DNA of 64,000 nt from a bacterium HR21 (GTDB taxonomy: Bacteria > Bacteroidota > Ignavibacteria > Kapaibacteriales > HRBIN21). A model generated the notes under the pieces. The model was not told the DNA's origin and made no database searches. It worked only from the letters and a program-made list of their open reading frames with translations. This document shows positions 1 to 64,000 of the stretch, one piece after another (within the stretch, counting starts at the first letter, position 1; the number at the start of each line of letters is the position of its first letter). The stretch covers positions 1 to 64,000 of the forward strand of contig BEHX01000001.1 in assembly GCA_002898295.1 (NCBI GenBank), read 5' to 3'. Both the position numbers and the translations under genes were made by a program.

Positions 1-1
1 C

Positions 2-247
2 GGGGATTACCGTCCTGCAGCGCTTCCCTTCAGCTGGCGGCAGGTACTGCGGCGGGAGTACTCTACCTGGCTTGCTGCGCTTACGGCTTTCGCGTCCGTG
101 GAGGCGCTCCTCTTCTGGCGCTGGACCGGGACCCCTGGCTTGCCGACAGCGTGGTGGTACGGTCTGGCGGTGGCGGCGCTCGGTGCCCTGCTCCTCCGCT
201 TGCTCAAGTATCGGACTCGGTGGCTTGAGAGGCGGACACCGCAATGA
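2..247 (+). CDS. C-terminal end of an integral membrane protein (5' partial)
   Basis: The reading frame is open from the left edge and stops with TGA at 245-247, leaving 81 residues. They hold two hydrophobic stretches separated by a short polar loop (around residues 23-38 and 48-66), then a basic tail rich in Arg, so this looks like the last two membrane helices of a cytoplasmic-membrane protein with its C-terminus inside. The other frames over this stretch give no membrane-like pattern. The family cannot be told from this fragment. It reads in the same direction as rho, 153 nt upstream of the rho start chosen here, with a hairpin between them. Confidence 0.55.
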   Translation, partial: GDYRPAALPFSWRQVLRREYSTWLAALTAFASVEALLFWRWTGTPGLPTAWWYGLAVAALGALLLRLLKYRTRWLERRTPQ

Positions 248-260
248 GAAGGGGCACTCA

Positions 261-282
261 TGCGTCTATGCACGCAGACGCA
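261..282 (+). other. Hairpin between the membrane protein and rho
   Basis: TGCGTCT at 261-267 and AGACGCA at 276-282 form a perfect 7-bp stem with an 8-nt loop, starting 14 nt after the stop of the upstream gene. No T-run follows, so it is not a standard intrinsic terminator. It could protect the upstream message's 3' end or belong to a long rho leader; rho messages are autoregulated in several bacteria. A one-mismatch match to the TAnnTTTG element (TCGATTTG, 295-302) lies just downstream. Confidence 0.4.
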
Positions 283-400
283 CCGTGGGGCGAATCGATT
301 TGTGCGGATCTCTCCCCTCAACTTCCCTCATCGCTGCCAGGAGCTTTCGGGCAGAGTCGGGGAAGGGCAGAGTAAGTCTCCTAATTCGGAACGGTCAACA

Positions 401-1750
401 ATGGAGCAGCAGGAACGCGGGAATGGACCCATGACAGAGGCACCCCCTATGTTCGATGTGGAGACCTTGCGCGGGCGCAAGATTGCTGAGCTTTTCGAGA
501 TCGCTCGGGCGCTCGGTATTCCGAACTACGCCGATATGCGGAAACAAGAGCTCATTTTCCGCATCTTGGAAGCCCAAGGGCAGCTCCTCCGCGAGCAGCA
601 TGCTCGGGCAGCAGAGGAGGAGGGCATCTCCGTGGTGGAGGGTGTTCTTGAGATTGTCCCCGATGGAGGCTACGGCTTCCTCCGCTCGCCGGAGTCGAGC
701 TACCTCCCTTCGCCCGATGACGTCTACGTTTCGCCGTCACAGATCAAGCGTTTTGGGCTGCGTACAGGGGATACGCTGCGCGGGCATGTTCGTCCGCCGA
801 AGGAAGGAGAGCGCTACTTTGCCCTGCTCAAAATCGAGTCAGTCAACTACCTGCCGCCGGAGCTCGTCAAGGAGCGCCCGCTCTTTGAGGATTTGACCCC
901 GGTCTACCCCACGGAGCGTTTCCGGCTGGAGACAGTTCCCAATGAGTACTCCACCCGTATCATCGACCTGTTGTGTCCGATTGGGAAGGGGCAGCGCGGG
1001 CTGATTGTTGCTCCGCCGAAGTCCGGCAAGACTATCCTGCTGCAGCAGATTGCCAATGCTATTAGCCGGAATCACCCCGAGGTCAAGCTCATCATCCTGC
1101 TCATCGATGAGCGTCCCGAGGAGGTCACCGACATGCAGCGCTCAGTCCGTGGGGCGGAGGTGATCTCTTCGACTTTCGATGAGCCTCCGGAGCGCCATGT
1201 GCAGGTTGCCGATATCGTGCTGGAGAAAGCCAAACGCCTGGTTGAGTGCAAGCACGATGTGGTGATTCTGCTCGATTCCATCACCCGACTGGCACGGGCG
1301 AACAACACCGTCATTCCGCATTCGGGCAAGATTCTCTCCGGGGGAGTTGATGCCAACGCTCTGCATCGTCCAAAGCGCTTCTTCGGTGCTGCCCGCAAGG
1401 TGGAGGAGGGGGGCTCGCTGACCATTATTGCGACGGCGCTGATTGAGACCGGCAGCCGCATGGACGAGGTCATCTTCGAGGAGTTCAAGGGCACGGGCAA
1501 TATGGAGCTGGTGCTCGATCGCAAGCTTGCCGAGCGCCGGATCTTTCCCGCCATTGACATCAACCGCTCGGGCACTCGCCGCGAGGAGCTCCTGCTCACC
1601 CCAGAGGAGCTCAACCGGGTGTGGGTTCTGCGCAAAGTCTTGAGCGAACTTCCGCCTGTGGAAGCAATGGAGCTGCTCCTGGAGCACATGCGGCGAACCC
1701 GGAACAACCGGGAATTCCTCGCAACGCTCAATACGCTCACAACGGGCTAA
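401..1750 (+). CDS. rho: Transcription termination factor Rho
   Basis: Rho is the homohexameric RNA-dependent ATPase/translocase that releases RNA from elongating polymerase. From the ATG at 401 the protein is 449 residues. Residues ~20-60 form the helical N-terminal Rho region, ~78-150 the cold-shock-like primary RNA-binding domain (GGYGFLR), and the rest the RecA-like motor. The Walker A motif is APPKSGKT at 204-211 and a Walker B (VILLDS) is followed by TRLARANN. The frame stays open back to 260, but that N-terminal extension is low-complexity and unlike Rho. An ATG at 431 is the other plausible start. Only one intrinsic terminator is visible in 64 kb while convergent genes abut or overlap, so Rho probably carries much of the termination load here. 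Confidence 0.96.
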
Positions 1751-1761
1751 TCTGACTGGAA

Positions 1762-2709
1762 ATGGTGGCGTACGGCTCCCGCGGCGGGAGCGCTCCTCCT
1801 CGCTCCCAGGCGCTGCTGATGAATGCCTCGCTGGGGCTGGGTGTCGTGATGCTCGCGGTCAAGTGGGGAGCGTACGTGGTGACCGGTTCCGTTGCCGTAC
1901 TCTCCGATGCTCTGGAGTCAGTCGTCCACGTTGTCGCTGTCCTTCTGGCGTGGTATGCCCTGCGGGTCAGCTTCCGCCCACCCGATGCTGACCATCCGTT
2001 CGGACATGCGAAAGCGGCGTACTTCTCCGCCGGAGTTGAAGGCGGATTGATTCTCGTTGCAGCGGTCGTCATCATTGGCTTGGCAGTGGAGAAGCTCATC
2101 ACCGGGGTAGTCCTTCAGCAGCTCACGCTCGGCATGGGACTGACAGCCGCTGCGGCAGCAGCAAACCTGGTGTTAGGCACCCTCTTGGTCCGCGAGGGGC
2201 GGCGCTCACACTCGATGGTGCTGGTAGCAAATGGCAAGCACCTGCTGACCGATGTATGGACCAGTGCTGGCACGATTGTCGGGCTTTCTGTGGTGCAGCT
2301 CACCGGATGGACGCTGGCAGATCCACTTGTTGCCTTGCTCATCGGCGTCAATGTCCTTCGCGAAGGAGGATGGCTGGTCTGGCGTGCTGTTCATGGACTG
2401 ATGGACCGGACCAATCCGCTGCTGGAGCAGCAGGCACGGCAAGTCCTGGAGGGCTTCTGTGCCGAACACGGGCTGAGCTACCACCGCTTCCGTCTGCGAG
2501 AGTCGGGCATGCAGGTCCACATTGACTTCCACCTCCAGTTTGCCAATGGCACACCCATTGAGCAGGCGCATGAGCTGGCAACAGCTGCCGAGCGGCGCAT
2601 CGCTGAGGCTCTGCCTGTGCGAGCAGATATCACAACGCATCTGGAGGGGGAAGACCATCCGCCACTGCATGACGAACCTCTCGAGCCTGGAAGGCGCTCC
2701 CGTCCGTAG
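1762..2709 (+). CDS. Cation diffusion facilitator family transporter
   Basis: Inner-membrane divalent-metal/proton antiporter of 315 residues with about six membrane segments and a soluble C-terminal domain (from ~210). Metal-site motifs are visible: D49, E52 and H56 in helix 2, DADHPFGHAKA at ~75-85 after it, and an HxxxD pair (GKHLLTD) in helix 5. The helix-2 pattern differs from the DxxxD of FieF, so the metal (Zn, Mn, Fe or Co) cannot be assigned. The C-terminal domain has the usual ferredoxin-like pattern ending in an ITTHLE segment. It starts 11 nt after rho and is probably cotranscribed. The ATG at 1762 is the first in frame. Confidence 0.88.
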   Translation: MVAYGSRGGSAPPRSQALLMNASLGLGVVMLAVKWGAYVVTGSVAVLSDALESVVHVVAVLLAWYALRVSFRPPDADHPFGHAKAAYFSAGVEGGLILVAAVVIIGLAVEKLITGVVLQQLTLGMGLTAAAAAANLVLGTLLVREGRRSHSMVLVANGKHLLTDVWTSAGTIVGLSVVQLTGWTLADPLVALLIGVNVLREGGWLVWRAVHGLMDRTNPLLEQQARQVLEGFCAEHGLSYHRFRLRESGMQVHIDFHLQFANGTPIEQAHELATAAERRIAEALPVRADITTHLEGEDHPPLHDEPLEPGRRSRP

Positions 2710-2712
2710 CTG

Positions 2713-2720
2713 TATTTTTG
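2713..2720 (+). promoter_or_regulatory. -7 promoter element before sprA
   Basis: TATTTTTG is an exact match to the Bacteroidota primary-sigma -7 consensus TAnnTTTG. It lies 4 nt after the cation transporter stop, which implies a leader of about 105 nt before the sprA ATG. I see no convincing -33 TTTG. Confidence 0.5.
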
Positions 2721-2830
2721 CCAGCCGCTGGATGTGAGACCCGAAATGGAGGACGCATCGCCCCAGAGGTACCGCAGAGACACAAACGTCGCGTTCCTGG
2801 ACACGTCATTCAGTAGTGGCAGTGGCTGGC

Positions 2831-5800
2831 ATGCGGACACGAGCGGCTCTGGGGCTGAGATGGTGGGGGGCGCTGCTGGTGGTAGTCCTCCCTGCCATGG
2901 CAGCCGGGGATACTACCGGCGGACTCCTGCCACGACAATCCCCGTGGTACTTCCAGAGCAGCCCGGAGGCGCTTGGACCGGCGCGCTCGACCGTGCTACA
3001 GGAACGCTACGAGCTGGATTCCGCCACGTGGAGCTGGCGCCGCCGGGTACTGTCCGGGGAGCTGGAGCTTTTGCCCCCGTGGAGCTGGGGAAGCCTGGAG
3101 GAGTATCTCCTGTGGCGACAACACCTCTGGCGTGACCGGCTCTGGGATTCTCTCTGGCAGCAGTACGATATCCGCCTGGCATACTCCCCGCAGGAGCGGA
3201 ATCAACTCTTGGGGCAGATTGCCACGATCACCATTCCGCTGCCGCCGAACCCGCTTTTGACCATCTTCGGCAAGCCGGAAATCAGCATCTCGGTCGCTGG
3301 CGAAGTCAATGTCCGCGCAGGCTGGCGCTGGGATTGGCAGCGTCTCGGGACCGCTTCGGCGGTCGGTCAGGTGCAGTCCAGCCCCATGTTCTCGCAGAGC
3401 ATCAACCTGAATGTCTCCGGGCGGATCGGCGATAAGGTCCGGCTTGGGGTAGACTGGGGCTCCCACCGCATGTTTGAGTTCGACAACAAATTCCGCCTCG
3501 GCTACGAGGGCTCCGATGACGATGTGGTGCGCAAAGTCGAGCTCGGCAATGTCTCCTTCCAGACGCCTTCGACCCTCATCAGCGGTGCGCAAGCCCTCTT
3601 CGGGATCCGCTCCGATTTCCAATTCGGTCCGCTCTTCCTGAAGACCATTGCGGCGCAGAAGCGTGCCGAACGCCGTGTCACCCGCTTACAAGGGGGTGCG
3701 CTCCGGCAACGCTTTGCCCTGCGAGCCTACGAGTACGCTCGCAACCACTTCTTCCTGGACACCGCCTACCGCTCGGTCTACCGGGAGTACTTCCGGTATG
3801 CAACCCCGGTGGTGCCGGCTGCGGCAACTCCGCTCCGGGTCAAGGAAATCGAGGTCTGGGAGAGTACCACGGACTTGCGGGTCACGCAAGCGGCAAATGC
3901 CGTCGCCTTCGCCGAGCTGCCCCCGGTTGCTGTCGGACAGCGCTACGATGAGAGCTATAAGCAGGCAGCTGTTGTTGCCGGCGAAGTTGAGCGGGGACGC
4001 TTCGTCCGCCTCGATCCTTCGCAGTACCGCTTCAATCCGCAGCTGGGTATTCTGACGCTGACCACACTGCGTCAGGACCGTACCTACGCTGTCGCATACC
4101 GTATCGAAGGACCGACCGAACGCCCGGAGGACGATCTCGTCTACGGCACCTTCTCCAACACGGCGGGCGAGAGCGATACGCTGGTGCTCAAACTCATCTA
4201 CCGCCCGAATTTCCAGCCGGGCTTCCGAAGCCTCTGGGCACGGCAGCTGCGCAACATCTACTCCATCGGCACCCGTGCCGTTCAAGATGCCACAATCCGC
4301 ATCTGGTATATCCGGGACACGAACGATTCCTCCGAAGTCCTCGAAGGCAGCCCGGACAAGCTGGTGACTATCCTCGGGGTAGACCGTGTCAACAACGCCA
4401 CCGGTGATCCAACCCCTGATGGGCTGTTCGATAGCGGGCTACAGTCGCCCTTCTTCGATGTGCAGAATGGCGAAATCATCTTCCCCTCGCTGGAGCCCTT
4501 TCGCGAGGGCTTGCGGCAGTACTTCGCTGCTCGCGGGGTTGCCTCGCTGGCAGAGCGCTATGTCTACGGAGCTGTCTACGACACCACGGTTGAGGCGGCG
4601 CGCCTGCAGACCGATCGCGATCGCTTCGTCATCGCTGGCGAAGTAACCGGCTCGGCCGGTTCCCGGATTTCCCTGGGTGCCTTCAATCTGGAGCCGGGCA
4701 GTGTCCGGGTCTACCTCAACGGCACCCCGCTCAAGGAGGGCGATGATTACATCGTGCAGTACTACAGCGGCGAGGTCATTCTCCGCAATCCTCGGGCAAC
4801 GCTGCCGAATGCCAATGTGGAAGTGGAATACGAGCCGCGCGACCTCTTTACAATCGGCGCACGAACTCTCCTGGGACTCCGCGGCGATGCCCTCGTGCTC
4901 AATAGGCGCCGGCTGAAAGCGACCTGGGGCTTTACGACGATGTTCTACCACCAGGCAGCGCTCATCGACCGCGTCCGCCTGGGCGATGAGCCAGTATCGA
5001 ACTGGATCCTGGGCACCGACCTCAACCTCCAGTGGGAGACCCCATGGCTGACCACTCTGCTCAATGCGCTGCCCTTTGTAGACTCCAAGGAGAACTCACA
5101 GCTGAGGCTCCGTGCGGAATTTGCTCAGATGTTCCCCACACCGAACACCCGGCGCTCGGAGGTTGCCTCCGATCAGGGCGCTCCGGTTGTCTACATTGAC
5201 GATTTCGAAGGCTCCGATCGCCGGCTCCCCCTGGGGATGTTGCCCGGCTACTGGCGGCATTCCTCCCCGCCAGTTGATCCCGACATTGCTCCCGATGCCC
5301 GTACAGCGGCGCTCTACCGCGGCAAACTCTTCTGGTACCAGTTCTTCCTGCCCGAGACGCCGATTCGGGAAGTGTATCCCAACCGGGATCTCATCCCGGG
5401 GCAGAGCAACCTGCGGGCACTCTACATTGTCTTCCGCCCCGATGAGCGGGGCATCTACAACCAGAACCCGGAATTCGTGGATTTCCGCAATCCGCTCTTC
5501 GATAGTACGACCGCTTTCGCGCGCCGTCCCGAAAACCGACGGCGCATCTGGGGGGGTATGACCCGACTTCTCTCCTCGTATCCGCTCAATCTGGATGCGG
5601 AGAACTACGAGTACCTGGAAATCATGATGCGCGTCGAGCACGCAGAGCCCGGAACGGAGCTCTTCATTGACCTGGGGCAGATCAGTGAGGATCTCATCCC
5701 GAACGGGAAGCTCGACACCGAAGACGGCATCACCCAAGCGGCGCCTTTGCCGAACGGAATTCTGGATGCAGGCGAAGATGTCGGCATTGACGGGCTCAAC

Positions 5801-8800
5801 GATGCTGCCGAGCGGGCAGCGTACCCGTATCCGCTCTCCCTGGAGGACGACCCCGCACGAGATAACTTCGCCTTCGACTACACGAAAGACCCAGGGCTGC
5901 TGACAGAGACCGATTTCGAACGCTACAACGCGCCAGAGGGGAACTCGCAATCCGAGCTGGGGCAGTTTCCCGATACAGAAGTGCTCAACCCGAACAACGG
6001 GCAGACCGTCATGCTGGAGAACAGTTACTTCAGCTACCGCATCCGCCTGGACCCCAACCCAGCGACCAACCCGCAGATTGTCGGTGGCGGCAATAATGGG
6101 TGGTACCTCTATCGCATCCCCTTGCGGCGTCCGGACCGGGTCGTCGGCAACCCGCTTTTCTCAAACATCCAGTACATCCGGCTCTGGGTCAAGGGTGGGG
6201 CGCTCAAGCTCCGCATCGCCGATTGGCGCTTGACCGGAGCTCTCTGGCAGAAGCGGCATCCTTTCCAGGCGTCGGCAACCGAGCAAGACTCCGTATTGGA
6301 GGTTGCTTTCGTCAGCCGGGAAGAGAACAGCGGTCCGCCCGACTACTACACGATGCCTCCGGGGGTGCTCCCACCTCGGCAGTTGAGCAATCCGGACCCG
6401 ACACAGGACATTCGGCTCAACGAGCAATCACTCGTGCTCCGGGTTCGGAACCTGCGCTACGGTGAGGAGCGCATGGCGGTGCGGCTTTTCCCACAGCGCC
6501 TGGATATGCTCTACTACCGGAAGCTGAAGCTCTTCGTCCACGGCGATGGCAGTATGCCCTTCCGGCTCGGCAGCGGCGAGATCCCGCAGGCGGAGATTTT
6601 CATCCGCTTCGGAATTGATTCGGCCAACTACTACGAGTACCGGCGCCCGCTGTTGCAAGGATGGCAGGACATCCAGCTGGATTTGCGGCAATTGGCAGCG
6701 GTGAAATCCCTGCGAGACTCCCTCTTCCAACGCACTGTCTTTGAGACAGCGCTTGCGGGTGATCCGCTGGGGCGGGTCCGCGTTCGAGGCAATCCCAGCC
6801 TGACGCAGGTGCAATTCATCGGGCTGGGGATTGCCAATCCGGCAGAGCGTTTCCCGAACTTCCTGACCACCACCGTTTGGGTTGACGAGTTGCGGCTGAC
6901 AGAGCCCGACGCCCGCCCCGATTGGGCAGGAATTGCCGCAATGGACCTCCAGCTTGCCGACCTGGGGACGCTCACCGTGAACGTATTGCGGACACAGCCC
7001 GGCTTCCATCGGCTCGAGGAGCGCTTCGGCGACCGCGTGTTGCGCAGCTCCTGGAACGCTGCTGTCACGTTGGCGCTGGAGAAGCTCTTCCCGAAGAGCT
7101 GGCGCGAACTGCGCATCCCGTTCACCTACACGCACTCCGAGCAGCTGGAAAAGCCAGTGCTGGTACCGCAAAACGATATGCCAGTGGAGGAAGCCGCCGA
7201 CGCCGTCCGCCGGCAGCGTCTCCAGCAGGGAGCTTCTCTGCAGGAGGCAGAAGCTGCTGCCCAGCAGGTGCGGGTACGGAGTCAGACACTCCGCGTCCAG
7301 GATAGCTGGGCAATCACCGGGCTGCGTCCCGGTATCCCGAGCTCGGTATGGTGGGTGCGGGATATCTTCAACCGGTTCACGCTGGGCTACTCGTACGCGC
7401 AGGAATTCGAGCGCTCCCCGCAGGTTGCTGAGCGCTTCCGCTGGCAGTGGAACCTGACCCTGCAGTACGCTGTCCAGATGCGTCCGCTGCTTGCAGTGCG
7501 CCCGCTGGGCTGGGGCGGGAAAATCCCGGTTGTGAAAGAGTTTGCTGGCTGGCAGCTGTCGCCCTGGCCGACCAATCTCGGCTTCGGACTGACACTGACC
7601 CGAGGGCGGCAGACCGAACAGCTGCGGGATATCCCCTTTCCCAGCCCTGTGGTCCGGGAGTTTACAGCGCAGCAACAGCTTCAAGCAAGCTGGCGCTTGA
7701 GCGAAGGTGGGCTCTTCAATCCCGCGGTGGACTACTCCCTGACGGCCAACAGCACGTTGGTCCCACTCGAGCAAGACCCCGAAACCGGGCGTCAGCGTAC
7801 CGGCGGGGAGATCTTCCGCCACATGGTTGCTCGGCGTCCGCCGCTGTATCTCGGAGAGGAGACCGCAGTCCGAGAGAACATCACGGTCAATTTCCGCCCC
7901 CGCCTTGCCGAACTGCTCCGTCTCCAGCGCTTCGTGGATCTGACCGGCTCGTACACGGTGACGTACTCGTGGAGCGATCCGCGGCAGCCCGATCCCGCCA
8001 TCCGAGATGTGGTCAAGCAAGCCCAATGGCAGAGCTCCTTGCGGTGGAATACGGCGCTGCGCCTCAAGCAGCTCTCCGAGCAGCTCTTCGGAAAGCCAAC
8101 CGCAGCGGATACTGGCAGGATTCTCCAGCGTGTCTGGAGCGTGCTCCGGTCGGTGCTCTTCGACTACGACAATTTCCAGATCAACTTCCAGCAGGACAAT
8201 AGCTCGCTCAATCCTGGGGTGCTGGGCGGGACGGGGCTGACCAACCTCTGGCTGCGTGCACTGCTGTTCCGGGCACAGACCCCGCTTTACGGACCGACAG
8301 CAGCCTATCAACTCGGGTTGCTCTCCAGCCCGCATGGACAGATACAGCTGCTCAGCAGTCCGCGCTTTCCCTTCTTCCGCTTTGCTACCACGCTCGGGGT
8401 GCGCCCGCCCAATGCAGTGCTGCAGGAGAACTTCTCGCAGCGGAGCGTACTCGACATGCGGACCTCTCGCCCACTGTGGGCTGGAGCAACGCTGACGCTG
8501 TCGTGGAAGAGCGAATTTGCGTACAACCGGAATTGGACGCTGCAGACCGACGCTGCCGGGATTCCGACACCTACCGCTGTCGTGGTGACCAACTCCTACA
8601 GCCGCACAGCGCTCTTTTTGCCGCCTTTCCTCTTCCTGGCTCTCTTCCGGAATACGCCCGAGCGAGTTCTGGAGCTGTACGAGCAGCAACGGGGGGCAAT
8701 TCTGGCAAGCACATCGGATACTACCGAGCAGAATATGCGCTTGCAGCAGGCGCTCTCGGAGGCATTCCGGCGGGGTGTGGAGAGTTTCCGCTGGTATCCG

Positions 8801-9475
8801 GGCGCGCTCGCGCTCATCATGCCCCGGGTCAATTGGATGCTCCGGTGGGATGGGTTGGAGAAGTGGTGGCCCTTCCGCGTTCTCGGGACCCAGCGCGTGT
8901 CGCTCGACCACTCGTATAGCTCGACCTACCGCGAGAACACCCGCCTCACCGATCGAGGACGGGTCATTGACGCCCAGCAGGTTGAAGCCAACTTCCAGCC
9001 CTTTCTCGGGTTGAGTATGACCTTTGATGAGAAAACCTGGCGGGGACCAGCAACGGCGATTCTACGCTACAACCTGCGCTATAGCTATCAGCTGGGGGCA
9101 GCGGCTCGCTCGATTCAACGGCAGGTCTCGCACGAATTTTCGCTGCAGCTGAGCCATACACGACGGGGATTTGTGGTGCCGCTCCTGGGCATGGCGCTCA
9201 AAAACGATATCGAACTGAGCTTCCTGGCCTCTGTGCGCCGGAACGTGACATCCTCCCACGATGTCTTCCGCTCCGGCGGGAGCGACGGCTTGCGGGTAGA
9301 CGGCAGCACGCAGATTACCATCGAGCCGCGTGCCCGCTACACGGTCAGCCAGCGCCTAACGGCGGCGTTGTTCATGCGCTACGATGGCGTCTTCAACGAA
9401 GGAGCAGCACAGCCTGGCTACAGCACCTTCCAGATCGGGATGGATGTCCGGTTGGGTATTTCCGGAGGGCGCTGA
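2831..9475 (+). CDS. sprA: T9SS outer-membrane translocon protein SprA (Sov)
   Basis: Very large outer-membrane beta-barrel that forms the protein-conducting pore of the type IX secretion system, through which folded cargo with C-terminal sorting domains crosses the outer membrane. From the ATG at 2831 it is 2214 residues, in the usual 2200-2500 range. The first ~27 residues are a signal peptide (basic start, hydrophobic core, AMA-like end). A GTG five codons earlier is possible but makes a worse signal peptide. The body is rich in aromatic-ending beta strands. Around residues 950-1000 a segment with PNGKLDTEDG and GILDAGEDVGIDGLND resembles the Asp/Gly-rich calcium-type loops typical of SprA. 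The end (FQIGMDVRLG) is barrel-like. Its presence explains the two T9SS cargo proteins at 59.6 and 62.3 kb. Other T9SS core genes are not in the window. Confidence 0.95.
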   Translation: MRTRAALGLRWWGALLVVVLPAMAAGDTTGGLLPRQSPWYFQSSPEALGPARSTVLQERYELDSATWSWRRRVLSGELELLPPWSWGSLEEYLLWRQHLWRDRLWDSLWQQYDIRLAYSPQERNQLLGQIATITIPLPPNPLLTIFGKPEISISVAGEVNVRAGWRWDWQRLGTASAVGQVQSSPMFSQSINLNVSGRIGDKVRLGVDWGSHRMFEFDNKFRLGYEGSDDDVVRKVELGNVSFQTPSTLISGAQALFGIRSDFQFGPLFLKTIAAQKRAERRVTRLQGGALRQRFALRAYEYARNHFFLDTAYRSVYREYFRYATPVVPAAATPLRVKEIEVWESTTDLRVTQAANAVAFAELPPVAVGQRYDESYKQAAVVAGEVERGRFVRLDPSQYRFNPQLGILTLTTLRQDRTYAVAYRIEGPTERPEDDLVYGTFSNTAGESDTLVLKLIYRPNFQPGFRSLWARQLRNIYSIGTRAVQDATIRIWYIRDTNDSSEVLEGSPDKLVTILGVDRVNNATGDPTPDGLFDSGLQSPFFDVQNGEIIFPSLEPFREGLRQYFAARGVASLAERYVYGAVYDTTVEAARLQTDRDRFVIAGEVTGSAGSRISLGAFNLEPGSVRVYLNGTPLKEGDDYIVQYYSGEVILRNPRATLPNANVEVEYEPRDLFTIGARTLLGLRGDALVLNRRRLKATWGFTTMFYHQAALIDRVRLGDEPVSNWILGTDLNLQWETPWLTTLLNALPFVDSKENSQLRLRAEFAQMFPTPNTRRSEVASDQGAPVVYIDDFEGSDRRLPLGMLPGYWRHSSPPVDPDIAPDARTAALYRGKLFWYQFFLPETPIREVYPNRDLIPGQSNLRALYIVFRPDERGIYNQNPEFVDFRNPLFDSTTAFARRPENRRRIWGGMTRLLSSYPLNLDAENYEYLEIMMRVEHAEPGTELFIDLGQISEDLIPNGKLDTEDGITQAAPLPNGILDAGEDVGIDGLNDAAERAAYPYPLSLEDDPARDNFAFDYTKDPGLLTETDFERYNAPEGNSQSELGQFPDTEVLNPNNGQTVMLENSYFSYRIRLDPNPATNPQIVGGGNNGWYLYRIPLRRPDRVVGNPLFSNIQYIRLWVKGGALKLRIADWRLTGALWQKRHPFQASATEQDSVLEVAFVSREENSGPPDYYTMPPGVLPPRQLSNPDPTQDIRLNEQSLVLRVRNLRYGEERMAVRLFPQRLDMLYYRKLKLFVHGDGSMPFRLGSGEIPQAEIFIRFGIDSANYYEYRRPLLQGWQDIQLDLRQLAAVKSLRDSLFQRTVFETALAGDPLGRVRVRGNPSLTQVQFIGLGIANPAERFPNFLTTTVWVDELRLTEPDARPDWAGIAAMDLQLADLGTLTVNVLRTQPGFHRLEERFGDRVLRSSWNAAVTLALEKLFPKSWRELRIPFTYTHSEQLEKPVLVPQNDMPVEEAADAVRRQRLQQGASLQEAEAAAQQVRVRSQTLRVQDSWAITGLRPGIPSSVWWVRDIFNRFTLGYSYAQEFERSPQVAERFRWQWNLTLQYAVQMRPLLAVRPLGWGGKIPVVKEFAGWQLSPWPTNLGFGLTLTRGRQTEQLRDIPFPSPVVREFTAQQQLQASWRLSEGGLFNPAVDYSLTANSTLVPLEQDPETGRQRTGGEIFRHMVARRPPLYLGEETAVRENITVNFRPRLAELLRLQRFVDLTGSYTVTYSWSDPRQPDPAIRDVVKQAQWQSSLRWNTALRLKQLSEQLFGKPTAADTGRILQRVWSVLRSVLFDYDNFQINFQQDNSSLNPGVLGGTGLTNLWLRALLFRAQTPLYGPTAAYQLGLLSSPHGQIQLLSSPRFPFFRFATTLGVRPPNAVLQENFSQRSVLDMRTSRPLWAGATLTLSWKSEFAYNRNWTLQTDAAGIPTPTAVVVTNSYSRTALFLPPFLFLALFRNTPERVLELYEQQRGAILASTSDTTEQNMRLQQALSEAFRRGVESFRWYPGALALIMPRVNWMLRWDGLEKWWPFRVLGTQRVSLDHSYSSTYRENTRLTDRGRVIDAQQVEANFQPFLGLSMTFDEKTWRGPATAILRYNLRYSYQLGAAARSIQRQVSHEFSLQLSHTRRGFVVPLLGMALKNDIELSFLASVRRNVTSSHDVFRSGGSDGLRVDGSTQITIEPRARYTVSQRLTAALFMRYDGVFNEGAAQPGYSTFQIGMDVRLGISGGR

Positions 9476-9494
9476 GAGCCGCTCTTGTGGCACC

Positions 9495-10928
9495 ATGGAC
9501 ACCCGCACCATGGAGATGTTCTCGGAGTATCCCGCAGTCTCTGCATGGGAGGTGCTCGATACAGCTGCCAACGCGGCAGAGCGCCTGCAATGGGCACTGC
9601 GGAAGAAGCGGGGCTGTATCCTCCTACCGTGGACTCATCCTGCAGCACTGCCGGACTTTATGCCCCCGTTTGACTGGGAGCGTACCCCGTCGGGACGCTT
9701 CCCGCCGGGCAAGCAGCTCCTCTTCCGTCTCCTGCAGCGTGCGCCACGGTTTGATCCGCGGCATCCCATCCCGGGAGAAGAGGTGCGCTCTCTGGTGGTG
9801 TTCCGCTACGATGCCATCGGTGACTACTTAGTGACGACCCCGCTTCTGCGGTGGCTCCGTCAGGGGTTGCCACAGGCACGGCTGTGTGTGGTAACTTCAA
9901 CGCGCAATGATGGGCTCGTTGGGCAGGATCCTTGTGTGGATGAGCACGTTCCCCTTCACCCTATGCATGGGGTTCATCCCTCGTGGGTGCGAGCCATTGT
10001 GCGCCTGCGCGGTCCGCATCAGGTGGTCTACGCTTTAGTGTTCACGCACATGAGCAAGGCAGCCTTTCTGGCGCGCAGTATTGCGCCGGAGGCAGAGTAC
10101 ATTGCTCCGCGGCATTGGGAACGCGCCTACCTCTATGGATTGGTCTTCCACCGCCAGCCGGAGCATTGCCCCTGGCGGCAACACTGGGCGCAGACATTGC
10201 TGCAGATAGGGTGCAGGACGCTTGCACCCTGTGTTCCGGTGGAACCCTCGCCGCGGTTGCATGTTCCCGTCTCAGCAGAGGCATGTGAGCGGGTCTGGAG
10301 CGAACTCGAGCGGAGAGGGCTCGGTACTGTGCCGCCTCTTGGTCTGCCGGTGCCGGCTCGTGGCTCATCTCCACTGCGGTGGGAGCCGGTCGAAGGGATG
10401 CCATACGCTGTGGTCAATCTCTCTGCATACTCGAAGAATCGCCGCTGGGCAGTGCACCATGCGCTCGTGGTCTGTCGTGAGTTGCTCCGGCGCATTCCTG
10501 GAATAGCTCTCGTGGTGACGGCAGCACCGCAGCAGAGGCGGCAGGTCGAGACACTGGTGCAGGCTGTGAGGGATTCCCGCTGTCGAGCCTTCCAGGGGAG
10601 CCTCTCGGAGTTGATTGCTCTGGTTGCTGGGGCGGCGTGGGTTTTGTCGCCGGATACGTCCGTGGTACACCTTGCCTCAGCATTGGGCAAGCCCGTGGTT
10701 GCGCTTTACAGTGAGCTCATCAAGGTCGCCGAGTGGTATCCCTTTGGGGTGCCGTCGGTGTGCGTGCTGAGCCCGCTCTGGGGTGGGGTAACCTTTGTGC
10801 CGCCGGCGGCAATTGTCGAAGCGGTCGAACGCCTGGTGCAGGAAGTTATTCCTGCTGGGGCAGTGATTCCGCCGGTGCCGTTGCCCAGCGGAGGAGCGCT
10901 GTCAGGGAGTGCCACGGGGAAGTGCTGA
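9495..10928 (+). CDS. GT9-family (heptosyltransferase-like) glycosyltransferase
   Basis: Predicted cytoplasmic GT-B enzyme of the ADP-heptose:LPS heptosyltransferase family (WaaC/WaaF type), 477 residues from the ATG at 9495. A GT9 N-domain begins around residue 94 (LVVFRYDAIGDYLVTTPLLR, with the conserved GD...TTP pattern). The C-terminal domain carries the donor-site block SPDTSVVHLASALGKPVVAL. The first ~90 residues are an extra N-terminal region not typical of WaaF. The frame runs back to 9384 inside sprA, but 9495 is the first start clear of it. It lies 19 nt after sprA, so it is probably cotranscribed. With gmhB and the lpx genes it suggests a heptose-containing LPS core, although the sugar is not proven. 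Its last 83 nt overlap the 3' end of the convergent FAD/Fe-S gene. Confidence 0.82.
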   Translation: MDTRTMEMFSEYPAVSAWEVLDTAANAAERLQWALRKKRGCILLPWTHPAALPDFMPPFDWERTPSGRFPPGKQLLFRLLQRAPRFDPRHPIPGEEVRSLVVFRYDAIGDYLVTTPLLRWLRQGLPQARLCVVTSTRNDGLVGQDPCVDEHVPLHPMHGVHPSWVRAIVRLRGPHQVVYALVFTHMSKAAFLARSIAPEAEYIAPRHWERAYLYGLVFHRQPEHCPWRQHWAQTLLQIGCRTLAPCVPVEPSPRLHVPVSAEACERVWSELERRGLGTVPPLGLPVPARGSSPLRWEPVEGMPYAVVNLSAYSKNRRWAVHHALVVCRELLRRIPGIALVVTAAPQQRRQVETLVQAVRDSRCRAFQGSLSELIALVAGAAWVLSPDTSVVHLASALGKPVVALYSELIKVAEWYPFGVPSVCVLSPLWGGVTFVPPAAIVEAVERLVQEVIPAGAVIPPVPLPSGGALSGSATGKC

Positions 10929-13599
10929 GCATTTCCAGTGCACGGGCGCAGGGAGCGTTCGTTGTATACCCCGGTGCTGCTTCCCCCGGAGCGAGCAACC
11001 GCGATCCTGCCGAGCGGGACAGCTCAGGGCGGCGCAGCCAGAGGTCGCCGGCCGCACCGCAGCACTCGGGGCTGGGCAAGAGGGAGACCGTCTCAGCACA
11101 TGCCCGAGCAAGCTGCACGGCTGTGTCTGCCAGTCCCATGTGGTGGAGGGAACACGGGATGTGGAGGCGGAGAGCCGGTTGGCGTCGTCGAGGTTGCAGC
11201 GCCGCGGAGAGCCGGGCAGCGTACTCGAGTGCATCCAGGATAGGGAACGCCGCAGTCGCTGTGCTCTTGAGCCAGAGGGCACACGAGTTCCCCACCACGA
11301 TGAGTGCGTGCGGATGGCTCTGCGAGGCAGCTTCTAGAAGGCGCTGGCGTGCGTGCTCAGCTGCCTGGAGAAAGCCCTTTGAAGCGAAGACAAGTCCACA
11401 GCAGAGACGCTCCGCCGAGGGGAGGACTGCCAAGGGCTCTCCGAACTGCTGGGACAGTGCGAGTATATCCGCCGGTGCTGTGCTGCCGAGCCATCGTTCC
11501 CCACATCCAGGGAAGAGCACCGCGATGCCCGGCAGCGGGGGAACAGAAGGGAGGCGGAGAGGAGCGCTCCGGAGGCTCGAGTGCCAGAGAGGAAACGCCC
11601 TGCCGGAGACTCGGTGGAGCGCGGCGGTGAGACGCTCGAGCCGGGACGCACCGAGCACGCGTGCCATCCCACGCCCGACCGCCAGAGTTGCTCGCACGGC
11701 AGCATCCACCCAGCCGTAGTGTCGGGCTGCGAACACCGTGAGACGGTTGGTCGCAGAGTGATGCCGTCGTTGACGCAGCTCCCGCACGAGCTTCCCCGTA
11801 TCGATGCCAACCGGGCATCGCAGCTGGCAGAGTCCATCGGCAGCACACGTGTCTATCACGGCATAGCGCCACCTCGTGTCCTGCAGAGCCGGAGCATAGC
11901 GCAGCAGGGCAATCCGCTGTCGGGGCGTCAGGGTCAGCGTGCGGCTGGGACAGACCGGTTCACAGAACCCGCACTCCATACAACGGTCAGCATCCGAGCC
12001 GAGCAGAGGCGTGCGTTTCAGATTCCGCACGTGCACACGCTCGTGCCGGCTGAGGATGACATCCGGGTTGAGAATTCCCTCAGGGTCAATGAGGCGCTTG
12101 AGCTCCCACATGAGCTCGTAGGCGTCGTCGCCCCACTCGGCACGGACAAACGGTGCCATATTACGTCCGGTGCCGTGCTCGGCTTTGAGCGAGCCGCCGT
12201 GTTCGAGCACTAGCGCCACGACCTCGTCGAGCAAGGCGGCGTAGCGTGCAGTGTCCTGTTCGCTCCGCAGGGGTTGGGGGAGCACGAAGTGGAGATTCCC
12301 ATCTTTGGCGTGCCCGAAGATGACTGCGTTGGGATAGCCATGCCGTGTCAACGCCTGCCGGAGGCGGCGAACGGTGTCGGGGAGAGCCTCCAGCGGGACG
12401 GCGATGTCTTCGCTGATGGGCGTTGTCCCAAGCGGGCGCCGGGCAGCAACCAGCGGATAGAGGCTACGGCGAGCAGCCCACAGATGTGCCTGCTGCTCTT
12501 CCTCGGCGGTCAGCAGTGGAGGTGCAAGCAGAGGGAAATGGTCAAGCAGCGCCTGGGTCTGCTTCCTGCATGCCTGGTGTTCGCTCTCGGTCCAGCGTCG
12601 GTATTCGATCAGCAAAGCGGTAGCAGCGTCCGGCAGAGCGTGGAACTCCGCCGCAATCCCGGGACGACCTGCCAGAGAGCGTAGCGACGCGCTATCGAGC
12701 AGCTCGACTGCATCGGCTCCGAGATCTCGCACCAGAGCAACTGCCTGGCAGGCCTGCTCCGGGGACGGAAAGAGCGCAAACGCAGTGAGGCGCAGCGGCG
12801 GATCGGGAACAGTCCGGAGCACAATGTCGGCCAAGAAGCCCAGCGTTCCTTCAGAGCCAACCATGAGGTGTGCCAGAATCTGCGCCGGGGAGTCGAAGTC
12901 CACAAAAGCGTTGAGGCTGTAGCCGACGGTGTTTTTCAGTTGGTACTTCCGCTGGATGCGTTCGCACAGCGAGGCGGAATGGAGGATGCGACGCCGGATC
13001 CGGAGAAGCCCTTCGGAGAGCTCCGGCGCGTGCTCAGCCAGAAAGGCATCGGCATCGGGACGAGCTGTGTCGAGGACCAATCCGCTGGGCAGCACGAGGA
13101 GGAGCGATTCGAGCGTGCGGTACGCTGTGTCCCGTGTGCCACAGCACATCCCGCTGGCATTGTTCGCAACGATGCCGCCGAGGGTGCAGACGTCCACCGA
13201 CGCGGGATCCGGTCCCAAGCGTCGCCAGTACGGGCGCAACGCTTGGTTGAGCAGCCCGGCACGGACTCCCGGCTGTGCCCGAATGGCGGCACCATTCCGC
13301 AGGATTTCCCAGCGCTGCCAATAACGCCGTACTTCCACGAGCACCCCGTCGGTGACGGCTTGCCCGGAGAGGCTGGTCCCGGCAGCACGAAATGTCAGCG
13401 GAATGCGGTAATTCCGGCTCCAGGCAAAGAGCTGCCGGATATCTTCCAGTGTCCGGGGGAAGACGACCGCTTTCGGCACGTACCAGTAAAGACCGGCATC
13501 GGGGGCGAACGCGATCCGGGTGAAAGCATCCGTTGCAACCTGCTCCTCCGGCACTACCTGCCGGAGCGCGGCTTCTGCGTCCGCAGGCAGCGCTTCCAT
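10846..13599 (-). CDS. FAD-linked oxidase with 4Fe-4S and CCG domains (D-lactate/glycolate dehydrogenase-like)
   Basis: 917-residue fusion of a GlcD/Dld-type flavoprotein with a GlpC/LutA-type iron-sulfur protein. Residues ~40-180 are the FAD-binding (PCMH) domain (AAGTSLSGQA, GGIVANNASGM). Residues ~240-515 are the FAD-oxidase C-terminal domain, with GHAKDGNLHF at 429-438 and EHGTGR at 474-479. Two ferredoxin-like clusters follow (C540, C543, C546, C550; then C585, C591, C595). Two CCG motifs (LCCG, ECCG) lie in the last third. Family members oxidise 2-hydroxyacids and pass electrons towards quinones or other carriers. The substrate cannot be read from sequence. The ATG at 13599 is 2 nt after the CADD-like gene, so the two are certainly cotranscribed. 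The 3' end overlaps the convergent GT9 gene by 83 nt. Confidence 0.88.
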   Translation of the reverse strand: MEALPADAEAALRQVVPEEQVATDAFTRIAFAPDAGLYWYVPKAVVFPRTLEDIRQLFAWSRNYRIPLTFRAAGTSLSGQAVTDGVLVEVRRYWQRWEILRNGAAIRAQPGVRAGLLNQALRPYWRRLGPDPASVDVCTLGGIVANNASGMCCGTRDTAYRTLESLLLVLPSGLVLDTARPDADAFLAEHAPELSEGLLRIRRRILHSASLCERIQRKYQLKNTVGYSLNAFVDFDSPAQILAHLMVGSEGTLGFLADIVLRTVPDPPLRLTAFALFPSPEQACQAVALVRDLGADAVELLDSASLRSLAGRPGIAAEFHALPDAATALLIEYRRWTESEHQACRKQTQALLDHFPLLAPPLLTAEEEQQAHLWAARRSLYPLVAARRPLGTTPISEDIAVPLEALPDTVRRLRQALTRHGYPNAVIFGHAKDGNLHFVLPQPLRSEQDTARYAALLDEVVALVLEHGGSLKAEHGTGRNMAPFVRAEWGDDAYELMWELKRLIDPEGILNPDVILSRHERVHVRNLKRTPLLGSDADRCMECGFCEPVCPSRTLTLTPRQRIALLRYAPALQDTRWRYAVIDTCAADGLCQLRCPVGIDTGKLVRELRQRRHHSATNRLTVFAARHYGWVDAAVRATLAVGRGMARVLGASRLERLTAALHRVSGRAFPLWHSSLRSAPLRLPSVPPLPGIAVLFPGCGERWLGSTAPADILALSQQFGEPLAVLPSAERLCCGLVFASKGFLQAAEHARQRLLEAASQSHPHALIVVGNSCALWLKSTATAAFPILDALEYAARLSAALQPRRRQPALRLHIPCSLHHMGLADTAVQLARACAETVSLLPSPECCGAAGDLWLRRPELSRSAGSRLLAPGEAAPGYTTNAPCARALEMLSTSPWHSLTALLRWATAPAESLPQQE

Positions 13600-13601
13600 C
13601 C

Positions 13602-14294
13602 TTATCCCACAGGGTTCGGGCGCATGCAGTATGTCTGGTAGACACCGTCCAGTAGGAGATTCAGTGCATCGGCAGCTTCCGCAGCGGCTTCCAGAGCGCG
13701 CTCCCGATCATGGGCAGTTGTACACACCTGTGCCAGAGCTTCTCGCAGGACGGCTCGGTGGATTTCATCAGCACGGATGTGGACCGTGAAGAAGGACAAT
13801 CCCCGCTCGTCCGTGATGCCGTAGTAGCGCGTGAGTCCCTCGATTTTCACCGCTGCTACCTCTGGCACCTGTGATTCGTAGGCGTACAGTGATGCCAGTC
13901 CTTCTGCCGGATTGGGGCGGGCGGAAAGCTCCCGTAGGAGTTCGACCGCTGCACGAGTCTGTGGTAAATGGTGATGGCGAAAGATCTCCTGGCGGCTCAC
14001 CCCGAGCGCCTCGGCAAAGCGGAGCCACAGCTCGGGATGGTTATCCGGACCGTGTTCCTCCTCGAAGAGGTTTTCCAGCAGCATCTGCCGGATTGCCAGG
14101 TCGTGGCAGCGGGAATGGGTGGCACTGACGTAGGTTGGGAAAAAGTGCACGTGCAGGTAGTACTCCTTGGCGTATTCCCGGAGGATGGGGAGGGTTAGCG
14201 CCCCCTCGTTCCAGAGCTGGTAGAAGGGATGCTGGAGCATGTGCCGTTCCCCGATGACCGCGTCGAGCGCGCGGAGGAAGTCCTGGACTGTCAT
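13602..14294 (-). CDS. CADD-like heme-oxygenase-fold protein, putative self-sacrificing p-aminobenzoate synthase
   Basis: 230 residues of the TenA/PqqC/heme-oxygenase-like fold, closest in motif content to chlamydial CADD. CADD is reported to make the p-aminobenzoate unit of folate from one of its own tyrosines, using a dimetal centre and oxygen. Every key CADD residue I recall is present here at a constant offset of -2: Y25 (Y27), E79 (E81), H86 (H88), E140 (E142), K150 (K152), H172 (H174), D176 (D178) and H179 (H181). The HxxxDxxH signature reads HIRADEIH. The frame is open to 14486, but MTVQDF at 14294 is the natural start. It is the first gene of a two-gene unit with the FAD/Fe-S protein, a possible electron source. 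A PqqC-like or other oxygenase role remains possible. Confidence 0.8.
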   Translation of the reverse strand: MTVQDFLRALDAVIGERHMLQHPFYQLWNEGALTLPILREYAKEYYLHVHFFPTYVSATHSRCHDLAIRQMLLENLFEEEHGPDNHPELWLRFAEALGVSRQEIFRHHHLPQTRAAVELLRELSARPNPAEGLASLYAYESQVPEVAAVKIEGLTRYYGITDERGLSFFTVHIRADEIHRAVLREALAQVCTTAHDRERALEAAAEAADALNLLLDGVYQTYCMRPNPVG

Positions 14295-14359
14295 GGTCGC
14301 TCCCGCAAAGGTGGACTCCGTTGGTCGGTTTTTTCGGAAGACGAAAATACGGCGTTGGC

Positions 14360-14367
14360 TAAATTTG
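14360..14367 (+). promoter_or_regulatory. -7 promoter element before clpS
   Basis: TAAATTTG is an exact TAnnTTTG match, 37 nt before the clpS ATG, in the divergent region between the CADD-like gene and clpS. On the other strand TATTTTCG (14342-14349) is a one-mismatch candidate for the CADD-like gene. Confidence 0.5.
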
Positions 14368-14404
14368 TGTCTGCCGCAGGAGTGGTTCCCAGAGAAGAGC
14401 GGAG

Positions 14405-14701
14405 ATGACAGGTGGAGCTTTGACTCGACCGGCAGAGGAGGTTGAGGTCCTGGAGCAGCATGTGACGGGGACCGACTTGCCGGCAAAGGTCATTCTCTAC
14501 AACGACGACTGGCACACCTTTGAGGAAGTCATCGTGCAGCTGATGAAGGCAACTGGCTGCAGCCGGGAGCGTGCGGAGGCTCTCACCTGGGAGGTGCACA
14601 CCCGCGGCAAAGCGGCGGTCTACGAAGGGACTCTTGCCGAATGTCTGCGTGTCAGCAGTGTGCTGGAGGAAATTGCGCTGCATACGCAGATTGAGTGTTA
14701 G
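14405..14701 (+). CDS. clpS: ATP-dependent Clp protease adaptor ClpS
   Basis: 98-residue adaptor that delivers N-degron substrates to ClpAP/ClpCP. The ClpS core spans residues ~25-95, with the ligand-pocket segment [13 protein letters not shown] (NDD plus the following Thr-Phe) and the later [14 protein letters not shown] block that carries the binding-site His. The N-terminal ~24 residues are an acidic flexible extension, as expected. The ATG at 14405 follows a purine-rich GGAG. It stands alone between a divergent and a convergent gene; no clp ATPase is nearby. Its stop is 45 nt from the penicillin-binding protein stop, the only convergent pair here with a real gap. Confidence 0.93.
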
Positions 14702-14746
14702 TCCACCCGGGAGGCAGCCTGGGTTCGTGCCCACGGGCGGTTTCCT

Positions 14747-16861
14747 TCAGGGCAGGTTTTCCTGCGGGGGGTTCTGCAGCAACTCGGGGGTAAGTGTATC
14801 GGCAGGGAGCATGGCAGGGAAAGGACGCGGGCGATAGGGCAGGGTGGAGTCGCTGTAGACTTTCGCCATGAGCCGTCCCCAGATAGGGGCAGCCGCGCGT
14901 CCGCCCTGCCCGTACCAGCCGGTGAACGTGATGCGGCGGTCATCGAAGCCAACCCAGACGCCGGCAACAAGGTCGGGGGTAAATCCCACAAACCAGGCAT
15001 CGGCAAAGTCATTCGTGGTGCCGGTCTTGCCCGCTGCCGGTCCGCTGTACCAACGACGGACGGCGCTTCCGGTGCCGCCATTGACCACTGTGGTGAGCAT
15101 CGCTGTCAGCGTTTGGGCGACAGTTGCCGGGAGCGCGTCGCTGACCGGGCGCGTGGGTGGATGTTCGAAGAGCACATTGCCGTGCCGGTCTTCGACTCGC
15201 AGGACAAAGCGCGGCTCGACCCGAATACCTTGTCGGGCAAGGGTTGCGTATGCATTGGTCAGCTCCAGGGGCGTGACTTCTGAGGCGCCGAGTGCCAGCG
15301 CGGGGACCGGGCGCAGCGGCGATTCAATTCCCATCCGGCGCGCCAGTTCTGCAACCTGACTCGGAGTCGTGTAGTGCGTGATGAGCCGTGCTGCAACGGT
15401 GTTGATGGAATACTTCAGCGCGGTGGTCAGGGTCACCAGAGGACCGTACTGTTCTCCGGAACCCCGTGGCTCCCAGAGGCTCCCATCGGGCAGGACGTAG
15501 CGGAATGGTCCGCTGGGGAGCATGGAATCGGGCGAGAGCCCTCGGAGCAGGGCAGCCGCGTAGACGAAGGGTTTGAAGGCGGAACCAGGCTGACGCCGAA
15601 TCTGCGTGACGTGGTTCAGAAAGGAGCGCACGCGAAAGGGTGCTCCGGGCGGTTCCGGAGCTGCTCCCACCAGTGCCAGGATATCCCCGGTTGCCAGGTC
15701 GAGGACGACCAGCCCGGTTTGGATGCGCGTGGCGGCGTAGCGGACCGAATCCACAAAGCGGCGGTTCTGGCGCAGTCTGCGGGCAATTGCCTGCCGCTCT
15801 TCCGGAGGCGCAGAGAGGTACTCCGGTGCTGCGGCGATGGCATTGCGGAGCACGGCGTTGAGCAACTCGGGCGACCATGTCCACGAGCGCTCAAAGAGGC
15901 GTTGGTATTCTGCCAGGTGTTCCTGCACAGCAGCGGCGGCGTAGCGCTGGATCCGGGCATTGAGGGTTGTGTAGATGGTCAGTCCGTCGCGGTAGAGATC
16001 GTAGCCCTGGAGGCGTACATCTTGCTCCACTGCCTGGCGGACCATCTCGAGGAAGTGCGGAGCCAGCCCGAGCCGAGGGATATCCGAAGGATCTGCCAGG
16101 CGGAGGGGTTCAGCCATCGCAGCGCGGGCTTGTGCTTCTGTCAGGAAGCCGTTTTCCCACATCAGGCGCAGCACCAAGTTCCGGCGCTGGAGAGCACGCT
16201 CGGGATACTGCCGTGCATCGTAGAGTTCGGGTGCTTTCAGTAACGCGACCAAGTAGGCGCACTCTGCCAGGCTCAGCTCCGAGGGGGATTTGTCGAAGTA
16301 GACCTGGGCGGCAACGGCCAGTCCGTAAGCGCCTCGACCGAAGTAGACCGTGTTCGTGTACATCTGGAGGATTTCGTTCTTGCTGTAGGTCCGCTCAATC
16401 TGGATGGCGGTCAGAGCCTCGCGGAGTTTGCGCCAGAGCGTCACCTCGCGTCCGAAATAGAGGTTGCGCGCCAACTGCTGGGTGATCGTAGAGGCGCCCT
16501 CGCGGGTGAGATCACCGGCGAGGATGTTCTTGATGAGCGCCTTCAGGATGCGTGCCGGATGGATGCCCCAGTGCCGGTAGAAGGCACGATCCTCGGTGGC
16601 GATGAGCGCCTGGAGAAACGGCGTGGGGATGCTGTCAAATGGCAGGTACGAGCGGCGCTTGATGAAAAACTGCCCGATGACTTCTCCGTCAGCGCTCAGC
16701 ACCCGGCTGGCGAGCTCCTGCGGAGGATTCTCCAGCTGCTCCAGAGAGGGCAGCCCACGGACTACTCGAACCAGCACGTAGGCGCATCCTCCCAGCCAGA
16801 GGAGGCTCCCGAGCAGGAGCAGACGCAGGACCCACCTGCGAGAAAGCAGGCGCATGCTCAT
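14747..16861 (-). CDS. Class A penicillin-binding protein (PBP1A type)
   Basis: Bifunctional peptidoglycan synthase anchored in the inner membrane, 704 residues from the ATG at 16861. One membrane helix lies at ~11-35. The glycosyltransferase (GT51) domain covers ~60-230, with catalytic E90 (ATEDRAFYRHWGIHP) and EGASTITQQLARN at ~121-133. The transpeptidase domain covers ~380-680 with S427xxK430, S485-I-N487 and K612-T-G. All catalytic motifs are intact. An upstream in-frame ATG at 16912 would lie deep inside the OmpA-lipoprotein gene. The chosen ATG overlaps that gene's TGA (ATGA), indicating translational coupling between a wall synthase and a wall-binding lipoprotein. Confidence 0.93.
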   Translation of the reverse strand: MSMRLLSRRWVLRLLLLGSLLWLGGCAYVLVRVVRGLPSLEQLENPPQELASRVLSADGEVIGQFFIKRRSYLPFDSIPTPFLQALIATEDRAFYRHWGIHPARILKALIKNILAGDLTREGASTITQQLARNLYFGREVTLWRKLREALTAIQIERTYSKNEILQMYTNTVYFGRGAYGLAVAAQVYFDKSPSELSLAECAYLVALLKAPELYDARQYPERALQRRNLVLRLMWENGFLTEAQARAAMAEPLRLADPSDIPRLGLAPHFLEMVRQAVEQDVRLQGYDLYRDGLTIYTTLNARIQRYAAAAVQEHLAEYQRLFERSWTWSPELLNAVLRNAIAAAPEYLSAPPEERQAIARRLRQNRRFVDSVRYAATRIQTGLVVLDLATGDILALVGAAPEPPGAPFRVRSFLNHVTQIRRQPGSAFKPFVYAAALLRGLSPDSMLPSGPFRYVLPDGSLWEPRGSGEQYGPLVTLTTALKYSINTVAARLITHYTTPSQVAELARRMGIESPLRPVPALALGASEVTPLELTNAYATLARQGIRVEPRFVLRVEDRHGNVLFEHPPTRPVSDALPATVAQTLTAMLTTVVNGGTGSAVRRWYSGPAAGKTGTTNDFADAWFVGFTPDLVAGVWVGFDDRRITFTGWYGQGGRAAAPIWGRLMAKVYSDSTLPYRPRPFPAMLPADTLTPELLQNPPQENLP

Positions 16862-18591
16862 GGCGTCCGGAGGACTTTGGTCAGCTCCACTCGCCGGCAG
16901 CGTTTCCGCCACCGTTCAAGTGGTTCCCCGGGAAGGCGCGGCAGGAGCTGCGACTGTCCAGCCGATTCGCCGTGCAGGAGCTCTGGCGGGACTCCACGGC
17001 GGACCAGCTCGGCAATGACGAACTCAACCCGCTTCTGCCCCAGCCACCGGTTGTACTCCGGCGAGCCAATGTCATCGGTGTGTCCGACCAGGAGCACAGA
17101 CTGCAGCTGAGTGCTATACCGCCGCAGGTTCTCTGCCAGGAGGTCCAAAGCCTGCTGCCATGTCAGCGCAGTTTCCTGCCCATTGGTGTCCAGCACGAAG
17201 GGGTAGGGGGCATCGTAGCGATCGAAAGGGAAGTTGAGGCGCAGGAAGAGCCGTGCAGGGATGTCTATCGGGGCAATGAGGGTATCGGACTCACCGGTGC
17301 GGATGCGTTCGACGTGGAAGAAGACCTCTCCGGCCTGGGCAATCAGCTCCAGCTCCGTTTGGGCAGGGACAGAGAGGCGGTAGCGTCCTGCTGTGTCTGT
17401 CCGCGCTGTGGCAACAGGGGCAGGCTGACCAGGGATGTGGGCGCGGACTTCTGCCTCCGGCAGTGGGCGTTGTGTCTCATACTGCCGGACCTGTCCTCGG
17501 AGTTCAATGCGGCGCAGAGGTGCCGGTGTCAATGGGGTAGCCAGCGGCTCCCGGCGGCGCATGACGAAGAGATCAAAGCTGCCGCGCAGATTCGAACTCC
17601 ACACCAGGAGGGAGTCCGGGTCTCCAGGGGCTGCCGGGGAGATCTCATCGGCTGGGGTGTTCGGAGGCGAGCCCAATGACTGCGCTGGCTCAAACCACGG
17701 GCGGGGAAGCCCTGTATCCGGGGCAAGTGGAGGTAGCCCACGGCGCACCCAATCCCAGAAGAAGGGGGAGATAGCGGCAGCGAAGACATCGTAGCCCCCA
17801 CGGCTGGTATGCCCGTTGGAAGCAAAGAGGAGCCAGCGCCCATCGCGGCTGACCGAGGGCGTGAGCTCGTTGCAGGCGGTGTTGATCGAAGGACCGCAGT
17901 TGTAAGGACCTGCCCAGCTCCCATCGGGACGCTGGACTGCGAAGTAGAGATCCGTTCCGCCGTAACCGTCGGGGTAGTCGGCAGCGAAGAACAGCACGGA
18001 ACCATCGGGAGAGAGAGCCGGCTGCGATTCCCATGCCTCGGGGTGGGACCAGGGCAGCGGGGAATCGACCTGCACGTGCCCGTCGTGCAGCCGTCCACGG
18101 AAAAGGTGAATGTGTGCGGGATGCGCCCCTGCAGTCCGTCCTGCCACCACGAGACGCTCAGGCGTCCCGGTCGGCATGCCGAGCTGCTCCAGCTCGCTGT
18201 TCCAGAAACCCTGCCAAGTTGCCCGATCCCATTCTTCCAAGCGGACCGAACCCACGCGCTGGTGCCCACTGTCCGCCACGGTAGCCCAGGCGATGCGCTC
18301 CGAGACAAGTGCCAGCGCCAGCTCCTGACGCTCTGGGCTGGCAAGCCCTGCCACCGGCGCCACCTCCCAGTAGGGGCGATCACTCCTGGCAACGGTGTCG
18401 CGGACACTACCTTGCCACGGCAGGGGACGACACTGAGGGGATTCCGGCGGAGGGCAGGAAAGGTCGATGCTGGGCAGCGTGCTCCGACAGCCGAGCAGGA
18501 ACACCGCTGCCAGGAGCCCCCAACCGACGAGGCTACGCTGGTGCAGCCGACCCACACTGTGCGATTTACTCGAGTACCTGGAGCTGTGCAT
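16858..18591 (-). CDS. OmpA-family lipoprotein with PD40/TolB-like repeats
   Basis: 577-residue predicted lipoprotein that should link the outer membrane to peptidoglycan. The lipobox LLGC puts the lipidated Cys at residue 35. Residues ~150-330 contain PD40 WD40-like beta-propeller segments (LSPDGSVLFFAADYPDGYGGTDLYF, SRDGRWLLFASN). A carboxypeptidase-regulatory-like segment follows (~395-440, LPEAEVRAHIPG...TDTAGRYRL). The C-terminal OmpA domain (~470-570) has the peptidoglycan-binding pattern LVGHTDDIGS...N.WLGQKRVEFV. The same domain order occurs in T9SS-associated PorE-type lipoproteins, but the match is not decisive. The open frame extends to 18915 inside pcrA; the signal peptide decides for 18591, giving a 26-nt overlap with pcrA. 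Confidence 0.8.
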   Translation of the reverse strand: MHSSRYSSKSHSVGRLHQRSLVGWGLLAAVFLLGCRSTLPSIDLSCPPPESPQCRPLPWQGSVRDTVARSDRPYWEVAPVAGLASPERQELALALVSERIAWATVADSGHQRVGSVRLEEWDRATWQGFWNSELEQLGMPTGTPERLVVAGRTAGAHPAHIHLFRGRLHDGHVQVDSPLPWSHPEAWESQPALSPDGSVLFFAADYPDGYGGTDLYFAVQRPDGSWAGPYNCGPSINTACNELTPSVSRDGRWLLFASNGHTSRGGYDVFAAAISPFFWDWVRRGLPPLAPDTGLPRPWFEPAQSLGSPPNTPADEISPAAPGDPDSLLVWSSNLRGSFDLFVMRRREPLATPLTPAPLRRIELRGQVRQYETQRPLPEAEVRAHIPGQPAPVATARTDTAGRYRLSVPAQTELELIAQAGEVFFHVERIRTGESDTLIAPIDIPARLFLRLNFPFDRYDAPYPFVLDTNGQETALTWQQALDLLAENLRRYSTQLQSVLLVGHTDDIGSPEYNRWLGQKRVEFVIAELVRRGVPPELLHGESAGQSQLLPRLPGEPLERWRKRCRRVELTKVLRTP

Positions 18592-20758
18592 AGCGCAGGA
18601 GCAAGAGTTTACGCCCAACGGTTGCGAAGCGGACCAGCACACGACGTTCCTGCCCGTGTCCTGAGAGGGACTCAACCAGACCGATTCCGAAAACCGGGTG
18701 GCGGACGCGCGCGCCGGGGCGCATGCCGGAGAACCCATCGTCCGATACCGCAGGGGATGTATCCGCCGAGGCTTGGGGTCGGTGGGCGAAAACCCCGGCG
18801 CCCGGAACGGCGTTGGGGCTGTATTCAATACGGATGTGCTCGGCAGGCAGTTCCGACAGAAACGGCGACGGACGGCTGGGCAGTACCTCGCCCCAGCGCC
18901 GGCGGTACTGGGCATAGCTCAGATAGAGCCGGTGCTGTGCCCGAGTGATGCCGACGTAGAGCAAGCGGCGCTCCTCTTCGAGTTCTTCCAGCACACGGGC
19001 AGCATGGGCAATGGGCAGGAGTCCGTCTTCCACACCAGTGATGAACACAACGGGGAATTCCAGCCCTTTGGCAGCGTGCAGGGTCATCAGCATGACAGCC
19101 TCCCCGGTGGCAGGAGCCTGGTCAATCTCGCTGACCAAGGAGACGTGCTGGAGGTATTCCTGGAGCGTCGGCGCTGGGCTTTGTTCGGCGTACTCCGCTA
19201 CCGTTGCGATGAAGCGTTCGAGGTTTTGATAGCGCTCTTCATCCTCATCGCCGCGGTAGTAGCCAAGCAGCCCTACGGCTTCCAAGTATTCCAGCACGAG
19301 CACCTCTAAGGGGTAAGAACCGAGAGCTGTGCGGAAGCGGTGGAGAAGCTCGATGAGCTGCCGCAGTGTTTCCCGAGCCGAGCGGCGAATCTCCGGGATG
19401 GAATCGCAGCGTTGCAGCGCGTCGAAAAAAGAGCAATTCCACTGCCGGGCAGCGGTGCGGAGGTGTTCTAACGTTGCCGCGCCAATTCCTCGTGGGGGGA
19501 CGTTGAGGATACGCAGCCAGCTGACGCTGTCAGCGGGGTTGACCAAGAGGCGGATGTACGCCAGTGCGTCCTTGATTTCCTTGCGCTGGTAGAAAGAGAG
19601 GCTGCCGACCAGGACATAGGGAATACCGGCACGGCGGCATGCCTCTTCGAGCGGCTGCGACTGAGCATTGGTGCGGTAGAGGACGGCAATTTCCCCGTAG
19701 CGGCGACCGCGCTCGTGCTCCCAGCGGATGTACTCGACCACTTGGGCGGCTTCGTCCCGTTCGTCGGCGCAGACCAGTAAGGTTGCCGGTTCGCCGTCGG
19801 GGTTTTCCGTCCAGAGTTGCTTCGGGATCTGGTGGCGGTTGTGTCGGATGAGAGCATCGGCGAGCGCCAGAATGCGTTTTGTGGAGCGGTAGTTCTGCTC
19901 CAGCCGAATGAGGGTGGCATCGGGGAAATCGCGCTCGAAGTCCAGGATGTTCCGGATATCGGCACCCCGCCAGCGGTAGATGCTCTGGGCATCATCGCCG
20001 ACAACGCAGAGATTGCGGAAGCGTGAGCTCAGAAGCCGGAGGGCGACGTATTGGGCGCGGTTGGTGTCTTGGTACTCGTCCACGAACACGTAGCGGAAGC
20101 GCTCTTGGTAGCGTGCCAAGACGTCGGGGTGATGGTGGAAGAGCCGGATGGTGTTGAGCAGGAGGTCGTCGAAGTCCATGGCGTTGTTGGCGCGGAGCTG
20201 CTGGTCGTATTCCCGATAGAGTTGTGCCACGAGGCGTTCACGGGGTGTGGTAGCGGCAGCGGCGGCTTCCTGCCAGGAGATGAGCTGGTTTTTCAGCCGG
20301 GAAATAGCGTGTCGGGCGGCAGAGGGATCGAGCACGTGTGGACCGATCCCGAGCTGGCGCAGTAAGAAGCGCAGCAGCCCAGTGGAGTCCTCGGTGTCGT
20401 AGATCGTGTAATCGGGCGTGTAGCCCAGGCGTTCTGCCTCAGCTCGGAGAATCCGAGCAAAGACGCTATGGAAGGTCCCCATCCAGAGGCGCTGTGCACG
20501 GGAGCTGCCGACCAGCGCTGTGATGCGTTGCCGCATCTCATCGGCGGCTTTGTTCGTGAAGGTCAACGCCAGGATTGTCTCCGGCGGTACGCCGCGCCAG
20601 AGCAAGTAGGCGATGCGGTAGGTCAGGACTCGTGTCTTCCCGCTGCCGGCACCGGCGATGATCAGCAGTGGACCATCCCCGAAGGTGACGGCATGGCGTT
20701 GGGCAGGATTGAGCGTGTAGAGCAGCTCCTCCACTGCTGGACTTGGTGCGGTGGACAC
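18566..20758 (-). CDS. pcrA: ATP-dependent DNA helicase PcrA/UvrD
   Basis: Superfamily 1A 3'-5' helicase for repair and replication-conflict resolution, 730 residues. Walker A is AGAGSGKT at 35-42, preceded by the Q-motif LNPAQ. DEYQDTNRAQY gives motif II, VGDDAQSIYRWRGAD motif III, and TLHAAKGLEF and GITRAQHRLYLSYA motifs V-VI. The last 60 residues form the PcrA-type C-terminal domain (HPVFGIGLVES...VRFATVGRKLLLLRYAQL). It begins with GTG at 20758. A TAnnTTTG element only ~12 nt upstream would make this start almost leaderless, so GTG at 20734 (residue 9) is an alternative. It lies 37 nt downstream of priA. Confidence 0.93.
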   Translation of the reverse strand: MSTAPSPAVEELLYTLNPAQRHAVTFGDGPLLIIAGAGSGKTRVLTYRIAYLLWRGVPPETILALTFTNKAADEMRQRITALVGSSRAQRLWMGTFHSVFARILRAEAERLGYTPDYTIYDTEDSTGLLRFLLRQLGIGPHVLDPSAARHAISRLKNQLISWQEAAAAATTPRERLVAQLYREYDQQLRANNAMDFDDLLLNTIRLFHHHPDVLARYQERFRYVFVDEYQDTNRAQYVALRLLSSRFRNLCVVGDDAQSIYRWRGADIRNILDFERDFPDATLIRLEQNYRSTKRILALADALIRHNRHQIPKQLWTENPDGEPATLLVCADERDEAAQVVEYIRWEHERGRRYGEIAVLYRTNAQSQPLEEACRRAGIPYVLVGSLSFYQRKEIKDALAYIRLLVNPADSVSWLRILNVPPRGIGAATLEHLRTAARQWNCSFFDALQRCDSIPEIRRSARETLRQLIELLHRFRTALGSYPLEVLVLEYLEAVGLLGYYRGDEDEERYQNLERFIATVAEYAEQSPAPTLQEYLQHVSLVSEIDQAPATGEAVMLMTLHAAKGLEFPVVFITGVEDGLLPIAHAARVLEELEEERRLLYVGITRAQHRLYLSYAQYRRRWGEVLPSRPSPFLSELPAEHIRIEYSPNAVPGAGVFAHRPQASADTSPAVSDDGFSGMRPGARVRHPVFGIGLVESLSGHGQERRVLVRFATVGRKLLLLRYAQLQVLE

Positions 20759-20769
20759 TTTCGGGCAGG

Positions 20770-20777
20770 CAAAGTTA
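20770..20777 (-). promoter_or_regulatory. -7 promoter element before pcrA
   Basis: On the minus strand TAACTTTG matches TAnnTTTG exactly, in the 37-nt gap between priA and pcrA. It would start transcription close to 20763, within about 5 nt of the annotated GTG, allowing pcrA-lipoprotein-PBP expression apart from priA. Confidence 0.4.
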
Positions 20778-20795
20778 CACCGAGACCGGGCATCG

Positions 20796-23309
20796 TTACA
20801 GCATCCCGTAGGCGTCCACGTCGATGGTGAGCCGAATACTGGAGATGGCGTACTTGCGGCGGTACCGGCTGGCGGCGGTGCGCAGGACGTGGCGGAGGTG
20901 GTGTGCCGCGGGGTCCAGGTGCTTGAGATTTTTCAGAATGACCACGCGCCGGTAGCGGTTCCGGATGCGCACGATCGTGGGGATAGCCGGACCGATCTTG
21001 AGCACTGCCGGGTGCGGCGGGATGCAGCCAGCGAAGTAGTGTGCGTGGTGGTGAACCTTTTCCTCATCGGCACCGGAGATTTCCACCACAACGAAGCGAG
21101 TAAAAGGCGGGTAGAGCGCGGCTTTCCGGTGCTGGAGTTCGTCGTGGTAGAACAGTTCGTCGTTGCCCGTCTGCACGGCGATAATGACGGGGTGTTCCGG
21201 ATGGGCGGTTTGCAGCAGAACTTCGCCAGGCGTCTGGCTGCGGCGCCCGGCGCGTCCGGCAACCTGGGTGAAGAGCTGGAAGGCGCGCTCGGCAGCGCGG
21301 AAGTCGGGGAGGAAGAGCTGCACGTCAGCATTGATGATGCCGACCAGCGTCACGTGCGGGAGGTCCAGACCTTTCGCAACCATCTGCGTCCCGACCAGGA
21401 CATGGATCTCGCCGCGGGCAAAGCGCTGGAGGAGGCGGCGGTGGGCACCGCGGCGGCTGGTCGTATCGGTATCCATCCGCTCGACCCGGAGCTGGGGAAA
21501 TTCTGCCCGCAGGAGGGCAGCCAGCTCCTCCTCGATGCGCTGTGTCCCAGCACCGATTTCCTCAAAGCTCGGGGAACCACACTGCGGACACTCCTCCGGC
21601 ACCGGGGTTGCATAGCCGCAGTAGTGGCAGCGGAGGAGCCTGGGGAGCTTGTGGTAGGTCAGGGAAACACTACAGTGGGCACACATGGGAATGTAGCCAC
21701 AGTCGGGGCACTGGAGCCAGCGGGCAAAGCCGCGCCGGTTGTGGAAGAGGATAACCCCGTGGTGCTGCTGGACATGCTGCCGGATAGCGCTCAGGAGCTC
21801 TTCGCAGAAGGAACCGTGCATCCGGCGCGTGCGTCGCTCGTGCCGAAGATCGAGGATGCGGATGGTGGGAAGCTGTGCCTGGTCGGCGCGGTGTTTGAGT
21901 TCGAGCAAGTGGTACTTCCCTACCTGGGCGTTGTAGAAGCTCTCTAGCGATGGGGTCGCTGAACCCAAGAGGGCAACAGCGCCTTCCATGTGGGCGCGCA
22001 TCACAGCACAGTCGCGGGCGTGGTAGCGCGGAGCTGGGCTGTCCTGCTTGTAAGAGGGCTCGTGCTCTTCATCGACGATGATCAGTCCGAGCCGTGGGAG
22101 AGGAGCGAAAACAGCGGAGCGGGCACCCAGGACAATGGGAGCCTCTCCCAGCTGGATGGCACGCCAGGCGGAGAAGCGCTCAGCTGCACTGAGATGGCTG
22201 TGGAGAACCGCAATGCGCTCAGGGAAAGCCGTCCGGAAACGGTCGATCAGTTGTGGGGTGAGCGAGATTTCCGGCACCAAGACCAGAACCCCCTTGCCTT
22301 GCTCGAGCACTTTGCGAATGGCATGCATGTACACGAGTGTCTTCCCGCTTCCGGTGACCCCCCGCAGGAGGAAAACTTTCGGGACCCCTGCCTCGAGTGC
22401 GTCGTGGATGGCACGTACAGCATAGCTCTGCTCCGGGTTCAGTGGGAGCATGAGTTCATTGCGCTCTGCCAGGCTCGGGGGAGCTTCCCCTTCGGGCAGT
22501 GGGCTGTGCTCCAGCAGGACGTCGCGGACATAGCCTTGGCGCAGGAGGTGTCGGACTGTGGTGGAAGAAGTCTGGCTGCGGCGCAGCGCCTCTTTGACGG
22601 GCATAGGAGAGCCGTGCTGCAGCCGATAGGTGAAGAGGACGCTCAGCAGGCGGGCTTGTGCGGGGGAGCGTTCCTGGAGTTGTGCAAGCAGCTGCCGGAG
22701 GTGTTCAGGATCTGCCAGCAGTTCTGGGGCGGGTTCCAAGGCACGGAGCTGCCGGAGCCGGGGCGGGGAAGGGAGATGCTCTTCGAGCGCAATGTAGCCC
22801 TGCTGTTCGAGTGCCTGGAGCTGGGCGGAGAGGTGCTCGCTGCGGAGTTGCCGCGCAAGGAACTCCACGCTGACCGGGACACTGTGTTGCTGGAGAAGGC
22901 GCAGCAGCGCTGCTCGCTTCGGGGCGCGTCGCTCCAGTGCTGAGAGCTCCTCCGGAGTTGGAGAGCGCAGCAGGCGTACGCTCACACCCCGCTCAGGCAC
23001 CATCCCCGGCGGGAGAGCTGCCTTGAGGACTTCACCCCACGAGCAGAAGTAGTAGTCTGCCACCCACCGGGTGAAGCGTAGCAGGGTATCGGAGACCAGC
23101 GGGGTTTCGTCCAAAAGCTCTACGATGGGCTTCGTGGTAAGCGGTGGCGGAGCAGCCAGCTCCTCGACGATCACACCGGTGAGCTCTCGTTGGCGGAACG
23201 GCACTAAAGCTCGCCGCCCAGGAAGTGTCCCGCCTATCTCATCGGGCAGGTGATAGGTGAAGAGCTTGTTCTCCGGGATAGGCAGTGCGATGTTGACGTA
23301 CCGTGGCAT
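20796..23309 (-). CDS. priA: Primosomal replication-restart helicase PriA
   Basis: 837 residues from the ATG at 23309; a GTG three codons earlier is possible. The N-terminal 3'-DNA-binding domain is followed by the superfamily 2 helicase (Walker A GVTGSGKT; DEEH box VDEEHEPSYKQ). A zinc domain has paired cysteines (CPDCGYIPMCAHC, CHYCGY, CPQCGS) between helicase lobes, as in all PriA proteins, and a C-terminal domain closes the protein. PriA reloads DnaB at collapsed forks. It is divergent from the RRM protein gene and upstream of pcrA on the same strand, so it may lead the priA-pcrA-lipoprotein-PBP unit. Confidence 0.95.
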   Translation of the reverse strand: MPRYVNIALPIPENKLFTYHLPDEIGGTLPGRRALVPFRQRELTGVIVEELAAPPPLTTKPIVELLDETPLVSDTLLRFTRWVADYYFCSWGEVLKAALPPGMVPERGVSVRLLRSPTPEELSALERRAPKRAALLRLLQQHSVPVSVEFLARQLRSEHLSAQLQALEQQGYIALEEHLPSPPRLRQLRALEPAPELLADPEHLRQLLAQLQERSPAQARLLSVLFTYRLQHGSPMPVKEALRRSQTSSTTVRHLLRQGYVRDVLLEHSPLPEGEAPPSLAERNELMLPLNPEQSYAVRAIHDALEAGVPKVFLLRGVTGSGKTLVYMHAIRKVLEQGKGVLVLVPEISLTPQLIDRFRTAFPERIAVLHSHLSAAERFSAWRAIQLGEAPIVLGARSAVFAPLPRLGLIIVDEEHEPSYKQDSPAPRYHARDCAVMRAHMEGAVALLGSATPSLESFYNAQVGKYHLLELKHRADQAQLPTIRILDLRHERRTRRMHGSFCEELLSAIRQHVQQHHGVILFHNRRGFARWLQCPDCGYIPMCAHCSVSLTYHKLPRLLRCHYCGYATPVPEECPQCGSPSFEEIGAGTQRIEEELAALLRAEFPQLRVERMDTDTTSRRGAHRRLLQRFARGEIHVLVGTQMVAKGLDLPHVTLVGIINADVQLFLPDFRAAERAFQLFTQVAGRAGRRSQTPGEVLLQTAHPEHPVIIAVQTGNDELFYHDELQHRKAALYPPFTRFVVVEISGADEEKVHHHAHYFAGCIPPHPAVLKIGPAIPTIVRIRNRYRRVVILKNLKHLDPAAHHLRHVLRTAASRYRRKYAISSIRLTIDVDAYGML

Positions 23310-23405
23310 TGCTCTCACTGTGCCAGCTCCAGGGCAGAAGACGAATCCGGACCGCGGTGCTGGTTGCTCTGTGCCATCTGAGGCGGGCAGGTGAGAGGTT
23401 TGCCG

Positions 23406-23413
23406 TATATTTG
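23406..23413 (+). promoter_or_regulatory. -7 promoter element before the RRM protein gene
   Basis: TATATTTG is an exact TAnnTTTG match 106 nt before the RRM gene, implying a leader of about 100 nt. Confidence 0.5.
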
Positions 23414-23440
23414 TACCGCCATGCTGCCCAGAGGCGGAGC

Positions 23441-23459
23441 CGGCAGCAGAGGTCTGCCG
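23441..23459 (+). other. Hairpin in the leader of the RRM protein gene
   Basis: CGGCAG (23441-23446) and CTGCCG (23454-23459) form a perfect 6-bp stem with a 7-nt loop, inside the predicted leader and ~60 nt before the start codon. Long structured leaders are common for cold-responsive RNA-binding proteins, so a regulatory role is possible but unproven. Confidence 0.3.
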
Positions 23460-23518
23460 TCGTAAGGATATGGTGGTGTACGAGGGCAGGGAACGAGGCT
23501 CCCCAGGAAGGGTCGGTC

Positions 23519-23815
23519 ATGAACATCTACGTTGGGAATCTGCCGTACTCGGTGGACGAGCACCAGCTGCGCTCGTGGTTTGAGGAGTACGGCGCTGTGG
23601 AACGCGCCACGGTCATTACAGACCGCTTCACCGGGCGTTCACGAGGCTTTGGGTTTGTGGAGATGCCCAATGAGGAGGAAGCCCGCCGTGCCATCGAGGC
23701 GCTCAATGGGAGCGAGTTCGAGGGGCGGACTCTAGTGGTCAATCCTGCTCGGCAACGCACTGAGCAGCCTCGGGGCGGGCGCGGCGCATCTCACCGCAGC
23801 GGACGACGCTGGTAA
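23519..23815 (+). CDS. Single-RRM RNA-binding protein
   Basis: 98-residue protein of one RNA-recognition motif plus a short Arg/Gly-rich tail. RNP2 is IYVGNL (residues 3-8) and RNP1 RGFGFVEM (~41-48), with the aromatic residues that stack on RNA intact. The C-terminal ~20 residues are rich in R, G, Q and S, like the cyanobacterial and Bacteroidota Rbp proteins that act in cold adaptation or as RNA chaperones. The ATG at 23519 has AGGAAGG upstream; the open frame back to 23303 lacks RRM-like content. The TAA ends immediately before the convergent rfbA stop, with no base between. Confidence 0.92.
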   Translation: MNIYVGNLPYSVDEHQLRSWFEEYGAVERATVITDRFTGRSRGFGFVEMPNEEEARRAIEALNGSEFEGRTLVVNPARQRTEQPRGGRGASHRSGRRW

Positions 23816-24706
23816 CTAGCCTGCCGCGCCGGCAAGCTGCTCATACTCGGCACCGACCCGGAGGCAGTAACTCTTGTACGGGCTTGCCGGGAGCCGTTCG
23901 ACGGCGCGGTAGAATTCCTCCAGCGTGATGTAGCCCTGGTGGAGAGCAATTTCCTCCAAGCAGGCAATCTTCATCCCTTGCCGCTTTTCGATGGCGTGGA
24001 TGAAGATGCTCGCCTCCACCAGCGCTTCCGGTGTCCCGGTGTCGAGCCAGGCAATCCCGCGTCCGAGTAGGCGTACCTGCAGGCGACCTTGGGCAAGGTA
24101 CGCGCGGTGGATGTCCACAATTTCAAGCTCGCCCCGCGCACTTGGGCGGAGCGTGGCGGCGATGTCAACCACATCGGCGCTGTACACGTAAAGCCCGGGA
24201 ATAGCGTAGGGTGAGCGGGGGTGAGCGGGTTTTTCCTCGATGCTGACTACCGAACCATCCGGTGCCAGCTCGATCACGCCGTAACGCTGCGGGTCTTGGA
24301 CCGGATAGCCGAAGATGGTCCCACCGGCGTTTGTCCGCAGCGCCTCGCGGAGGAAGTCCAGCTTGCCGTAGAAGAGGTTGTCTCCGAGGATCAGGCAGAC
24401 CTGCTCCGAGCCGATGAAGTCGCGCCCGTACAGGAATGCTTCGGGGATGCCGCGTGGTTCGGGTTGAAGGGCGTAGGAGAGCTCAATACCCCACTGCGAG
24501 CCGTCGCCGAGGAGCTGCTGGAAATGGGGCAGGTCGCGTGGGGTGGAGATCAGCAAGATGCGCCGGATGCCAACCAGCATCAGCGTTGCAAGCGGGTAGT
24601 AGATCATCGGCTTGTCATAGATCGGCTGCAGGTGCTTGCTGAGTACGGCGGTCATCGGGTAAAGACGCGTGCCGCTGCCACCTGCCAGGATAATCCCTTT
24701 AGTCAT
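23816..24706 (-). CDS. rfbA: Glucose-1-phosphate thymidylyltransferase RfbA/RmlA
   Basis: 296-residue nucleotidyltransferase that makes dTDP-glucose from dTTP and glucose-1-phosphate, the first step to dTDP-L-rhamnose and related O-antigen sugars. The nucleotide loop is [11 protein letters not shown] (residues ~7-17), followed by [24 protein letters not shown] (the metal-binding Asp) and EEKP, all diagnostic for the long RmlA type. The ATG at 24706 lies 30 nt after a -7 promoter element; the open frame back to 24982 crosses that promoter and overlaps recQ. rfbB, rfbC and rfbD are not in the window. Confidence 0.94.
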
Positions 24707-24735
24707 CGGGGGCGTGTGCTGTCGGACAGACCGTG

Positions 24736-24743
24736 CAAAGATA
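24736..24743 (-). promoter_or_regulatory. -7 promoter element before rfbA
   Basis: On the minus strand TATCTTTG matches TAnnTTTG exactly, 30 nt before the rfbA ATG. An ATTG sits 17 nt upstream of it as a weak -33 candidate. In the same divergent region TATACT (24794-24799) precedes recQ on the plus strand. Confidence 0.5.
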
Positions 24744-24814
24744 CGGGAGGAGGCAGTGCACAATCGTGCCTTCGGGGTGGACGTCCGCGGCGCTATACTG
24801 AGCGTAGGGGCGGC

Positions 24815-26920
24815 ATGAGGGAGCAGCGGTATTCGGAGGAAGAGCTTCTGCGGGTGCTCCGGACAGTGTTCGGTTTTGAGCATTTCCGTCCCGGTCAGCT
24901 GGAGATTATCCGCGCTGTCCTGGCGGGCGAGGACGTGTTGGCGGTGCTGCCTACCGGCAGTGGTAAATCCTTGTGCTACCAACTCCCGGCACTTCTCCTG
25001 CCGGGGATGGCGTTGGTGATTTCCCCGCTAATTGCCCTCATGGAGGACCAGGTTCGCGCATTGCAGCAGCGGAATATCCCAGCCAGTTGCCTCCACAGTG
25101 GGCTACAGGAGAGGCTGCTGACGGAGCGGCTTCAGGCAAGTCTCCACGGGCGGTACAAGCTGCTCTACGTATCGCCGGAGCGGCTCCAGCAGGAGAGCTT
25201 CCGGCAGCGGCTGCGGGCATGCACGGTTTCCTTCGTTGCCGTTGATGAAGCGCACTGCATCTCGGAGTGGGGGCATGACTTCCGCCCGGCGTATCGGAAT
25301 ATCGCGCCGGTGCTGCGTCTGTTGGGCAATCCGACGGTGGTTGCCCTGACGGCGACGGCAACGCCAGAGGTACAGCGGGATATCCTGGAACAGCTCCAGC
25401 TGCGGTCGCCGCGCGTTGTTGTCCAGGGCTTTGACCGACCGAACCTGCGCTGGGAGGTGGAGCAAGGCAAGCGGAAGTTGGAGCGGTTGGTGGCATTCTG
25501 TCAGCGCCCTTCCTCGGGGGCGGTGCTCGTCTACGCTGCCTCACGGCGGCGGGTTGAGCAAATCTGCCAGTTCCTCCACCAGCGTGGAGTGCCAGTTGCG
25601 ATGTACCACGCTGGGCTGGAGCCGGAGATCCGGCACCGTGTCCAACACCGCTTCCTTGCCAATGAAGTGCCTGTACTGGTGGCAACTTCTGCGTTTGGAC
25701 TTGGCATTGACAAGCCCGACATCCGAGCGGTCATCCACTACGATCCGCCGCTGACACTGGAGGCATACTACCAGGAAGCCGGGCGTGCCGGGCGCGATGG
25801 GCACGAGTCCAGGTGCCTTCTGCTCTACGACCCTGAGGATTGTGCGGTGCAGCAGCAGCTGCTGGCGTCGAGCCATCCGGCGTGGGAGACGGTTGAGCGG
25901 GTCTATAGCGCTGTCCGGGAGATGGCGGCAGGCAGTACCTTTCTAGGGATGACGGCGACCGAGCTGGCAAATCGGCTCCGGATGCCAGAAGCAGTAGTGG
26001 AAGCGGTGCTCCGCTTGCTCGAAGGGACAGGTGTTGTCCAGACGGCCTTGCCAGGAGGCGAGCTTGTCCTTCAGGTGGTGGCAACACGGGAGGAGCTCCG
26101 CGAATACTGGATGCGGGCGTCTGCAGGGCGCCGGCGTGTGGTAGAGGCGCTGGTCCGTACGCTCGGAGCAGAAGCGTGGCGGGAACCTGTCATAGTGCCG
26201 GTTGCTGAGCTTGTGTATCGGCACGGGCTCAGTGCCGAGGAGCTGGACAGTGGACTGCGGGCACTGGCGTATGCTGGATTGCTCCGCTGTGAGGCTGCCC
26301 GCTTGTGTCCCGGTATTGTGCTCCAGCAGCCGCTCCCGGTACGGCCACCGCTGTCGCCCGAGGCGCTGGAGCAGAGGCGCCGGTGGGCATGGAGGAAGTT
26401 TGCCTTGGTCCGGGAGTACGCCGAGACGGACGAGTGCAAGGTGCTGTTCCTCCTGCGCTACTTCCACGACTCCAGCCGTACCGAACCCTGTGGACGGTGC
26501 AGTAGCTGTCTGCGGCAGACACCCTCGGGGCTTGTCCAGCGGCTCTCCTCGGCGGTGCGCCGGAAGCTCCGTCCTGTGCCTCGGCAAGGCGCAGATGCCC
26601 GGCGGCAGAAGGTGGTAGAGCTTGCCCACCGGGGAATGGCATTTTCCGCGATTTGCCAGGAAACAGGGCTCCCGGCGACGACGGTGGCGCGTCTTTTGCA
26701 GGAGGCGCTCGAATCCGGGCAGCGGCTCCCGCGGCAGGCGCTGCTGCCCGATGAACACTTCTACGCAGCTGTTCGCATCGCAGTGGAACGCTTGGGCAAT
26801 GTCCCGTTGCGAGACATTGCCGCGGCTCTCGGAGGTGTGCCGGATTATGCCCTGCTCCGCCTTGCTGTTGCGTTTGCCCGGCAGGAGGTGGCTACATACG
26901 GAAGGTCTTCCGCCGGTTGA
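24815..26920 (+). CDS. recQ: ATP-dependent DNA helicase RecQ
   Basis: 701-residue superfamily 2 3'-5' helicase for recombination and repair. The first lobe has Walker [12 protein letters not shown] and DEAH box [16 protein letters not shown] with the aromatic-rich loop. The second lobe has [15 protein letters not shown] and [10 protein letters not shown]. The zinc site carries C541 and a CGRCSSC cluster ~20 residues later. The C-terminus has a helix-turn-helix-like region (~590-690) rather than a clear HRDC domain. The ATG at 24815 gives the canonical N-terminus; the in-frame extension to 24221 is antisense to rfbA and rejected. The 3' end overlaps the convergent VWA gene by 29 nt. Confidence 0.94.
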
Positions 26921-27992
26921 GGATGTAGTCCACCAGGACAGTCTCGCCCAGGTGGCGCAGCCCGCAGTAGAACGCCCGCCCTCGGTTGGCGCGGGTCAGC
27001 TCGTCGACGAAATTGACCAGGTACGGATCACGGGCGAGCATGAAGGTGGAAATCACAATCCCGTCGCGGCGGCAGGCAACCGCTTCCTGCAGGGTCTTGT
27101 TGACAATGCGGGGATCTAAGCCGAAGGCGTTCTTGTAGAGGCGCCCGTTGTCGTCAAAAATTGCCGAGGGCTTGCCGTCGGTGAGCATGAAGATCTGCTT
27201 ATTGGCATCTCGGCAGCGGCGCAGCAGCATGCGTGCCAGACGCAGTCCGTCGCGGGTGTTCGTGTGGAAGGGACCAACGGTGATGTAGGGGATATCGGCG
27301 ACGCTGATGCGGCGGGCTTCATCGCCGAAGATGACCACCTCGAGCGTATCTTTCGGGTAGCGGGTGCGGATGAGCTCTGCTAGAGCCAGCGCCACCTGCT
27401 TTGCCGGAGTGATGCGATCCTCGCCGTAGAGAATCATCGAGTGCGAGACATCTATGAGCAGCACGGTGGCGCAGGAGGTCAGATGTTCGGTCTCATGGAC
27501 TCGGATGTCGTCCTGCTGCAGTTGGAAGCTACTCAGGTCGGAACTGCGCAGGAGAGCGTTCGTGAGGGTCTCCGTGGGGTCAATGTTGCTGGGCTGGTCT
27601 CCGAAGGAGTAAGGACGTGTCTCCGGGAGCCATTCAATGCCCTCCCCACTGTGGACTGTTTCGTGGAAGCCGAGATCGGATTTCCGGAGGGTGCGGAAGA
27701 TCTCCTGAAGCGCTTCCGTGCGGAGGCGTTGCAGCGCTTTTGCGGTCGGTTCCAGGCGCCCTTGGGTGCGTTCCTCAACGTATCCCTGGGCGCGCAGGAA
27801 CTCGATGAACTCGTCCATGGTCATCTCGCCCATGGTGCCGTAGCGGCGGTTGAGCTCCTGCAGGAGCTCGAGAGCTTCTTCGGCGTCAGCGTTTGTCTGG
27901 AGGAGCAGGAAGGTAAACAGGCGGAGCAACTGCTGGAGGTGCTGTTCGGCGGTCTGGGAGTGCTCGGTCCATTGGCTGTAGCGGATCCGCAT
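26892..27992 (-). CDS. VWA-domain protein
   Basis: 366-residue protein with a C-terminal von Willebrand A domain (~175-350). The metal-ion-dependent adhesion site is intact: DVSHS (DxSxS) near residue 180, a Thr in the middle, and LTDGKPS with its Asp. The N-terminal half is helical and acidic, without a signal peptide, so the protein should be cytoplasmic. Such VWA proteins often pair with MoxR-type ATPases, but none is nearby. The start at 27992 (MRIRYSQW) fits the N-terminus typical of this group. It overlaps the upstream FAD gene by 107 nt in another frame; a start near 27833 (MGEMTMDEF) would remove the overlap but cut a well-formed helix. Confidence 0.8.
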
Positions 27993-29490
27993 TGTCCGGC
28001 AGGGCAGGCTCCAACTGGAAGCGACGACGCAGAGAGGGGTGCCATGAGTGTGGGCGCAGGAACTTGTGGACTGTTTCCGCCGCGCGGAGGGCGTGTTCGA
28101 GAGCATTTTCGAACGCTGGAGAAGCGTCGTTGTCGGTGTTGGCAAAGACAATGCGCCCGACCGGACGCCGTGCCTGCTGGGCGGCGCCGCAGAGAGCCTC
28201 AGGGGTAGGGATGACAAGCCCGTGTCCCCACACGAAGCACGTGCATTCAATGGATGCAGCTGCCTGCGCCGGGAGCAGCTGCTGCAACGCTTCGCGAACG
28301 GCAGCGGCAACGAGCTGCCGCACGGAAGCTTCCTCCAGGAGAAGCCCACGCTGCTGAGCGGAGAGTGGGACGTAGAGGCACGAGAGGAAGCCCTCGATGG
28401 GCTGCGGCTGCAGGGCAGTGACATCGGCGATGTCGGTCACCAGTCGGGCTTCGGGCAACCAGACCTCAAAAGTGTTCTCCGGTACCAGGCGGAAAGGCGT
28501 GTGCACGTGCACGGTCAGGTACGGTGCATAGCGAAGGCGCAGAATTGCCTGCCGGTGTGCTGGAGGGAGCTCCGGGAAGAGATGTTTTGCCAGGAACTTC
28601 GGACCAGCAAAGACGACAGCGGCAGCCTCGATTGCAACAATGTCCCCGTCAGGACTCTGACACAGGGTGCGCACGTTGCCTGTGGCGCAGTGTTCGCTGT
28701 GGAAGGCGGTCGCGGGGCACCAGATGCGCTCTCTACCGAGCTTGTCCGCGAGCCGGTGGCAGAAGGTCGCAAGCCCACCGGGGAGGGAGAAGCGGCGGCG
28801 TTCTCCGGCGAGCTCATCGCCGAGAAAGTCGCGCAGGCAATAGGCGCTGACCAGCTCTGCCGGCGCTCCCATTGTGGAGCGGGTATAGGCGCTCAGGAGA
28901 CGGAGCAGGAAGGCAGAACCGTATGGTCGGACAAACTCGGCTGCAGTCTGTGCAGCAAGCCATGTCCAGGGCTGTTCCGGCAGCGGGTAGGGTGGGGCAG
29001 GCAGCATCGGAATCTTCTCCCGAAAGCGACGGAGGGCATCGCGTTCATGTCGTGCAAGTGGAAGCTCGCACAGGACGCTTGCGTCCCAGAACCGCGGGTA
29101 GATGCAGCCATTGAGGGCAAGAGCATCGACAGGGAGTGGGAGAAGCTGCAGCTGCAGCTGCCGGAGCAGCTCTTCGAGCAGCGGGGAGATTTCTCCAATG
29201 TAGAGGGCGCCGCAAGGCACAACGGCGCCTTGCCATTGTTCTGTGCGCGTGGCGCCGCCGATGGTGGGTTCGTGTTCCAGTACAAGGACCTCGTACCCGA
29301 GCTGATGCAACAACCATGCACTGGTCAAGCCTGCCGGACCGGCGCCAATGACGAGAACATCGCACCGAATCCGACGGGTGGGAGAAAGCCCGTGGGAAGG
29401 GCGCCAGAAGAGCTGGTGAGCCGGCTCCCGACGTTGGTACCAGAGGTGGAGTCGGAGCGTGTCATTGTCTTCCTCATCCATGGTGAGCAT
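27886..29490 (-). CDS. FAD-dependent amine-oxidase/protoporphyrinogen-oxidase-like protein
   Basis: 534-residue flavoprotein with an N-terminal Rossmann FAD motif (VLVIGAGPAGLTSAWLLHQLGYEVLVLEHEPTIGG, ~45-80) and the GG.TR continuation of flavin amine oxidases. A ...LPGGLATFCHRLADKL block near residue 240 and an FAD-site segment near the C-terminus (RIVFANTDNDASPAFENALEHALRAAE) support the assignment. The substrate is unknown; carotenoid desaturase, protoporphyrinogen oxidase and amine oxidase share this fold. The last ~36 residues are Pro/Arg-rich, lie in the overlap with the VWA gene and look unlike the rest. An alternative ATG is at 29481. It lies 92 nt downstream of the gmhB-like gene. 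Confidence 0.78.
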   Translation of the reverse strand: MLTMDEEDNDTLRLHLWYQRREPAHQLFWRPSHGLSPTRRIRCDVLVIGAGPAGLTSAWLLHQLGYEVLVLEHEPTIGGATRTEQWQGAVVPCGALYIGEISPLLEELLRQLQLQLLPLPVDALALNGCIYPRFWDASVLCELPLARHERDALRRFREKIPMLPAPPYPLPEQPWTWLAAQTAAEFVRPYGSAFLLRLLSAYTRSTMGAPAELVSAYCLRDFLGDELAGERRRFSLPGGLATFCHRLADKLGRERIWCPATAFHSEHCATGNVRTLCQSPDGDIVAIEAAAVVFAGPKFLAKHLFPELPPAHRQAILRLRYAPYLTVHVHTPFRLVPENTFEVWLPEARLVTDIADVTALQPQPIEGFLSCLYVPLSAQQRGLLLEEASVRQLVAAAVREALQQLLPAQAAASIECTCFVWGHGLVIPTPEALCGAAQQARRPVGRIVFANTDNDASPAFENALEHALRAAETVHKFLRPHSWHPSLRRRFQLEPALPDNADPLQPMDRALPDRRTAPPAVAPPVYLPAPPDKR

Positions 29491-29582
29491 GCTGGGCTAT
29501 GAGACATACCCCACGGTGGCGGATGCTTTTCCGGCTGTGGGAGAAGGTGAGAAGGGAAGAGCGTCTATCCGAGAGGTGAGGG

Positions 29583-30134
29583 CTACAAATGGTGACGCAG
29601 ATCCGGTGGTCTTTGGTGTGCGGCAATGATGGCAAGAGCGGCTTGCAGGTCTAGGACGTGGAAATCAGCCTCTGGAGCGGTGTCACAGCCGACCAGGATG
29701 GTGCGCACCCCAGCACGGCGCCCAGCGAGGACGTCGCTGGGGGTGTCGCCGACCATCCAACAGGTATGGGGAGCCAACTGCCATCGGTCAAGTGCCTCCA
29801 GGAGCATTCCCGGCTGCGGTTTCCGGCGGGGGCTGCCGCTCTCGGCAGCGTCGGTGCAGACCAGGATGGCGTCGACCCCGAAGCCCAGCCGGGCGGTGAG
29901 TTCACGCTGCATGTGCTCGTGAATGCGCTCCAATTCCTCCGCGCTCAGGAGTCCTTTGGCAACTCCCTGCTGGTTTGTGACCACAATGCTCAGCAGCCCA
30001 AGCTGCCGAATCCCTTGCAGGAAGGGGAAAATGTCGGGCAAGAAGTGGAACTCTGCCGGGCTGCGAACATAGCCGCCGGCAATGCGCCAGTTGATAATGC
30101 CATCGCGGTCGAGGAAGACAGCCCCGGAGGACAT
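29583..30134 (-). CDS. gmhB: HAD-IIIA phosphatase, GmhB-like
   Basis: 183-residue HAD phosphatase resembling D-glycero-D-manno-heptose-1,7-bisphosphate 7-phosphatase, which acts in ADP-heptose synthesis for LPS. Motif I is FLDRDGIIN (D9, D11), motif II TNQQG, the Lys is in RRKPQPGML and motif III is GDTPSDVLAGRRAG. The zinc-binding loop of classical GmhB (C-x-H...C-x-C) is missing: the segment reads VCTDAAESGSPRRKP with a single Cys. A histidinol-phosphate phosphatase-like role or another sugar phosphate is therefore also possible. It is the first gene of the unit with the FAD and VWA genes, divergent from mfd. Confidence 0.75.
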   Translation of the reverse strand: MSSGAVFLDRDGIINWRIAGGYVRSPAEFHFLPDIFPFLQGIRQLGLLSIVVTNQQGVAKGLLSAEELERIHEHMQRELTARLGFGVDAILVCTDAAESGSPRRKPQPGMLLEALDRWQLAPHTCWMVGDTPSDVLAGRRAGVRTILVGCDTAPEADFHVLDLQAALAIIAAHQRPPDLRHHL

Positions 30135-30263
30135 GCCGGACTCTCGGCGGAAAGCCTCCAGTAGCGACGTTCCAGCGGCGGGCTTCAGTGTACGGTGTGC
30201 CCGATGAGGGAAGGTGTGCTGTTCGTCTTATGGACCGTACGGATGCGAGGGTGATGGGCTGTG

Positions 30264-33200
30264 ATGGAGAGAATTCCCCTTGCCCATCTGAGCCAGCGGC
30301 TCGGGGAGCAACTCTGGGAGCGCTTCGGCAAGGCGATTGCCGCGGGAGAGTCGTTCCCGATGCCTGCCCTGGCGGGCTCGCTGGGGGCTCTGGTGGGAGC
30401 AACGGCGTGGCAGCGCCTTCGCCGCCCGCTTCTCGTGGTAGCGCCCTCGGCTGAGGAAGTGGCGCGCTGGCACTATGACCTGCTGCAGCTCTGCCCGGAG
30501 GCACAGGTAGTCACGTGGAACTGGCGCCCGAAACAGCTCTGGGAGCAGGTGCGCCACGTTGATGCCCTCCAGCTCGAAGGGGTCGAAGTTGCCTTCCTCC
30601 TGCAGCGCCGTGCAGCCCCGATTGTAGTGTGCTCGCCGGAGGTCTTCACCGTTCCCATACCCGAGCCAGCTGAGCTGGAACGCTGGACGGTGAGGCTGCA
30701 GGTCGGCATGGAGCTGCCCCGGGAGGAGTTCCTGCAAGCGCTTCTCCACCGAGGATTCCAGCGGGTCGAACAGGTCTCCGCCGTCGGCGATGTTGCCTGG
30801 CGTGGCGGGATTGTGGACATCTTCCCTATTGGCTGGCAGGAACCCCTGCGAATCGAGCTCTGGGGAAATACCGTGGAATCGCTCCGCTGCTTCGATCCGG
30901 AGAGCCAGCGCAGCACGGTTCGCTTCGAACACGTGGAGTTCCTCGCCAGCCTCGTCTGGGAGCAGCCCGTAGCCCAGCTGACGAGGTTCCTGCCGCCGGA
31001 GACGCTTGTCATCCTGGACCATCCCGAGCAGCTCCGTCACCGATGGGCGCAGCAGGGTGCCGAGAGGCTGGTGGAAGATCTGCAACGCTGGCAGGTGTTG
31101 ATGGTGAACCCTCTGAGTGCTCCGGGGAGCGAGCCGGAGAGCATTGGGCAGCCATCGGTCGGGGGCTCTGTCCTGCGCCTCCTCCACGAGCTGTGCCGCC
31201 TCCAGGAACGTGGGACCGAGCTCTACCTCTGCGCAGCCTCCGTGACGCATCTCCGACGGCTCCACCAGCTGCTCATGGCGGCTGTCCGCGAGCAGGCAGA
31301 AGCCGTCGGTGAGGAAAGCCGTGGGGATGGACTTGCACAGAAGCTCCCGAGCCTGCACTGGGTTGAAGGTACGCTCGCGCGGGGGTTTCTCTGGCATGCT
31401 GGTGGCGTCGCGGTCTGGACTGAGCACGAGATCTTCGGGCGGCTCCATCGGCGCCCGCCGGAGCGGCGCCGCACTGCGGGACTGACACTGCGCGAACTGC
31501 AGCAGCTCAAGCGGGGAGATTACCTTGTGCACGTTGATCACGGCATTGCGCTCTTCGATGGACTGCAAGTCCTCACCCTCGGTGCCGGGCGGCAAGAGTG
31601 TGTGCGGCTCCTCTACGCCGATGGCGACGTGCTCTATGTGCCGCTCAACTACCTGCACAAGCTGCAGCGCTACGAAGTCCATGAGGGAGTCAAGCCGAAG
31701 CTCCATCGCCTCGGCAGCCGGGAGTGGCAAGCGCTGAAGTTGCGCGCCAAGCGCCGGCTCAAAGATATTGCCCGGGAGCTAGTGCGCCTGTATGCTCGGC
31801 GCAAACTCCAGCGCGGCTTCGCTTTCCCGCCGGACACGCTCTGGCAGAAAGAGATGGAAGCGGCGTTTCCCTACGAGGATACTCCCGACCAGGCGCGTGC
31901 AACCGCTGAGGTCAAAGCCGATATGGAAGCGCCTGTGCCGATGGACCGGCTCATCTGCGGCGATGTCGGGTTTGGGAAGACGGAGATCGCCATCCGTGCC
32001 GCCTTCAAGGCAGTGCAGGCGGGTAAGCAAGTGGCTGTGTTGGTACCCACCACGGTGCTTGCAGAACAGCACTTCCAGACCTTCTCCGAGCGGTTGCGTC
32101 CGTATCCGGTGGTCATTGCCACGCTGTCTCGCTTCCGGAGCCGGCGGGAACAACGGGAGATCCTCCAGCAATTGGCGCGCGGGCATATCGACATCATTAT
32201 TGGCACGCACCGGCTATTGAGCGCAGATGTGCGCTTCCGTGACCTCGGCTTGCTCATCGTGGACGAAGAGCACCGCTTTGGCGTTCTGGCAAAGGAACGG
32301 CTCCGAAAGCTGCACGTCAACGTGGATACGCTCTGGCTGACGGCAACACCGATTCCGCGGACGCTCCATATGGCGCTCATCGGCGTGCGGGATATGAGCC
32401 TGATTGAGACCCCGCCGCAGAACCGGCTCCCGGTGCGTACCTACGTGGTGCAGTGGGATGATGAGCTCATCCGCACCGCTATCGAAGCCGAACTCGACCG
32501 CGGGGGACAAGTCTTCTTTGTGACCAACCACATCGAGGGTATCGAGCAGCTGCACGAGCGCCTCCAGCGCTTGGTGCCGCAGGCTCGTATCGGCATTGCC
32601 CATGGGCGTCTCAGGAGCCGTCAGCTGGAAGCCGTCATGGAAGGCTTCCTCCGGCAGCAGCTGGATATTCTCCTGTGCACGAAAATCGTTGAAGCAGGGC
32701 TGGACTTTCCCCATGCCAACACCATTCTCATCCACCATGCCGAAGACTTCGGGCTGGCGGAGCTTTACCAGCTGCGGGGACGAGTCGGGCGCAGCAATGT
32801 GCAGGCATACTGCTACCTGATTGTCCCGCCGGTGGAACAGCTCACCACGGCGGCATTGCGCCGCCTCCAGGCGCTGGAGGAGTTCACCGAGCTGGGCAGC
32901 GGCTTCCGGCTTGCACTGCGAGACCTCGAAATCCGCGGTGCTGGCAACCTCTTCGGTCCTGAACAGAGCGGCTTCATTGCCCAGATGGGCTTTGAGCTGT
33001 ACCAGCATGTGCTCGAGCGCGCCATTGAAGAGCTGCGGGCAGAAGAGTTCCCAGAGCTGGAACGGCACCGCGTCTTGGTCCTCCAGGCGTTGCGGAATCC
33101 CGGGCTGCAGCTCGATATCCCCGGTGAAGCCTTCCTGCCGGAGACCTACGTCCCGAGCGATGGGGAACGGTTTGCCCTGTACAAGCGCCTCTACCGTGCC

Positions 33201-33608
33201 GAGTCCGAAGCCGAAGTTGAAGACCTGGCTGCCGAGTTACAGGACCGCTTCGGTCCGCTTCCGGAGCCAGCGCGAGCGCTCCTGGAAGCCGTGCGGCTGC
33301 GGGTCTACTTGGTGCAGACCGGGTGCGTGCGTGTCCTCCTGCGTCCGGAGCGGCTTGCTTTGGAGCTCCCGGCGCGGCGCCATGAGCTCTTCTACCGCCA
33401 TGCCTTTCCGGTCTGGGTGGAAGTCGTGGCGCGCTGGGAGGGGGCACGCTTTGTGCAGGAGCGGCAGCGGCTCTGGGCAGAATTCCCTCTGGCGAAAGCC
33501 GAGGACGCACTCGTGCTGGCACGCCTGCTCTGGGAGGAGCTGGTCTGTGCGCTGCACGGGGTGGAAGTGGAAACGGTCACAGCATCTCTCTCGGAGGAGA
33601 CGCCGTGA
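30264..33608 (+). CDS. mfd: Transcription-repair coupling factor Mfd
   Basis: 1114-residue ATPase that removes RNA polymerase stalled at lesions and recruits UvrA. The N-terminal third is the UvrB-like region. The RNA-polymerase-interacting CarD-like domain begins near residue 415 (KRGDYLVHVDHGIALFDGLQ, with YVPLNYLHKLQRY). The RecG-like motor has Walker A GDVGFGKTE and the DEEH box VDEEHRFGV, then TATPIPRTLHMAL and the GRVGRSN motif. The C-terminal domain is complete. A GTG one codon earlier (30261) is the alternative start. Its TGA overlaps the GTG of ychF (GTGA). The 129-nt divergent gap before it holds no clear promoter. Confidence 0.95.
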   Translation: MERIPLAHLSQRLGEQLWERFGKAIAAGESFPMPALAGSLGALVGATAWQRLRRPLLVVAPSAEEVARWHYDLLQLCPEAQVVTWNWRPKQLWEQVRHVDALQLEGVEVAFLLQRRAAPIVVCSPEVFTVPIPEPAELERWTVRLQVGMELPREEFLQALLHRGFQRVEQVSAVGDVAWRGGIVDIFPIGWQEPLRIELWGNTVESLRCFDPESQRSTVRFEHVEFLASLVWEQPVAQLTRFLPPETLVILDHPEQLRHRWAQQGAERLVEDLQRWQVLMVNPLSAPGSEPESIGQPSVGGSVLRLLHELCRLQERGTELYLCAASVTHLRRLHQLLMAAVREQAEAVGEESRGDGLAQKLPSLHWVEGTLARGFLWHAGGVAVWTEHEIFGRLHRRPPERRRTAGLTLRELQQLKRGDYLVHVDHGIALFDGLQVLTLGAGRQECVRLLYADGDVLYVPLNYLHKLQRYEVHEGVKPKLHRLGSREWQALKLRAKRRLKDIARELVRLYARRKLQRGFAFPPDTLWQKEMEAAFPYEDTPDQARATAEVKADMEAPVPMDRLICGDVGFGKTEIAIRAAFKAVQAGKQVAVLVPTTVLAEQHFQTFSERLRPYPVVIATLSRFRSRREQREILQQLARGHIDIIIGTHRLLSADVRFRDLGLLIVDEEHRFGVLAKERLRKLHVNVDTLWLTATPIPRTLHMALIGVRDMSLIETPPQNRLPVRTYVVQWDDELIRTAIEAELDRGGQVFFVTNHIEGIEQLHERLQRLVPQARIGIAHGRLRSRQLEAVMEGFLRQQLDILLCTKIVEAGLDFPHANTILIHHAEDFGLAELYQLRGRVGRSNVQAYCYLIVPPVEQLTTAALRRLQALEEFTELGSGFRLALRDLEIRGAGNLFGPEQSGFIAQMGFELYQHVLERAIEELRAEEFPELERHRVLVLQALRNPGLQLDIPGEAFLPETYVPSDGERFALYKRLYRAESEAEVEDLAAELQDRFGPLPEPARALLEAVRLRVYLVQTGCVRVLLRPERLALELPARRHELFYRHAFPVWVEVVARWEGARFVQERQRLWAEFPLAKAEDALVLARLLWEELVCALHGVEVETVTASLSEETP

Positions 33609-34699
33609 GCTGGAGCTGCGGCATTGTCGGGCTTCCGAACGCAGGCAAATCGCTTCTCTTCAATGCCGTCACCGGCGGGAGCGCAGCCGTGGCGAACTAC
33701 CCGTTCTGTACCATTGAGCCACATGTGGGTGTGGTACCCCTTCCCGATGAGCGGCTGCACTACCTGGGGCAGCTCTACCGCCCGGAGCGAATAACCCCGG
33801 CAACGCTCCAGGTGATTGACATTGCGGGACTGGTGCGCGGAGCCTCCCAAGGTGAAGGGCTGGGCAATCAGTTCCTGTCCCATATTCGGGAGGTGGATGT
33901 GCTGTGGCACGTGGTGCGCTGCTTTGAGAATCCCGCCGTTGCCCATGTCTACGGCACTCCGGACCCGTGCCGGGATGCGGAAATTGTGGAAATGGAGCTG
34001 CTGCTCAAGGATGCCGAGACGCTCGAACGCCGATGGCAGGCGCTGCAGAAACGACTCCGCGCCGGTGCCGGGGAACACGAGCGGCGCGAAGCCGAACTGC
34101 TCGAAGCGCTCCGCGAGCATCTGGCTCGTGGGGAGCCTGCCTGGCGCTTCCCAAAGCCCGAGGGCAGCGAGGTCTTCTTCCGCAGCTGGCAGCTGTTGAG
34201 CCAGAAGCCTCTGCTCTACGTTGCCAACATTGACCAGACGCCGGAGGCGCAGCAGCGTGCCGAACAGCTTCGGCAGTGGGCGCAGCGCCGTGCCGCGCCT
34301 GTTGTCCCGGTCCTGGTTGCTCTCGAAGCAGACCTTGCTCAGCTTTCCCCCGAAGAGCGGGAAGAGTTCCAGCGGGAGTTCGGGATTGAGGAGCTTGGCA
34401 GTATTCGGCTGCTGCGGGAGACCCTGCGTCTGCTGCGATTGGTGACCTTCTTCACCGTAGTCGGTGGGCGAGAAGTCCGGGCATGGCTTGTCCCGGAAGG
34501 TACGTGTGCCCCAGAGGCTGCCGGGAAGGTGCATTCAGACTTCGAACGGGGCTTTCTCGCCGTTGAGGTCATGCGAGTGGAAGACCTGCAGCAGTATGGC
34601 TCCGAAGACGCTGTCCGTCATGCCGGGCGTTACCGGCGCGAAGGACGTACCTACCGGGTTGCCGATGGCGACATTCTGTATTTTCGCTCGGCTATCTGA
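33605..34699 (+). CDS. ychF: Redox-regulated ATPase YchF (Obg family)
   Basis: 364-residue member of the Obg/YchF group that prefers ATP and associates with ribosomes. G1 is GLPNAGKS (residues ~9-16), G3 DIAGLVRGAS, and the G4 position reads NIDQ rather than NKxD, as expected for an ATP-preferring YchF. A coiled alpha-helical insert spans ~125-200 and a TGS domain closes the protein (VGGREVRAWLVPEGTCAPEAAGKVHSDFERGF), ending with the DGDILYFR signature. The start is GTG at 33605, overlapping the mfd stop as GTGA, so translation is likely coupled. Confidence 0.95.
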   Translation: MSWSCGIVGLPNAGKSLLFNAVTGGSAAVANYPFCTIEPHVGVVPLPDERLHYLGQLYRPERITPATLQVIDIAGLVRGASQGEGLGNQFLSHIREVDVLWHVVRCFENPAVAHVYGTPDPCRDAEIVEMELLLKDAETLERRWQALQKRLRAGAGEHERREAELLEALREHLARGEPAWRFPKPEGSEVFFRSWQLLSQKPLLYVANIDQTPEAQQRAEQLRQWAQRRAAPVVPVLVALEADLAQLSPEEREEFQREFGIEELGSIRLLRETLRLLRLVTFFTVVGGREVRAWLVPEGTCAPEAAGKVHSDFERGFLAVEVMRVEDLQQYGSEDAVRHAGRYRREGRTYRVADGDILYFRSAI

Positions 34700-34720
34700 G
34701 CCCTTCGGGGAAAGCGGAGA

Positions 34721-35434
34721 ATGTGGCTGGTCCTGTTCGATATTGACGGCACACTCGTGCGGATGCGTCCGACGCCAGTCCGACGCGCCTTGCAGGAAGC
34801 ACTGCAGTGGACTCTCCGGCGCGCTGTCCAGCCGGAGTGGCTGGAGGATCTGGCGGGGAAGACAGACCTGCAGATTTTCGCTGAGGTTGCTGCTCGCTAT
34901 GGCTGGAGCGGTGAGGAGCTTGTCCGGCTCATGCCACGCTTTGCTTGCGTGTATACGAGCCTCTACCGACGCTGGGTCTCTGCCCGGGACCTCTCCGTGT
35001 TGCCTGGAGTGGAAGCACTCCTGCGGCAGCTCCAGAGCCTGCCGACGGTTGTGCTGGGGGTGCTGACAGGAAATCTCGAAGCGATTGCCTGGCAGAAGCT
35101 CCGCTGGGCAGGGCTTGCACCGTTTTTCCGTGTCGGTGCCTTTGGCTCCGACCACTGGGAACGGGAACACCTCCTGCCCTATGCCTGGCGGCGAGCTCGG
35201 CATGCAGGGCTGCCGATTGAGCCGGAGAAAACGATCCTCATTGGGGATTCCCCGCGGGATGTTGCCTGTGCCCGCCGGTGGGGAGTTCCCTGTATAGCCG
35301 TTGCAACAGGTCCGGTGTCTGCCGAGACGCTTTCGGCAGCGGGAGCAGCGGTTGTGCTACCGGATTTGACACTGCACGAGCACTTCTGGCATGCCCTCTA
35401 TGAGCTGCACGCGCAAGCTGATTATTGCCATTGA
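34721..35434 (+). CDS. HAD-superfamily phosphatase (phosphoglycolate phosphatase-like)
   Basis: 237-residue HAD hydrolase. Motif I is FDIDGTLV (D7 nucleophile, D9), a helical cap covers ~20-90, motif II is GVLTGN (~108-113), a Lys follows in the next block, and motif III is LIGDSPRDVACARRWG. The architecture matches phosphoglycolate or beta-phosphoglucomutase-type phosphatases; the substrate cannot be told. It begins 21 nt after ychF. Its 3' end overlaps the start of cmk by 35 nt in another frame. Confidence 0.82.
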   Translation: MWLVLFDIDGTLVRMRPTPVRRALQEALQWTLRRAVQPEWLEDLAGKTDLQIFAEVAARYGWSGEELVRLMPRFACVYTSLYRRWVSARDLSVLPGVEALLRQLQSLPTVVLGVLTGNLEAIAWQKLRWAGLAPFFRVGAFGSDHWEREHLLPYAWRRARHAGLPIEPEKTILIGDSPRDVACARRWGVPCIAVATGPVSAETLSAAGAAVVLPDLTLHEHFWHALYELHAQADYCH

Positions 35435-36149
35435 CGGACCGGCAGGGGCGGGCAAAAGCACGACGGCACGCCGCGTTGCCGAGCGGCTCGGGTACCTCTA
35501 CATTGACACCGGCGCCATGTACCGAGCTGTGACGTTGGCAGCCCTCCGGGCGGGCATCCCTATGGAGGAAGGCGCTCTTGCTCAACTCCTGCCGCAGCTC
35601 CGCCTTGAGCTCCACCTCTCCCCCGAGGGACAGCGGACTCTACTCAACGGCGAGGATGTCACCGAGCAGCTGCGTGACCCGGAGGTCACGCGGTGGGTGA
35701 GCCTGGTGAGCTCCTTCCCAGCGGTGCGGCGCTTCCTGGTGGAGCAGCAGCGCCGGCTGGGCAGCCAGGGTGGGGTGGTCATGGATGGACGGGATATCGG
35801 TACGGTGGTCTTCCCCAACGCTGATGTGAAGGTGTTCCTGACAGCGTCGTTGCCCGTGCGGGCACAGCGCCGTTACCATGAGCTGCGTCAACTCGGCATT
35901 GCCGTGACGGAAGAAGAGGTGGCTGCCGAGCTTGCACGCCGCGACCGGCTGGATTCTCACCGCAGCGAAAGCCCTCTGAGCTGCGCCCCCGATGCCGTCG
36001 TCATTGACACAACAGGGTTGACGATCGAGGAGCAGACCGAGCGCGTCCTGGAGCTGGTGCGGCAGAAGTGCAATACAGCAGCCGAGCTGGGCGTCCACAG
36101 CAGCCGAGAGCCGAGAGTCTCAGGAGACGCTCATGGAAGTCATCGTTGA
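35400..36149 (+). CDS. cmk: Cytidylate kinase
   Basis: 249-residue nucleoside-monophosphate kinase converting CMP and dCMP to the diphosphates. The P-loop is IAIDGPAGAGKSTTARRVAERL, followed by YIDTGAMYRAVT. The CMP-site block is MDGRDIGTVVFPNADVKVFLTA, with the lid Arg-rich region RRDRLDSHRSESPL. The ATG at 35400 gives the canonical N-terminus; ATG at 35391 adds three residues. The C-terminal ~25 residues past the core are Ser/Arg-rich and overlap ispH by 17 nt. In Bacteroidota cmk often lies directly before ispH, as here. Confidence 0.94.
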   Translation: MSCTRKLIIAIDGPAGAGKSTTARRVAERLGYLYIDTGAMYRAVTLAALRAGIPMEEGALAQLLPQLRLELHLSPEGQRTLLNGEDVTEQLRDPEVTRWVSLVSSFPAVRRFLVEQQRRLGSQGGVVMDGRDIGTVVFPNADVKVFLTASLPVRAQRRYHELRQLGIAVTEEEVAAELARRDRLDSHRSESPLSCAPDAVVIDTTGLTIEEQTERVLELVRQKCNTAAELGVHSSREPRVSGDAHGSHR

Positions 36150-37026
36150 CCCGCAGGCAGGATTTTGCTGGGGAGTGGTGCGTACGGTCCAGATTGCGGA
36201 GCAGAGCCTGCAAGAGGGCACGCCCGTCTACGTGCTCGGTGCCATCATCCACAATCCCCGGGAAATCGAGCGTCTGGAGCGGCTTGGGCTGCGCACAATC
36301 ACGCACGAGCAGCTCCCCGAAGCAGCCCGGGAGGGTGCGCGGGTCCTTATCCGGGCACACGGGGAACCGCCGAGCACTTACCGGCAAGCCTGGCAGCTGG
36401 GCATTGAGCTCATTGACGCTACCTGCCCCATTGTGGCCAAGCTCCAGGAGCGGGTCCGGAAATTCTACCTCCAAGGCTACCAGATTGTGATCTTCGGTAA
36501 GCCGCAGCACCCGGAGATCGTAGGAGTCCGCGGGGTGTGCAACGACGACTGCATCATCGTCCAGAGCGTGGATGAAGCGCTCACACGGGTGGATTTCCGG
36601 CGCCCGACCGTACTCTTCTCGCAGACAACGATGGACAAGACCGCCTTTGCTGAGCTTGTGGAAGCTCTGCGACAACACGTAGAACACCTGCGGGTAGAGT
36701 TTCCCGAAGAGCTTGTCGGGGAGTTCCACGCCAAGGACACCATCTGTGGACAGGTCTCCGGACGGGAGCACCATCTGCGCCGGTTTGCGGCAGCCTGCGA
36801 TGTGGTCATCTTCGTTGCCGGACGCGCCTCTTCCAATGGTAAGGTACTCTGCGAAGTGTGCCGTTCTGTCAACCCGCGGACGTACTTCATCGAGTCTGCC
36901 GAAGAGCTCTGTGCGGAGTGGTTTGAGGGGGCTTCCCGGGTTGGTGTCACAGGGGCAACGAGCACACCCCAGTGGTATATGCACGAGGTTGCCCGTCAAA
37001 TTCGGCAGCGCTTTGGGGGCGCGTAG
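36133..37026 (+). CDS. ispH: 4-hydroxy-3-methylbut-2-enyl diphosphate reductase IspH
   Basis: 297-residue [4Fe-4S] enzyme of the last MEP-pathway step, making IPP and DMAPP. Cluster cysteines C12 (GFCWGV), C98 (DATCPIV) and C205 (DTICGQV) are present, with substrate histidines at 40, 75 and 126. The C-terminal block VIFVAGRASSNGKVLCEVCRSVNP is typical of the Bacteroidota-type enzyme. An AGGAG site 7 nt before the ATG supports the start inside the end of cmk. Its product feeds uppS, 1 kb downstream. The last 31 nt overlap the convergent GT2 gene. Confidence 0.95.
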   Translation: MEVIVDPQAGFCWGVVRTVQIAEQSLQEGTPVYVLGAIIHNPREIERLERLGLRTITHEQLPEAAREGARVLIRAHGEPPSTYRQAWQLGIELIDATCPIVAKLQERVRKFYLQGYQIVIFGKPQHPEIVGVRGVCNDDCIIVQSVDEALTRVDFRRPTVLFSQTTMDKTAFAELVEALRQHVEHLRVEFPEELVGEFHAKDTICGQVSGREHHLRRFAAACDVVIFVAGRASSNGKVLCEVCRSVNPRTYFIESAEELCAEWFEGASRVGVTGATSTPQWYMHEVARQIRQRFGGA

Positions 37027-37922
37027 CGCAAGAGGCGGAAGGGACGGTATTCGCCCAGGCGCAGCCCGGTACGCTCTTCGAGCCAGTCGCTGAGGCGGAC
37101 CCAGAAAGGGGCAGGAGCGAGCCGAGAGGGAGTGAAAGAGGCAGTCCACTCCCGCGCGCGATGAATACGCTCGTGCATCACGGCGGGATGGGTCCCGGTG
37201 AAACGCCGGAGCCGATAGGCGGAGCGGTACTCGAAGCGTTCCCCCGGCGGCACATGGCGGTCAATCCATTCCTCGTCGTGCCAGAAGCGGTGTTGAGCAC
37301 GGAGCTTGCGCTGCATAACCTCCGGCGGGCGTACCCATCCGTAGTGGTAGACGTAGACGGGAAGTTCGAGTGCCCGCAGCAGGCGCACTTTCCCATTGGG
37401 GAGCTGCCGGCGAAAGCCCTGGGCATCGCCCCAGGAGATGACTTGCCCGGTATTGCGGACAATGCGGATTTCGCGGCGGTACCACTGTCGCCCTACCCCG
37501 ATGTAGTCGTAACTGCCGTAGAAGTGGTAGTAGCGCAGGACAAACGCCTCAACGCGGGGGTCATCTGCCCACTGCTGGAGCGCCCAGCGGATGGTGTCGT
37601 AATCCTGCTCGTGGAGCACCTCATCGGCTTGAAGGTAGATGCACCAGAGTCCTCGACAGGCATTGAGGGCACGTTGGGTTTGTTCGGCGAAAATGCGCCA
37701 GCCGGGCTCGGTTGGATGCCACTGCGTCTGCAGGATTCGCAGCTTCGGATCTGCAATGCTTGCCACAACTTCCAGGGTGTTGTCTTCGCTGTCCCCGACG
37801 GCAACGACGACTTCGTCGCACAGTGGCAGCAGCGAGCGAAGCGCTTCCACGATGGGGTAGTCGTAGAGGAGCGCGTTGCGTACGAAGGAAAAGCCGCTCA
37901 CAAACGGGCGTTCCTGAGGCAT
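36996..37922 (-). CDS. GT2-family glycosyltransferase
   Basis: 308-residue GT-A glycosyltransferase of the WaaE/WcaA-like group. The N-terminus FVSGFSFVRNALLYDYPIVEALRSL and DEVVVAVGDSEDNTLEV form the nucleotide-sugar fold. The metal-binding acidic pair is in YLQADEVLHE (~105). The C-terminal half is basic and aromatic, without membrane helices, so it is cytoplasmic or peripheral. The acceptor is unknown; surface-polysaccharide or LPS-core addition is likely from context. The ATG at 37922 lies 26 nt after a -7 element; the longer frame to 38060 crosses into the uppS leader. Its 3' end overlaps ispH. Confidence 0.85.
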   Translation of the reverse strand: MPQERPFVSGFSFVRNALLYDYPIVEALRSLLPLCDEVVVAVGDSEDNTLEVVASIADPKLRILQTQWHPTEPGWRIFAEQTQRALNACRGLWCIYLQADEVLHEQDYDTIRWALQQWADDPRVEAFVLRYYHFYGSYDYIGVGRQWYRREIRIVRNTGQVISWGDAQGFRRQLPNGKVRLLRALELPVYVYHYGWVRPPEVMQRKLRAQHRFWHDEEWIDRHVPPGERFEYRSAYRLRRFTGTHPAVMHERIHRAREWTASFTPSRLAPAPFWVRLSDWLEERTGLRLGEYRPFRLLRYAPPKRCRI

Positions 37923-37948
37923 GGGTACAGGGGAGGAAGTTCCAGACG

Positions 37949-37956
37949 CAAAATTA
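37949..37956 (-). promoter_or_regulatory. -7 promoter element before the GT2 gene
   Basis: On the minus strand TAATTTTG matches TAnnTTTG exactly, 26 nt before the GT2 ATG. It forms a divergent promoter pair with the uppS element 40 nt away. Confidence 0.5.
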
Positions 37957-37996
37957 GCTGGAGGCAGCCTGCCGGAGCCATTGCAGGGCTTTGCCG

Positions 37997-38004
37997 TAAG
38001 TTTG
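37997..38004 (+). promoter_or_regulatory. -7 promoter element before uppS and the envelope operon
   Basis: TAAGTTTG matches TAnnTTTG exactly, 16 nt before the uppS ATG. It would drive the eight-gene envelope operon that runs to 46916. Confidence 0.5.
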
Positions 38005-38020
38005 TGCTCTCCGTGCGACC

Positions 38021-38890
38021 ATGACGGGAAGTACAGCGATGGAAGGCTGGGACACTTCACTGTCAGAGGTGGAACAACGGCTCCAGGAGCTGCTGCGAAG
38101 CAGCGGTCGGCTTCCCAAGCACGTTGCTATCATCATGGACGGCAATGGGCGGTGGGCACAAGAGCGGGGATTGCCTCGTGTGGAAGGGCATCGGCAGGGG
38201 ATTCAGAGTGTGCGAGAGGTCGTGAAGGTAGCTGTCCAGCTGGGAATCCCGTACCTGACCCTCTACGCCTTCTCGATGGAGAATTGGCGGCGTCCGCAGG
38301 TGGAAATCCGGACGCTGATGGAGTTGCTGCACTACTACCTGCGGCGGGAGCTGCCGGAGCTGCAGCGGCATGGGATTCGGCTCCGTGCTATCGGCAAATT
38401 GAATGCCTTGCCGCGGCGGGTCCAGCGTGTGGTCGCTGACGCTCTGCAGGCAACGGCATCCAACACGGGACTGACCCTGACGCTGGCGTTGAGCTATAGC
38501 GGACGCTGGGATATTGTCCGCGCCGTGCAAATGATTGCCATTGACGTGCGCCGGGGGAAGCTCTCCCCGGAAGACATTACCGAGGAGCGTTTTGCGTCCT
38601 ACCTGCTGACCCGGGAGCTCCCCGAACCGGATTTGCTCATCCGCACCAGCGGGGAGATGCGGCTGAGCAACTTCCTGCTGTGGGAGAGTGCCTATGCGGA
38701 GATTTACGTCAGCAATCTGTACTGGCCAGACTTTCGGCGCTGCGCCTTCTACCGAGCGTTGCTAGACTACATTCGGCGCGAACGGCGCTTCGGGATGATT
38801 TCCGAACAGCTGGGAGCCTATCGCCTGGCGGAGGAAATTGCTACGGAGCTGGAGGAACTGCTCCATGCGGTGGAGCGTCGTGTGCATTGA
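38021..38890 (+). CDS. uppS: Undecaprenyl diphosphate synthase
   Basis: 289-residue cis-prenyltransferase that extends FPP with IPP to the C55 lipid carrier used for peptidoglycan and surface polysaccharides. The catalytic Asp is in IIMDGNGRWAQERGL, with EGHRQGIQSVREVV, FSMENWRRP and the C-terminal LLIRTSGEMRLSNFLLWESAYAEI signature. It carries ~30 residues more than usual at the N-terminus from the ATG at 38021; an ATG at 38039 is an alternative. It leads the envelope operon and overlaps bamA by 26 nt. Confidence 0.95.
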   Translation: MTGSTAMEGWDTSLSEVEQRLQELLRSSGRLPKHVAIIMDGNGRWAQERGLPRVEGHRQGIQSVREVVKVAVQLGIPYLTLYAFSMENWRRPQVEIRTLMELLHYYLRRELPELQRHGIRLRAIGKLNALPRRVQRVVADALQATASNTGLTLTLALSYSGRWDIVRAVQMIAIDVRRGKLSPEDITEERFASYLLTRELPEPDLLIRTSGEMRLSNFLLWESAYAEIYVSNLYWPDFRRCAFYRALLDYIRRERRFGMISEQLGAYRLAEEIATELEELLHAVERRVH

Positions 38891-41198
38891 AGCGCTGCTG
38901 CTGGCAACAGCCCTGCTGGGGCAGAGCTCGGAGGGGCAAGTGCGGATTTTCTCCGTGCGCGTGGAGGGAACTCGGTTTGCTGACCCGCAGACGGTGGTGC
39001 TCCTCTCGGGCTTGCAGCCAGGGGAGGAGATCCAGCTGGGTGGGGAGAAGATTCGGCGGGCATTGCAGAATCTGATGCAGCGAGGGCAGTTTGCGCACGT
39101 GGAAATCCTCGTCGAACGCCTCACACCTTTGGGAGCGGCACTGCTCATTCGCGTGGAGGAGTTCCCGCGCCTGAGCCAACTCCTCATCGAAGGCGCCCGC
39201 GAAGTCTCTGAGAAACGCATCCGGGAAGCAATTGCTCGCTCCCCCGGGGATATTCTCTCGCTGGAGGCGCTCCGGCAGATTCGCAGCGCTGTTGAACAGT
39301 TGTACCGCAAGGAAAACGTGACACTCCGGACGGTAGAGCTGCTCCGCGAGCCTTCTGATACCGCGGGCTACGCTCGGCTGCGGGTGCGGATTGTGGAGGG
39401 ACCAAAGCCAACGGTGGTAGCAGTGCACTTTGTCGGCAATACCGCTCTCTCTGACGATGAGCTGATGGACGCCTTCGAATCTACCCGTCCGAAAGCGTGG
39501 TGGCAGTTCTGGCGTTCGGCACGCTTTGACCCCACCAAATACGCAGAGGACAAGCAGCGATTGCTCCAGCTCTACCGACGCAATGGCTTCCTGGATGCAG
39601 AGATTGTCCGCGATACCGTTGTGACGGATACCGCCACAGGCGCCACGACAGTGACGCTCTGGCTTTCAGAAGGTCGGCGCTTCTTCGTCCGCAACATCCG
39701 CCTCGAGGGCAATACCGTCTTCCCGACGGCGCAGCTGCTGGAGCGTATCGGTATTCGACCGGGCGACCTCTACGATGCCGAACGCGTTGAGAAGAACTTG
39801 CGCGGCAACGAGGAGCAGACCGACGTCGCGGCACTCTACCTGGACAATGGCTACCTCAGCGTGGAAATCCTCAAGGAAGAGCAGCGGGTTGCACCAGATT
39901 CCGTTGACCTAGTGGTGCGTATCTACGAGCGGCAGCGCTACCGAATTCGCCGGGTGGAGATTGTCGGGAACACGAAGACCAAGGACAAAGTCATCCGGCG
40001 GGAGCTCTTCACGCTTCCGGGCGAGTACTTCAGCCGTGCTGCCATTATTCGGAGCATTCGAGCTCTGGGAGTGCTCAACTACTTCAATCCCGAGGCGCTG
40101 CGCCCGGATATCCGGCTGGTTCGGGACGGCGAGGTTGATCTCATCTACCGTGTGGAGGAGCGCTCCACCGATGTGCTCAACGCCTCCATCGGCATTGCTC
40201 AGGGACTGGGCGTGACGGGCTCTGTTGGGATCGCCTTCAACAACTTCTCCGTGACCGAACCGCTCCGCGGCGGGGCAGGACAGGTCTTCACCTTCAACTG
40301 GGAAGCTGCTGCCGTGGGGTATCTGCAACAGCTCTCGCTCGGGTTTACCGAACCATGGCTCTTCGATGAGCCTACCACTGTTGGCTTCAACGCCTACGAC
40401 ATCCGGTACCGCTACGGCTATGATCTCCGGCAGACCGGCTTTGCCCTCAATCTGGGGCGGCGCTTCCGCTTTCCGGACGAGTACTTCCGGGGTGATTGGC
40501 AGGTGGTGGTGCAGCGCAACAACCAGCAAAGTAGCGAAGGGCTGTACCGTAAGGGCATCACCACGGAGATCAGTGTGCAGCAGACGCTCAGCCGCATGAG
40601 CTTCAACAGCCTGATTTTCCCGACAAGTGGCTCTCGGGTGAGCCTGACCACGAAGTGGGCGCTCGGGGCGCTCGGAGTAGGCAGTACGGATTACCTCAAG
40701 CTGCGCTTTGCCGCGGAGTTCGTTGCCCCGCTCTGGGGTCCGGAGCTAGCCGAACGGCTGGTGCTCTACCTTTCAACCGAGCTGGGCTATCTCAAAGGGC
40801 TGCGCTCCGATAGCACGATCCCGGCGGTGGAGTTCTACCGTATGGGAGGCAGCGGGCTGGGCGGTTTCAATGTGACGCCGCTGCGGGGCTATCCTGACCA
40901 GAGCATTGGACCGCTCGGTGGGGGGACAGTGCTCGCGCGTCACACCGCTGAGCTGCGCTTTGCCGTCTCGCTCAACCCGATGCCGATCTACTTCATTGCC
41001 TTTGCGGAAGCGGGCAACGTCTGGCAAGACCTGCGGCGGGCAGATCCCTTCGAGCTCAAGCGCTCTGCCGGAGTAGGGATGCGGATTCTCCTGCTGCCGC
41101 TGGGTCTTTTGGGCTTTGACTATGGGTACGGCTTCGATCCTGCCCGCCCGGGACAACCGCGCTCGGGCTGGAACTTCCACTTCCAGTTAGGTCGGTAG
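38865..41198 (+). CDS. bamA: Outer-membrane protein assembly factor BamA
   Basis: 777-residue Omp85 protein, the core of the machine that inserts beta-barrels into the outer membrane. From the ATG at 38865 there is a signal peptide (cleavage near LLGQ, ~20). About five POTRA repeats span ~30-400 (segments with VEGTRFADPQTV, VEGPKPTVVAVHFVGNTALSD, LEGNTVFPTAQLLERIGIRPGDLYD, VEIVGNTKTKDKVIRREL). The barrel follows, with the conserved FYRMGGSGLGGFNVTPLRGY loop and a C-terminal FHFQLGR strand. The TTG-initiated extension at 38838 is rejected because the signal peptide begins at 38865. It is followed by two Skp-like chaperone genes, a classic arrangement. Confidence 0.95.
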   Translation: MRWSVVCIEALLLATALLGQSSEGQVRIFSVRVEGTRFADPQTVVLLSGLQPGEEIQLGGEKIRRALQNLMQRGQFAHVEILVERLTPLGAALLIRVEEFPRLSQLLIEGAREVSEKRIREAIARSPGDILSLEALRQIRSAVEQLYRKENVTLRTVELLREPSDTAGYARLRVRIVEGPKPTVVAVHFVGNTALSDDELMDAFESTRPKAWWQFWRSARFDPTKYAEDKQRLLQLYRRNGFLDAEIVRDTVVTDTATGATTVTLWLSEGRRFFVRNIRLEGNTVFPTAQLLERIGIRPGDLYDAERVEKNLRGNEEQTDVAALYLDNGYLSVEILKEEQRVAPDSVDLVVRIYERQRYRIRRVEIVGNTKTKDKVIRRELFTLPGEYFSRAAIIRSIRALGVLNYFNPEALRPDIRLVRDGEVDLIYRVEERSTDVLNASIGIAQGLGVTGSVGIAFNNFSVTEPLRGGAGQVFTFNWEAAAVGYLQQLSLGFTEPWLFDEPTTVGFNAYDIRYRYGYDLRQTGFALNLGRRFRFPDEYFRGDWQVVVQRNNQQSSEGLYRKGITTEISVQQTLSRMSFNSLIFPTSGSRVSLTTKWALGALGVGSTDYLKLRFAAEFVAPLWGPELAERLVLYLSTELGYLKGLRSDSTIPAVEFYRMGGSGLGGFNVTPLRGYPDQSIGPLGGGTVLARHTAELRFAVSLNPMPIYFIAFAEAGNVWQDLRRADPFELKRSAGVGMRILLLPLGLLGFDYGYGFDPARPGQPRSGWNFHFQLGR

Positions 41199-41214
41199 AG
41201 CAAGAGGGTGGTCG

Positions 41215-41766
41215 ATGCGATTTGCCAGGAGTGTGCTGCTTTTCTGTCTTGTCCCCCTGGTGCTCTCGGCGCAACAACGGCGTCCGACCGCGGTCTCGGC
41301 TGCTGGAGAAATCCGGGTGGGTGTGGTTGATTTGGAAACGCTCGTCCGGCAACTTCCCGAAGCCGCGCAGATTGACCGGCAGCTGAGCGAGACAGCACAG
41401 CGCTTCCGGGATACGCTCACGCAATTGCGCACGGAGCTGGAACGCCGCTTGGACGAGTACCGCAAGCGGGAGGCACTCCTGACCCCAGAGGCAAAGGCGA
41501 AAGAAGAAGACGCGCTCCGGCAGCTGCAAGAGCGCTACCTCCAGTACCAGGAGGAGAAGTTCGGAGTTACGGGCGAGCTGGCGCAGCTCCGGGAGCAGCT
41601 CCTGCAGCCGCTGCGCCAGCGTGTTCAGGAGGCAATCCAACAGGTAGCCCGCGAGGAGAACTTCCACCTGGTGCTCGACCGCTCCAGTCCCTCGGTGCTG
41701 TTTGCTGAAGACCGCTTCGATTTGACCTACCGCGTGTTGGATCGTCTCAAGCGGGGGCAGCGATGA
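41215..41766 (+). CDS. OmpH/Skp-family periplasmic chaperone (first copy)
   Basis: 183 residues with a signal peptide (LLFCLVPLVLSA, cleavage near residue 19), then a short beta start (IRVGVVDLETLV) and a long coiled coil (~50-140) that would form a Skp-like tentacle, ending in a beta strand with VLDRSSPSVLFAED. Skp trimers hold unfolded outer-membrane proteins for BamA. It starts 16 nt after bamA and overlaps the second copy by 4 nt (ATGA). Confidence 0.9.
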   Translation: MRFARSVLLFCLVPLVLSAQQRRPTAVSAAGEIRVGVVDLETLVRQLPEAAQIDRQLSETAQRFRDTLTQLRTELERRLDEYRKREALLTPEAKAKEEDALRQLQERYLQYQEEKFGVTGELAQLREQLLQPLRQRVQEAIQQVAREENFHLVLDRSSPSVLFAEDRFDLTYRVLDRLKRGQR

Positions 41767-42482
41767 GAGTGCTCCAGGCAGGCTCTGTGCTGCTCCTGGC
41801 AGCGCTCCCCCTGTGGGGGCAGCTGAAGCAATTGGAGCAACTCTTCACCACCGGGACGGCACGGGTGGGCTTCATTAGCTCGGAGGAAATCCGCAAGCGC
41901 TTCCCCGAAGCGCAGCAGGCAGAGCAGCGTCTCCGCTCCCTTGCCGATGACTGGCAACGGACACTGGAGGAGATGGGCACACAGATCACGCGGCTGGAGG
42001 AGGAGATTCGCAAACACCGGCTCATCTGGACCGATGAGGAGCGGCGGCAGAAGGAGACCGAACTGGAGCGCTTGCGCCAGCAGCGGGAAGCCTTCTTCCG
42101 TGCCTGCTTTGCCCCCGGGGGGCGGTACGATTCTGCTGCGGCAGCCATCTACCGACCTGTTGAAGCTAAAATCTACGCTGCGGTCCAAGATGTTGCCCTT
42201 GCCGAAGGGTACGACTTCGTCTGGGACAAGAGCCGCCACCCGCTGGTTTTTGCTAACCCACGGTTTGACCTGACGGTCAAAGTGCTCAAGCGCCTGGGTG
42301 TTGAGACCAAGGAGTTAGAGGCGCAGCAACAGCAGCAGATCGAACAGCTGGAGCGGCAGCGCAAGGAAGGTGGCAGCGAGGAGCCGCGTCGGCGGGCTCC
42401 GCGGCGGCGTCCTGCCCCGGGCGAGCAGCCCCCGGAGCAAGAAGAGCACCCAACCGAGGGAGAGCGCCCAATACCCCGGTAG
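41763..42482 (+). CDS. OmpH/Skp-family periplasmic chaperone (second copy, with charged tail)
   Basis: 239 residues: signal peptide (~1-20), [22 protein letters not shown], a coiled coil (~45-105), the Skp end block [25 protein letters not shown], and then a distinctive ~55-residue tail that starts as a Gln-rich helix and ends Pro/Arg/Glu-rich. The tail is absent from the first copy and from typical Skp. It starts with ATGA overlap and ends 5 nt before lpxD, so stoichiometry with the first copy is probably fixed by coupling. A heteromeric Skp is possible. Confidence 0.87.
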
Positions 42483-42487
42483 AGACC

Positions 42488-43561
42488 ATGACATCGCCCC
42501 ACTTCACAGCCGCCGATATTGCCCAGCACCTGGGAGGAGTGCTCCGGGGCGACCCCACAGTCGTCATCACGGGACTGAACCGCATTGAGGATGCCCGTGC
42601 TGGCGAGTTGACCTTCCTGCAGAATGCCCGCTATGCCCGCTACCTGCGGCAGACTCAGGCAAGCTGCATCCTGGTGCCAGCGGACTTCCCCGAGCAGCCC
42701 CGTCCCGGGCAAGCGTTCATCGGAGTGGAGGACCCCTACCGTGCCTTTGTAGCTGTAATGCCGCTCTTCGTCCCGCCGGCAGAGCCTCCCTGGGGGCTGC
42801 GCCATCCGACCGCACTCATCGACCCGACGGCAGAGGTTGCCCCCACGGCGGTTGTTGGTGCCTACTGTGTTGTCGGACCGCGGTGCCGGATCGGGGAGCG
42901 TGTGGTGTTGCATCCCTTTGTCGTGCTCTACCAGGAGGTTGTCATTGGCGAAGGGTCGGTGCTCCACGCTGGGGTTGTCTGCTACCCGCGGACGGTGATC
43001 GGCAAGCGCTGTGTCCTGCATGCTGGGGTCGTGCTCGGGGCGGATGGGTTCGGCTTCTGGGAACGTCCCGATGGAGGGCTGGAGAAAATCCCCCATGTCG
43101 GCAATGTTGTCCTGGAGGATGACGTGGAGATCGGTGCCAACACGACGATTGATCGGTCGCTGGCAGGCAGCACTGTTATTGGAGCAGGGACGAAGATCGA
43201 CAACCTGGTCCACATTGCCCACAATGTCACCATCGGGGAGCACACGGCGATTGCGGCGCAGACGGGCATCTCTGGCAGTGTCCGCTTAGGGAAGCGGAAT
43301 CGGCTCGGTGGGCAAGTTGGGGTCGTTGGGCATATCCGGACAGCGGACGATGTCATCATCGAAGCCAAGTCGGGAGTCTCGAAATCCCTCCCGGTTCCCG
43401 GGCGCTACTTCGGCAGTCCGGCACAGCCCCACTACGCTGCGCTGCGGCAGGAAGCCGCACTACGCCAGCTTCCGGAGCTGCTGCAAGAAATCCGGCGCCT
43501 GCGGGAACAGCTCGACGAATTGCGTGCACGTTCGGATGCGTCACACCAGCAAGATGGCTGA
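42488..43561 (+). CDS. lpxD: UDP-3-O-(3-hydroxyacyl)glucosamine N-acyltransferase LpxD
   Basis: 357-residue trimeric acyltransferase of the third lipid A step. The N-terminal uridine-binding domain covers ~1-100. The left-handed beta helix of hexapeptide repeats covers ~110-300 (I/V-x-G-x-x-x pattern), with the catalytic His in [14 protein letters not shown]-terminal helix with a coiled-coil pattern ([18 protein letters not shown]) follows. It is 5 nt after the second skp copy and 2 nt before lpxC-fabZ. Confidence 0.95.
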
Positions 43562-43563
43562 CG

Positions 43564-44964
43564 ATGGTCGAGTACCAGCGAACGCTGCGGGAAGCTGCCT
43601 CCGTCTCCGGTATTGGGCTCCATACGGGCAAGCCCTGTACGGTGACCTTTCAGCCGGCACCGGAGAACTCTGGCTATCGGTTCGTGCGGGTGGATGTGCC
43701 CGGAGCTCCGGAGATTCCGGCACTGGTGGACTATGTCGTGGACAGCAATCGGTGGACCACGCTCGGGGTCGGGCAGGTGCGCATCCATACCGTGGAGCAC
43801 GTTCTGGCAGCTTTGGTCGGCTTGCGAATTGACAACTGCCGCATCGAGCTCGACGGTGCTGAGCCCCCCATTGGGGACGGCAGCGCATTGCCCTTCGTGG
43901 AGGCAATCCTGGCAGCTGGGATCGTTGAGCAGAAGGCACCCCGCGATTACCTCGTTGTGGACCAACCGATTCTCTACACCGATGAGCAGCGGGGCACCGA
44001 TATGGTGGCGCTGCCGAACGATGATTTCCGCGTCACGGTGATGATTGACTATCCCACACCGGCGCTCGGCAGCCAGTACACGAGCCTGCTGAGCTTAGAG
44101 AAGGAGTTCGTCACGGAATTTGCCCCGGCGCGTACCTTCTGCCTGCTCTCGGAGGTGGAGGCGCTGGTCGAGCAGGGGCTCATCCGGGGTGGGAATCTGG
44201 ACAACGCTGTCGTCATTGTGGACCGTCCGCTGAGTCCGGCGCAGCTGCAGGAGCTGGCGCGTCGGCTGGGGATTACTGGCGAGCTGCGTCTGGGTGGGAA
44301 CGGCGTGCTCAACGATGCCCCGCTCCGTTTCCGCAATGAACCGGCACGGCACAAGCTCCTGGACCTCCTCGGGGATTTAGCCCTGGTCGGGGTTCCACTG
44401 CGGGCACACATCATGGCAGCGCGTCCGGGGCACAGCACGAATGTGGAGTTTGCCCGGCGTATCCGCCGGCTCTACGAGCAAAAGCAGCTGGTGCGGCGCT
44501 ACCAAGTGCGTCCCTCCGAGAGCGCCGTTTTCGACATTGAGGCGATTCTCCGTATCATGCCGCACCGCTATCCCTTCCTGCTGGTCGACCGCATCGTGGA
44601 GTATGACCTGGAGAACAGCCGCATTTTGGGCTACAAGAACGTGACCTTCAACGAACCTTTCTTCCAAGGACACTTCCCCGGGCGCCCCGTGATGCCGGGA
44701 GTGCTCATCGTGGAGGCGATGGCGCAGACGGGCTGCCTGCTACTCCTGAAGGACTTGGAGCTGGACCCAGAACGGGTTCTGGTCTTTTTCACCGGTATTG
44801 ACAAGGCGCGCTTCCGCAAGCCCGTGGTACCTGGCGACCAGCTCTTCATGGAGGTACGCTTTCTGCACCGCCGCTTCAAGACAGTCCTGCTGGAGGGGCG
44901 TGCCTTTGTCAACGGGCAGCTGGTAGCACAAGCCGAGCTTCAGGCAGCGATTGTGGAGCGCTGA
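43564..44964 (+). CDS. lpxC: LpxC-FabZ fusion: UDP-3-O-acyl-GlcNAc deacetylase / 3-hydroxyacyl-ACP dehydratase
   Basis: 466-residue bifunctional enzyme. Residues 1-~305 are LpxC, the committed zinc deacetylase of lipid A synthesis, with zinc ligands H79 (TVEHV), H263 and D267 (HKLLD) and the catalytic H290 (GHSTN). Residues ~320-466 are FabZ, the hot-dog dehydratase of fatty-acid elongation, with H370 and E384 in GHFPGRPVMPGVLIVEAMAQTG. Both active sites are intact. The fusion is known from Bacteroidota and Chlorobiota and supports that placement. It balances 3-hydroxyacyl-ACP use between phospholipid and lipid A at the enzyme level. It sits 2 nt from each neighbour. Confidence 0.96.
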   Translation: MVEYQRTLREAASVSGIGLHTGKPCTVTFQPAPENSGYRFVRVDVPGAPEIPALVDYVVDSNRWTTLGVGQVRIHTVEHVLAALVGLRIDNCRIELDGAEPPIGDGSALPFVEAILAAGIVEQKAPRDYLVVDQPILYTDEQRGTDMVALPNDDFRVTVMIDYPTPALGSQYTSLLSLEKEFVTEFAPARTFCLLSEVEALVEQGLIRGGNLDNAVVIVDRPLSPAQLQELARRLGITGELRLGGNGVLNDAPLRFRNEPARHKLLDLLGDLALVGVPLRAHIMAARPGHSTNVEFARRIRRLYEQKQLVRRYQVRPSESAVFDIEAILRIMPHRYPFLLVDRIVEYDLENSRILGYKNVTFNEPFFQGHFPGRPVMPGVLIVEAMAQTGCLLLLKDLELDPERVLVFFTGIDKARFRKPVVPGDQLFMEVRFLHRRFKTVLLEGRAFVNGQLVAQAELQAAIVER

Positions 44965-44966
44965 CG

Positions 44967-45755
44967 ATGGTACGGTGCCATCCCACGGCGGTGGTCTCTC
45001 CGCGCGCCCGCATCGGCGATGGGGTCAGTATTGGTCCCTACAGTGTCATCGAGGACGACGTGGAGATTGGCGAAGATTGCGAGATCGGCGCCCATGTAGT
45101 CATCGCAAACGGGAGCCGCATTGGACGAGAGTGCCGCATCTTCACCGGGGCAGCCATCGGGAATCCGCCGCAGGACCTCAAGTACCGGGGCGAGCCCACG
45201 CTGACCATCATCGGGGAGCGTACGACGGTGCGGGAGTTCGTGACCATCAACCGGGGAACGCAGGCAACAGGGAAGGTCGTCGTCGGCAACGACTGCCTGA
45301 TCATGGCTTACTGCCATATTGCCCACGATTGCGTCATCGGAGACCATGTCATTCTCTCCAACGTCACGCAGCTTGCCGGGCATGTCCATGTCGGGGAGTG
45401 GGCAGTTCTCGGCGGGGTGGTCAAGGTGCACCAGTTCTGCGCTATTGGCAAGCACGCAATGGTCGGCGCCGATGCGAAGATTGTCAAGGATGTCCCGCCC
45501 TATGCACTGGTGGGGCGCGAGCCGCCACGGGTGGAAGGGATCAATCTGGTTGGATTGCGCCGGCGGGGCTTCCCCGAGGAGACAATCCGAGCGCTGGAGG
45601 AGTTCTACCGCGTCGTCTTCTTCTCTGGCTTGAATCTGCGCGATGGAATTGCCCGCTACCTGGCGGAACACCCGGTGGTGGTGCCGGAAGTGCAGGAGTG
45701 CATCGACTTTATTCGTCGCTCACAGCGGGGTGTGTATCGCTATCGGGAGGAATAA
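44967..45755 (+). CDS. lpxA: UDP-N-acetylglucosamine O-acyltransferase LpxA
   Basis: 262-residue trimeric enzyme of the first lipid A step. Residues ~1-190 are hexapeptide repeats. H120 in CHIAHDCVIG corresponds to E. coli H125. The GHVHVGEWAVLGGVVKVHQFCAIGKHAMVG block and the INLVGLRRRGFPEE junction to the helical C-terminal domain are diagnostic. It is 2 nt after lpxC-fabZ and 3 nt before the baeRF3 gene. Confidence 0.96.
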   Translation: MVRCHPTAVVSPRARIGDGVSIGPYSVIEDDVEIGEDCEIGAHVVIANGSRIGRECRIFTGAAIGNPPQDLKYRGEPTLTIIGERTTVREFVTINRGTQATGKVVVGNDCLIMAYCHIAHDCVIGDHVILSNVTQLAGHVHVGEWAVLGGVVKVHQFCAIGKHAMVGADAKIVKDVPPYALVGREPPRVEGINLVGLRRRGFPEETIRALEEFYRVVFFSGLNLRDGIARYLAEHPVVVPEVQECIDFIRRSQRGVYRYREE

Positions 45756-45758
45756 GCC

Positions 45759-46916
45759 ATGGATCTGTTTGGACAGCGGGAGTTGATGGAGCTGGTGGAC
45801 TATGGGATTGAGCCGCCGTGCCTTTCGCTCTACCTGCCGATGGAGAGAGTGACATCGGAGGCGCATCAGAATCCGGTGCGTTTCCGCAACGCGCTCCGCC
45901 GTGCCCACGAGGAGCTGGTCCGCTGGGGAGCCAGCCCAGGAGTAGTGCACGAGATGTTGGCTCCGTTTGAGGAACTGCTAGAGCGGGAAGTGTACTGGCT
46001 CTACCAGAGTGATGGTCTGGCAGTCTTTGCTGCTCCGGGCTATGCGCGGACATACCGCTTGCCGTACCGCTTCCCGGAAGAGGTAGCTGTCGGGGAACGC
46101 TTCCTCGTTACTCCGCTGCTCCCGCTGCTTATTGGCAATGCGCAGTTCTTGGTGCTGGCTCTGGAGAAGTACCGGGTGCGCCTCTACGGCGGTGGACCCT
46201 CCGGTCTGACGGAGCTGGAGCGGGAACGGCTCCCGTTGGACCTCTGGAAGGCGCTGCAGGTGGATATCCCGGAACCTGTCGTCCAGTACCGAACGGGGCT
46301 GCGTCTGGGACCGGGTCGGACGCATATGGCTACGCACGGGCACGGCTACGGACGCGAGGACCTCAAGCGCCTCATGGCAGAATACTACCGCATGGTTGAC
46401 CGCGCCCTGCTTCCCTTGGGGAATGAACGGCAGCTGCCTCTGGTGCTGGTGGGTGTGGAGTACGAAGTGGCGATCTATCGTGAAGTGAGCCACTACCCGG
46501 TGCTGCTGCCGGAGTTCGTTGCGGGCAGTCCGGAATCCTATAGCCTCCACGAGCTCCATGCCCGGGCGCAGGAGATCGTGCGTCGCTGGACTGATACACG
46601 GCGACAGCACTGGCTCGAGCGCTTCTGGAGCCTCTACGGGAAGAGCCCGAAAGCGACCGACGAGGTGACCACCATTGTCTGGTCCGCGTACGAAGGGCGG
46701 ATCGAAGCCCTCTTCGTGCGCCCAGAAGCAGAGCTCTGGGGTATTGTTGACCATGCAAACCGCTCCGTGGAATTTGTCGAGCCGGGCACCCCGAAGGCGG
46801 TCAGACTCCTCAACGAAGCCGTTGCGCACACCTTTATCAGGCGAGGACATGTCTTCGCTCTGCTCGGCGATGAGCTCCCGGCAGAGACTGCTATGGCGGC
46901 TGTCCTGCGCTACTGA
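45759..46916 (+). CDS. baeRF family 3 protein (bacterial/archaeal eRF1-like)
   Basis: 385-residue cytoplasmic protein. The N-terminus (LSLYLPMERVTSEAHQNPVRFRNALRRAHEEL) and the C-terminal block (RIEALFVRPEAELWGIVDHANRSVEF...GHVFALLGDELPAETAMAAVLRY) match my memory of the bacterial-archaeal eRF1-like family 3 described by Burroughs and Aravind. These have peptide-release-factor-like domains and are proposed to act on stalled or hibernating ribosomes. The biochemical role is unproven. It is the last gene of the lipid A operon, 3 nt after lpxA, an unexpected place for a ribosome-linked protein. Its 3' end overlaps tsaD by 7 nt. Confidence 0.78.
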   Translation: MDLFGQRELMELVDYGIEPPCLSLYLPMERVTSEAHQNPVRFRNALRRAHEELVRWGASPGVVHEMLAPFEELLEREVYWLYQSDGLAVFAAPGYARTYRLPYRFPEEVAVGERFLVTPLLPLLIGNAQFLVLALEKYRVRLYGGGPSGLTELERERLPLDLWKALQVDIPEPVVQYRTGLRLGPGRTHMATHGHGYGREDLKRLMAEYYRMVDRALLPLGNERQLPLVLVGVEYEVAIYREVSHYPVLLPEFVAGSPESYSLHELHARAQEIVRRWTDTRRQHWLERFWSLYGKSPKATDEVTTIVWSAYEGRIEALFVRPEAELWGIVDHANRSVEFVEPGTPKAVRLLNEAVAHTFIRRGHVFALLGDELPAETAMAAVLRY

Positions 46917-47980
46917 AGCAGCCGGAGTGCTGCGTGCGGCGTCCGCTTCTGTGGCGAGCGGAGCGGGAGAGGGGATGCGGTGAAGGTGAGCTGACGGAAG
47001 TGCTGCGGACCGAGGCGGCAGAGCTTCTCGTGAGCAACCAGCCCGATCATCGCCGCGTTGTCCAGGCAGTAGCTCAGCCGAGGCAGGACAAGCCGGAATC
47101 CACGCCGCTGTGCGGCTCTCTGGAACGCTTCTCGCAGGGCGGAGTTGGCAGCTACACCGCCGGCAACGACGACGGTCTGCGCCCGGCACTGCCGCACTGC
47201 CCGGAGCGTCTTCCGAAGCAGCACCTCGACGATGGCTGCCTGGACCGAGGCACACAGATCGGGCAAGACCTCGGGAGGAACCCCATCGGGGAAGAGGCGT
47301 GTGAGGAGGCTGCGGACACTCGTTTTGATCCCGCTGAAACTGAAGTCGAACGTCGGGTCTTGCAGCAGTGGGCGGGGAATGGCGAACGCGTGGGGATTGC
47401 CCTGGCGTGCCAGCCGGTCAATAGCAGGACCGCCAGGATAGCCCAGCCCGAGCAGGGAAGCAACCTTGTCGAAAGCCTCCCCGGCAGCGTCATCGCGGGT
47501 GGAACCCAAGAGCCGAAGGCGCCCAACATCCTCTACCCAGAACAGCGCCGTATGCCCGCCACTGACCACCAGTGCCAGAAAGGGGAAGGAGAGTTCGGGG
47601 TCTTCCAGGAGTCCGGAGAAGATGTGCCCTTCGAGATGGTTGACCGGCACAATCGGGAGCCGGAGCCGAATGGCAAGCCCTTTGGCGAAGTTGACCCCCA
47701 CGAGCAATGAGCCAATCAGTCCCGGATGCGTTGTGACAGCCAGGGCATCGAGGTCCTTTTCCTCAACAGCTGCTTCTGCCAGAGCCTGGCGCACAATAGG
47801 GAGGATGAGCTGCACGTGTGCCCGCGAAGCCAGCTCGGGCACAACACCGCCGTAGGCACGGTGGACACTCTGCGAGTGCAGTACGTTGCTCAGCACGCTG
47901 CGACCTCGGACAACCGCGGCGGCTGTTTCATCGCACGAGGTCTCGATTGCCAGGAGCGTATAAGGGGCAGCAGCGCTCAT
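46910..47980 (-). CDS. tsaD: tRNA threonylcarbamoyladenosine (t6A37) transferase TsaD
   Basis: 356-residue ASKHA-fold enzyme that transfers threonylcarbamoyl from the TsaC/TsaC2 product to A37 of ANN-decoding tRNAs, with TsaB and TsaE. The iron-binding HxxxH is in VNHLEGHIFSG. VVSGGHTALF, STRDDAAGEAFDKVA and the C-terminal GGVAANSALRE motif complete the active site. The start at 47980 overlaps the cinA TGA (ATGA); a longer frame to 48016 lies inside cinA. Its end overlaps the convergent baeRF3 gene by 7 nt. Confidence 0.96.
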   Translation of the reverse strand: MSAAAPYTLLAIETSCDETAAAVVRGRSVLSNVLHSQSVHRAYGGVVPELASRAHVQLILPIVRQALAEAAVEEKDLDALAVTTHPGLIGSLLVGVNFAKGLAIRLRLPIVPVNHLEGHIFSGLLEDPELSFPFLALVVSGGHTALFWVEDVGRLRLLGSTRDDAAGEAFDKVASLLGLGYPGGPAIDRLARQGNPHAFAIPRPLLQDPTFDFSFSGIKTSVRSLLTRLFPDGVPPEVLPDLCASVQAAIVEVLLRKTLRAVRQCRAQTVVVAGGVAANSALREAFQRAAQRRGFRLVLPRLSYCLDNAAMIGLVAHEKLCRLGPQHFRQLTFTASPLPLRSPQKRTPHAALRLLQ

Positions 47981-49239
47981 TGCGGCTCCATCCCCTTCAT
48001 GAGGCGGTACAACCATGTCAGGGCAGCAGCAACAGCGCGGTGGCGGTTAGCTGCTCGGTCGGTTCCGAAGACAAAGTGGCGGGCTTCGACGCGCTGCGGG
48101 GTTGCCAGCCCAATCCAGACCGTCCCGACGGGCTTCTGCGGGGTGCCACCACCGGGACCGGCAATGCCCGTGATGCCAATGCCGTACGTCGCCCCGAATG
48201 CGTGGCGGACATTCTGCGCCAGCAGTTCGGCAACCTCGCGGCTGACAGCGCCGACGCGGCGCAGGAGCTCTTCGGGCACGCGGAGGAAAGTGGTCTTGGC
48301 GGCGTTGCTGTAGACAATGTGTCCGCCGAGGAAGTAGTCGGAGCTGCCTGGGATCTCTGTCAGGGTTGCCCCGAGCAGCCCGCCGGTACAGGATTCTGCA
48401 ACAGCCAGTGTTTCCCCGCGCTGGCGGAGTAGCTCGCCGACTGCCTGGCTGAGGCTGATGTCCCCTTCCCCGATGACATACGGAGCGATGCGCTCCAGAA
48501 GGCGTTTCCGCGCTTGTTCCACGAGCTGTTCGGCGGCATCCCACGAGGGAGCGTGGACAGTGAGCCGGAGGCGTACACCCCAGACCGAGGGCAAGAACGC
48601 CAGCTCTACACCGTCGGGCAGCACTGATGCTGGCTCCCCGAGGAGGTCTGCCAGGTGGGCTTCAGCAATGCCAGCGGTGACAAGCGTCCGAAAGGTCACA
48701 ACGCTGCCACCGAGCTGCTGCCGAAAGCGGCGGAGGTGGTCCCACGCTGCTGTTGTCACAATTGCCTGCATTTCTGCGGGCACCCCGGGCAGTGCCAGGA
48801 GGGCTTTGCCGTCGCGCTCAATCCAGATGCCGGGTGCTTGTCCGACGGGATTCCGCAGCGGGAGAGCAGAAGCAGGCACGAGGGCTTGCCGGAGTACCCG
48901 CTCAGAGAGTGGAATGCCGCGGTGGTGTGCCTGTTCCTGGAGCCACTGCCGGACGAGTGGATGCTCCTGGAGCTCTTCGCCGAAGAACTGGGCGAGCGCC
49001 TCCGCAGTTCGGTCGTCGTGAGTCGGACCAAGTCCTCCGGTGGTCAGCACCAGCGCTGCAATCTTCCAGAGCCGGTGGAGCTCCTCCAGGATGTCCTCCA
49101 GCTGGTCGCCAACCACGGCATGGCGGACGACTCGGAAACCGAGCTCCCCACAGCGCTGGGCTAACCACGCGGCGTTCGTGTTGGTCACTTGTCCGATACA
49201 GAGCTCGTCCCCAATAGCCAGAAGAGCAGCAGTTGCCAT
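47977..49239 (-). CDS. cinA: CinA-family protein: N-terminal MoaB-like domain plus nicotinamide-nucleotide amidase
   Basis: 420-residue two-domain protein. Residues ~1-170 are the molybdopterin-binding-like CinA domain, with IGDELCIGQVTNTNAAWLA and TTGGLGPTHDDRTAEAL. Residues ~255-415 are the PncC amidase, with ESCTGGLLGA, YSNAAKTTFL and GITGIAGPGGGTPQKPVGTVW. Together they recycle damaged or deamidated NAD by hydrolysing NMN to NaMN; the N domain of such fusions has ADP-ribose/NADH-hydrate-type pyrophosphatase activity in characterised members. Coupled to tsaD by ATGA. Confidence 0.93.
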   Translation of the reverse strand: MATAALLAIGDELCIGQVTNTNAAWLAQRCGELGFRVVRHAVVGDQLEDILEELHRLWKIAALVLTTGGLGPTHDDRTAEALAQFFGEELQEHPLVRQWLQEQAHHRGIPLSERVLRQALVPASALPLRNPVGQAPGIWIERDGKALLALPGVPAEMQAIVTTAAWDHLRRFRQQLGGSVVTFRTLVTAGIAEAHLADLLGEPASVLPDGVELAFLPSVWGVRLRLTVHAPSWDAAEQLVEQARKRLLERIAPYVIGEGDISLSQAVGELLRQRGETLAVAESCTGGLLGATLTEIPGSSDYFLGGHIVYSNAAKTTFLRVPEELLRRVGAVSREVAELLAQNVRHAFGATYGIGITGIAGPGGGTPQKPVGTVWIGLATPQRVEARHFVFGTDRAANRHRAVAAALTWLYRLMKGMEPQ

Positions 49240-49359
49240 GACGAGGGCTTCGCTTTGTCGGCGTTCCTATGGACGATTTCGCACGCGACCGCAGTACGGC
49301 AAGACACTTGGGGGTGGCGATTGTTCGTCGCAGCTCCCCGGCACAGGCAGGAGCACCCG

Positions 49360-49647
49360 ATGGGCTGCGAACGCTTCCTGGCAGCGGGTCTGGCAATCAG
49401 CGTGGTGGGGGCGCTGCTCCTGCAGGCAGGACACCATCACAGCGAGGCTTTTTCCCCACGAGTTGAGGCGAGCTGCTGGGTCTGTGTCGCAGGTCCGCTG
49501 GTCTCAGAGGTTCCTCCGCCACCGCCTGGAGATCCTCCCAGAGGAGTCGTGCAGGTAGTCGGGGAGCTACCGTTCATCACCAGGTCTGTGCTTGTCCATC
49601 CTGTCATCTGCTGGCGAGCGCCACCGGGAACAGACTACCCAGTGTGA
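49360..49647 (+). CDS. Small exported His/Cys protein upstream of a TonB receptor
   Basis: 95-residue unrecognised protein. A signal peptide or single membrane helix covers ~5-23 (FLAAGLAISVVGALLLQAG). HHH at 25-27 follows at once, then SCWVC (C39, C42), a six-residue Pro-rich hinge and C84. The His/Cys pattern immediately after an export signal suggests metal binding in the periplasm, by analogy with small proteins beside metal-type TonB receptors; this is inference. The start at 49360 is chosen because the signal sequence begins there; the frame is open to 49189 over cinA. It ends 66 nt before the receptor. Confidence 0.55.
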   Translation: MGCERFLAAGLAISVVGALLLQAGHHHSEAFSPRVEASCWVCVAGPLVSEVPPPPPGDPPRGVVQVVGELPFITRSVLVHPVICWRAPPGTDYPV

Positions 49648-49713
49648 TAGGGCGTGGGGCAGGCGGGGTGTGCCCGCCGCGTGGTGGTCTGTTCCACAAG
49701 GTCGGTTACTGCC

Positions 49714-52005
49714 ATGGGGATGCACGTGCTGGTAGTGCTGTGTGCGGGTCTCTCCGCTGCGATGGCGTTGCCACGGCTGGAGGTGCGGCTCAGCGATAGC
49801 GCAGGGACGCCGATTCCAGGCGCGCGGCTGCTGCTGGAGCCGCTCCATCAGGGAGCTATCACCAACCGGGACGGACACGCCCTCTTTCGCGAGCTCCCAG
49901 TGGGTGAGTATCGGCTTACGGTTCGTGCCCTCGGCTATGGGCCGGCAGAGTATGTAGTGCACCTTCGACGTGATACAGTGCTGCAGCTTGTGCTTGCTCC
50001 CGGGGCAGTTGCTCTGCCCGAGGTTGCTGTCGAGGGGAACCGGATCTCTGGGGAGCCAACGCTGAGTATTAGTCCCCCGCTGTTCCTCGCACCTCGGGAA
50101 GTGGATGTTCACCGCGGGCAGACCTTGGGCGAACTTCTCCGGCAGCTGCCAGGGCTGAGCACACTCAGCACAGGTCCGGCAATAGCCAAGCCAGTTCTCC
50201 GCGGGATGACGGGCGAACGCCTGCTTGTCCTTACCGATAAGCTCCCGCTCTATGGGCAGGTCTGGGGTGCAGAACACGCACCAGAGCTGGACCCGCTTGT
50301 GGTAGAGGCGCTGCAGGTGTTGCGCGGAACAGCAGCCGTTGAGTACGGTAGCGACGCGCTGGCAGGAGCCATCCGTGTGATTCCCAAACCGCTCTCAATG
50401 CAACCCGGGCTGCGGGGTGAACTCCGGGCAGAAGGGATTTCGGTCAATCGCCAAGGGGCGCTGGGACTGTGGCTCGAAGGTGCCCGGGGGAAGTGGGGGT
50501 GGCAGATGGTTCTCAGCGCTCGGAAAGCCGCCGATGTGGAAACCCCTCAGGGGCTATTGGCCAACACGGCGTTTGACCAATACAGTGCTGCCCTCAGGCT
50601 CCAGCATCAGCTTGGGGTGCACACGCTCTTGCGCGGCAGACTCCAGCTCTATGATGCCCGACTGGGGATTTTCGCCGGCATGCACCTGGGCAATCTCTCG
50701 GACCTGGAACGGGCGCTCCGGGCAGGGCGTCCTCTGGTCCAGCGTCCGCGCAGTTACGCGATTGAGCCACCGTACCAGCGTGTCCGGCATCGCTTGCTGG
50801 AGCTCACCGCCGAGCAGGAACTTCCTTCCGAGCGGCGGTGGGAACTGGTGATGGGATGGCAGCAAAGCTGGCGCCAGGAGTACGATGCCCACCGCTTCTG
50901 GAATGACTCTCTGCAGGCACTCTTCGGTGCACGCCCGGCGTACGATGTGACCTTGACCACGTGGAGCCTCCGCTCCGAACTGGAGCAGCCCGGGCTGTTC
51001 AGCGGACGCCTCCACGCGGTCGTTGATCTGCGCCGTCAGGGGAACGTCTCGGAGGGAGTGCAGCGGTTCGTACCGAACTTCCTCTCGTATCTGCTCGGTG
51101 GGGCGCTCTGGCAGGAGTGGTTCTGGGGAAGGTGGCGTGCGGTTGTTGGGCTCCGGGGTGATGGGATCTGGCTCTCGGTCTGGCGCTCCGTGGCGCAGAG
51201 CTGGCGCAAGAGCTCGTACCGCTGGAGTGGTGGGGCGGCGATGGTCTCGCTGCAGCGGAAGTGGTTGCGGTGGGATGCCCGCGCTGGGATTGCCACGGGC
51301 TGGCGCCCGCCGACAGTGGTTGAGCTTTACGCCAACGGTGTCCACCACGGCGCGGCGATCTTCGAAGTGGGCGATTCCACCCTTCCTCCAGAGCGCCTCT
51401 GGATGGCAGAGCTCGGGCTGAGTGCCCACAGCTCCCGGTGGCACGGGGATGCAGCAGCCTTCCTCTACTGGTTCCCCCGCTTCTTGGGGAGCTTTCCCGC
51501 AGGAGAGCTTATCCTGACTGTCCGAGGAGCCTTTCCGCTGTTCCGCTACCGTGCTGTCCCGGCTGTGCTGACCGGGGTAGAGGCAAACCTGCAGGGGGAA
51601 CTTCTGCCGTGGCTTCGGCTCGAGGGACAGGCAACGGTGCTGCGCGGCTGGGAGGCAGAGGATGGCACTTCTCTCTATGGCATCCCGCCGGCACAGCTCC
51701 GCCTGCGTGTCCATGCCCACGGACCCTCTGTGAGTCTGCTCCATCTGCCCTTTGCCGAGCTGACCATGACGGCGGTGGCTCCCGCCGCAACGGCTCCGCA
51801 CGACTATGCACCAGCGCCCCCGGGCTACCTCCTCTGGGATGCAGCGCTGGGAGGTACCATCCCGCTTGGCGTGACAGAGCTCATGCTCGTACTTGAAGCT
51901 CAGAATCTCTTCAACCGTGCCTACCACAGTGCGATGAGCCGCCTGCGCTACTTTGCAGCTGAGCCGGGACGCTCCATCAGCGTGCGGCTCAGTTGGCGAT
52001 GGTAA
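49714..52005 (+). CDS. TonB-dependent outer-membrane receptor
   Basis: 763 residues from the ATG at 49714. A signal peptide (~1-20) leads into a carboxypeptidase-regulatory-like domain (~22-100: AGTPIPGARLLLEPLHQGAITNRDGHALFRELPVGEYRLTVRALGY), as in many Bacteroidota receptors. The plug follows (~120-230: ELLRQLPGLSTLS, LRGMTGERLLVLTDKLPLYGQVWG, LRGTAAVEYGSDALAGAIRV). A 22-strand barrel ends with NLFNRAYHSAMSRLRYFAAEPGRSISVRLSW. It is short enough to be a siderophore or metal-type receptor rather than a SusC-type polysaccharide receptor. The small His/Cys protein before and the lipoprotein after it may be partners; zinc or copper uptake is a guess. Confidence 0.92.
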   Translation: MGMHVLVVLCAGLSAAMALPRLEVRLSDSAGTPIPGARLLLEPLHQGAITNRDGHALFRELPVGEYRLTVRALGYGPAEYVVHLRRDTVLQLVLAPGAVALPEVAVEGNRISGEPTLSISPPLFLAPREVDVHRGQTLGELLRQLPGLSTLSTGPAIAKPVLRGMTGERLLVLTDKLPLYGQVWGAEHAPELDPLVVEALQVLRGTAAVEYGSDALAGAIRVIPKPLSMQPGLRGELRAEGISVNRQGALGLWLEGARGKWGWQMVLSARKAADVETPQGLLANTAFDQYSAALRLQHQLGVHTLLRGRLQLYDARLGIFAGMHLGNLSDLERALRAGRPLVQRPRSYAIEPPYQRVRHRLLELTAEQELPSERRWELVMGWQQSWRQEYDAHRFWNDSLQALFGARPAYDVTLTTWSLRSELEQPGLFSGRLHAVVDLRRQGNVSEGVQRFVPNFLSYLLGGALWQEWFWGRWRAVVGLRGDGIWLSVWRSVAQSWRKSSYRWSGGAAMVSLQRKWLRWDARAGIATGWRPPTVVELYANGVHHGAAIFEVGDSTLPPERLWMAELGLSAHSSRWHGDAAAFLYWFPRFLGSFPAGELILTVRGAFPLFRYRAVPAVLTGVEANLQGELLPWLRLEGQATVLRGWEAEDGTSLYGIPPAQLRLRVHAHGPSVSLLHLPFAELTMTAVAPAATAPHDYAPAPPGYLLWDAALGGTIPLGVTELMLVLEAQNLFNRAYHSAMSRLRYFAAEPGRSISVRLSWRW

Positions 52006-52038
52006 GGTCGATGTGTCACAAGCAACCCGGAACGTGCT

Positions 52039-52620
52039 ATGCGCTTCCAGAAGCTCAATGCTGGTCTGCTGCCTGCCGTGGTGGTGTTCTGGGGTGTGCT
52101 CGCAGGCTGTGAGAAGAACCCGGCAGAGGCGCAGCCGGAAAACCCCCAGGAGCTGATCACAACGGTGCTTGTCCGCGTCTGGGACGAACCCGATTCGGTG
52201 CACACCCATACCTTTGCCTTCCGTGACCTCGATGGTCCGGGTGGGCAGCCGCCGCTGGTGGACACACTCCACTTCCACGGACACGCCCAGAGCTGGCGGC
52301 TGAGTCTGGAATTCCTCAACGAGGCGAAGGAGCCGACCGATACTCTCACAGCGGAGATTCGCCGGGAGGCGGAGGCACACCAGGTCTTCTATGAGCTCTC
52401 CCCGGAGTTGCAGTCGTCCGTGCGCATTGAGCGGCTCGACCGGGACCGCAACGGGCTCCCTCTCGGGCTGCAGGCGCGGGTGACGCTTCAGGGGTACGAG
52501 GAACGGCATGGCTCGCTGCGCATCCGTCTCTTCCACTACGATGCCGAGCCGAAGACTGAACAGCCGGGTGGGGAGACCGATGTGGATGTGACCTTCCCCG
52601 TGCATATCATGCCTGACTGA
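52039..52620 (+). CDS. Lipoprotein of the TonB-receptor unit
   Basis: 193 residues with a lipobox (VLAGC, lipidated C24). The mature part is all-beta in pattern. Its core (ELITTVLVRVWDEPD, FRDLDGPGGQPPLVDTLHFHG, LEFLNEAKEPTDTLTAEI, EAEAHQVFYEL) resembles, from memory, a recurrent Bacteroidota lipoprotein found next to TonB receptors. I know no function for it. The receptor ends 33 nt upstream, so the two are cotranscribed. A surface substrate-capture role, like SusD for SusC, would be an analogy only. Confidence 0.72.
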   Translation: MRFQKLNAGLLPAVVVFWGVLAGCEKNPAEAQPENPQELITTVLVRVWDEPDSVHTHTFAFRDLDGPGGQPPLVDTLHFHGHAQSWRLSLEFLNEAKEPTDTLTAEIRREAEAHQVFYELSPELQSSVRIERLDRDRNGLPLGLQARVTLQGYEERHGSLRIRLFHYDAEPKTEQPGGETDVDVTFPVHIMPD

Positions 52621-52685
52621 GGCTCACAAGCAGCCTGGATTGCTCGTCCTTGTGCCGTGTCCCCGAGTAGCGCCAGGGTCGGGCG

Positions 52686-53873
52686 ATGGACATCCAGGGC
52701 GAGCGTGCAGGGAGCACATGCCCGCATTTTGGCGATTGCGGCGGCTGCCTCTGGCAGGATGTCCCCTATGAGGAGCAGCTCCGCCGCAAGGAGCAGTCCG
52801 TGCAGCGCATTTTCCAGGAGGCGGGCATGGAAGTTCGGTGCCAGGAGCCTATCCTGCCCTCTCCGCAGCCGTTCCAGTATCGGAACAAGATGGAGTTTAC
52901 CGCTGTGCCCGACCCTGACCGAGGGCTTGTTCTGGGACTCCATCGGCGTGGGCGCTTCGATGCCGTCGTTGACATCTACGAATGCTGGCTGCCTCCGGCA
53001 GAGGCGAATCCCATCGTAGAGAGCATTCGGCAGGTGGCGCGTCGATATGGCATCCGAGCCTACGACTACGTCCAGCACACGGGATTCCTGCGCAACGTGG
53101 TGCTGCGCTTTGCAAACCCGCCGGAACAGTGGATGGTCCTGCTGGTGACAACGACACCGACCCAGCCGCCGGAGGAGGCGTTCCTGCGCGAGCTTGCTGA
53201 GCGTCTCCCAGCGTTGTTCCCCACAGTGCGTACGGTCGCACAGGTGATCAACGACACGTGGTCGCCCGTCTCCGTCGGGGAGCTGCGCGTGCTTTTCGGC
53301 GATGGGGTCATAGAGCAGAGCCTCTGCGGCATGCGCTTTCGCATCTCGCCGTTTGCTTTCTTCCAGGTCAATTGGGTGCAACTGGAGCGCTTCTTCGGGC
53401 GGATTCTGGAGCTGGCGCAGCCCCAGCCGACGGACATTGTCTGGGATCTCTACTGCGGCACCGGCAGCATCGCGCTTGTCCTGGCATGCCATGTGCGGCA
53501 CGTCTATGCGGCAGAGCTAGTGACCTCCGCACTTGAGGATGCTCGCCGGAACGCTGCTATGAACGGGGTGGAGAACGTGAGCTGGTTTGCTCTCGATTTA
53601 CACCGTCCAGCGGCGCGGCAGACGCTGGATGCGCTCCCACAGCCCGATTTGCTCGTCGTTGACCCGCCCCGGGCGGGCATTCATTGGCGCCTGTTGCAAT
53701 ACCTGCTTGAGCGTCCGGCGCAGCGGATGCTCTACGTCAGCTGCAATCCGTTGACGCAGGTACGGGATCTGAAGCGTCTGCTGCAGCTCTATGAGCTGGA
53801 GCGTCTACAGCCGGTCGATCTCTTCCCGCAGACACCCCATGTCGAGGTGATTGCGTGCCTGCGGCGGCGTTAG
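52686..53873 (+). CDS. rlmD: 23S rRNA (uracil) C5-methyltransferase, RlmD/RumA family
   Basis: 395-residue SAM-dependent RNA methyltransferase. The N-terminal [4Fe-4S] site of this family has C12, C18, C21 (CPHFGDCGGC) and C100 (YECW). The SAM-binding motif is DLYCGTGSIAL. VDPPRAGIH and the catalytic Cys in YVSCNPLTQVRDLKRL are intact. There is no TRAM domain in front. It would methylate one U (for example U1939) of 23S rRNA; the exact site is not decided by sequence. It lies 65 nt after the lipoprotein gene and overlaps the convergent carboxylase gene by 4 nt. Confidence 0.9.
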   Translation: MDIQGERAGSTCPHFGDCGGCLWQDVPYEEQLRRKEQSVQRIFQEAGMEVRCQEPILPSPQPFQYRNKMEFTAVPDPDRGLVLGLHRRGRFDAVVDIYECWLPPAEANPIVESIRQVARRYGIRAYDYVQHTGFLRNVVLRFANPPEQWMVLLVTTTPTQPPEEAFLRELAERLPALFPTVRTVAQVINDTWSPVSVGELRVLFGDGVIEQSLCGMRFRISPFAFFQVNWVQLERFFGRILELAQPQPTDIVWDLYCGTGSIALVLACHVRHVYAAELVTSALEDARRNAAMNGVENVSWFALDLHRPAARQTLDALPQPDLLVVDPPRAGIHWRLLQYLLERPAQRMLYVSCNPLTQVRDLKRLLQLYELERLQPVDLFPQTPHVEVIACLRRR

Positions 53874-55531
53874 GTCTGGATGACCCCGACGCTCCAGCGG
53901 GGGATGCTGTCGTTGTGGGCAGCGCAGGCCAGTATGCGTGAGATATACTCCCGCGTCTGGAGCGGGGAGATGAGCTCGTCTACCCAGAGCCGCGCCGCAG
54001 CGTAGTACGGGGAGAGCTGCTCTTCGTACCGCTGCTCGATTTCCTGCAGCAGTGCCTGTTGCTCTTCCTCGGAGAGTGTTTTCCCTTCCCGCTTGAGGTT
54101 CTCCAGCCGGATGGTCAGCAGTGTTCGCGAGGCTTGTGCTCCCCCCATCACGCCGATGCGAGCCGAAGGGTAGGCCACGATCAGACGCGGGTCGTACGCC
54201 CGCCCGCACATAGCGTAATTGCCTGCACCGAAGCTATTGCCGACGATGACGGTGATTTTCGGCACGACACTATTGGCAACGGCATTGACCATCTTTGCCC
54301 CGTCCTTGATAATCCCACCCTGCTCGGCGCGGGTGCCGACCATAAAGCCGGTGACGTCCTGGAAGAAGACAAGCGGGATGCCGCGCTGGTTGCAGTTCAT
54401 AATGAAGCGTGCAGCCTTATCGGCGCTGTCGGAGTAGATTACCCCGCCGATTTGCAGCTCTCCGCGCCCGGAGCGGACGATTGCTCGCTGGTTGGCTACA
54501 ATTCCGACTGCCCAGCCGTCAATGCGCCCGTAGCCGCAGATGATGGTCTTGCCGTACTCGGCTTTGTACTCCTCGAACTCGGAGTCATCCAGGATGCGTG
54601 CCAGGAGCTGGTAGGTGTCGTACGGCTTCGTGCGGTCTGCCGGGATAATGCCGAGGATTTCCTCCGGGTCGAACGCCGGCGGGCGGGGTTCGACACGGTC
54701 GAAAATGGGCTTGCGTCCTTTGCTGGGAGAGATCTTCGCCACAAGCGAGCGGATCAGTGCCAGAGCCTCCTCATCGTTCCGCACACGGTAGTCCACCACG
54801 CCGCTGATGCTGGCGTGCATGCGTGCGCCGCCGAGCTCCTCGATGTCGGCTTTCTCCCCAATGGCTGCTTCCACCAGCGCGGGACCCGCCAGGAAGAGGC
54901 TCCCGGTGCCTTCGACAATGATTGCCTCATCACTCATGATGGGCAGATACGCGCCGCCGGCAACACAAGGACCCATGATAGCAGCAATCTGCGGGACCCC
55001 AAGGGAGGAGAGCAGGGCGTTGTTGCGGAACTGGCGTCCGAAATGCTCTTTGTCGGGGAAGACCTCGTCTTGCAGCGGGAGGAAGACTCCGGCGGAGTCC
55101 ACCAGATAGAGGATCGGCACGCGGTTTTCGAGAGCGATTTCCTGCGCACGCAGGTTCTTCTTCGCCGTCATTGGGAACCAAGCACCAGCTTTGACACTGG
55201 CGTCGTTGGCTACAATGATGCACTCGCGTCCGGAGACGATGCCAATTCCTACGACAACGCCGGCGGCGGGGCAGCCACCGTAGTCGCCATACATGCCGTA
55301 GGCAGCAAATGTCCCGAGCTCCAGGAAGGTCGTGCCCGGATCGATGAGCCGGGCGATGCGTTCCCGTGCCGGGAGCTTGCCGCGTCGGCGCAGTCGCTCC
55401 TGCGCTTCAGCGCCTCCGCCTTGCCGGATGCGCTCGGCACGAGCCTGCAGGATGCGGAGCTGCTCCCGGTTGTGATCGTAATTGCGTTCGTACGTGAAGT
55501 CGTGCGGGATCTCCGAACCGATGCGCGCCAT
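53870..55531 (-). CDS. Acyl-CoA carboxylase carboxyltransferase (beta) subunit, methylcrotonoyl/propionyl-CoA type
   Basis: 553-residue biotin-dependent carboxyltransferase. Tandem crotonase-like halves carry oxyanion-hole segments: GAYLPIMSDEAIIV after a PCVAGG turn in the first half, and GNSFGAGNYAMCGRAYDPR in the second. ...KNLRAQEIALENRVPILYLVDSAGVFLPLQ is typical of MCC-beta and related enzymes. Whether it carboxylates methylcrotonyl-, propionyl- or geranyl-CoA is open. No biotin carboxylase or biotin-carrier gene is in the window. The ATG at 55531 is preferred over TTG at 55570. It is the last gene of the rpsA unit, 62 nt after the ATPase gene. Confidence 0.9.
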   Translation of the reverse strand: MARIGSEIPHDFTYERNYDHNREQLRILQARAERIRQGGGAEAQERLRRRGKLPARERIARLIDPGTTFLELGTFAAYGMYGDYGGCPAAGVVVGIGIVSGRECIIVANDASVKAGAWFPMTAKKNLRAQEIALENRVPILYLVDSAGVFLPLQDEVFPDKEHFGRQFRNNALLSSLGVPQIAAIMGPCVAGGAYLPIMSDEAIIVEGTGSLFLAGPALVEAAIGEKADIEELGGARMHASISGVVDYRVRNDEEALALIRSLVAKISPSKGRKPIFDRVEPRPPAFDPEEILGIIPADRTKPYDTYQLLARILDDSEFEEYKAEYGKTIICGYGRIDGWAVGIVANQRAIVRSGRGELQIGGVIYSDSADKAARFIMNCNQRGIPLVFFQDVTGFMVGTRAEQGGIIKDGAKMVNAVANSVVPKITVIVGNSFGAGNYAMCGRAYDPRLIVAYPSARIGVMGGAQASRTLLTIRLENLKREGKTLSEEEQQALLQEIEQRYEEQLSPYYAAARLWVDELISPLQTREYISRILACAAHNDSIPRWSVGVIQT

Positions 55532-55593
55532 TTCCGGGTATCGAGCGGCTGTGCCACACTCAGAGGACAAGCAGACGTAGAGCTGCCCGCTGT

Positions 55594-57348
55594 CTATGGG
55601 CGGCGCTGGCGCATCCGGAGAGTACGCAGCCGATTCAAAGCCGCAGCGATTTCGTAGCGGCGAGGGCGAGCCAGATTGCCCGGGTGGTGCCCATAACGGG
55701 CAAACGGGGAGAGGGCTTCCAGACCACCGGTGTCGAGCAGCTGCTCGAGCTGGTCGAGCAGTTCCGGCAGTGGCGTCTGTCCGTCGGCGTAGCGCTCGCC
55801 GAGCACGCAGAGGGCATAGCCAATGGCGCGGGCTTGGCTTGTATCGACCAGCTGCTCAACAGCCCAGAGCTCAATCGGCGTTGTTCCAATGAGGAGCAGC
55901 TCTGCGGATTTCGCCTCAACGCTGAATTCCCGGCGTCCCCGCGAGGGGTCAATGCTTTCAGGCAGCAGGACTCGGGGAACCAGCTGTTCGAACGGAGCCG
56001 GGCTTTCCACCCGGCGTCCGGTCGGGAATGCTGCGGCAACCTGCCGGGCACGCTCGGTGGCGTCATAGGCATGGTAGTCCTGCATCAGAATGACGGTGTC
56101 TGCCACGTCCAAGTAATCACCGCAGCCGCCCATGACGAGGATAGTGCTGACCTGGAAGCGCTCGAAAAGCTCGCGGACACGGTCCACAAACGGGGTGATG
56201 GGTTCGTGTTCCTTGGCAACCAAGGCTTGCATCCGGGCATCGCGGACCATGAAGTTCGTGGCTGAGGTATCCTCGTCCATCAGAAGGAGCCGTGAGCCAG
56301 CTTCGAGAGCTTCGAGGATATTGGCTGCCTGGCTGGTGCTGCCGCTCGCATTCTCGGTACAGAACTGCTGCGTGCTCTGCCCGTAGGGGAGTGTTCCGAT
56401 AAAGGGGCTCAGATCCACGTGCTCCACCCGGCGCCCGTCCTCGGCGCGGATTTTGACGGCGTCCTCCCGCGTGACGACGTACTCCCGTCCATCGCCCGGG
56501 ATATGAGGGTAGACACCGCGTTCGAGCGCCCGCAGCAGCGTGGATTTCCCGTGGTAGCCTCCGCCTACGATGAGGGTCACCCCTTCTGGGATGCCCATTC
56601 CGCTCAGGGACGTGGTGATCGAGCCAGAGTGCACGATGGGATGCGGGAGTGTGAAGGTCACGCGCAAGCTCTCCGGAGAGCGGAACGGGATAGCGTTAGG
56701 CAAGGGCAGCTGGCTTATACCGCTGCGCCGTGGGAGAATGGACCCATCGGCAACGAAGGCGACCAGTCCCCGACTCCGGAGTTGCCGGCGGATGAATTCT
56801 TGGTTTTCAACGCACTGTACAAAGCGGCGGCACTCCTCTGCCGGGGTGGATTCCCACAGCAGGCTCTGTCGGACCAGCAGTGGGAGCTTACGGCAGAGCG
56901 CTTCCTCTGCTTGACGCCCCAGAACGGTGCGCCCGGCTGCCGGAAGCCCGAGCTGGAAGCGGAGTTCAACCCAGTGAGCGGTAATCCGTACAGCGGTGCG
57001 CTCCAGCACCTCTTGCCCTCCGGCATCGACGAGGAAAAGCCCGCTACTTCCCGAACCGCGGTGCCCACGGAAGATATGCTCCGCGGCAGAGCGCACGCGC
57101 CGGGCAAGGTAGTCTTCCAGAGCGATGCGCCGGACCCGCTCGCTGAAGAGCTCCTCGGGGAAGCCCGCAACGGTTTGCGGTACCCGTGCCCGCATGCGAG
57201 AGGGTGGGGCAAAAGGGTCGGGCTGGACGTGGTCAATGAAGAGCTCCCAGGTAGGGAAACGGTAGGCCCCTTCGAGCTCCTGATACGCCTTGTAGCCCCG
57301 TCCATCAATGCGTTGCAAGATGCGCTGCAGCTCCTCCACCGTCCGCAT
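55594..57348 (-). CDS. Predicted ATPase of the ABC class (PF09818 type)
   Basis: 584-residue cytoplasmic protein matching the 'predicted ABC-class ATPase' family, whose trypanosome member MRB1590 binds RNA in the editing machinery. The N-terminal ~240 residues are the family-specific domain. The P-loop is GGGYHGKSTLLRALERGVYPHIPGDGRE, the ABC signature-like region follows (QFCTENASGSTSQAANILEAL), and the Walker B is LLLMDEDTSATNFM. The C-terminal domain ends in a basic segment (LARPRRYEIAAALNRLRTLRMRQRRP). There are no membrane helices, so it is not a transporter. It starts 27 nt after rpsA and may be an RNA-linked ATPase, which is inference from the homolog and the position. Confidence 0.88.
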   Translation of the reverse strand: MRTVEELQRILQRIDGRGYKAYQELEGAYRFPTWELFIDHVQPDPFAPPSRMRARVPQTVAGFPEELFSERVRRIALEDYLARRVRSAAEHIFRGHRGSGSSGLFLVDAGGQEVLERTAVRITAHWVELRFQLGLPAAGRTVLGRQAEEALCRKLPLLVRQSLLWESTPAEECRRFVQCVENQEFIRRQLRSRGLVAFVADGSILPRRSGISQLPLPNAIPFRSPESLRVTFTLPHPIVHSGSITTSLSGMGIPEGVTLIVGGGYHGKSTLLRALERGVYPHIPGDGREYVVTREDAVKIRAEDGRRVEHVDLSPFIGTLPYGQSTQQFCTENASGSTSQAANILEALEAGSRLLLMDEDTSATNFMVRDARMQALVAKEHEPITPFVDRVRELFERFQVSTILVMGGCGDYLDVADTVILMQDYHAYDATERARQVAAAFPTGRRVESPAPFEQLVPRVLLPESIDPSRGRREFSVEAKSAELLLIGTTPIELWAVEQLVDTSQARAIGYALCVLGERYADGQTPLPELLDQLEQLLDTGGLEALSPFARYGHHPGNLARPRRYEIAAALNRLRTLRMRQRRP

Positions 57349-57375
57349 CGCTCTCCCCCGGCGGGCTTGGCAGCG

Positions 57376-59262
57376 TTATTTCTGCAGGGTCTGCAGGAGC
57401 TTCTGCCGAATCTCTTCCGGAAGGAGTTCTGCCAAGGTCGTTGCGGTGCGCTTCTCCGGACGTTGGTGTGGAGGCTTTGGAGGAGCAGGCTGTGGCTGGG
57501 AACGCGGGAGCGAAGCCACGGGACGTGAGGATTTTCGGGAAGGTGTGCTCAGGACTTCTGCGGGTTTCCGCTCCAGGAGCGGCTCGACGACCAGCGAGGG
57601 CTCTTCTGGGTTGAGCTCCACGATGCGCACCCGCAGGTGCTCTCCCGGTTTCCACGGCTCTTTGGTCTTGCGCAGGAGCGGGGCAAAGGAGCTGCGGGGC
57701 ATGAAGGCATCGACCTCCGCGCCGAGCCGGACGAGGGCTCCGGCAGGCTGCATGCGCAGGAACGTAGCGTCCTGCTCCGAGCCCACGGGATAGCGCTCAG
57801 CCAGCTCGTGCCAGGGGCTCGGCTGTGCGTGCCGCAGACTCAACACCAGACGCCGTGCAGCAGGATCGAGCTCCATGACAACGCACTCAACCTCCTGCCC
57901 GGAGTGGAGAAGCTCTGCCGTATGGAGTGGACGCCGTGTCCAGGATAGCTCGCTGAGCGGGATGAAGCCTTCGACACCTTCGGCAATCTCGACCACGGCG
58001 GAGCGGGGCAGCACCCGCCGCACCGTTCCCCGTACCCGGGTCCCGACACTCAGCCGCTCGGCAATGCCCTCCCACGGGTCTGGGTGTGCTCTCCGGTAGC
58101 TCAGTACCAGGAGCTGCCGGTGCGGCTCAAGCTGGAGGACGACGGCTTCGATCCGTTGCCCCACCTGGAGGATACTCGACGGTGCTGGGCGAGCCTGACT
58201 CCAGGAAAGCTCCGCAGCCGGGATAATGCCGGCAAGCCCGGTGTCCAACTCAACGTGGGCAGCAGTCTGCGTCAGACGCCGGACGATGACCTCCACGCGG
58301 CTGCCCACCGGGTACCGTTCGGCAGCCTCGTCCCAGGGATTCGGCTGGGTCCGTCGCAGACTCAGGACCAAGCGCTTGCGCTCGGCGGACACTTCGAGGA
58401 CCACGAACTCCGCCTCCTGACCAGCGCTGAGCAGGTGCGATGGGTGCGGGATCCGCTGTGTCCAGGACAGCTCCTCCACCGGCACAATCCCGTCAATGCC
58501 CGGTTCCAGCTGGACGAACGCCGCTTTCGGTACCACCCGGCGTACTATACCCCGGACACGGCTTCCGACCGGATAGCGCTGTTCAATCCCTTCCCACGGC
58601 GAGGGCAGCAGCGCCCGCCGGCTCAAGCGAACCTGCCGCTTCCCCAGGTCAATGCTGATGACTTTGGTGCGGACACTCTGTCCCAGCTGCAGGACCTTGC
58701 TCGGCGTTGATACCGGCACATGGTCCAGCTCCGCCAGGGGAATCAGCCCCTCGATGCCCCCGATGTCGACAAAAGCCCCGAAGGTGGTCAGGCGCGTGAC
58801 CACCCCTTCGACCTCTTGCCCAACCTGGAGCCGTGCTAAAGCGAGGTCTTCCAAGAAGTGGCGTCGGCTGAAAACGAGTGTGAACGTGCCCTGCTCACTT
58901 CTGCGCAGCTCGTGGGCAATGACGTGGAGGCGCTGTCCGATAAGCTCCCGGAGCTCACTCTCAGCCGGATAGCGCTTCGCCGTTGCCAGCGAGGTGGGCA
59001 AAAAGCCGGAAATACCCTGGTAGAGCACCCGTAAGCCACCCCGGATGCGCTCGACAACGTCTACCTCAACGATGGCGCGCTCGTGCACCAAGCGCTCCAC
59101 TTCGGCAATACGCTCTTCCGAGAGCGTGCTGCCCTCTGCGTCCGGCTCCTCCGTGGGGGGATGAGGAGACTCCTCCGCCTCTGCAGAAGTGTGGGGAAGC
59201 CCTGTGTCCTCACTTCGGGTGTCGTGGATCCTCTGCACCGGAAGCGATGCGTTCTGTTCCAT
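57376..59262 (-). CDS. rpsA: Ribosomal protein S1
   Basis: 628-residue S1 with an acidic N-terminal arm (~1-50) and six S1 repeats: a degenerate first (~65-135), four regular ones (~145-470, each with a VGS/VGQ-type start, the conserved GAF/AAF strand and a ...GLIP-type turn), and a divergent sixth (~485-560). The tail is Pro/Arg/Ser-rich and ends in a helix (LAELLPEEIRQKLLQTL). The repeats are joined by PWE/PWD/PWH linkers. A strong AAAGGAG lies 9 nt before the ATG and a -7 element ~47 nt upstream. It leads a unit with the ABC-class ATPase and the carboxylase. Confidence 0.94.
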   Translation of the reverse strand: MEQNASLPVQRIHDTRSEDTGLPHTSAEAEESPHPPTEEPDAEGSTLSEERIAEVERLVHERAIVEVDVVERIRGGLRVLYQGISGFLPTSLATAKRYPAESELRELIGQRLHVIAHELRRSEQGTFTLVFSRRHFLEDLALARLQVGQEVEGVVTRLTTFGAFVDIGGIEGLIPLAELDHVPVSTPSKVLQLGQSVRTKVISIDLGKRQVRLSRRALLPSPWEGIEQRYPVGSRVRGIVRRVVPKAAFVQLEPGIDGIVPVEELSWTQRIPHPSHLLSAGQEAEFVVLEVSAERKRLVLSLRRTQPNPWDEAAERYPVGSRVEVIVRRLTQTAAHVELDTGLAGIIPAAELSWSQARPAPSSILQVGQRIEAVVLQLEPHRQLLVLSYRRAHPDPWEGIAERLSVGTRVRGTVRRVLPRSAVVEIAEGVEGFIPLSELSWTRRPLHTAELLHSGQEVECVVMELDPAARRLVLSLRHAQPSPWHELAERYPVGSEQDATFLRMQPAGALVRLGAEVDAFMPRSSFAPLLRKTKEPWKPGEHLRVRIVELNPEEPSLVVEPLLERKPAEVLSTPSRKSSRPVASLPRSQPQPAPPKPPHQRPEKRTATTLAELLPEEIRQKLLQTLQK

Positions 59263-59308
59263 TGAACTCAGCTCCTTTCAGGACCTTGTCACAGCAAAGC
59301 AGCGTGCG

Positions 59309-59316
59309 CAAAAATA
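59309..59316 (-). promoter_or_regulatory. -7 promoter element before rpsA
   Basis: On the minus strand TATTTTTG matches TAnnTTTG exactly, 46 nt before the rpsA ATG. Confidence 0.5.
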
Positions 59317-59398
59317 CTAACTTCCCGATGGCAGGCAGGAAAGCTCATATCACGGGGCTTACGCCTGAGGTGAAAAGCGTCGCTCCAGACCAGTCAGT

Positions 59399-59429
59399 GT
59401 CCAAAAATAGCGGAGGAATGGCTTATATT
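59399..59429 (+). promoter_or_regulatory. Promoter-like element of cargo gene 1 (CCAAAA-N17-TATATT)
   Basis: GTCCAAAA begins at 59399 and TATATT covers 59424-59429, with CGGAGG between them. The same arrangement, with the same 25-nt start-to-start distance, precedes the cysteine-rich gene at 61764-61794. The -10-like hexamer is of the TATAAT kind rather than TAnnTTTG. If used, the cargo mRNA has a leader of roughly 185 nt. Confidence 0.45.
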
Positions 59430-59510
59430 CTCCTGGGTCAAGTTTCCTCGAAACGGACAGCCCTTAGCCCGGCCGAACGAGTGAAGGAGTTGAAGAGACG
59501 CAGCTACCGG

Positions 59511-59539
59511 GCTCCATACCATCACCGCTGGTATGGAGC
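59511..59539 (+). other. Perfect hairpin in the leader of cargo gene 1
   Basis: GCTCCATACCA (59511-59521) pairs fully with TGGTATGGAGC (59529-59539) around a 7-nt loop, 82 nt before the cargo ATG. No T-run follows. It could stabilise the transcript, bind a regulator as DNA (the arms form a dyad), or block readthrough. No copy is seen before the second cargo gene. Confidence 0.55.
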
Positions 59540-59621
59540 GAGTGTGAAGCCGTCGAGATGGAGCCTTCAGGCATGGCGTTGGGCATTGATCCGTTCGTAA
59601 GATAAATGCGGAGGGTCAACC

Positions 59622-60998
59622 ATGAAGTTCTGGCAGGTAGTCGGTGGCGCCGTTGTGCAAGTGCTCCCTGTGATGGCGCAGTGTGACTGCAACCCCGCAG
59701 CACTGCAATATGCAGTGTATCCGGATGAGGTGAGACGGCAGACATACCTGACGTATACCAACGCATTTGACGAGGTCGGGGTAGTCTATCGCATCGGGGA
59801 GTTCCAGCTTGTGTCGGAGGAGGGGGTACGGGTGGTGGGGCTCCAGTGGAAAGCGGGGCAGTACGTTGCTGGGCAGGATGCCCAGGGGGAAGACCAAAGA
59901 TTGCTGGAGTATGGGCGAACAGAGAGTTTTGTCGTGCCGGCCAACGGGAGTATGCGCTTTTTCCGCTTGCTGGAGCTTGCTGTGCATTGTGGGAGTCGGG
60001 ATACAGTCTGGCGCTCTGAGAAGCGCAGTCGTGGATTTCCGGAGCGGGAGTGGGTTGTTCCCTTCATGGCGGTGCCGGACCGGATGGAGTTTGTACTGCA
60101 GTTGGTGCGGGCATCGGATGGAGTCGTGCTGGCGGTACTGGACAGCGTCGGGGTGCTGCCGACCACAGAGCAGCAGCCTCGGGAAGCGCCGTTCTACGGG
60201 ACAGAGCCGATGGAGGCGGTACATGAGCGCGACCTGCCCCCAGAGTGGGCAGGGACAGAGGTCTACCTCCGGGTATCCCCGCGCCGGTGGAGACCAACAC
60301 CGTATGGAATGGGGGTGAAAATCTCCGCGGATAAGGTTGCCTGGTCCAGTATCTACGGCTATTCTCCGCAGCGCGAGGGAGCTGACCAGTGCTGGAGATG
60401 GTGCGTCGAAGCATACGGGGGCGGGCGTGCATGGCTCGATACCGTCGAAGCGTACTACTTCTGGAACTACTTCGTGCCATATACGGATAGCATCAAAGCC
60501 GCAACGGGCTGTATTCTCTTCAACTATCCGCCCCATCTGAACGGGATCCCCGTAGCGTATCGGCGGGATCTGTGGAGAGCATGGGAAGAGCGCAATGGGA
60601 TTATCACGGTGTGGCGTGACAGCTCCGCGCGTGGGCGTGCCGGCGAGATTATCGAGGTCGGCTGTGAGGCAGAGACACCCGTGGTTGCGGCTGTAGGGAC
60701 ACGGCAAACCGGGCGCAAAGCGTTGGCACAATTGCAGATCATCCCGCAGCCAGCTCCTGCGGGGGGAGAGCTAACCCTACAGTGGAAGCAGGGGCAGACA
60801 ACGGTGGTAGAAGAGGTGCGCCTGTACGATGGGGTAGGACGTCTGCTCGGGAGTCTCTGGCAAGGGGTTTGGCAGCCACCGCTCCCCCTTGTCCTCAAGC
60901 TCCCGGCAGAGGTGAGCGCTGGGCAGTACTGGCTTGTTCTCCGGACCCAGCGAGGGTGGGAAATCGCACCGCTGCAGATCGTGAAGAGCTCGCCGTAG
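59622..60998 (+). CDS. Secreted protein with T9SS C-terminal sorting domain (paralog 1)
   Basis: 458-residue protein of unknown family. Signal peptide ~1-19 (cleavage near VMAQ). The mature N-terminus CDCNPAALQYAVYPDEVRRQTYLTYTNAFDEVGVVYRIGEF is closely repeated in paralog 2 at 62296, as are FPEREWVVPFMAV, LDSVGVLPTT, VHERDLPPEW and RVSPRRWRPTPYGM. The last ~85 residues look like a type A T9SS sorting domain: IIPQPAPAGGELTL, a VVEEVRLYDGVGRLLGSL strand pair, SAGQYWLVL and a final beta strand. It should cross the outer membrane through SprA and be anchored or released. GGAGG 7 nt before the ATG fixes the start. It is followed by an intrinsic terminator. Confidence 0.8.
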   Translation: MKFWQVVGGAVVQVLPVMAQCDCNPAALQYAVYPDEVRRQTYLTYTNAFDEVGVVYRIGEFQLVSEEGVRVVGLQWKAGQYVAGQDAQGEDQRLLEYGRTESFVVPANGSMRFFRLLELAVHCGSRDTVWRSEKRSRGFPEREWVVPFMAVPDRMEFVLQLVRASDGVVLAVLDSVGVLPTTEQQPREAPFYGTEPMEAVHERDLPPEWAGTEVYLRVSPRRWRPTPYGMGVKISADKVAWSSIYGYSPQREGADQCWRWCVEAYGGGRAWLDTVEAYYFWNYFVPYTDSIKAATGCILFNYPPHLNGIPVAYRRDLWRAWEERNGIITVWRDSSARGRAGEIIEVGCEAETPVVAAVGTRQTGRKALAQLQIIPQPAPAGGELTLQWKQGQTTVVEEVRLYDGVGRLLGSLWQGVWQPPLPLVLKLPAEVSAGQYWLVLRTQRGWEIAPLQIVKSSP

Positions 60999-61023
60999 AC
61001 GGACTCCGGTAAATGAAGCAGAC

Positions 61024-61066
61024 GGGGGCATCTCAGGGCATTTCCGGGGATGCCCCCTCAATTTTT
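61024..61066 (+). terminator. Rho-independent terminator after cargo gene 1
   Basis: GGGGGCATC (61024-61032) pairs perfectly with GATGCCCCC (61049-61057), followed within a few bases by a T-run (61062-61066). It separates the cargo 1 transcript from the sigma-factor unit. It is the only convincing intrinsic terminator in the window. Confidence 0.85.
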
Positions 61067-61130
61067 CACTGTTCCGGAGCATGCGGCGGGGGATTTTTGT
61101 AATTTCCCTCTGCGCTTTTCCAAAGCCCTC

Positions 61131-61736
61131 ATGGGGTTCCAGCATCTCAATCAGGACTCGAAGCTCCTCTGGTTTGAGCTTCGCAAGCGGCTTCTCAAGT
61201 GGCTGCGGCGCCGATATCCGAGAGTCGCCCTGGAGGATGCCGAAGACATTGTCGAAGAGGCGCTCGTGAGGTTCTTCGATAGCCGTCGCGAGTTGCTCTC
61301 CCGGAGAGCTGGGGAGTGTTCGGAGGCGGAAAAGACAGAGTTTCTCCGAAAATTGCGGCAGTGGTGTTGGACGTACACTCGACGTCTACTCCGCAGGCAT
61401 GCTCGGGAAGATCAGCTGCAGGTGCCCGTGGTGGGAGGAGGAACGGAAGTGGAAGGAGGAACGGGAGAAGACAGGGTGGCAGAGACAGGAGAACCGCCCG
61501 ACCCACGACCGGAGCCGAGGGAGATGTATGCAGACCTGCAGCGGGCGGTAGAACGGCTCTCTACAGGGGAACGCGAGGTTGTCGAGAAGGTGCTCTTGCA
61601 GCAGCATTCCTTCAAGGAAGTGGCTCGGCAACTGGATATCAGTCTCTGGGCGGTTTACAAGCGATGGGAACGGGCACGGCAACGCTTGCAGCACGAGCTG
61701 CGGGAATGGCGCCCGGCAAAGAACAAACGAGGTTGA
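61131..61736 (+). CDS. ECF-type RNA polymerase sigma factor
   Basis: 201-residue sigma-70-family factor with only regions 2 and 4. Region 2 covers ~15-90 (RRRYPRVALEDAEDIVEEALVRFFDSRRELL, then the WCWTYTRRLLRRH DNA-melting/-10 helix). A Gly/Glu-rich linker covers ~98-130. Region 4 covers ~133-192 (AVERLSTGEREVVEKVLLQQHSFKEVARQLDISLWAVYKRWERARQRL, a helix-turn-helix for the -35). The linker is longer than in minimal ECF factors. No anti-sigma gene follows; the next gene is a secreted cysteine-rich protein. The ATG at 61131 is chosen over 61050, which lies inside the terminator. A one-mismatch -7 element (GATTTTTG, 61092-61099) precedes it. It probably controls the flanking cargo genes. Confidence 0.85.
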   Translation: MGFQHLNQDSKLLWFELRKRLLKWLRRRYPRVALEDAEDIVEEALVRFFDSRRELLSRRAGECSEAEKTEFLRKLRQWCWTYTRRLLRRHAREDQLQVPVVGGGTEVEGGTGEDRVAETGEPPDPRPEPREMYADLQRAVERLSTGEREVVEKVLLQQHSFKEVARQLDISLWAVYKRWERARQRLQHELREWRPAKNKRG

Positions 61737-61763
61737 GCGGCAAAGCGCCCTCCGGATCTCCAT

Positions 61764-61794
61764 GTCCAACAACGGAGGGGGGAGCGGCTATAAT
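61764..61794 (+). promoter_or_regulatory. Promoter-like element of the Cys-rich/cargo 2 unit (CCAACA-N17-TATAAT)
   Basis: GTCCAACA begins at 61764 and a perfect TATAAT lies at 61789-61794, 17 nt after the CCAACA hexamer, with CGGAGG in the spacer. The geometry equals that at 59399-59429. The predicted transcript starts near 61801, 25 nt before the ATG of the Cys-rich gene. Confidence 0.55.
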
Positions 61795-61825
61795 AATTAT
61801 GGATGCACAGGCTGTGGAGTCTCAT

Positions 61826-62296
61826 ATGCGGGGGTACAAACTGTTAAAGCTGTGGCTCAGTGCCGGCACTGCTTTTGCTTTCTGCTACGGTGGAACGCGG
61901 GACATGAGGGACTGTCAGCGCCCGTGTTGTGATCCCAGCACAGGGAAGTGGTATTGTGCTCTTGCTCAGACGCTGTGCCGGTACCGGTGCTGGGCCCTGG
62001 TTGAGTGTGAGAGGACGACGCCGGAGGGGAATCCGCGCAGAGAGCAGCAGCGGATTTTCTGCGGACGACCGGAGCCGTTTTCGTCTGAGCTTGCGTGCTT
62101 TCTGTTTGCGAACCCCATACCCAGCTTTGTTCGACCATGTTTGGAGGCACAGTATCCTGCGAACACGTGTGAACCCTGGCGAAACCTCCTGGAGGAGTCT
62201 TGTCGGCAGGAGTGTGAGGCGCAAGTAGTGGACGATGGATGCCATGTCCAGACAGTCGAGGTAGAGGTTGGTGCAACTACGTCGGGAGGATGGTAA
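61826..62296 (+). CDS. Secreted cysteine-rich protein (15 Cys in 156 residues)
   Basis: Unrecognised protein. The first ~18 residues are a signal peptide (MRGYKLLKLWLSAGTAFA). The mature part has 15 cysteines, starting with one at residue 20 right after the signal and a CC pair at 34-35, spaced by 2-15 residues to the C-terminus. This implies many disulfides and export from the cytoplasm. It has no transmembrane helix and no sorting domain, so it may stay periplasmic or act with cargo 2. GGAG 6 nt before the ATG at 61826 and the TATAAT upstream set the start. Its TAA overlaps the ATG of cargo 2 by one base (TAATG), so translation is coupled. Third-position GC seems lower than in the lpx operon. 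Confidence 0.72.
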   Translation: MRGYKLLKLWLSAGTAFAFCYGGTRDMRDCQRPCCDPSTGKWYCALAQTLCRYRCWALVECERTTPEGNPRREQQRIFCGRPEPFSSELACFLFANPIPSFVRPCLEAQYPANTCEPWRNLLEESCRQECEAQVVDDGCHVQTVEVEVGATTSGGW

Positions 62297-63648
62297 TGAG
62301 GTGGTGCGGGCTCATCGGTATGCTGTTGGCTGTCGGGCTCCGAGGGGGAGCGCAGGAATGCGACCCGGCGCGACTGCGCTACGCGCTCTCCCCGGAGGAA
62401 TTCAAGCGGCAGACGTACCTGGAGTACGCCAATGCCTTTGACAATGCGTGGGTTCTCTATCGAATTGGGGAGTTCGAGCTCCTGCGGGGCGGAGAAACGC
62501 TGGTAGTGGGCGTGCTCGGCAAGCATGGAAGCTGTGTGCAGGGCAGTAGCCAGCAGGGCGAAGACCAGCAGCTTCTGGGAATTGGGCAGACGGAGGTTTT
62601 CCAGCCCGCAGCGGGGGACCGCATCCGGTTCTTCCGGCTCCTCCACGTGCGTGGGGAGTGCAACGCAGACCAGCAATGGAAGGCACTGCGGGAGACGATG
62701 CCGTATCCTGAGCGTGAGTGGGTTGTGCCGTTCTTATCAGTTTTGGACCGGAGTGAGTGGGTTGTCCAGCTTGTTCGGGTCCGGGATGGAGCAGTGCTGG
62801 ATGTACTCGACAGTGTCGGGGTTTTGCCGACAACGCCCCAGGAGCCCTGGATTGCCCGACCGTATGGGGAGAGGGTCATGGAGACCGTGCACGAACGCGA
62901 GCTTCCTCCCTCAGCAGTTGGCGAGCCGGTAGTTGTGCGGATCTCGCCCCGGCGCTGGGGACCGACGCCTTTCGGGATGACCGTGCGCGTCTTCGTCAGC
63001 GGAATTGCTGCCTCTGCACTGTACCGCTATGCGCCGGACTACCAGGGTCCGTACGTAGGGGTGTACTGCGAGCGGCACCTTGGTCGAGAGTGGATGGATA
63101 CGCTCGTGCTGTACTGTTTCTGGCATCGCCTCCTGCCGTACACGGATAGTCTCAAAGCTACCACGGGATGCCTGATGGAGAATTTCCCGGAAGAGCTCGG
63201 ACATGCCTGCGGTCCGCTCCCGGAGGAGGTGCGGCAGTTCTGGCGCGAGCGCTATGGCATTCGGCTTGAGCAGCTTGAGGATGGCAGGCAGGTGCTGGTT
63301 GAGGAAGGCTGTCCGGAAGCAGCAGTCAGTGCCGTGCCGTCGGCACGGTCTGGCGCTTCCTGGGTTGGCTTTGGCAGTGCTGGCATGCTGCGGATATCGC
63401 CACACCCTGCCGTGGCGGGTGGGACGGTTGTGTGCTGGTTGAGCCGCCCGCGCTGGTTTGAGGAGGTAGAGGTTCTGCTCTACGATGCTCTTGGGCGTTT
63501 CTGTGGGCTACTGTGGCAGGGAAGGTGGGCAGGGCAGCCAGTCTCGGCAGTACTTCCCAGGTCGCTTTCTCCAGGGCAGTACTGGCTTGTGCTGCGGAGC
63601 CAGGGTATGCTCGCTGGCGGTGCCCTGCTGCTGGTCAGACCGGAGTAG
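62296..63648 (+). CDS. Secreted protein with T9SS C-terminal sorting domain (paralog 2)
   Basis: 450-residue paralog of the protein at 59622. Signal peptide ~1-19 (LIGMLLAVGLRGGAQ). ECDPARLRYALSPEEFKRQTYLEYANAFDNAWVLYRIGEFELL, YPEREWVVPFLSVLDR, VLDSVGVLPTT, VHERELPPSA, RISPRRWGPTPFGM and LPYTDSLKATTGCLMENFPEELG repeat the paralog 1 blocks. The C-terminal ~85 residues are a T9SS sorting domain (LRISPHPAVAGGTVV, VEVLLYDALGRFCGLLWQG, SPGQYWLVL). GGAGG at 62285-62289 sits 6 nt before ATG 62296; ATG at 62290 touches the site and is less likely. It is coupled to the Cys-rich gene. Function unknown; no enzyme motif seen. Confidence 0.8.
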   Translation: MRWCGLIGMLLAVGLRGGAQECDPARLRYALSPEEFKRQTYLEYANAFDNAWVLYRIGEFELLRGGETLVVGVLGKHGSCVQGSSQQGEDQQLLGIGQTEVFQPAAGDRIRFFRLLHVRGECNADQQWKALRETMPYPEREWVVPFLSVLDRSEWVVQLVRVRDGAVLDVLDSVGVLPTTPQEPWIARPYGERVMETVHERELPPSAVGEPVVVRISPRRWGPTPFGMTVRVFVSGIAASALYRYAPDYQGPYVGVYCERHLGREWMDTLVLYCFWHRLLPYTDSLKATTGCLMENFPEELGHACGPLPEEVRQFWRERYGIRLEQLEDGRQVLVEEGCPEAAVSAVPSARSGASWVGFGSAGMLRISPHPAVAGGTVVCWLSRPRWFEEVEVLLYDALGRFCGLLWQGRWAGQPVSAVLPRSLSPGQYWLVLRSQGMLAGGALLLVRPE

Positions 63649-63694
63649 AGCGCTGCTGTGATTGCAGGGGAGGCGGTAATTTCGCGCATCCTTC

Positions 63695-63717
63695 GCCATC
63701 CCCGGTAGAGGGATGGC
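63695..63717 (+). promoter_or_regulatory. Hairpin in the rpsF leader, possible S6:S18 control element
   Basis: GCCATCCC (63695-63702) pairs fully with GGGATGGC (63710-63717) around a 7-nt loop; CTTC and GAAG outside could extend it. rpsF leaders in many bacteria bind the S6:S18 complex through a structure that presents a CCG triplet; here a CCG spans the stem-loop junction (63702-63704). The match to the published fold is not established by eye. Confidence 0.4.
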
Positions 63718-63753
63718 TGTGGTGAAGCAATCCACAACCGAGAAGGAGGAGCA

Positions 63754-64000
63754 ATGAGCACGCAGGTTCCGCACCGGCGGTTGTACGAGACAACCGTCAT
63801 CGTCAACGCAGCACTCGAGGACGCGGACATCCGCGCCACGATTGACCGCTTCAAAGAGTACATCGAGTCGCACGGCGGCGAAATTCTCCTCTTCTACGAG
63901 CTGGGCAAGCGGCGGCTGGCGTATCCGATCAAGAAGCGGAACAACGGCTACTATGTCTACGCCGCCTACGAGGCACATCCGACGGCGCTGCCCCTCTTGG
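63754..64000 (+). CDS. rpsF: Ribosomal protein S6 (3' partial)
   Basis: 82 codons are visible before the right edge. RLYETTVIVNAALEDADIRATIDRFKEYI, the GGEILLFYELGKRRLAYPIKKRNNGYYVYAAYEA block and its position match S6, a small-subunit platform protein that binds S18. A strong AAGGAGG lies 5 nt before the ATG. In most bacteria ssb, rpsR and rplI follow. Confidence 0.95.
   Translation, partial: MSTQVPHRRLYETTVIVNAALEDADIRATIDRFKEYIESHGGEILLFYELGKRRLAYPIKKRNNGYYVYAAYEAHPTALPLL

Follow-up and report, generated by a model that had tools for sequence, protein, structure and literature searches.

A probable CADD-type p-aminobenzoate synthase as the only visible source of p-aminobenzoate in a Kapabacterium genome that appears to have lost the shikimate pathway

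Introduction

How might a bacterium that appears unable to make chorismate still supply p-aminobenzoate (pABA) for folate synthesis? The question is raised by a gene on the minus strand at 13602..14294 of a 64,000-nucleotide stretch of a Kapabacterium genome (contig BEHX01000001.1), referred to here as the window. The canonical PabA/PabB/PabC enzymes provide pABA for FolP from chorismate and glutamine. A self-sacrificing reaction leading to the same product has been established for CADD (CT610) of Chlamydia trachomatis and NePabS (NE1434) of Nitrosomonas europaea (PMC11965152), and it has already been proposed in print that a TIGR04305 protein of Rickettsia possibly gives pABA without chorismate (PMC5615194). 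Judging by titles and the openings of abstracts, with subscription journals mostly uncovered, we found no literature that connects CADD to the loss of the shikimate pathway in free-living bacteria.

Results and Discussion

Identification of a CADD family member

The open reading frame extends on the minus strand from an ATG at 14294-14292 to a TAA at 13604-13602 and comprises 230 codons, while the plus-strand frame of 13602-14294 is full of stops. An earlier note on this DNA, which named no strand, had given the correct coordinates, provided that the frame is read on the minus strand. A divergent clpS gene (14405..14701, plus strand; PF02617, 61 bits) lies upstream. Rfam returned no match within 9000-17500 of the window, and a whole-window scan for strong sigma-70-like sites (8 matches versus 6.6 expected) placed none near the CADD gene.

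The 230-residue product, a predicted CADD-family self-sacrificing pABA synthase, matched TIGR04305 ('CADD family putative folate metabolism protein') over almost its full length at 281.2 bits (E 4.7e-84; cut-off 200) and shares about 41% identity with chlamydial CADD. In a phmmer comparison with solved structures, the best matches were CADD, represented by 1rcw (E 5.2e-51) and 8va9, and the entry 9pj4. The latter, a 4-aminobenzoate synthase, is probably NePabS, because the aligned sequence resembles peptides printed in PMC11965152. The AlphaFold model, built from an 11-row alignment (pLDDT 94.9, pTM 0.91), has a haem-oxygenase-like fold that Foldseek placed nearest CADD. The Fe/Mn CADD structure 8va9 ranked first (rmsd 1.3 Å, TM 0.89/0.95); 8va9 and 1rcw were found at 1.3-1.4 Å and the CADD crystal structures overall at 1.3-1.5 Å, and PqqC followed behind them at 2.4 Å or more.

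A PqqC-, TenA- or BesC-like HDO enzyme acting on a small molecule would have this fold in common with CADD, and the window protein does score against the PqqC model TIGR02111 (61.1 bits) and the BesC model NF042919 (41.5 bits). However, these values fall far short of the respective cut-offs of 240 and 500, whereas that of TIGR04305 was passed. No TenA-specific model occurred among the NCBIfam matches up to E 0.1, and the sole TenA-type match in Pfam was the clan-wide TENA_THI-4/PQQC model. Since the specific cut-offs were missed and the CADD structures fit closer, we dropped this identity; with the sacrificed tyrosine and lysine both in place as well, such an enzyme is highly improbable here. 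The scores support the proposal of the earlier note that the gene encodes a CADD-type pABA synthase, as far as can be judged from sequence. We therefore regard the protein as a member of an already known family, presumably with the enzymatic activity of that family.

Active-site residues and the metal-preference pair

The residues Y25, E79, H86, E140, K150, H172, D176, and H179, which had been listed as the counterparts of the CADD active residues, are all present in an ungapped phmmer alignment with 1rcw, in which the CADD numbers are two higher. Tyr25 (codon 14220..14222, minus strand) corresponds to CADD Tyr27 and NePabS Tyr25 and is the expected sacrificed tyrosine, and Lys150 (13845..13847, minus strand) corresponds to CADD Lys152 and NePabS Lys159 and is the expected amino-group donor (PMC11965152). 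The other six are the dimetal ligands, three histidines and three carboxylates. The radical-path or essential aromatic residues Y41, Y45, and W90, equivalent to NePabS Tyr41, Tyr45, and Trp99, are also retained. In NePabS, Tyr41 is described as essential, and changes of Tyr45 or Trp99 lower the output (PMC11965152).

The metal preference is reportedly set by two positions near the metals, which are Phe148/Phe177 in the Fe/Fe enzyme NePabS and Tyr141/Tyr170 in the Mn/Fe enzyme CADD; the F148Y variant of NePabS is cambialistic (PMC11965152). The window protein has Tyr139 (13878..13880, minus strand; CADD Tyr141, NePabS Phe148) together with Phe168 (13791..13793, minus strand; CADD Tyr170, NePabS Phe177), and thus shows neither the two tyrosines of the Mn/Fe subtype nor the two phenylalanines of the Fe/Fe subtype. 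The pair equals the combination in the F148Y variant, which suggests a metal site that would accept both Fe/Fe and Mn/Fe.

Among the 28 sequences above the TIGR04305 cut-off (the window protein and 27 loci), the sacrificed, ligand, and radical-path residues are invariant, and 27 carry the Tyr/Phe pair. A wider set of 89 rows consisted of the window protein, 8 earlier loci, and 80 named loci. The pair occurred in 86 of these rows; however, the 80 are the best out of 568 relatives, and the search used two peptide patterns, one of them prescribing Tyr139. Of the 89 rows, which come from several phyla in a best-80 sample that leans to close relatives, 87 have all 11 core residues. Two divergent homologues below the cut-off, L031 (genome G369) and L032 (G365), keep Tyr25 and Lys150 and have an altered metal ligand (E79Q and D176E, respectively) as well as an altered metal-preference pair.

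The nearest named relatives among the best 80 of 568 (L089-L091) are from Candidatus Kapaibacterium, Kapabacteria, and Bacteroidota bins, at 78-83% identity. A quick tree, which gave long-branch warnings and was used solely for this placement, grouped the window protein with them (SH-aLRT 100 for the four rows). Other members among the best 80 came from Kapabacteria or 'Ignavibacteria' bins and filamentous cyanobacteria, and from single bins of Acidobacteria, Myxococcales, Neomarinimicrobiota, and Dehalococcoidia. The cyanobacteria, including Trichodesmium, Okeania, Microcoleus, and Spirulina, account for 34 of these 80 loci (within L110-L166), and Okeania SIO2C9 has two copies (L114 and L115). 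From the sources of the relatives and the literature on the group, we infer that the host bacterium is free-living.

The FAD/Fe-S neighbor and its distribution

A gene for a 917-residue FAD and Fe-S dehydrogenase of the 2-hydroxyacid type (10846..13599, minus strand) begins 2 nt past the CADD stop codon, as the earlier note had stated. Its Pfam domains are FAD_binding_4, FAD-oxidase_C, a two-cluster Fer4 (Fer4_8), and CCG, and its solved relatives include D-lactate dehydrogenase, glycolate oxidase, and D-2-hydroxyglutarate dehydrogenase. It retains GHAKDGNLH and EHGTG, motifs that in 2-hydroxyacid dehydrogenases supply residues for metal and substrate.

The same strand, the 2-nt gap, and the adjacency of the two genes in all 6 genomes of the genus would suit a dedicated two-part system, with the FAD/Fe-S protein passing electrons to the dimetal site. 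However, the whole surrounding stretch is syntenic in the genus anyway: the order of a large gene that is presumably sprA-like, a glycosyltransferase gene, the FAD/Fe-S gene, the CADD gene, clpS, and genes for a penicillin-binding protein and an OmpA-like protein is kept in the stretches read. In G396, the genes past clpS could not be located, and the G399 stretch stops before the sprA-like gene. Outside the genus, the FAD/Fe-S gene is not next to CADD at any of 39 other Kapabacteria-clade, 34 cyanobacterial, and 4 other named loci, although fewer than 700 bases of downstream sequence are available for two of the Kapabacteria-clade and four of the cyanobacterial loci. Beyond the genus, homologues of the 917-residue protein were found in 44 of 55 relatives, among them genomes that lack CADD; they occur unlinked to it, and about 1 Mb separates the two genes in G043, a single-contig genome. 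The dehydrogenase motifs likewise argue against a dedicated electron donor. In addition, purified NePabS is reported to work in vitro with just metal, O2, and ascorbate, and ne1434 to complement E. coli pabABC without a partner (PMC11965152).

A conserved functional pair was therefore dropped, and we consider the two-part system quite unlikely. The pairing, a survey of which the earlier note had proposed, holds throughout the genus and is absent from the CADD loci read outside it, so that the arrangement is a genus-level one; the idea that the FAD/Fe-S protein supplies electrons is weak, and a functional link to it is unsupported by these data.

Other genes near CADD

A divergent clpS gene lies beside CADD at 27 of 42 named Kapabacteria-clade loci (e.g., L092, L116, and L141), from several families, and at none of the 34 cyanobacterial loci. 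Other CADD neighbors vary while clpS stays. As a guess, a single-use enzyme needing clearance could be linked to ClpS-ClpAP.

At 24 of the 42 Kapabacteria-clade loci, the next gene after CADD, in the same orientation, encodes a class-II glutamine amidotransferase (PF13230; e.g., L092:5717-6622). It is mostly 4-220 nt from CADD and is usually followed by a nuoL-type gene; in the host genus it is absent at CADD. This neighbor could reflect nitrogen supply, lysine repair, or plain synteny.

Folate and shikimate genes in the host genome

The host genome comprises 1.83 Mb in 17 contigs and is 95.2% complete. No match to the chorismate-binding enzyme family PF00425, to which PabB belongs, was detected in it, while all 14 control genomes were positive. 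Searches of the host genome for chorismate synthase (PF01264, found in all 14 controls) and for dehydroquinate synthase (PF01761, found in 11 of the 14) were likewise negative. Its sole Aminotran_4 gene, and thus its sole gene with the PabC fold, is IlvE, above the IlvE cut-off. The check for pabA/pabB/pabC proposed in the earlier note therefore yielded no pabB. An intact pabABC set combined with grouping with PqqC/TenA, which the note had held to speak against its proposal, was not what we found, the scores being of the CADD type.

The folP gene is present but divided between two contigs, each of which carries one half at its end. The two contigs overlap exactly over 99 bases, and the first half already scores above the DHPS cut-off by itself. 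The possibility that the host lacks folate synthesis was dropped, as folP is merely split by the assembly. Thus, the host genome has folP and is missing the pabABC route. Haem-copper oxidase family genes occur in all 61 genomes surveyed below, with 3 matches in the host genome; they suggest life with oxygen and make O2 chemistry plausible. Because chorismate itself apparently cannot be made, pABA could not be derived from it in this host; from these gene searches, the shikimate pathway seems lost and CADD appears to be the only visible source of pABA.

Folate and shikimate genes in relatives

We surveyed 61 related genomes, including the host genome; these are bins of related species. CADD scored above the cut-off in 45. 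In 33 of the 45, PF00425, aroB, and aroC are all missing, and the other 12 keep aroC. The 33 genomes include all 6 of the genus (completeness 92-100%) and share ancestry, so that genome counts are not counts of independent events. Each of the 33 has a match to PF00809, a family that covers MetH as well as FolP; in G419 the only match is a 742-aa open frame, probably MetH. In CADD-bearing genomes of this kind, pABA could not come from chorismate, and self-sacrifice of a tyrosine would be the only route visible in the gene content. Of the 38 genomes without aroC, 33 have CADD above the cut-off, compared with 12 of the 23 that keep aroC (Fisher p 0.006, illustrative only given the kinship of the genomes).

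The exclusion between CADD and PabB is not absolute, because the 12 CADD-bearing relatives retain chorismate synthase and two of them hold a PabB-like gene. We classified 18 of the 19 PF00425 genes in these 12 genomes, leaving out one of two in G401. They are TrpE-like or isochorismate synthase genes except in G401 and G405. G401 has a PabB gene above the NF005486 cut-off (460 bits) in addition to CADD and chorismate synthase; in G405, the gene is nearest the PabB models yet under their cut-offs, and the CADD of this genome is itself divergent (207 bits). PabB above the NF005486 cut-off was also found in the CADD-lacking genomes G196, G314, and G389, with the PF00425 matches of CADD-lacking G283 and the fragments of G341 left outside the NCBIfam classification. 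In a second draw of 395 genomes of the phylum, overlapping the 61, CADD exceeded the cut-off in 28. A TIGR00553 search gave a pabB-like match in 3 of the 28 (G275, G280, and G298), genes that NCBIfam names TrpE or TrpE-like and isochorismate synthase.

The 16 genomes without an over-cut-off CADD comprise 11 with aroC and 5 without (G109, G329, G357, G369, and G417). All five have a PF00809 match, and G109 and G369 carry weaker CADD homologues. G357 and G417, from the same order, have no aroC, aroB, PF00425, or CADD match, and are possibly true pABA importers.

Given these five relatives, pABA uptake is possible in the order, and they lend some weight to the alternative that the host imports pABA or folate precursors and that its CADD homologue has another job or is a leftover. 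Chlamydial CADD is also said to have a second role (PMC11965152). On the other hand, the key residues are kept in 87 of the 89 aligned sequences, unlike in a leftover, even if a best-80 sample favors kin. We consider import unlikely in the host.

Proposed route to pABA

The window protein is very probably a CADD-type pABA synthase, the sole visible source of pABA in this genome, with the aromatic ring coming from imported tyrosine. To the observed family membership, residues, fold, and gene absences, this reading adds chemistry taken from the two studied orthologues and an inferred uptake of tyrosine. The dimetal site formed by E79, H86, E140, H172, D176, and H179 would generate a radical with O2 and a general reductant, and the radical would travel via Y139, Y45, W90, and Y41 to Tyr25, whose side chain would then be cut off and oxidised to benzoate, with Lys150 donating the nitrogen, and each polypeptide would yield one pABA, which FolP would join to pterin. 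As the genome has neither a shikimate pathway nor any chorismate-binding enzyme, the ring would derive from external tyrosine that enters the cell.

Comparison with known systems

The window protein agrees with CADD of C. trachomatis in all metal ligands, in both sacrificed residues, and in Tyr139 (Tyr141), but has Phe168 in place of Tyr170, one of the two residues of Mn/Fe preference. In contrast to the chlamydial case, its host is presumably free-living and its gene is not next to folate genes within the window. NePabS (9pj4) resembles it in the free-living host, Tyr25, the lysine, and Phe177 (Phe168), and differs in having Phe148 for Tyr139 and a loop insert of about 10 residues. The rickettsial protein frC/fol_rel_CADD is likewise a TIGR04305 protein found without chorismate or PabABC; however, the locus is judged degraded in almost all rickettsiae, with folate synthesis considered absent (PMC5615194), whereas the window CADD is intact and accompanied by folP. 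Unlike the canonical route, for which neither PabB nor chorismate synthase was found in the host genome, the proposed one would not need chorismate. For a hot-spring relative from the same broad group, an inability to synthesise aromatic amino acids has been predicted, in a text that does not mention 'folate' (PMC6338057).

Implications

A self-sacrificing enzyme would explain continued folate synthesis despite the apparent loss of the aromatic pathway. We lean toward a broader reading in which a set of free-living lineages, the families f1, f2, f3, f4, and f7 of the order, make folate without chorismate. CADD, which also occurs in relatives that retain the shikimate pathway, would have predated shikimate loss and permitted it by removing the chorismate need of folate synthesis; pABA would be drawn from salvaged tyrosine, at the cost of one protein per molecule, by natural Tyr/Phe enzymes that take Fe/Fe or Mn/Fe. 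If this is true, these Kapabacteria would be natural free-living cases in which a single-use enzyme supplies an essential vitamin precursor without chorismate. The in vivo role of CADD would become testable outside obligate intracellular germs, and a natural Tyr/Phe enzyme would be available for the question of metal choice. A genome that lacks PabABC or the shikimate pathway would then not have to belong to a folate auxotroph.

Follow-up and report, generated by a model that had tools for sequence, protein, structure and literature searches.

SigP is an ECF sigma factor that controls T9SS export genes, and the paper on it mentions no anti-sigma factor (PMC4800418). According to one proposal, PorA, a T9SS CTD-protein of Porphyromonas gingivalis, passes a signal from the cell surface on to PorXY-SigP (PMC7712824). 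In known non-canonical ECF groups a cognate anti-sigma gene next door is not required, and N-terminal extensions are known in some of these groups (PMC8999054). No pairing of a T9SS cargo with a Cys-rich protein of the kind described below was found in the open-access literature.

The locus considered here lies in the window, the whole 64,000-nucleotide stretch of DNA that was analysed. An initial annotation had described it as a four-gene cassette comprising a T9SS cargo gene, a terminator, a sigma factor gene, a gene for an exported protein of 156 residues with 15 cysteines (here called CysR) and a second cargo gene, the last two coupled by TAATG. All of these elements are found at the locus, and the cassette counts as real. 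The island and its borders are laid out as follows.

57376 to 59262, minus strand: rpsA-like gene for an S1-domain protein, left border (Pfam S1, 3e-70)
59398 to 59429, plus strand: promoter-like site 1, TGTCCAAAAA-N16-TATATT, 192 nt upstream of cargo 1
59622 to 60998, plus strand: cargo 1, 458 aa, with predicted signal peptide, N-terminal beta domain and T9SS-like C-terminal domain
61024 to 61066, plus strand: intrinsic terminator downstream of cargo 1 (direct reading and pattern scan)
61131 to 61736, plus strand: ECF-type sigma factor, 201 aa, with regions 2 (DAED motif in 2.2) and 4
61763 to 61794, plus strand: promoter-like site 2, TGTCCAACAA-N16-TATAAT, 31 nt upstream of CysR
61826 to 62296, plus strand: CysR, exported Cys-rich protein, 156 aa, 15 Cys
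62296 to 63648, plus strand: cargo 2, 450 aa, paralogue of cargo 1, its start overlapping the CysR stop codon (TAATG)
63754 to 64000, plus strand: rpsF (ribosomal protein S6), right border, continuing past the window end (PF01250, 9e-20)

The left end originally given, 59263, is the upstream edge of the divergent S1-type gene, and the cassette proper begins at about 59398. The terminator is a GC-rich hairpin (GGGGGCATC...GATGCCCCC) followed by the T run AATTTTT. Homologues of the rpsA-like border gene, 59-68% identical, occur in all five (5/5) of the other same-genus genomes. In three of these (G001, G003, G004) no island separates the rpsA-like gene from rpsF, and the two are direct neighbours; in G002 the downstream genes lie close behind the rpsA-like gene, rpsF not being listed by the simple gene caller, and in G005 the contig ends. 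Full-length cargo was absent from all five in the family search (E <= 1e-10), and no close relative of the sigma factor or of CysR was found in them. Given the adjacency of the border genes in congeners, the block is either an insertion here or a relic lost elsewhere in the genus. Its GC content is 0.602, lower than in any 4.5-kb piece elsewhere in the window, where the mean is 0.631 (sd 0.008) and the minimum 0.613; this argues mildly for acquisition. A chance origin of the cassette is rejected because CysR and cargo recur as gene families in other genomes.

The two cargo proteins, which had been called paralogous over their whole length, are indeed 44-47% identical across nearly full length. 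They are sister sequences in the tree with 100/100 support, so that they arose by duplication within their own lineage, and they are the only full-length copies in the 1.83 Mb genome. Of the 98 other genomes searched in the order, 26 have relatives at E <= 1e-10; weaker matches (down to 0.001) mostly involve the sorting domain alone, and a scan of the named genomes with a smaller cargo alignment gave four loci. In a 38-sequence alignment the N-terminal half is strongly conserved (GEF, QGxDxxLL, FFRxL, LDSVGV, YGTxP, GPTPxG) and the C-terminal domain weakly so. Por_Secre_tail (PF18962) is matched by 17/38 members and TIGR04183 by 16/38 (E <= 0.1), in agreement with the original reading of the cargo as T9SS-type proteins with sorting-domain-like ends; cargo 1 and cargo 2 themselves lie below every sorting-domain cut-off (TIGR04183 / PF18962). 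The host genome contains 22 TIGR04183 sorting-domain matches, 14 of them above cut-off. A Sec signal peptide is predicted for the family: cargo 1, cargo 2 and most members have a hydrophobic N-terminus and an A-Q-type site on a simple motif reading. By these profile and alignment matches the cargo is a T9SS-type family of about 450 aa without prior annotation, the N-terminal domain belonging to no Pfam or NCBIfam family.

Searched against solved structures, the cargo profile gave weak matches to the C-termini of 8glk_D (E 0.0016) and 8h97_A (E 0.0065). In the AlphaFold cargo model (mean pLDDT 77) two stretches, residues 30-240 and residues 370-456, are confident and the linker that joins them is of low confidence; cargo 1 divides into an N-terminal beta domain (about 30-240) and a T9SS-like C-terminal domain (about 370-456). 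A fold search with the model returned only Ig-like domains over about 100 residues, and the N-terminal domain had no convincing match among solved structures. Tandem or near-tandem cargo pairs are present in other lineages at L082 (G094) 6129-9287 and L078 (G012) 6215-9829, the pairs in the tree being mostly lineage-specific duplicates. At L074 (G063) 6188-12682 a cargo-type domain opens an ORF of 2164 aa, with CysR still directly upstream. One cysteine of the cargo, at position 123 in cargo 1, tracks the presence of CysR at p 0.04, a value uncorrected for eight columns or for kinship, and no association is claimed.

A single-sequence search with CysR gave no convincing match in relatives, and the family is visible by position only, as an ORF directly upstream of cargo in many of them; these homologues are exported, about 120-200 aa long, and have 10-21 cysteines. 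Scored with a profile from the other members (the window protein left out), the window protein lies above 1000/1000 composition shuffles, and 4/1000 shuffles with Cys positions fixed reach its score, so that most of the similarity comes from how the cysteines are arranged. Among 5,257 ORFs, at loci mostly picked by cargo and with a profile built from cargo-upstream ORFs, there are 27 CysR matches, all immediately upstream of cargo on the same strand, and 0 elsewhere; it follows that the conserved core is the CysR-cargo pair. CysR is directly upstream in 27/48 cargo genes with readable upstream DNA, and the 21 with room upstream and no CysR indicate that it is optional for cargo. Judged from its profile and its position, CysR is a genuine, fast-evolving family of exported proteins with a conserved Cys pattern and cargo directly downstream. 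The order cargo-CysR-cargo seen in the window recurs in L078 (G012), but without the sigma gene. A cargo-CysR fusion was considered for G041 and G051 and ruled out, the extra N-terminus there not being CysR. A fold search with the CysR model (pLDDT 77) gave nothing below E 0.001.

The ATG that opens the longest sigma ORF, at 61050, falls within the terminator stem (right arm), so that the start is probably at 61131, giving 201 aa. The product exceeds the TIGR02937 cut-off (50.6 bits against 42.9) and that of PF08281 (region 4, 3e-9), and falls below the curated cut-off of PF04542 (region 2). On these matches the protein is classed as an ECF-type sigma factor with regions 2 and 4 and no region 3. 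As had been stated, there is no anti-sigma gene in the island, the neighbours being the rpsA-like gene and rpsF. In relatives, a protein search for a sigma ortholog gave generic ECF matches only (E no better than 1e-6). At the majority of cargo loci no sigma gene adjoins, which places the sigma factor as optional and outside the conserved core.

The proposed link between sigma factor and cargo is seen again in other lineages: divergent ECF-like genes adjoin cargo in two other families, in two genomes of one genus and three species of another. The order in G046 is sigma-CysR-cargo, as in the window (PF08281 2e-8), and in G031 an ECF-like gene is directly downstream of cargo (PF08281 0.007). Genus g5 (G009, G018, G025) has an ECF-like gene at both cargo loci of each genome, such that two paralogous sigmas (32% identical) lie beside two paralogous full-length cargos (45%) in three species, with differing gene orientations. 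Leave-group-out profiles find the g5 sigmas at 1e-12 to 1e-15, G031 only at 5e-4, and the window and G046 only at 0.04-0.06, so that a single sigma lineage is not established. Pfam matches of their own mark the window and G046 proteins as ECF-like; for G031 and g5 the evidence is weak but consistent. With sigma profile A4, run across 22 genomes, the nine best genes are the nine cargo-adjacent ones (207-300 bits, next 56 bits); the profile was built from seven of the nine, two not being in it, so the gap measures unlikeness to other sigmas rather than independent discovery. Five cargo-sigma neighbours are seen against about one expected by chance over some 38 independent loci, a rough figure based on the 3-26 sigma-like genes that each genome has. 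In G041 and G051, congeners of G046 with orthologous cargo, neither CysR nor sigma is at the cargo locus, and the G041 cargo adjoins the same NlpC/P60 gene as in G046. A resident ECF-type sigma factor thus accompanies the CysR-cargo core in at least three families, most likely as its local regulator.

Two further observations concern sigma genes elsewhere. In all three g5 species the type-A sigma gene has as its neighbour a gene whose product, some 532-540 aa long, matches TPR weakly (L059 8783-10405, L060 9149-10747, L061 2990-4588), possibly a further part of the g5 module. In the window's own genome, L133 8529-9191 (G000 C2) encodes an atypical ECF-like sigma of 220 aa that is akin to the divergent sigmas at E 1e-7; neither cargo nor CysR lies near it.

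The pattern TGTCCAAMAA-N16-TATAWT has exactly two sites in the 1.83 Mb genome (<=2 mismatches), before cargo 1 and before CysR, and its reversed-pattern control has 0. A different bipartite motif precedes both cargo units in g5, exactly twice per genome in the three genomes (<=3 mismatches; control 0). The window and g5 patterns were fitted to the very sites that they find, so their uniqueness speaks for specificity and not for independent discovery. The similarity of sites 1 and 2 is reached by 8/500 shuffles and by 37/2624 random window pieces; a bipartite form of the test, which is stricter, gave 11/120. The similarity of the g5 motif pairs is reached by 1-7 of 300. A motif common to the cargo units thus has modest, suggestive support (p about 0.01), and the TATAAT-like -10 element of the window motif would suit the housekeeping sigma no less than an ECF factor. 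The 192-nt cargo 1 leader contains a perfect 10-bp inverted repeat at 59512-59538, CTCCATACCA-TCACCGC-TGGTATGGAG. Compared with shuffles, the leader has a marginally better fold (z -1.9), and Rfam gave no match, the leader included.

The preferred explanation, to which a probability of about 0.55 is given, is that the cassette is an accessory surface-display module in which the resident ECF factor drives cargo and CysR expression. Cargo 1 and cargo 2 would be Sec-exported, T9SS-type surface proteins whose functional head is the conserved N-terminal beta domain and whose C-terminal domain serves for sorting. CysR, a small Sec-exported protein presumed to be disulfide-rich and made from one message with cargo 2, would most likely be an obligate partner of the cargo head, whether as ligand, cap or folding partner. 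The resident sigma factor, with no anti-sigma gene, would most likely initiate cargo 1 and CysR-cargo 2 at two private, similar promoters. The analysis directly shows the two gene families, the pairing of CysR with cargo, the repeated occurrence of sigma genes next to cargo and the kinship of the cargo family with sorting-domain proteins; promoter recognition by the window sigma, a surface location and physical CysR-cargo contact, as well as a function for CysR and a trigger for the system, are inferred. The initial annotation went further in two respects. It saw a self-contained system with a dedicated sigma, of which the sigma-cargo linkage recurs, but the core in most relatives is CysR-cargo with no sigma; and its stress- or contact-induced surface layer gains nothing beyond the surface-type export. 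A bolder form of the proposal is put forward tentatively, as possible rather than probable: that this is a self-contained, lineage-diversifying module in which each lineage has its own divergent sigma, a private promoter only at the genome's two cargo units, and a T9SS head protein with a secreted Cys-rich partner.

The regulatory part of the surface-display reading is challenged by the view that the CysR-cargo pair is the sole functional unit, the sigma gene being an unrelated arrival in the island and both cargo promoters being read by the housekeeping sigma. The sigma-free majority of cargo loci, the absence of a recognizable ortholog of the window sigma in relatives, the sigma-70-like -10 elements (TATATT/TATAAT) and the single cargo-sigma neighbour or so that the rough estimate allows by chance over all loci would all fit such a history. 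It is nonetheless considered rather unlikely; against it stand five independent loci in three families whose sigmas are unlike the other sigmas of their own genomes, the presence of a sigma gene beside each of the two cargo copies in three species of g5, and the joint absence of sigma and CysR in G041/G051.

Other accounts assign CysR a different role. It could be a sensor, a secreted redox- or metal-responsive ligand signalling via cargo to the sigma factor much as PorA would to PorXY-SigP; the proposed relay by PorA (PMC7712824) offers a model, and CysR is Cys-rich and tightly linked to cargo. This is thought improbable, given that the island encodes no membrane-spanning relay (anti-sigma or two-component gene) and that CysR is mostly found where the sigma is absent. 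More doubtful still is a conflict module with CysR as a secreted toxin-like peptide and cargo as its surface carrier. Such a role would accord with the small size, rapid evolution and disulfide richness of CysR, with conservation that falls chiefly on its cysteines, with its constant position upstream of a surface protein, and with lineage-specific duplications and a patchy distribution. Yet no toxin or immunity match was found in PADLOC, PHROG or Pfam (PADLOC and PHROGs gave only generic sigma/HTH matches), no cytoplasmic-immunity-like gene is conserved beside the CysR-cargo pair, and CysR-free cargo is common.

The work defines two protein families new to Pfam and NCBIfam whose genes make up a conserved pair in the order around Kapabacteria. 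The surface-display module would include an unusually simple candidate for regulation, a sigma factor whose regulon would consist of two promoters. Confirmation would make it a case of dedicated cargo-level control of T9SS display, unlike the control of machinery by SigP, and would provide a small module for the direct study of sigma-promoter co-divergence.

Among described systems, T9SS type A sorting-domain proteins (TIGR04183 / PF18962) resemble the cargo family in the beta-sandwich-like C-terminal domain and in a signal peptide whose apparent cleavage site is followed by Q in many members, whereas cargo 1 and cargo 2 have diverged below cut-offs and their N-terminal domain is outside Pfam/NCBIfam. 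The window sigma resembles ECF sigmas without an anti-sigma factor (PMC8999054) in consisting of regions 2 and 4 only with no anti-sigma gene, and the g5 sigmas, with N-terminal extensions of about 90 residues, recall the non-canonical ECF groups; it differs from those groups in having no SnoaL-like, TPR or Cys-rich C-terminal extension, and from ECF43 in keeping the DAED motif. By analogy, PorXY-SigP with PorA is the nearest precedent for the cassette (PMC4800418, PMC7712824), since in both an ECF sigma is tied to T9SS genes and a CTD-bearing protein, there PorA, is linked to the sigma pathway. SigP, however, has the secretion machinery as its target and is coupled to a two-component system, whereas the window sigma is encoded inside the cargo locus and its candidate targets are the cargo genes themselves.
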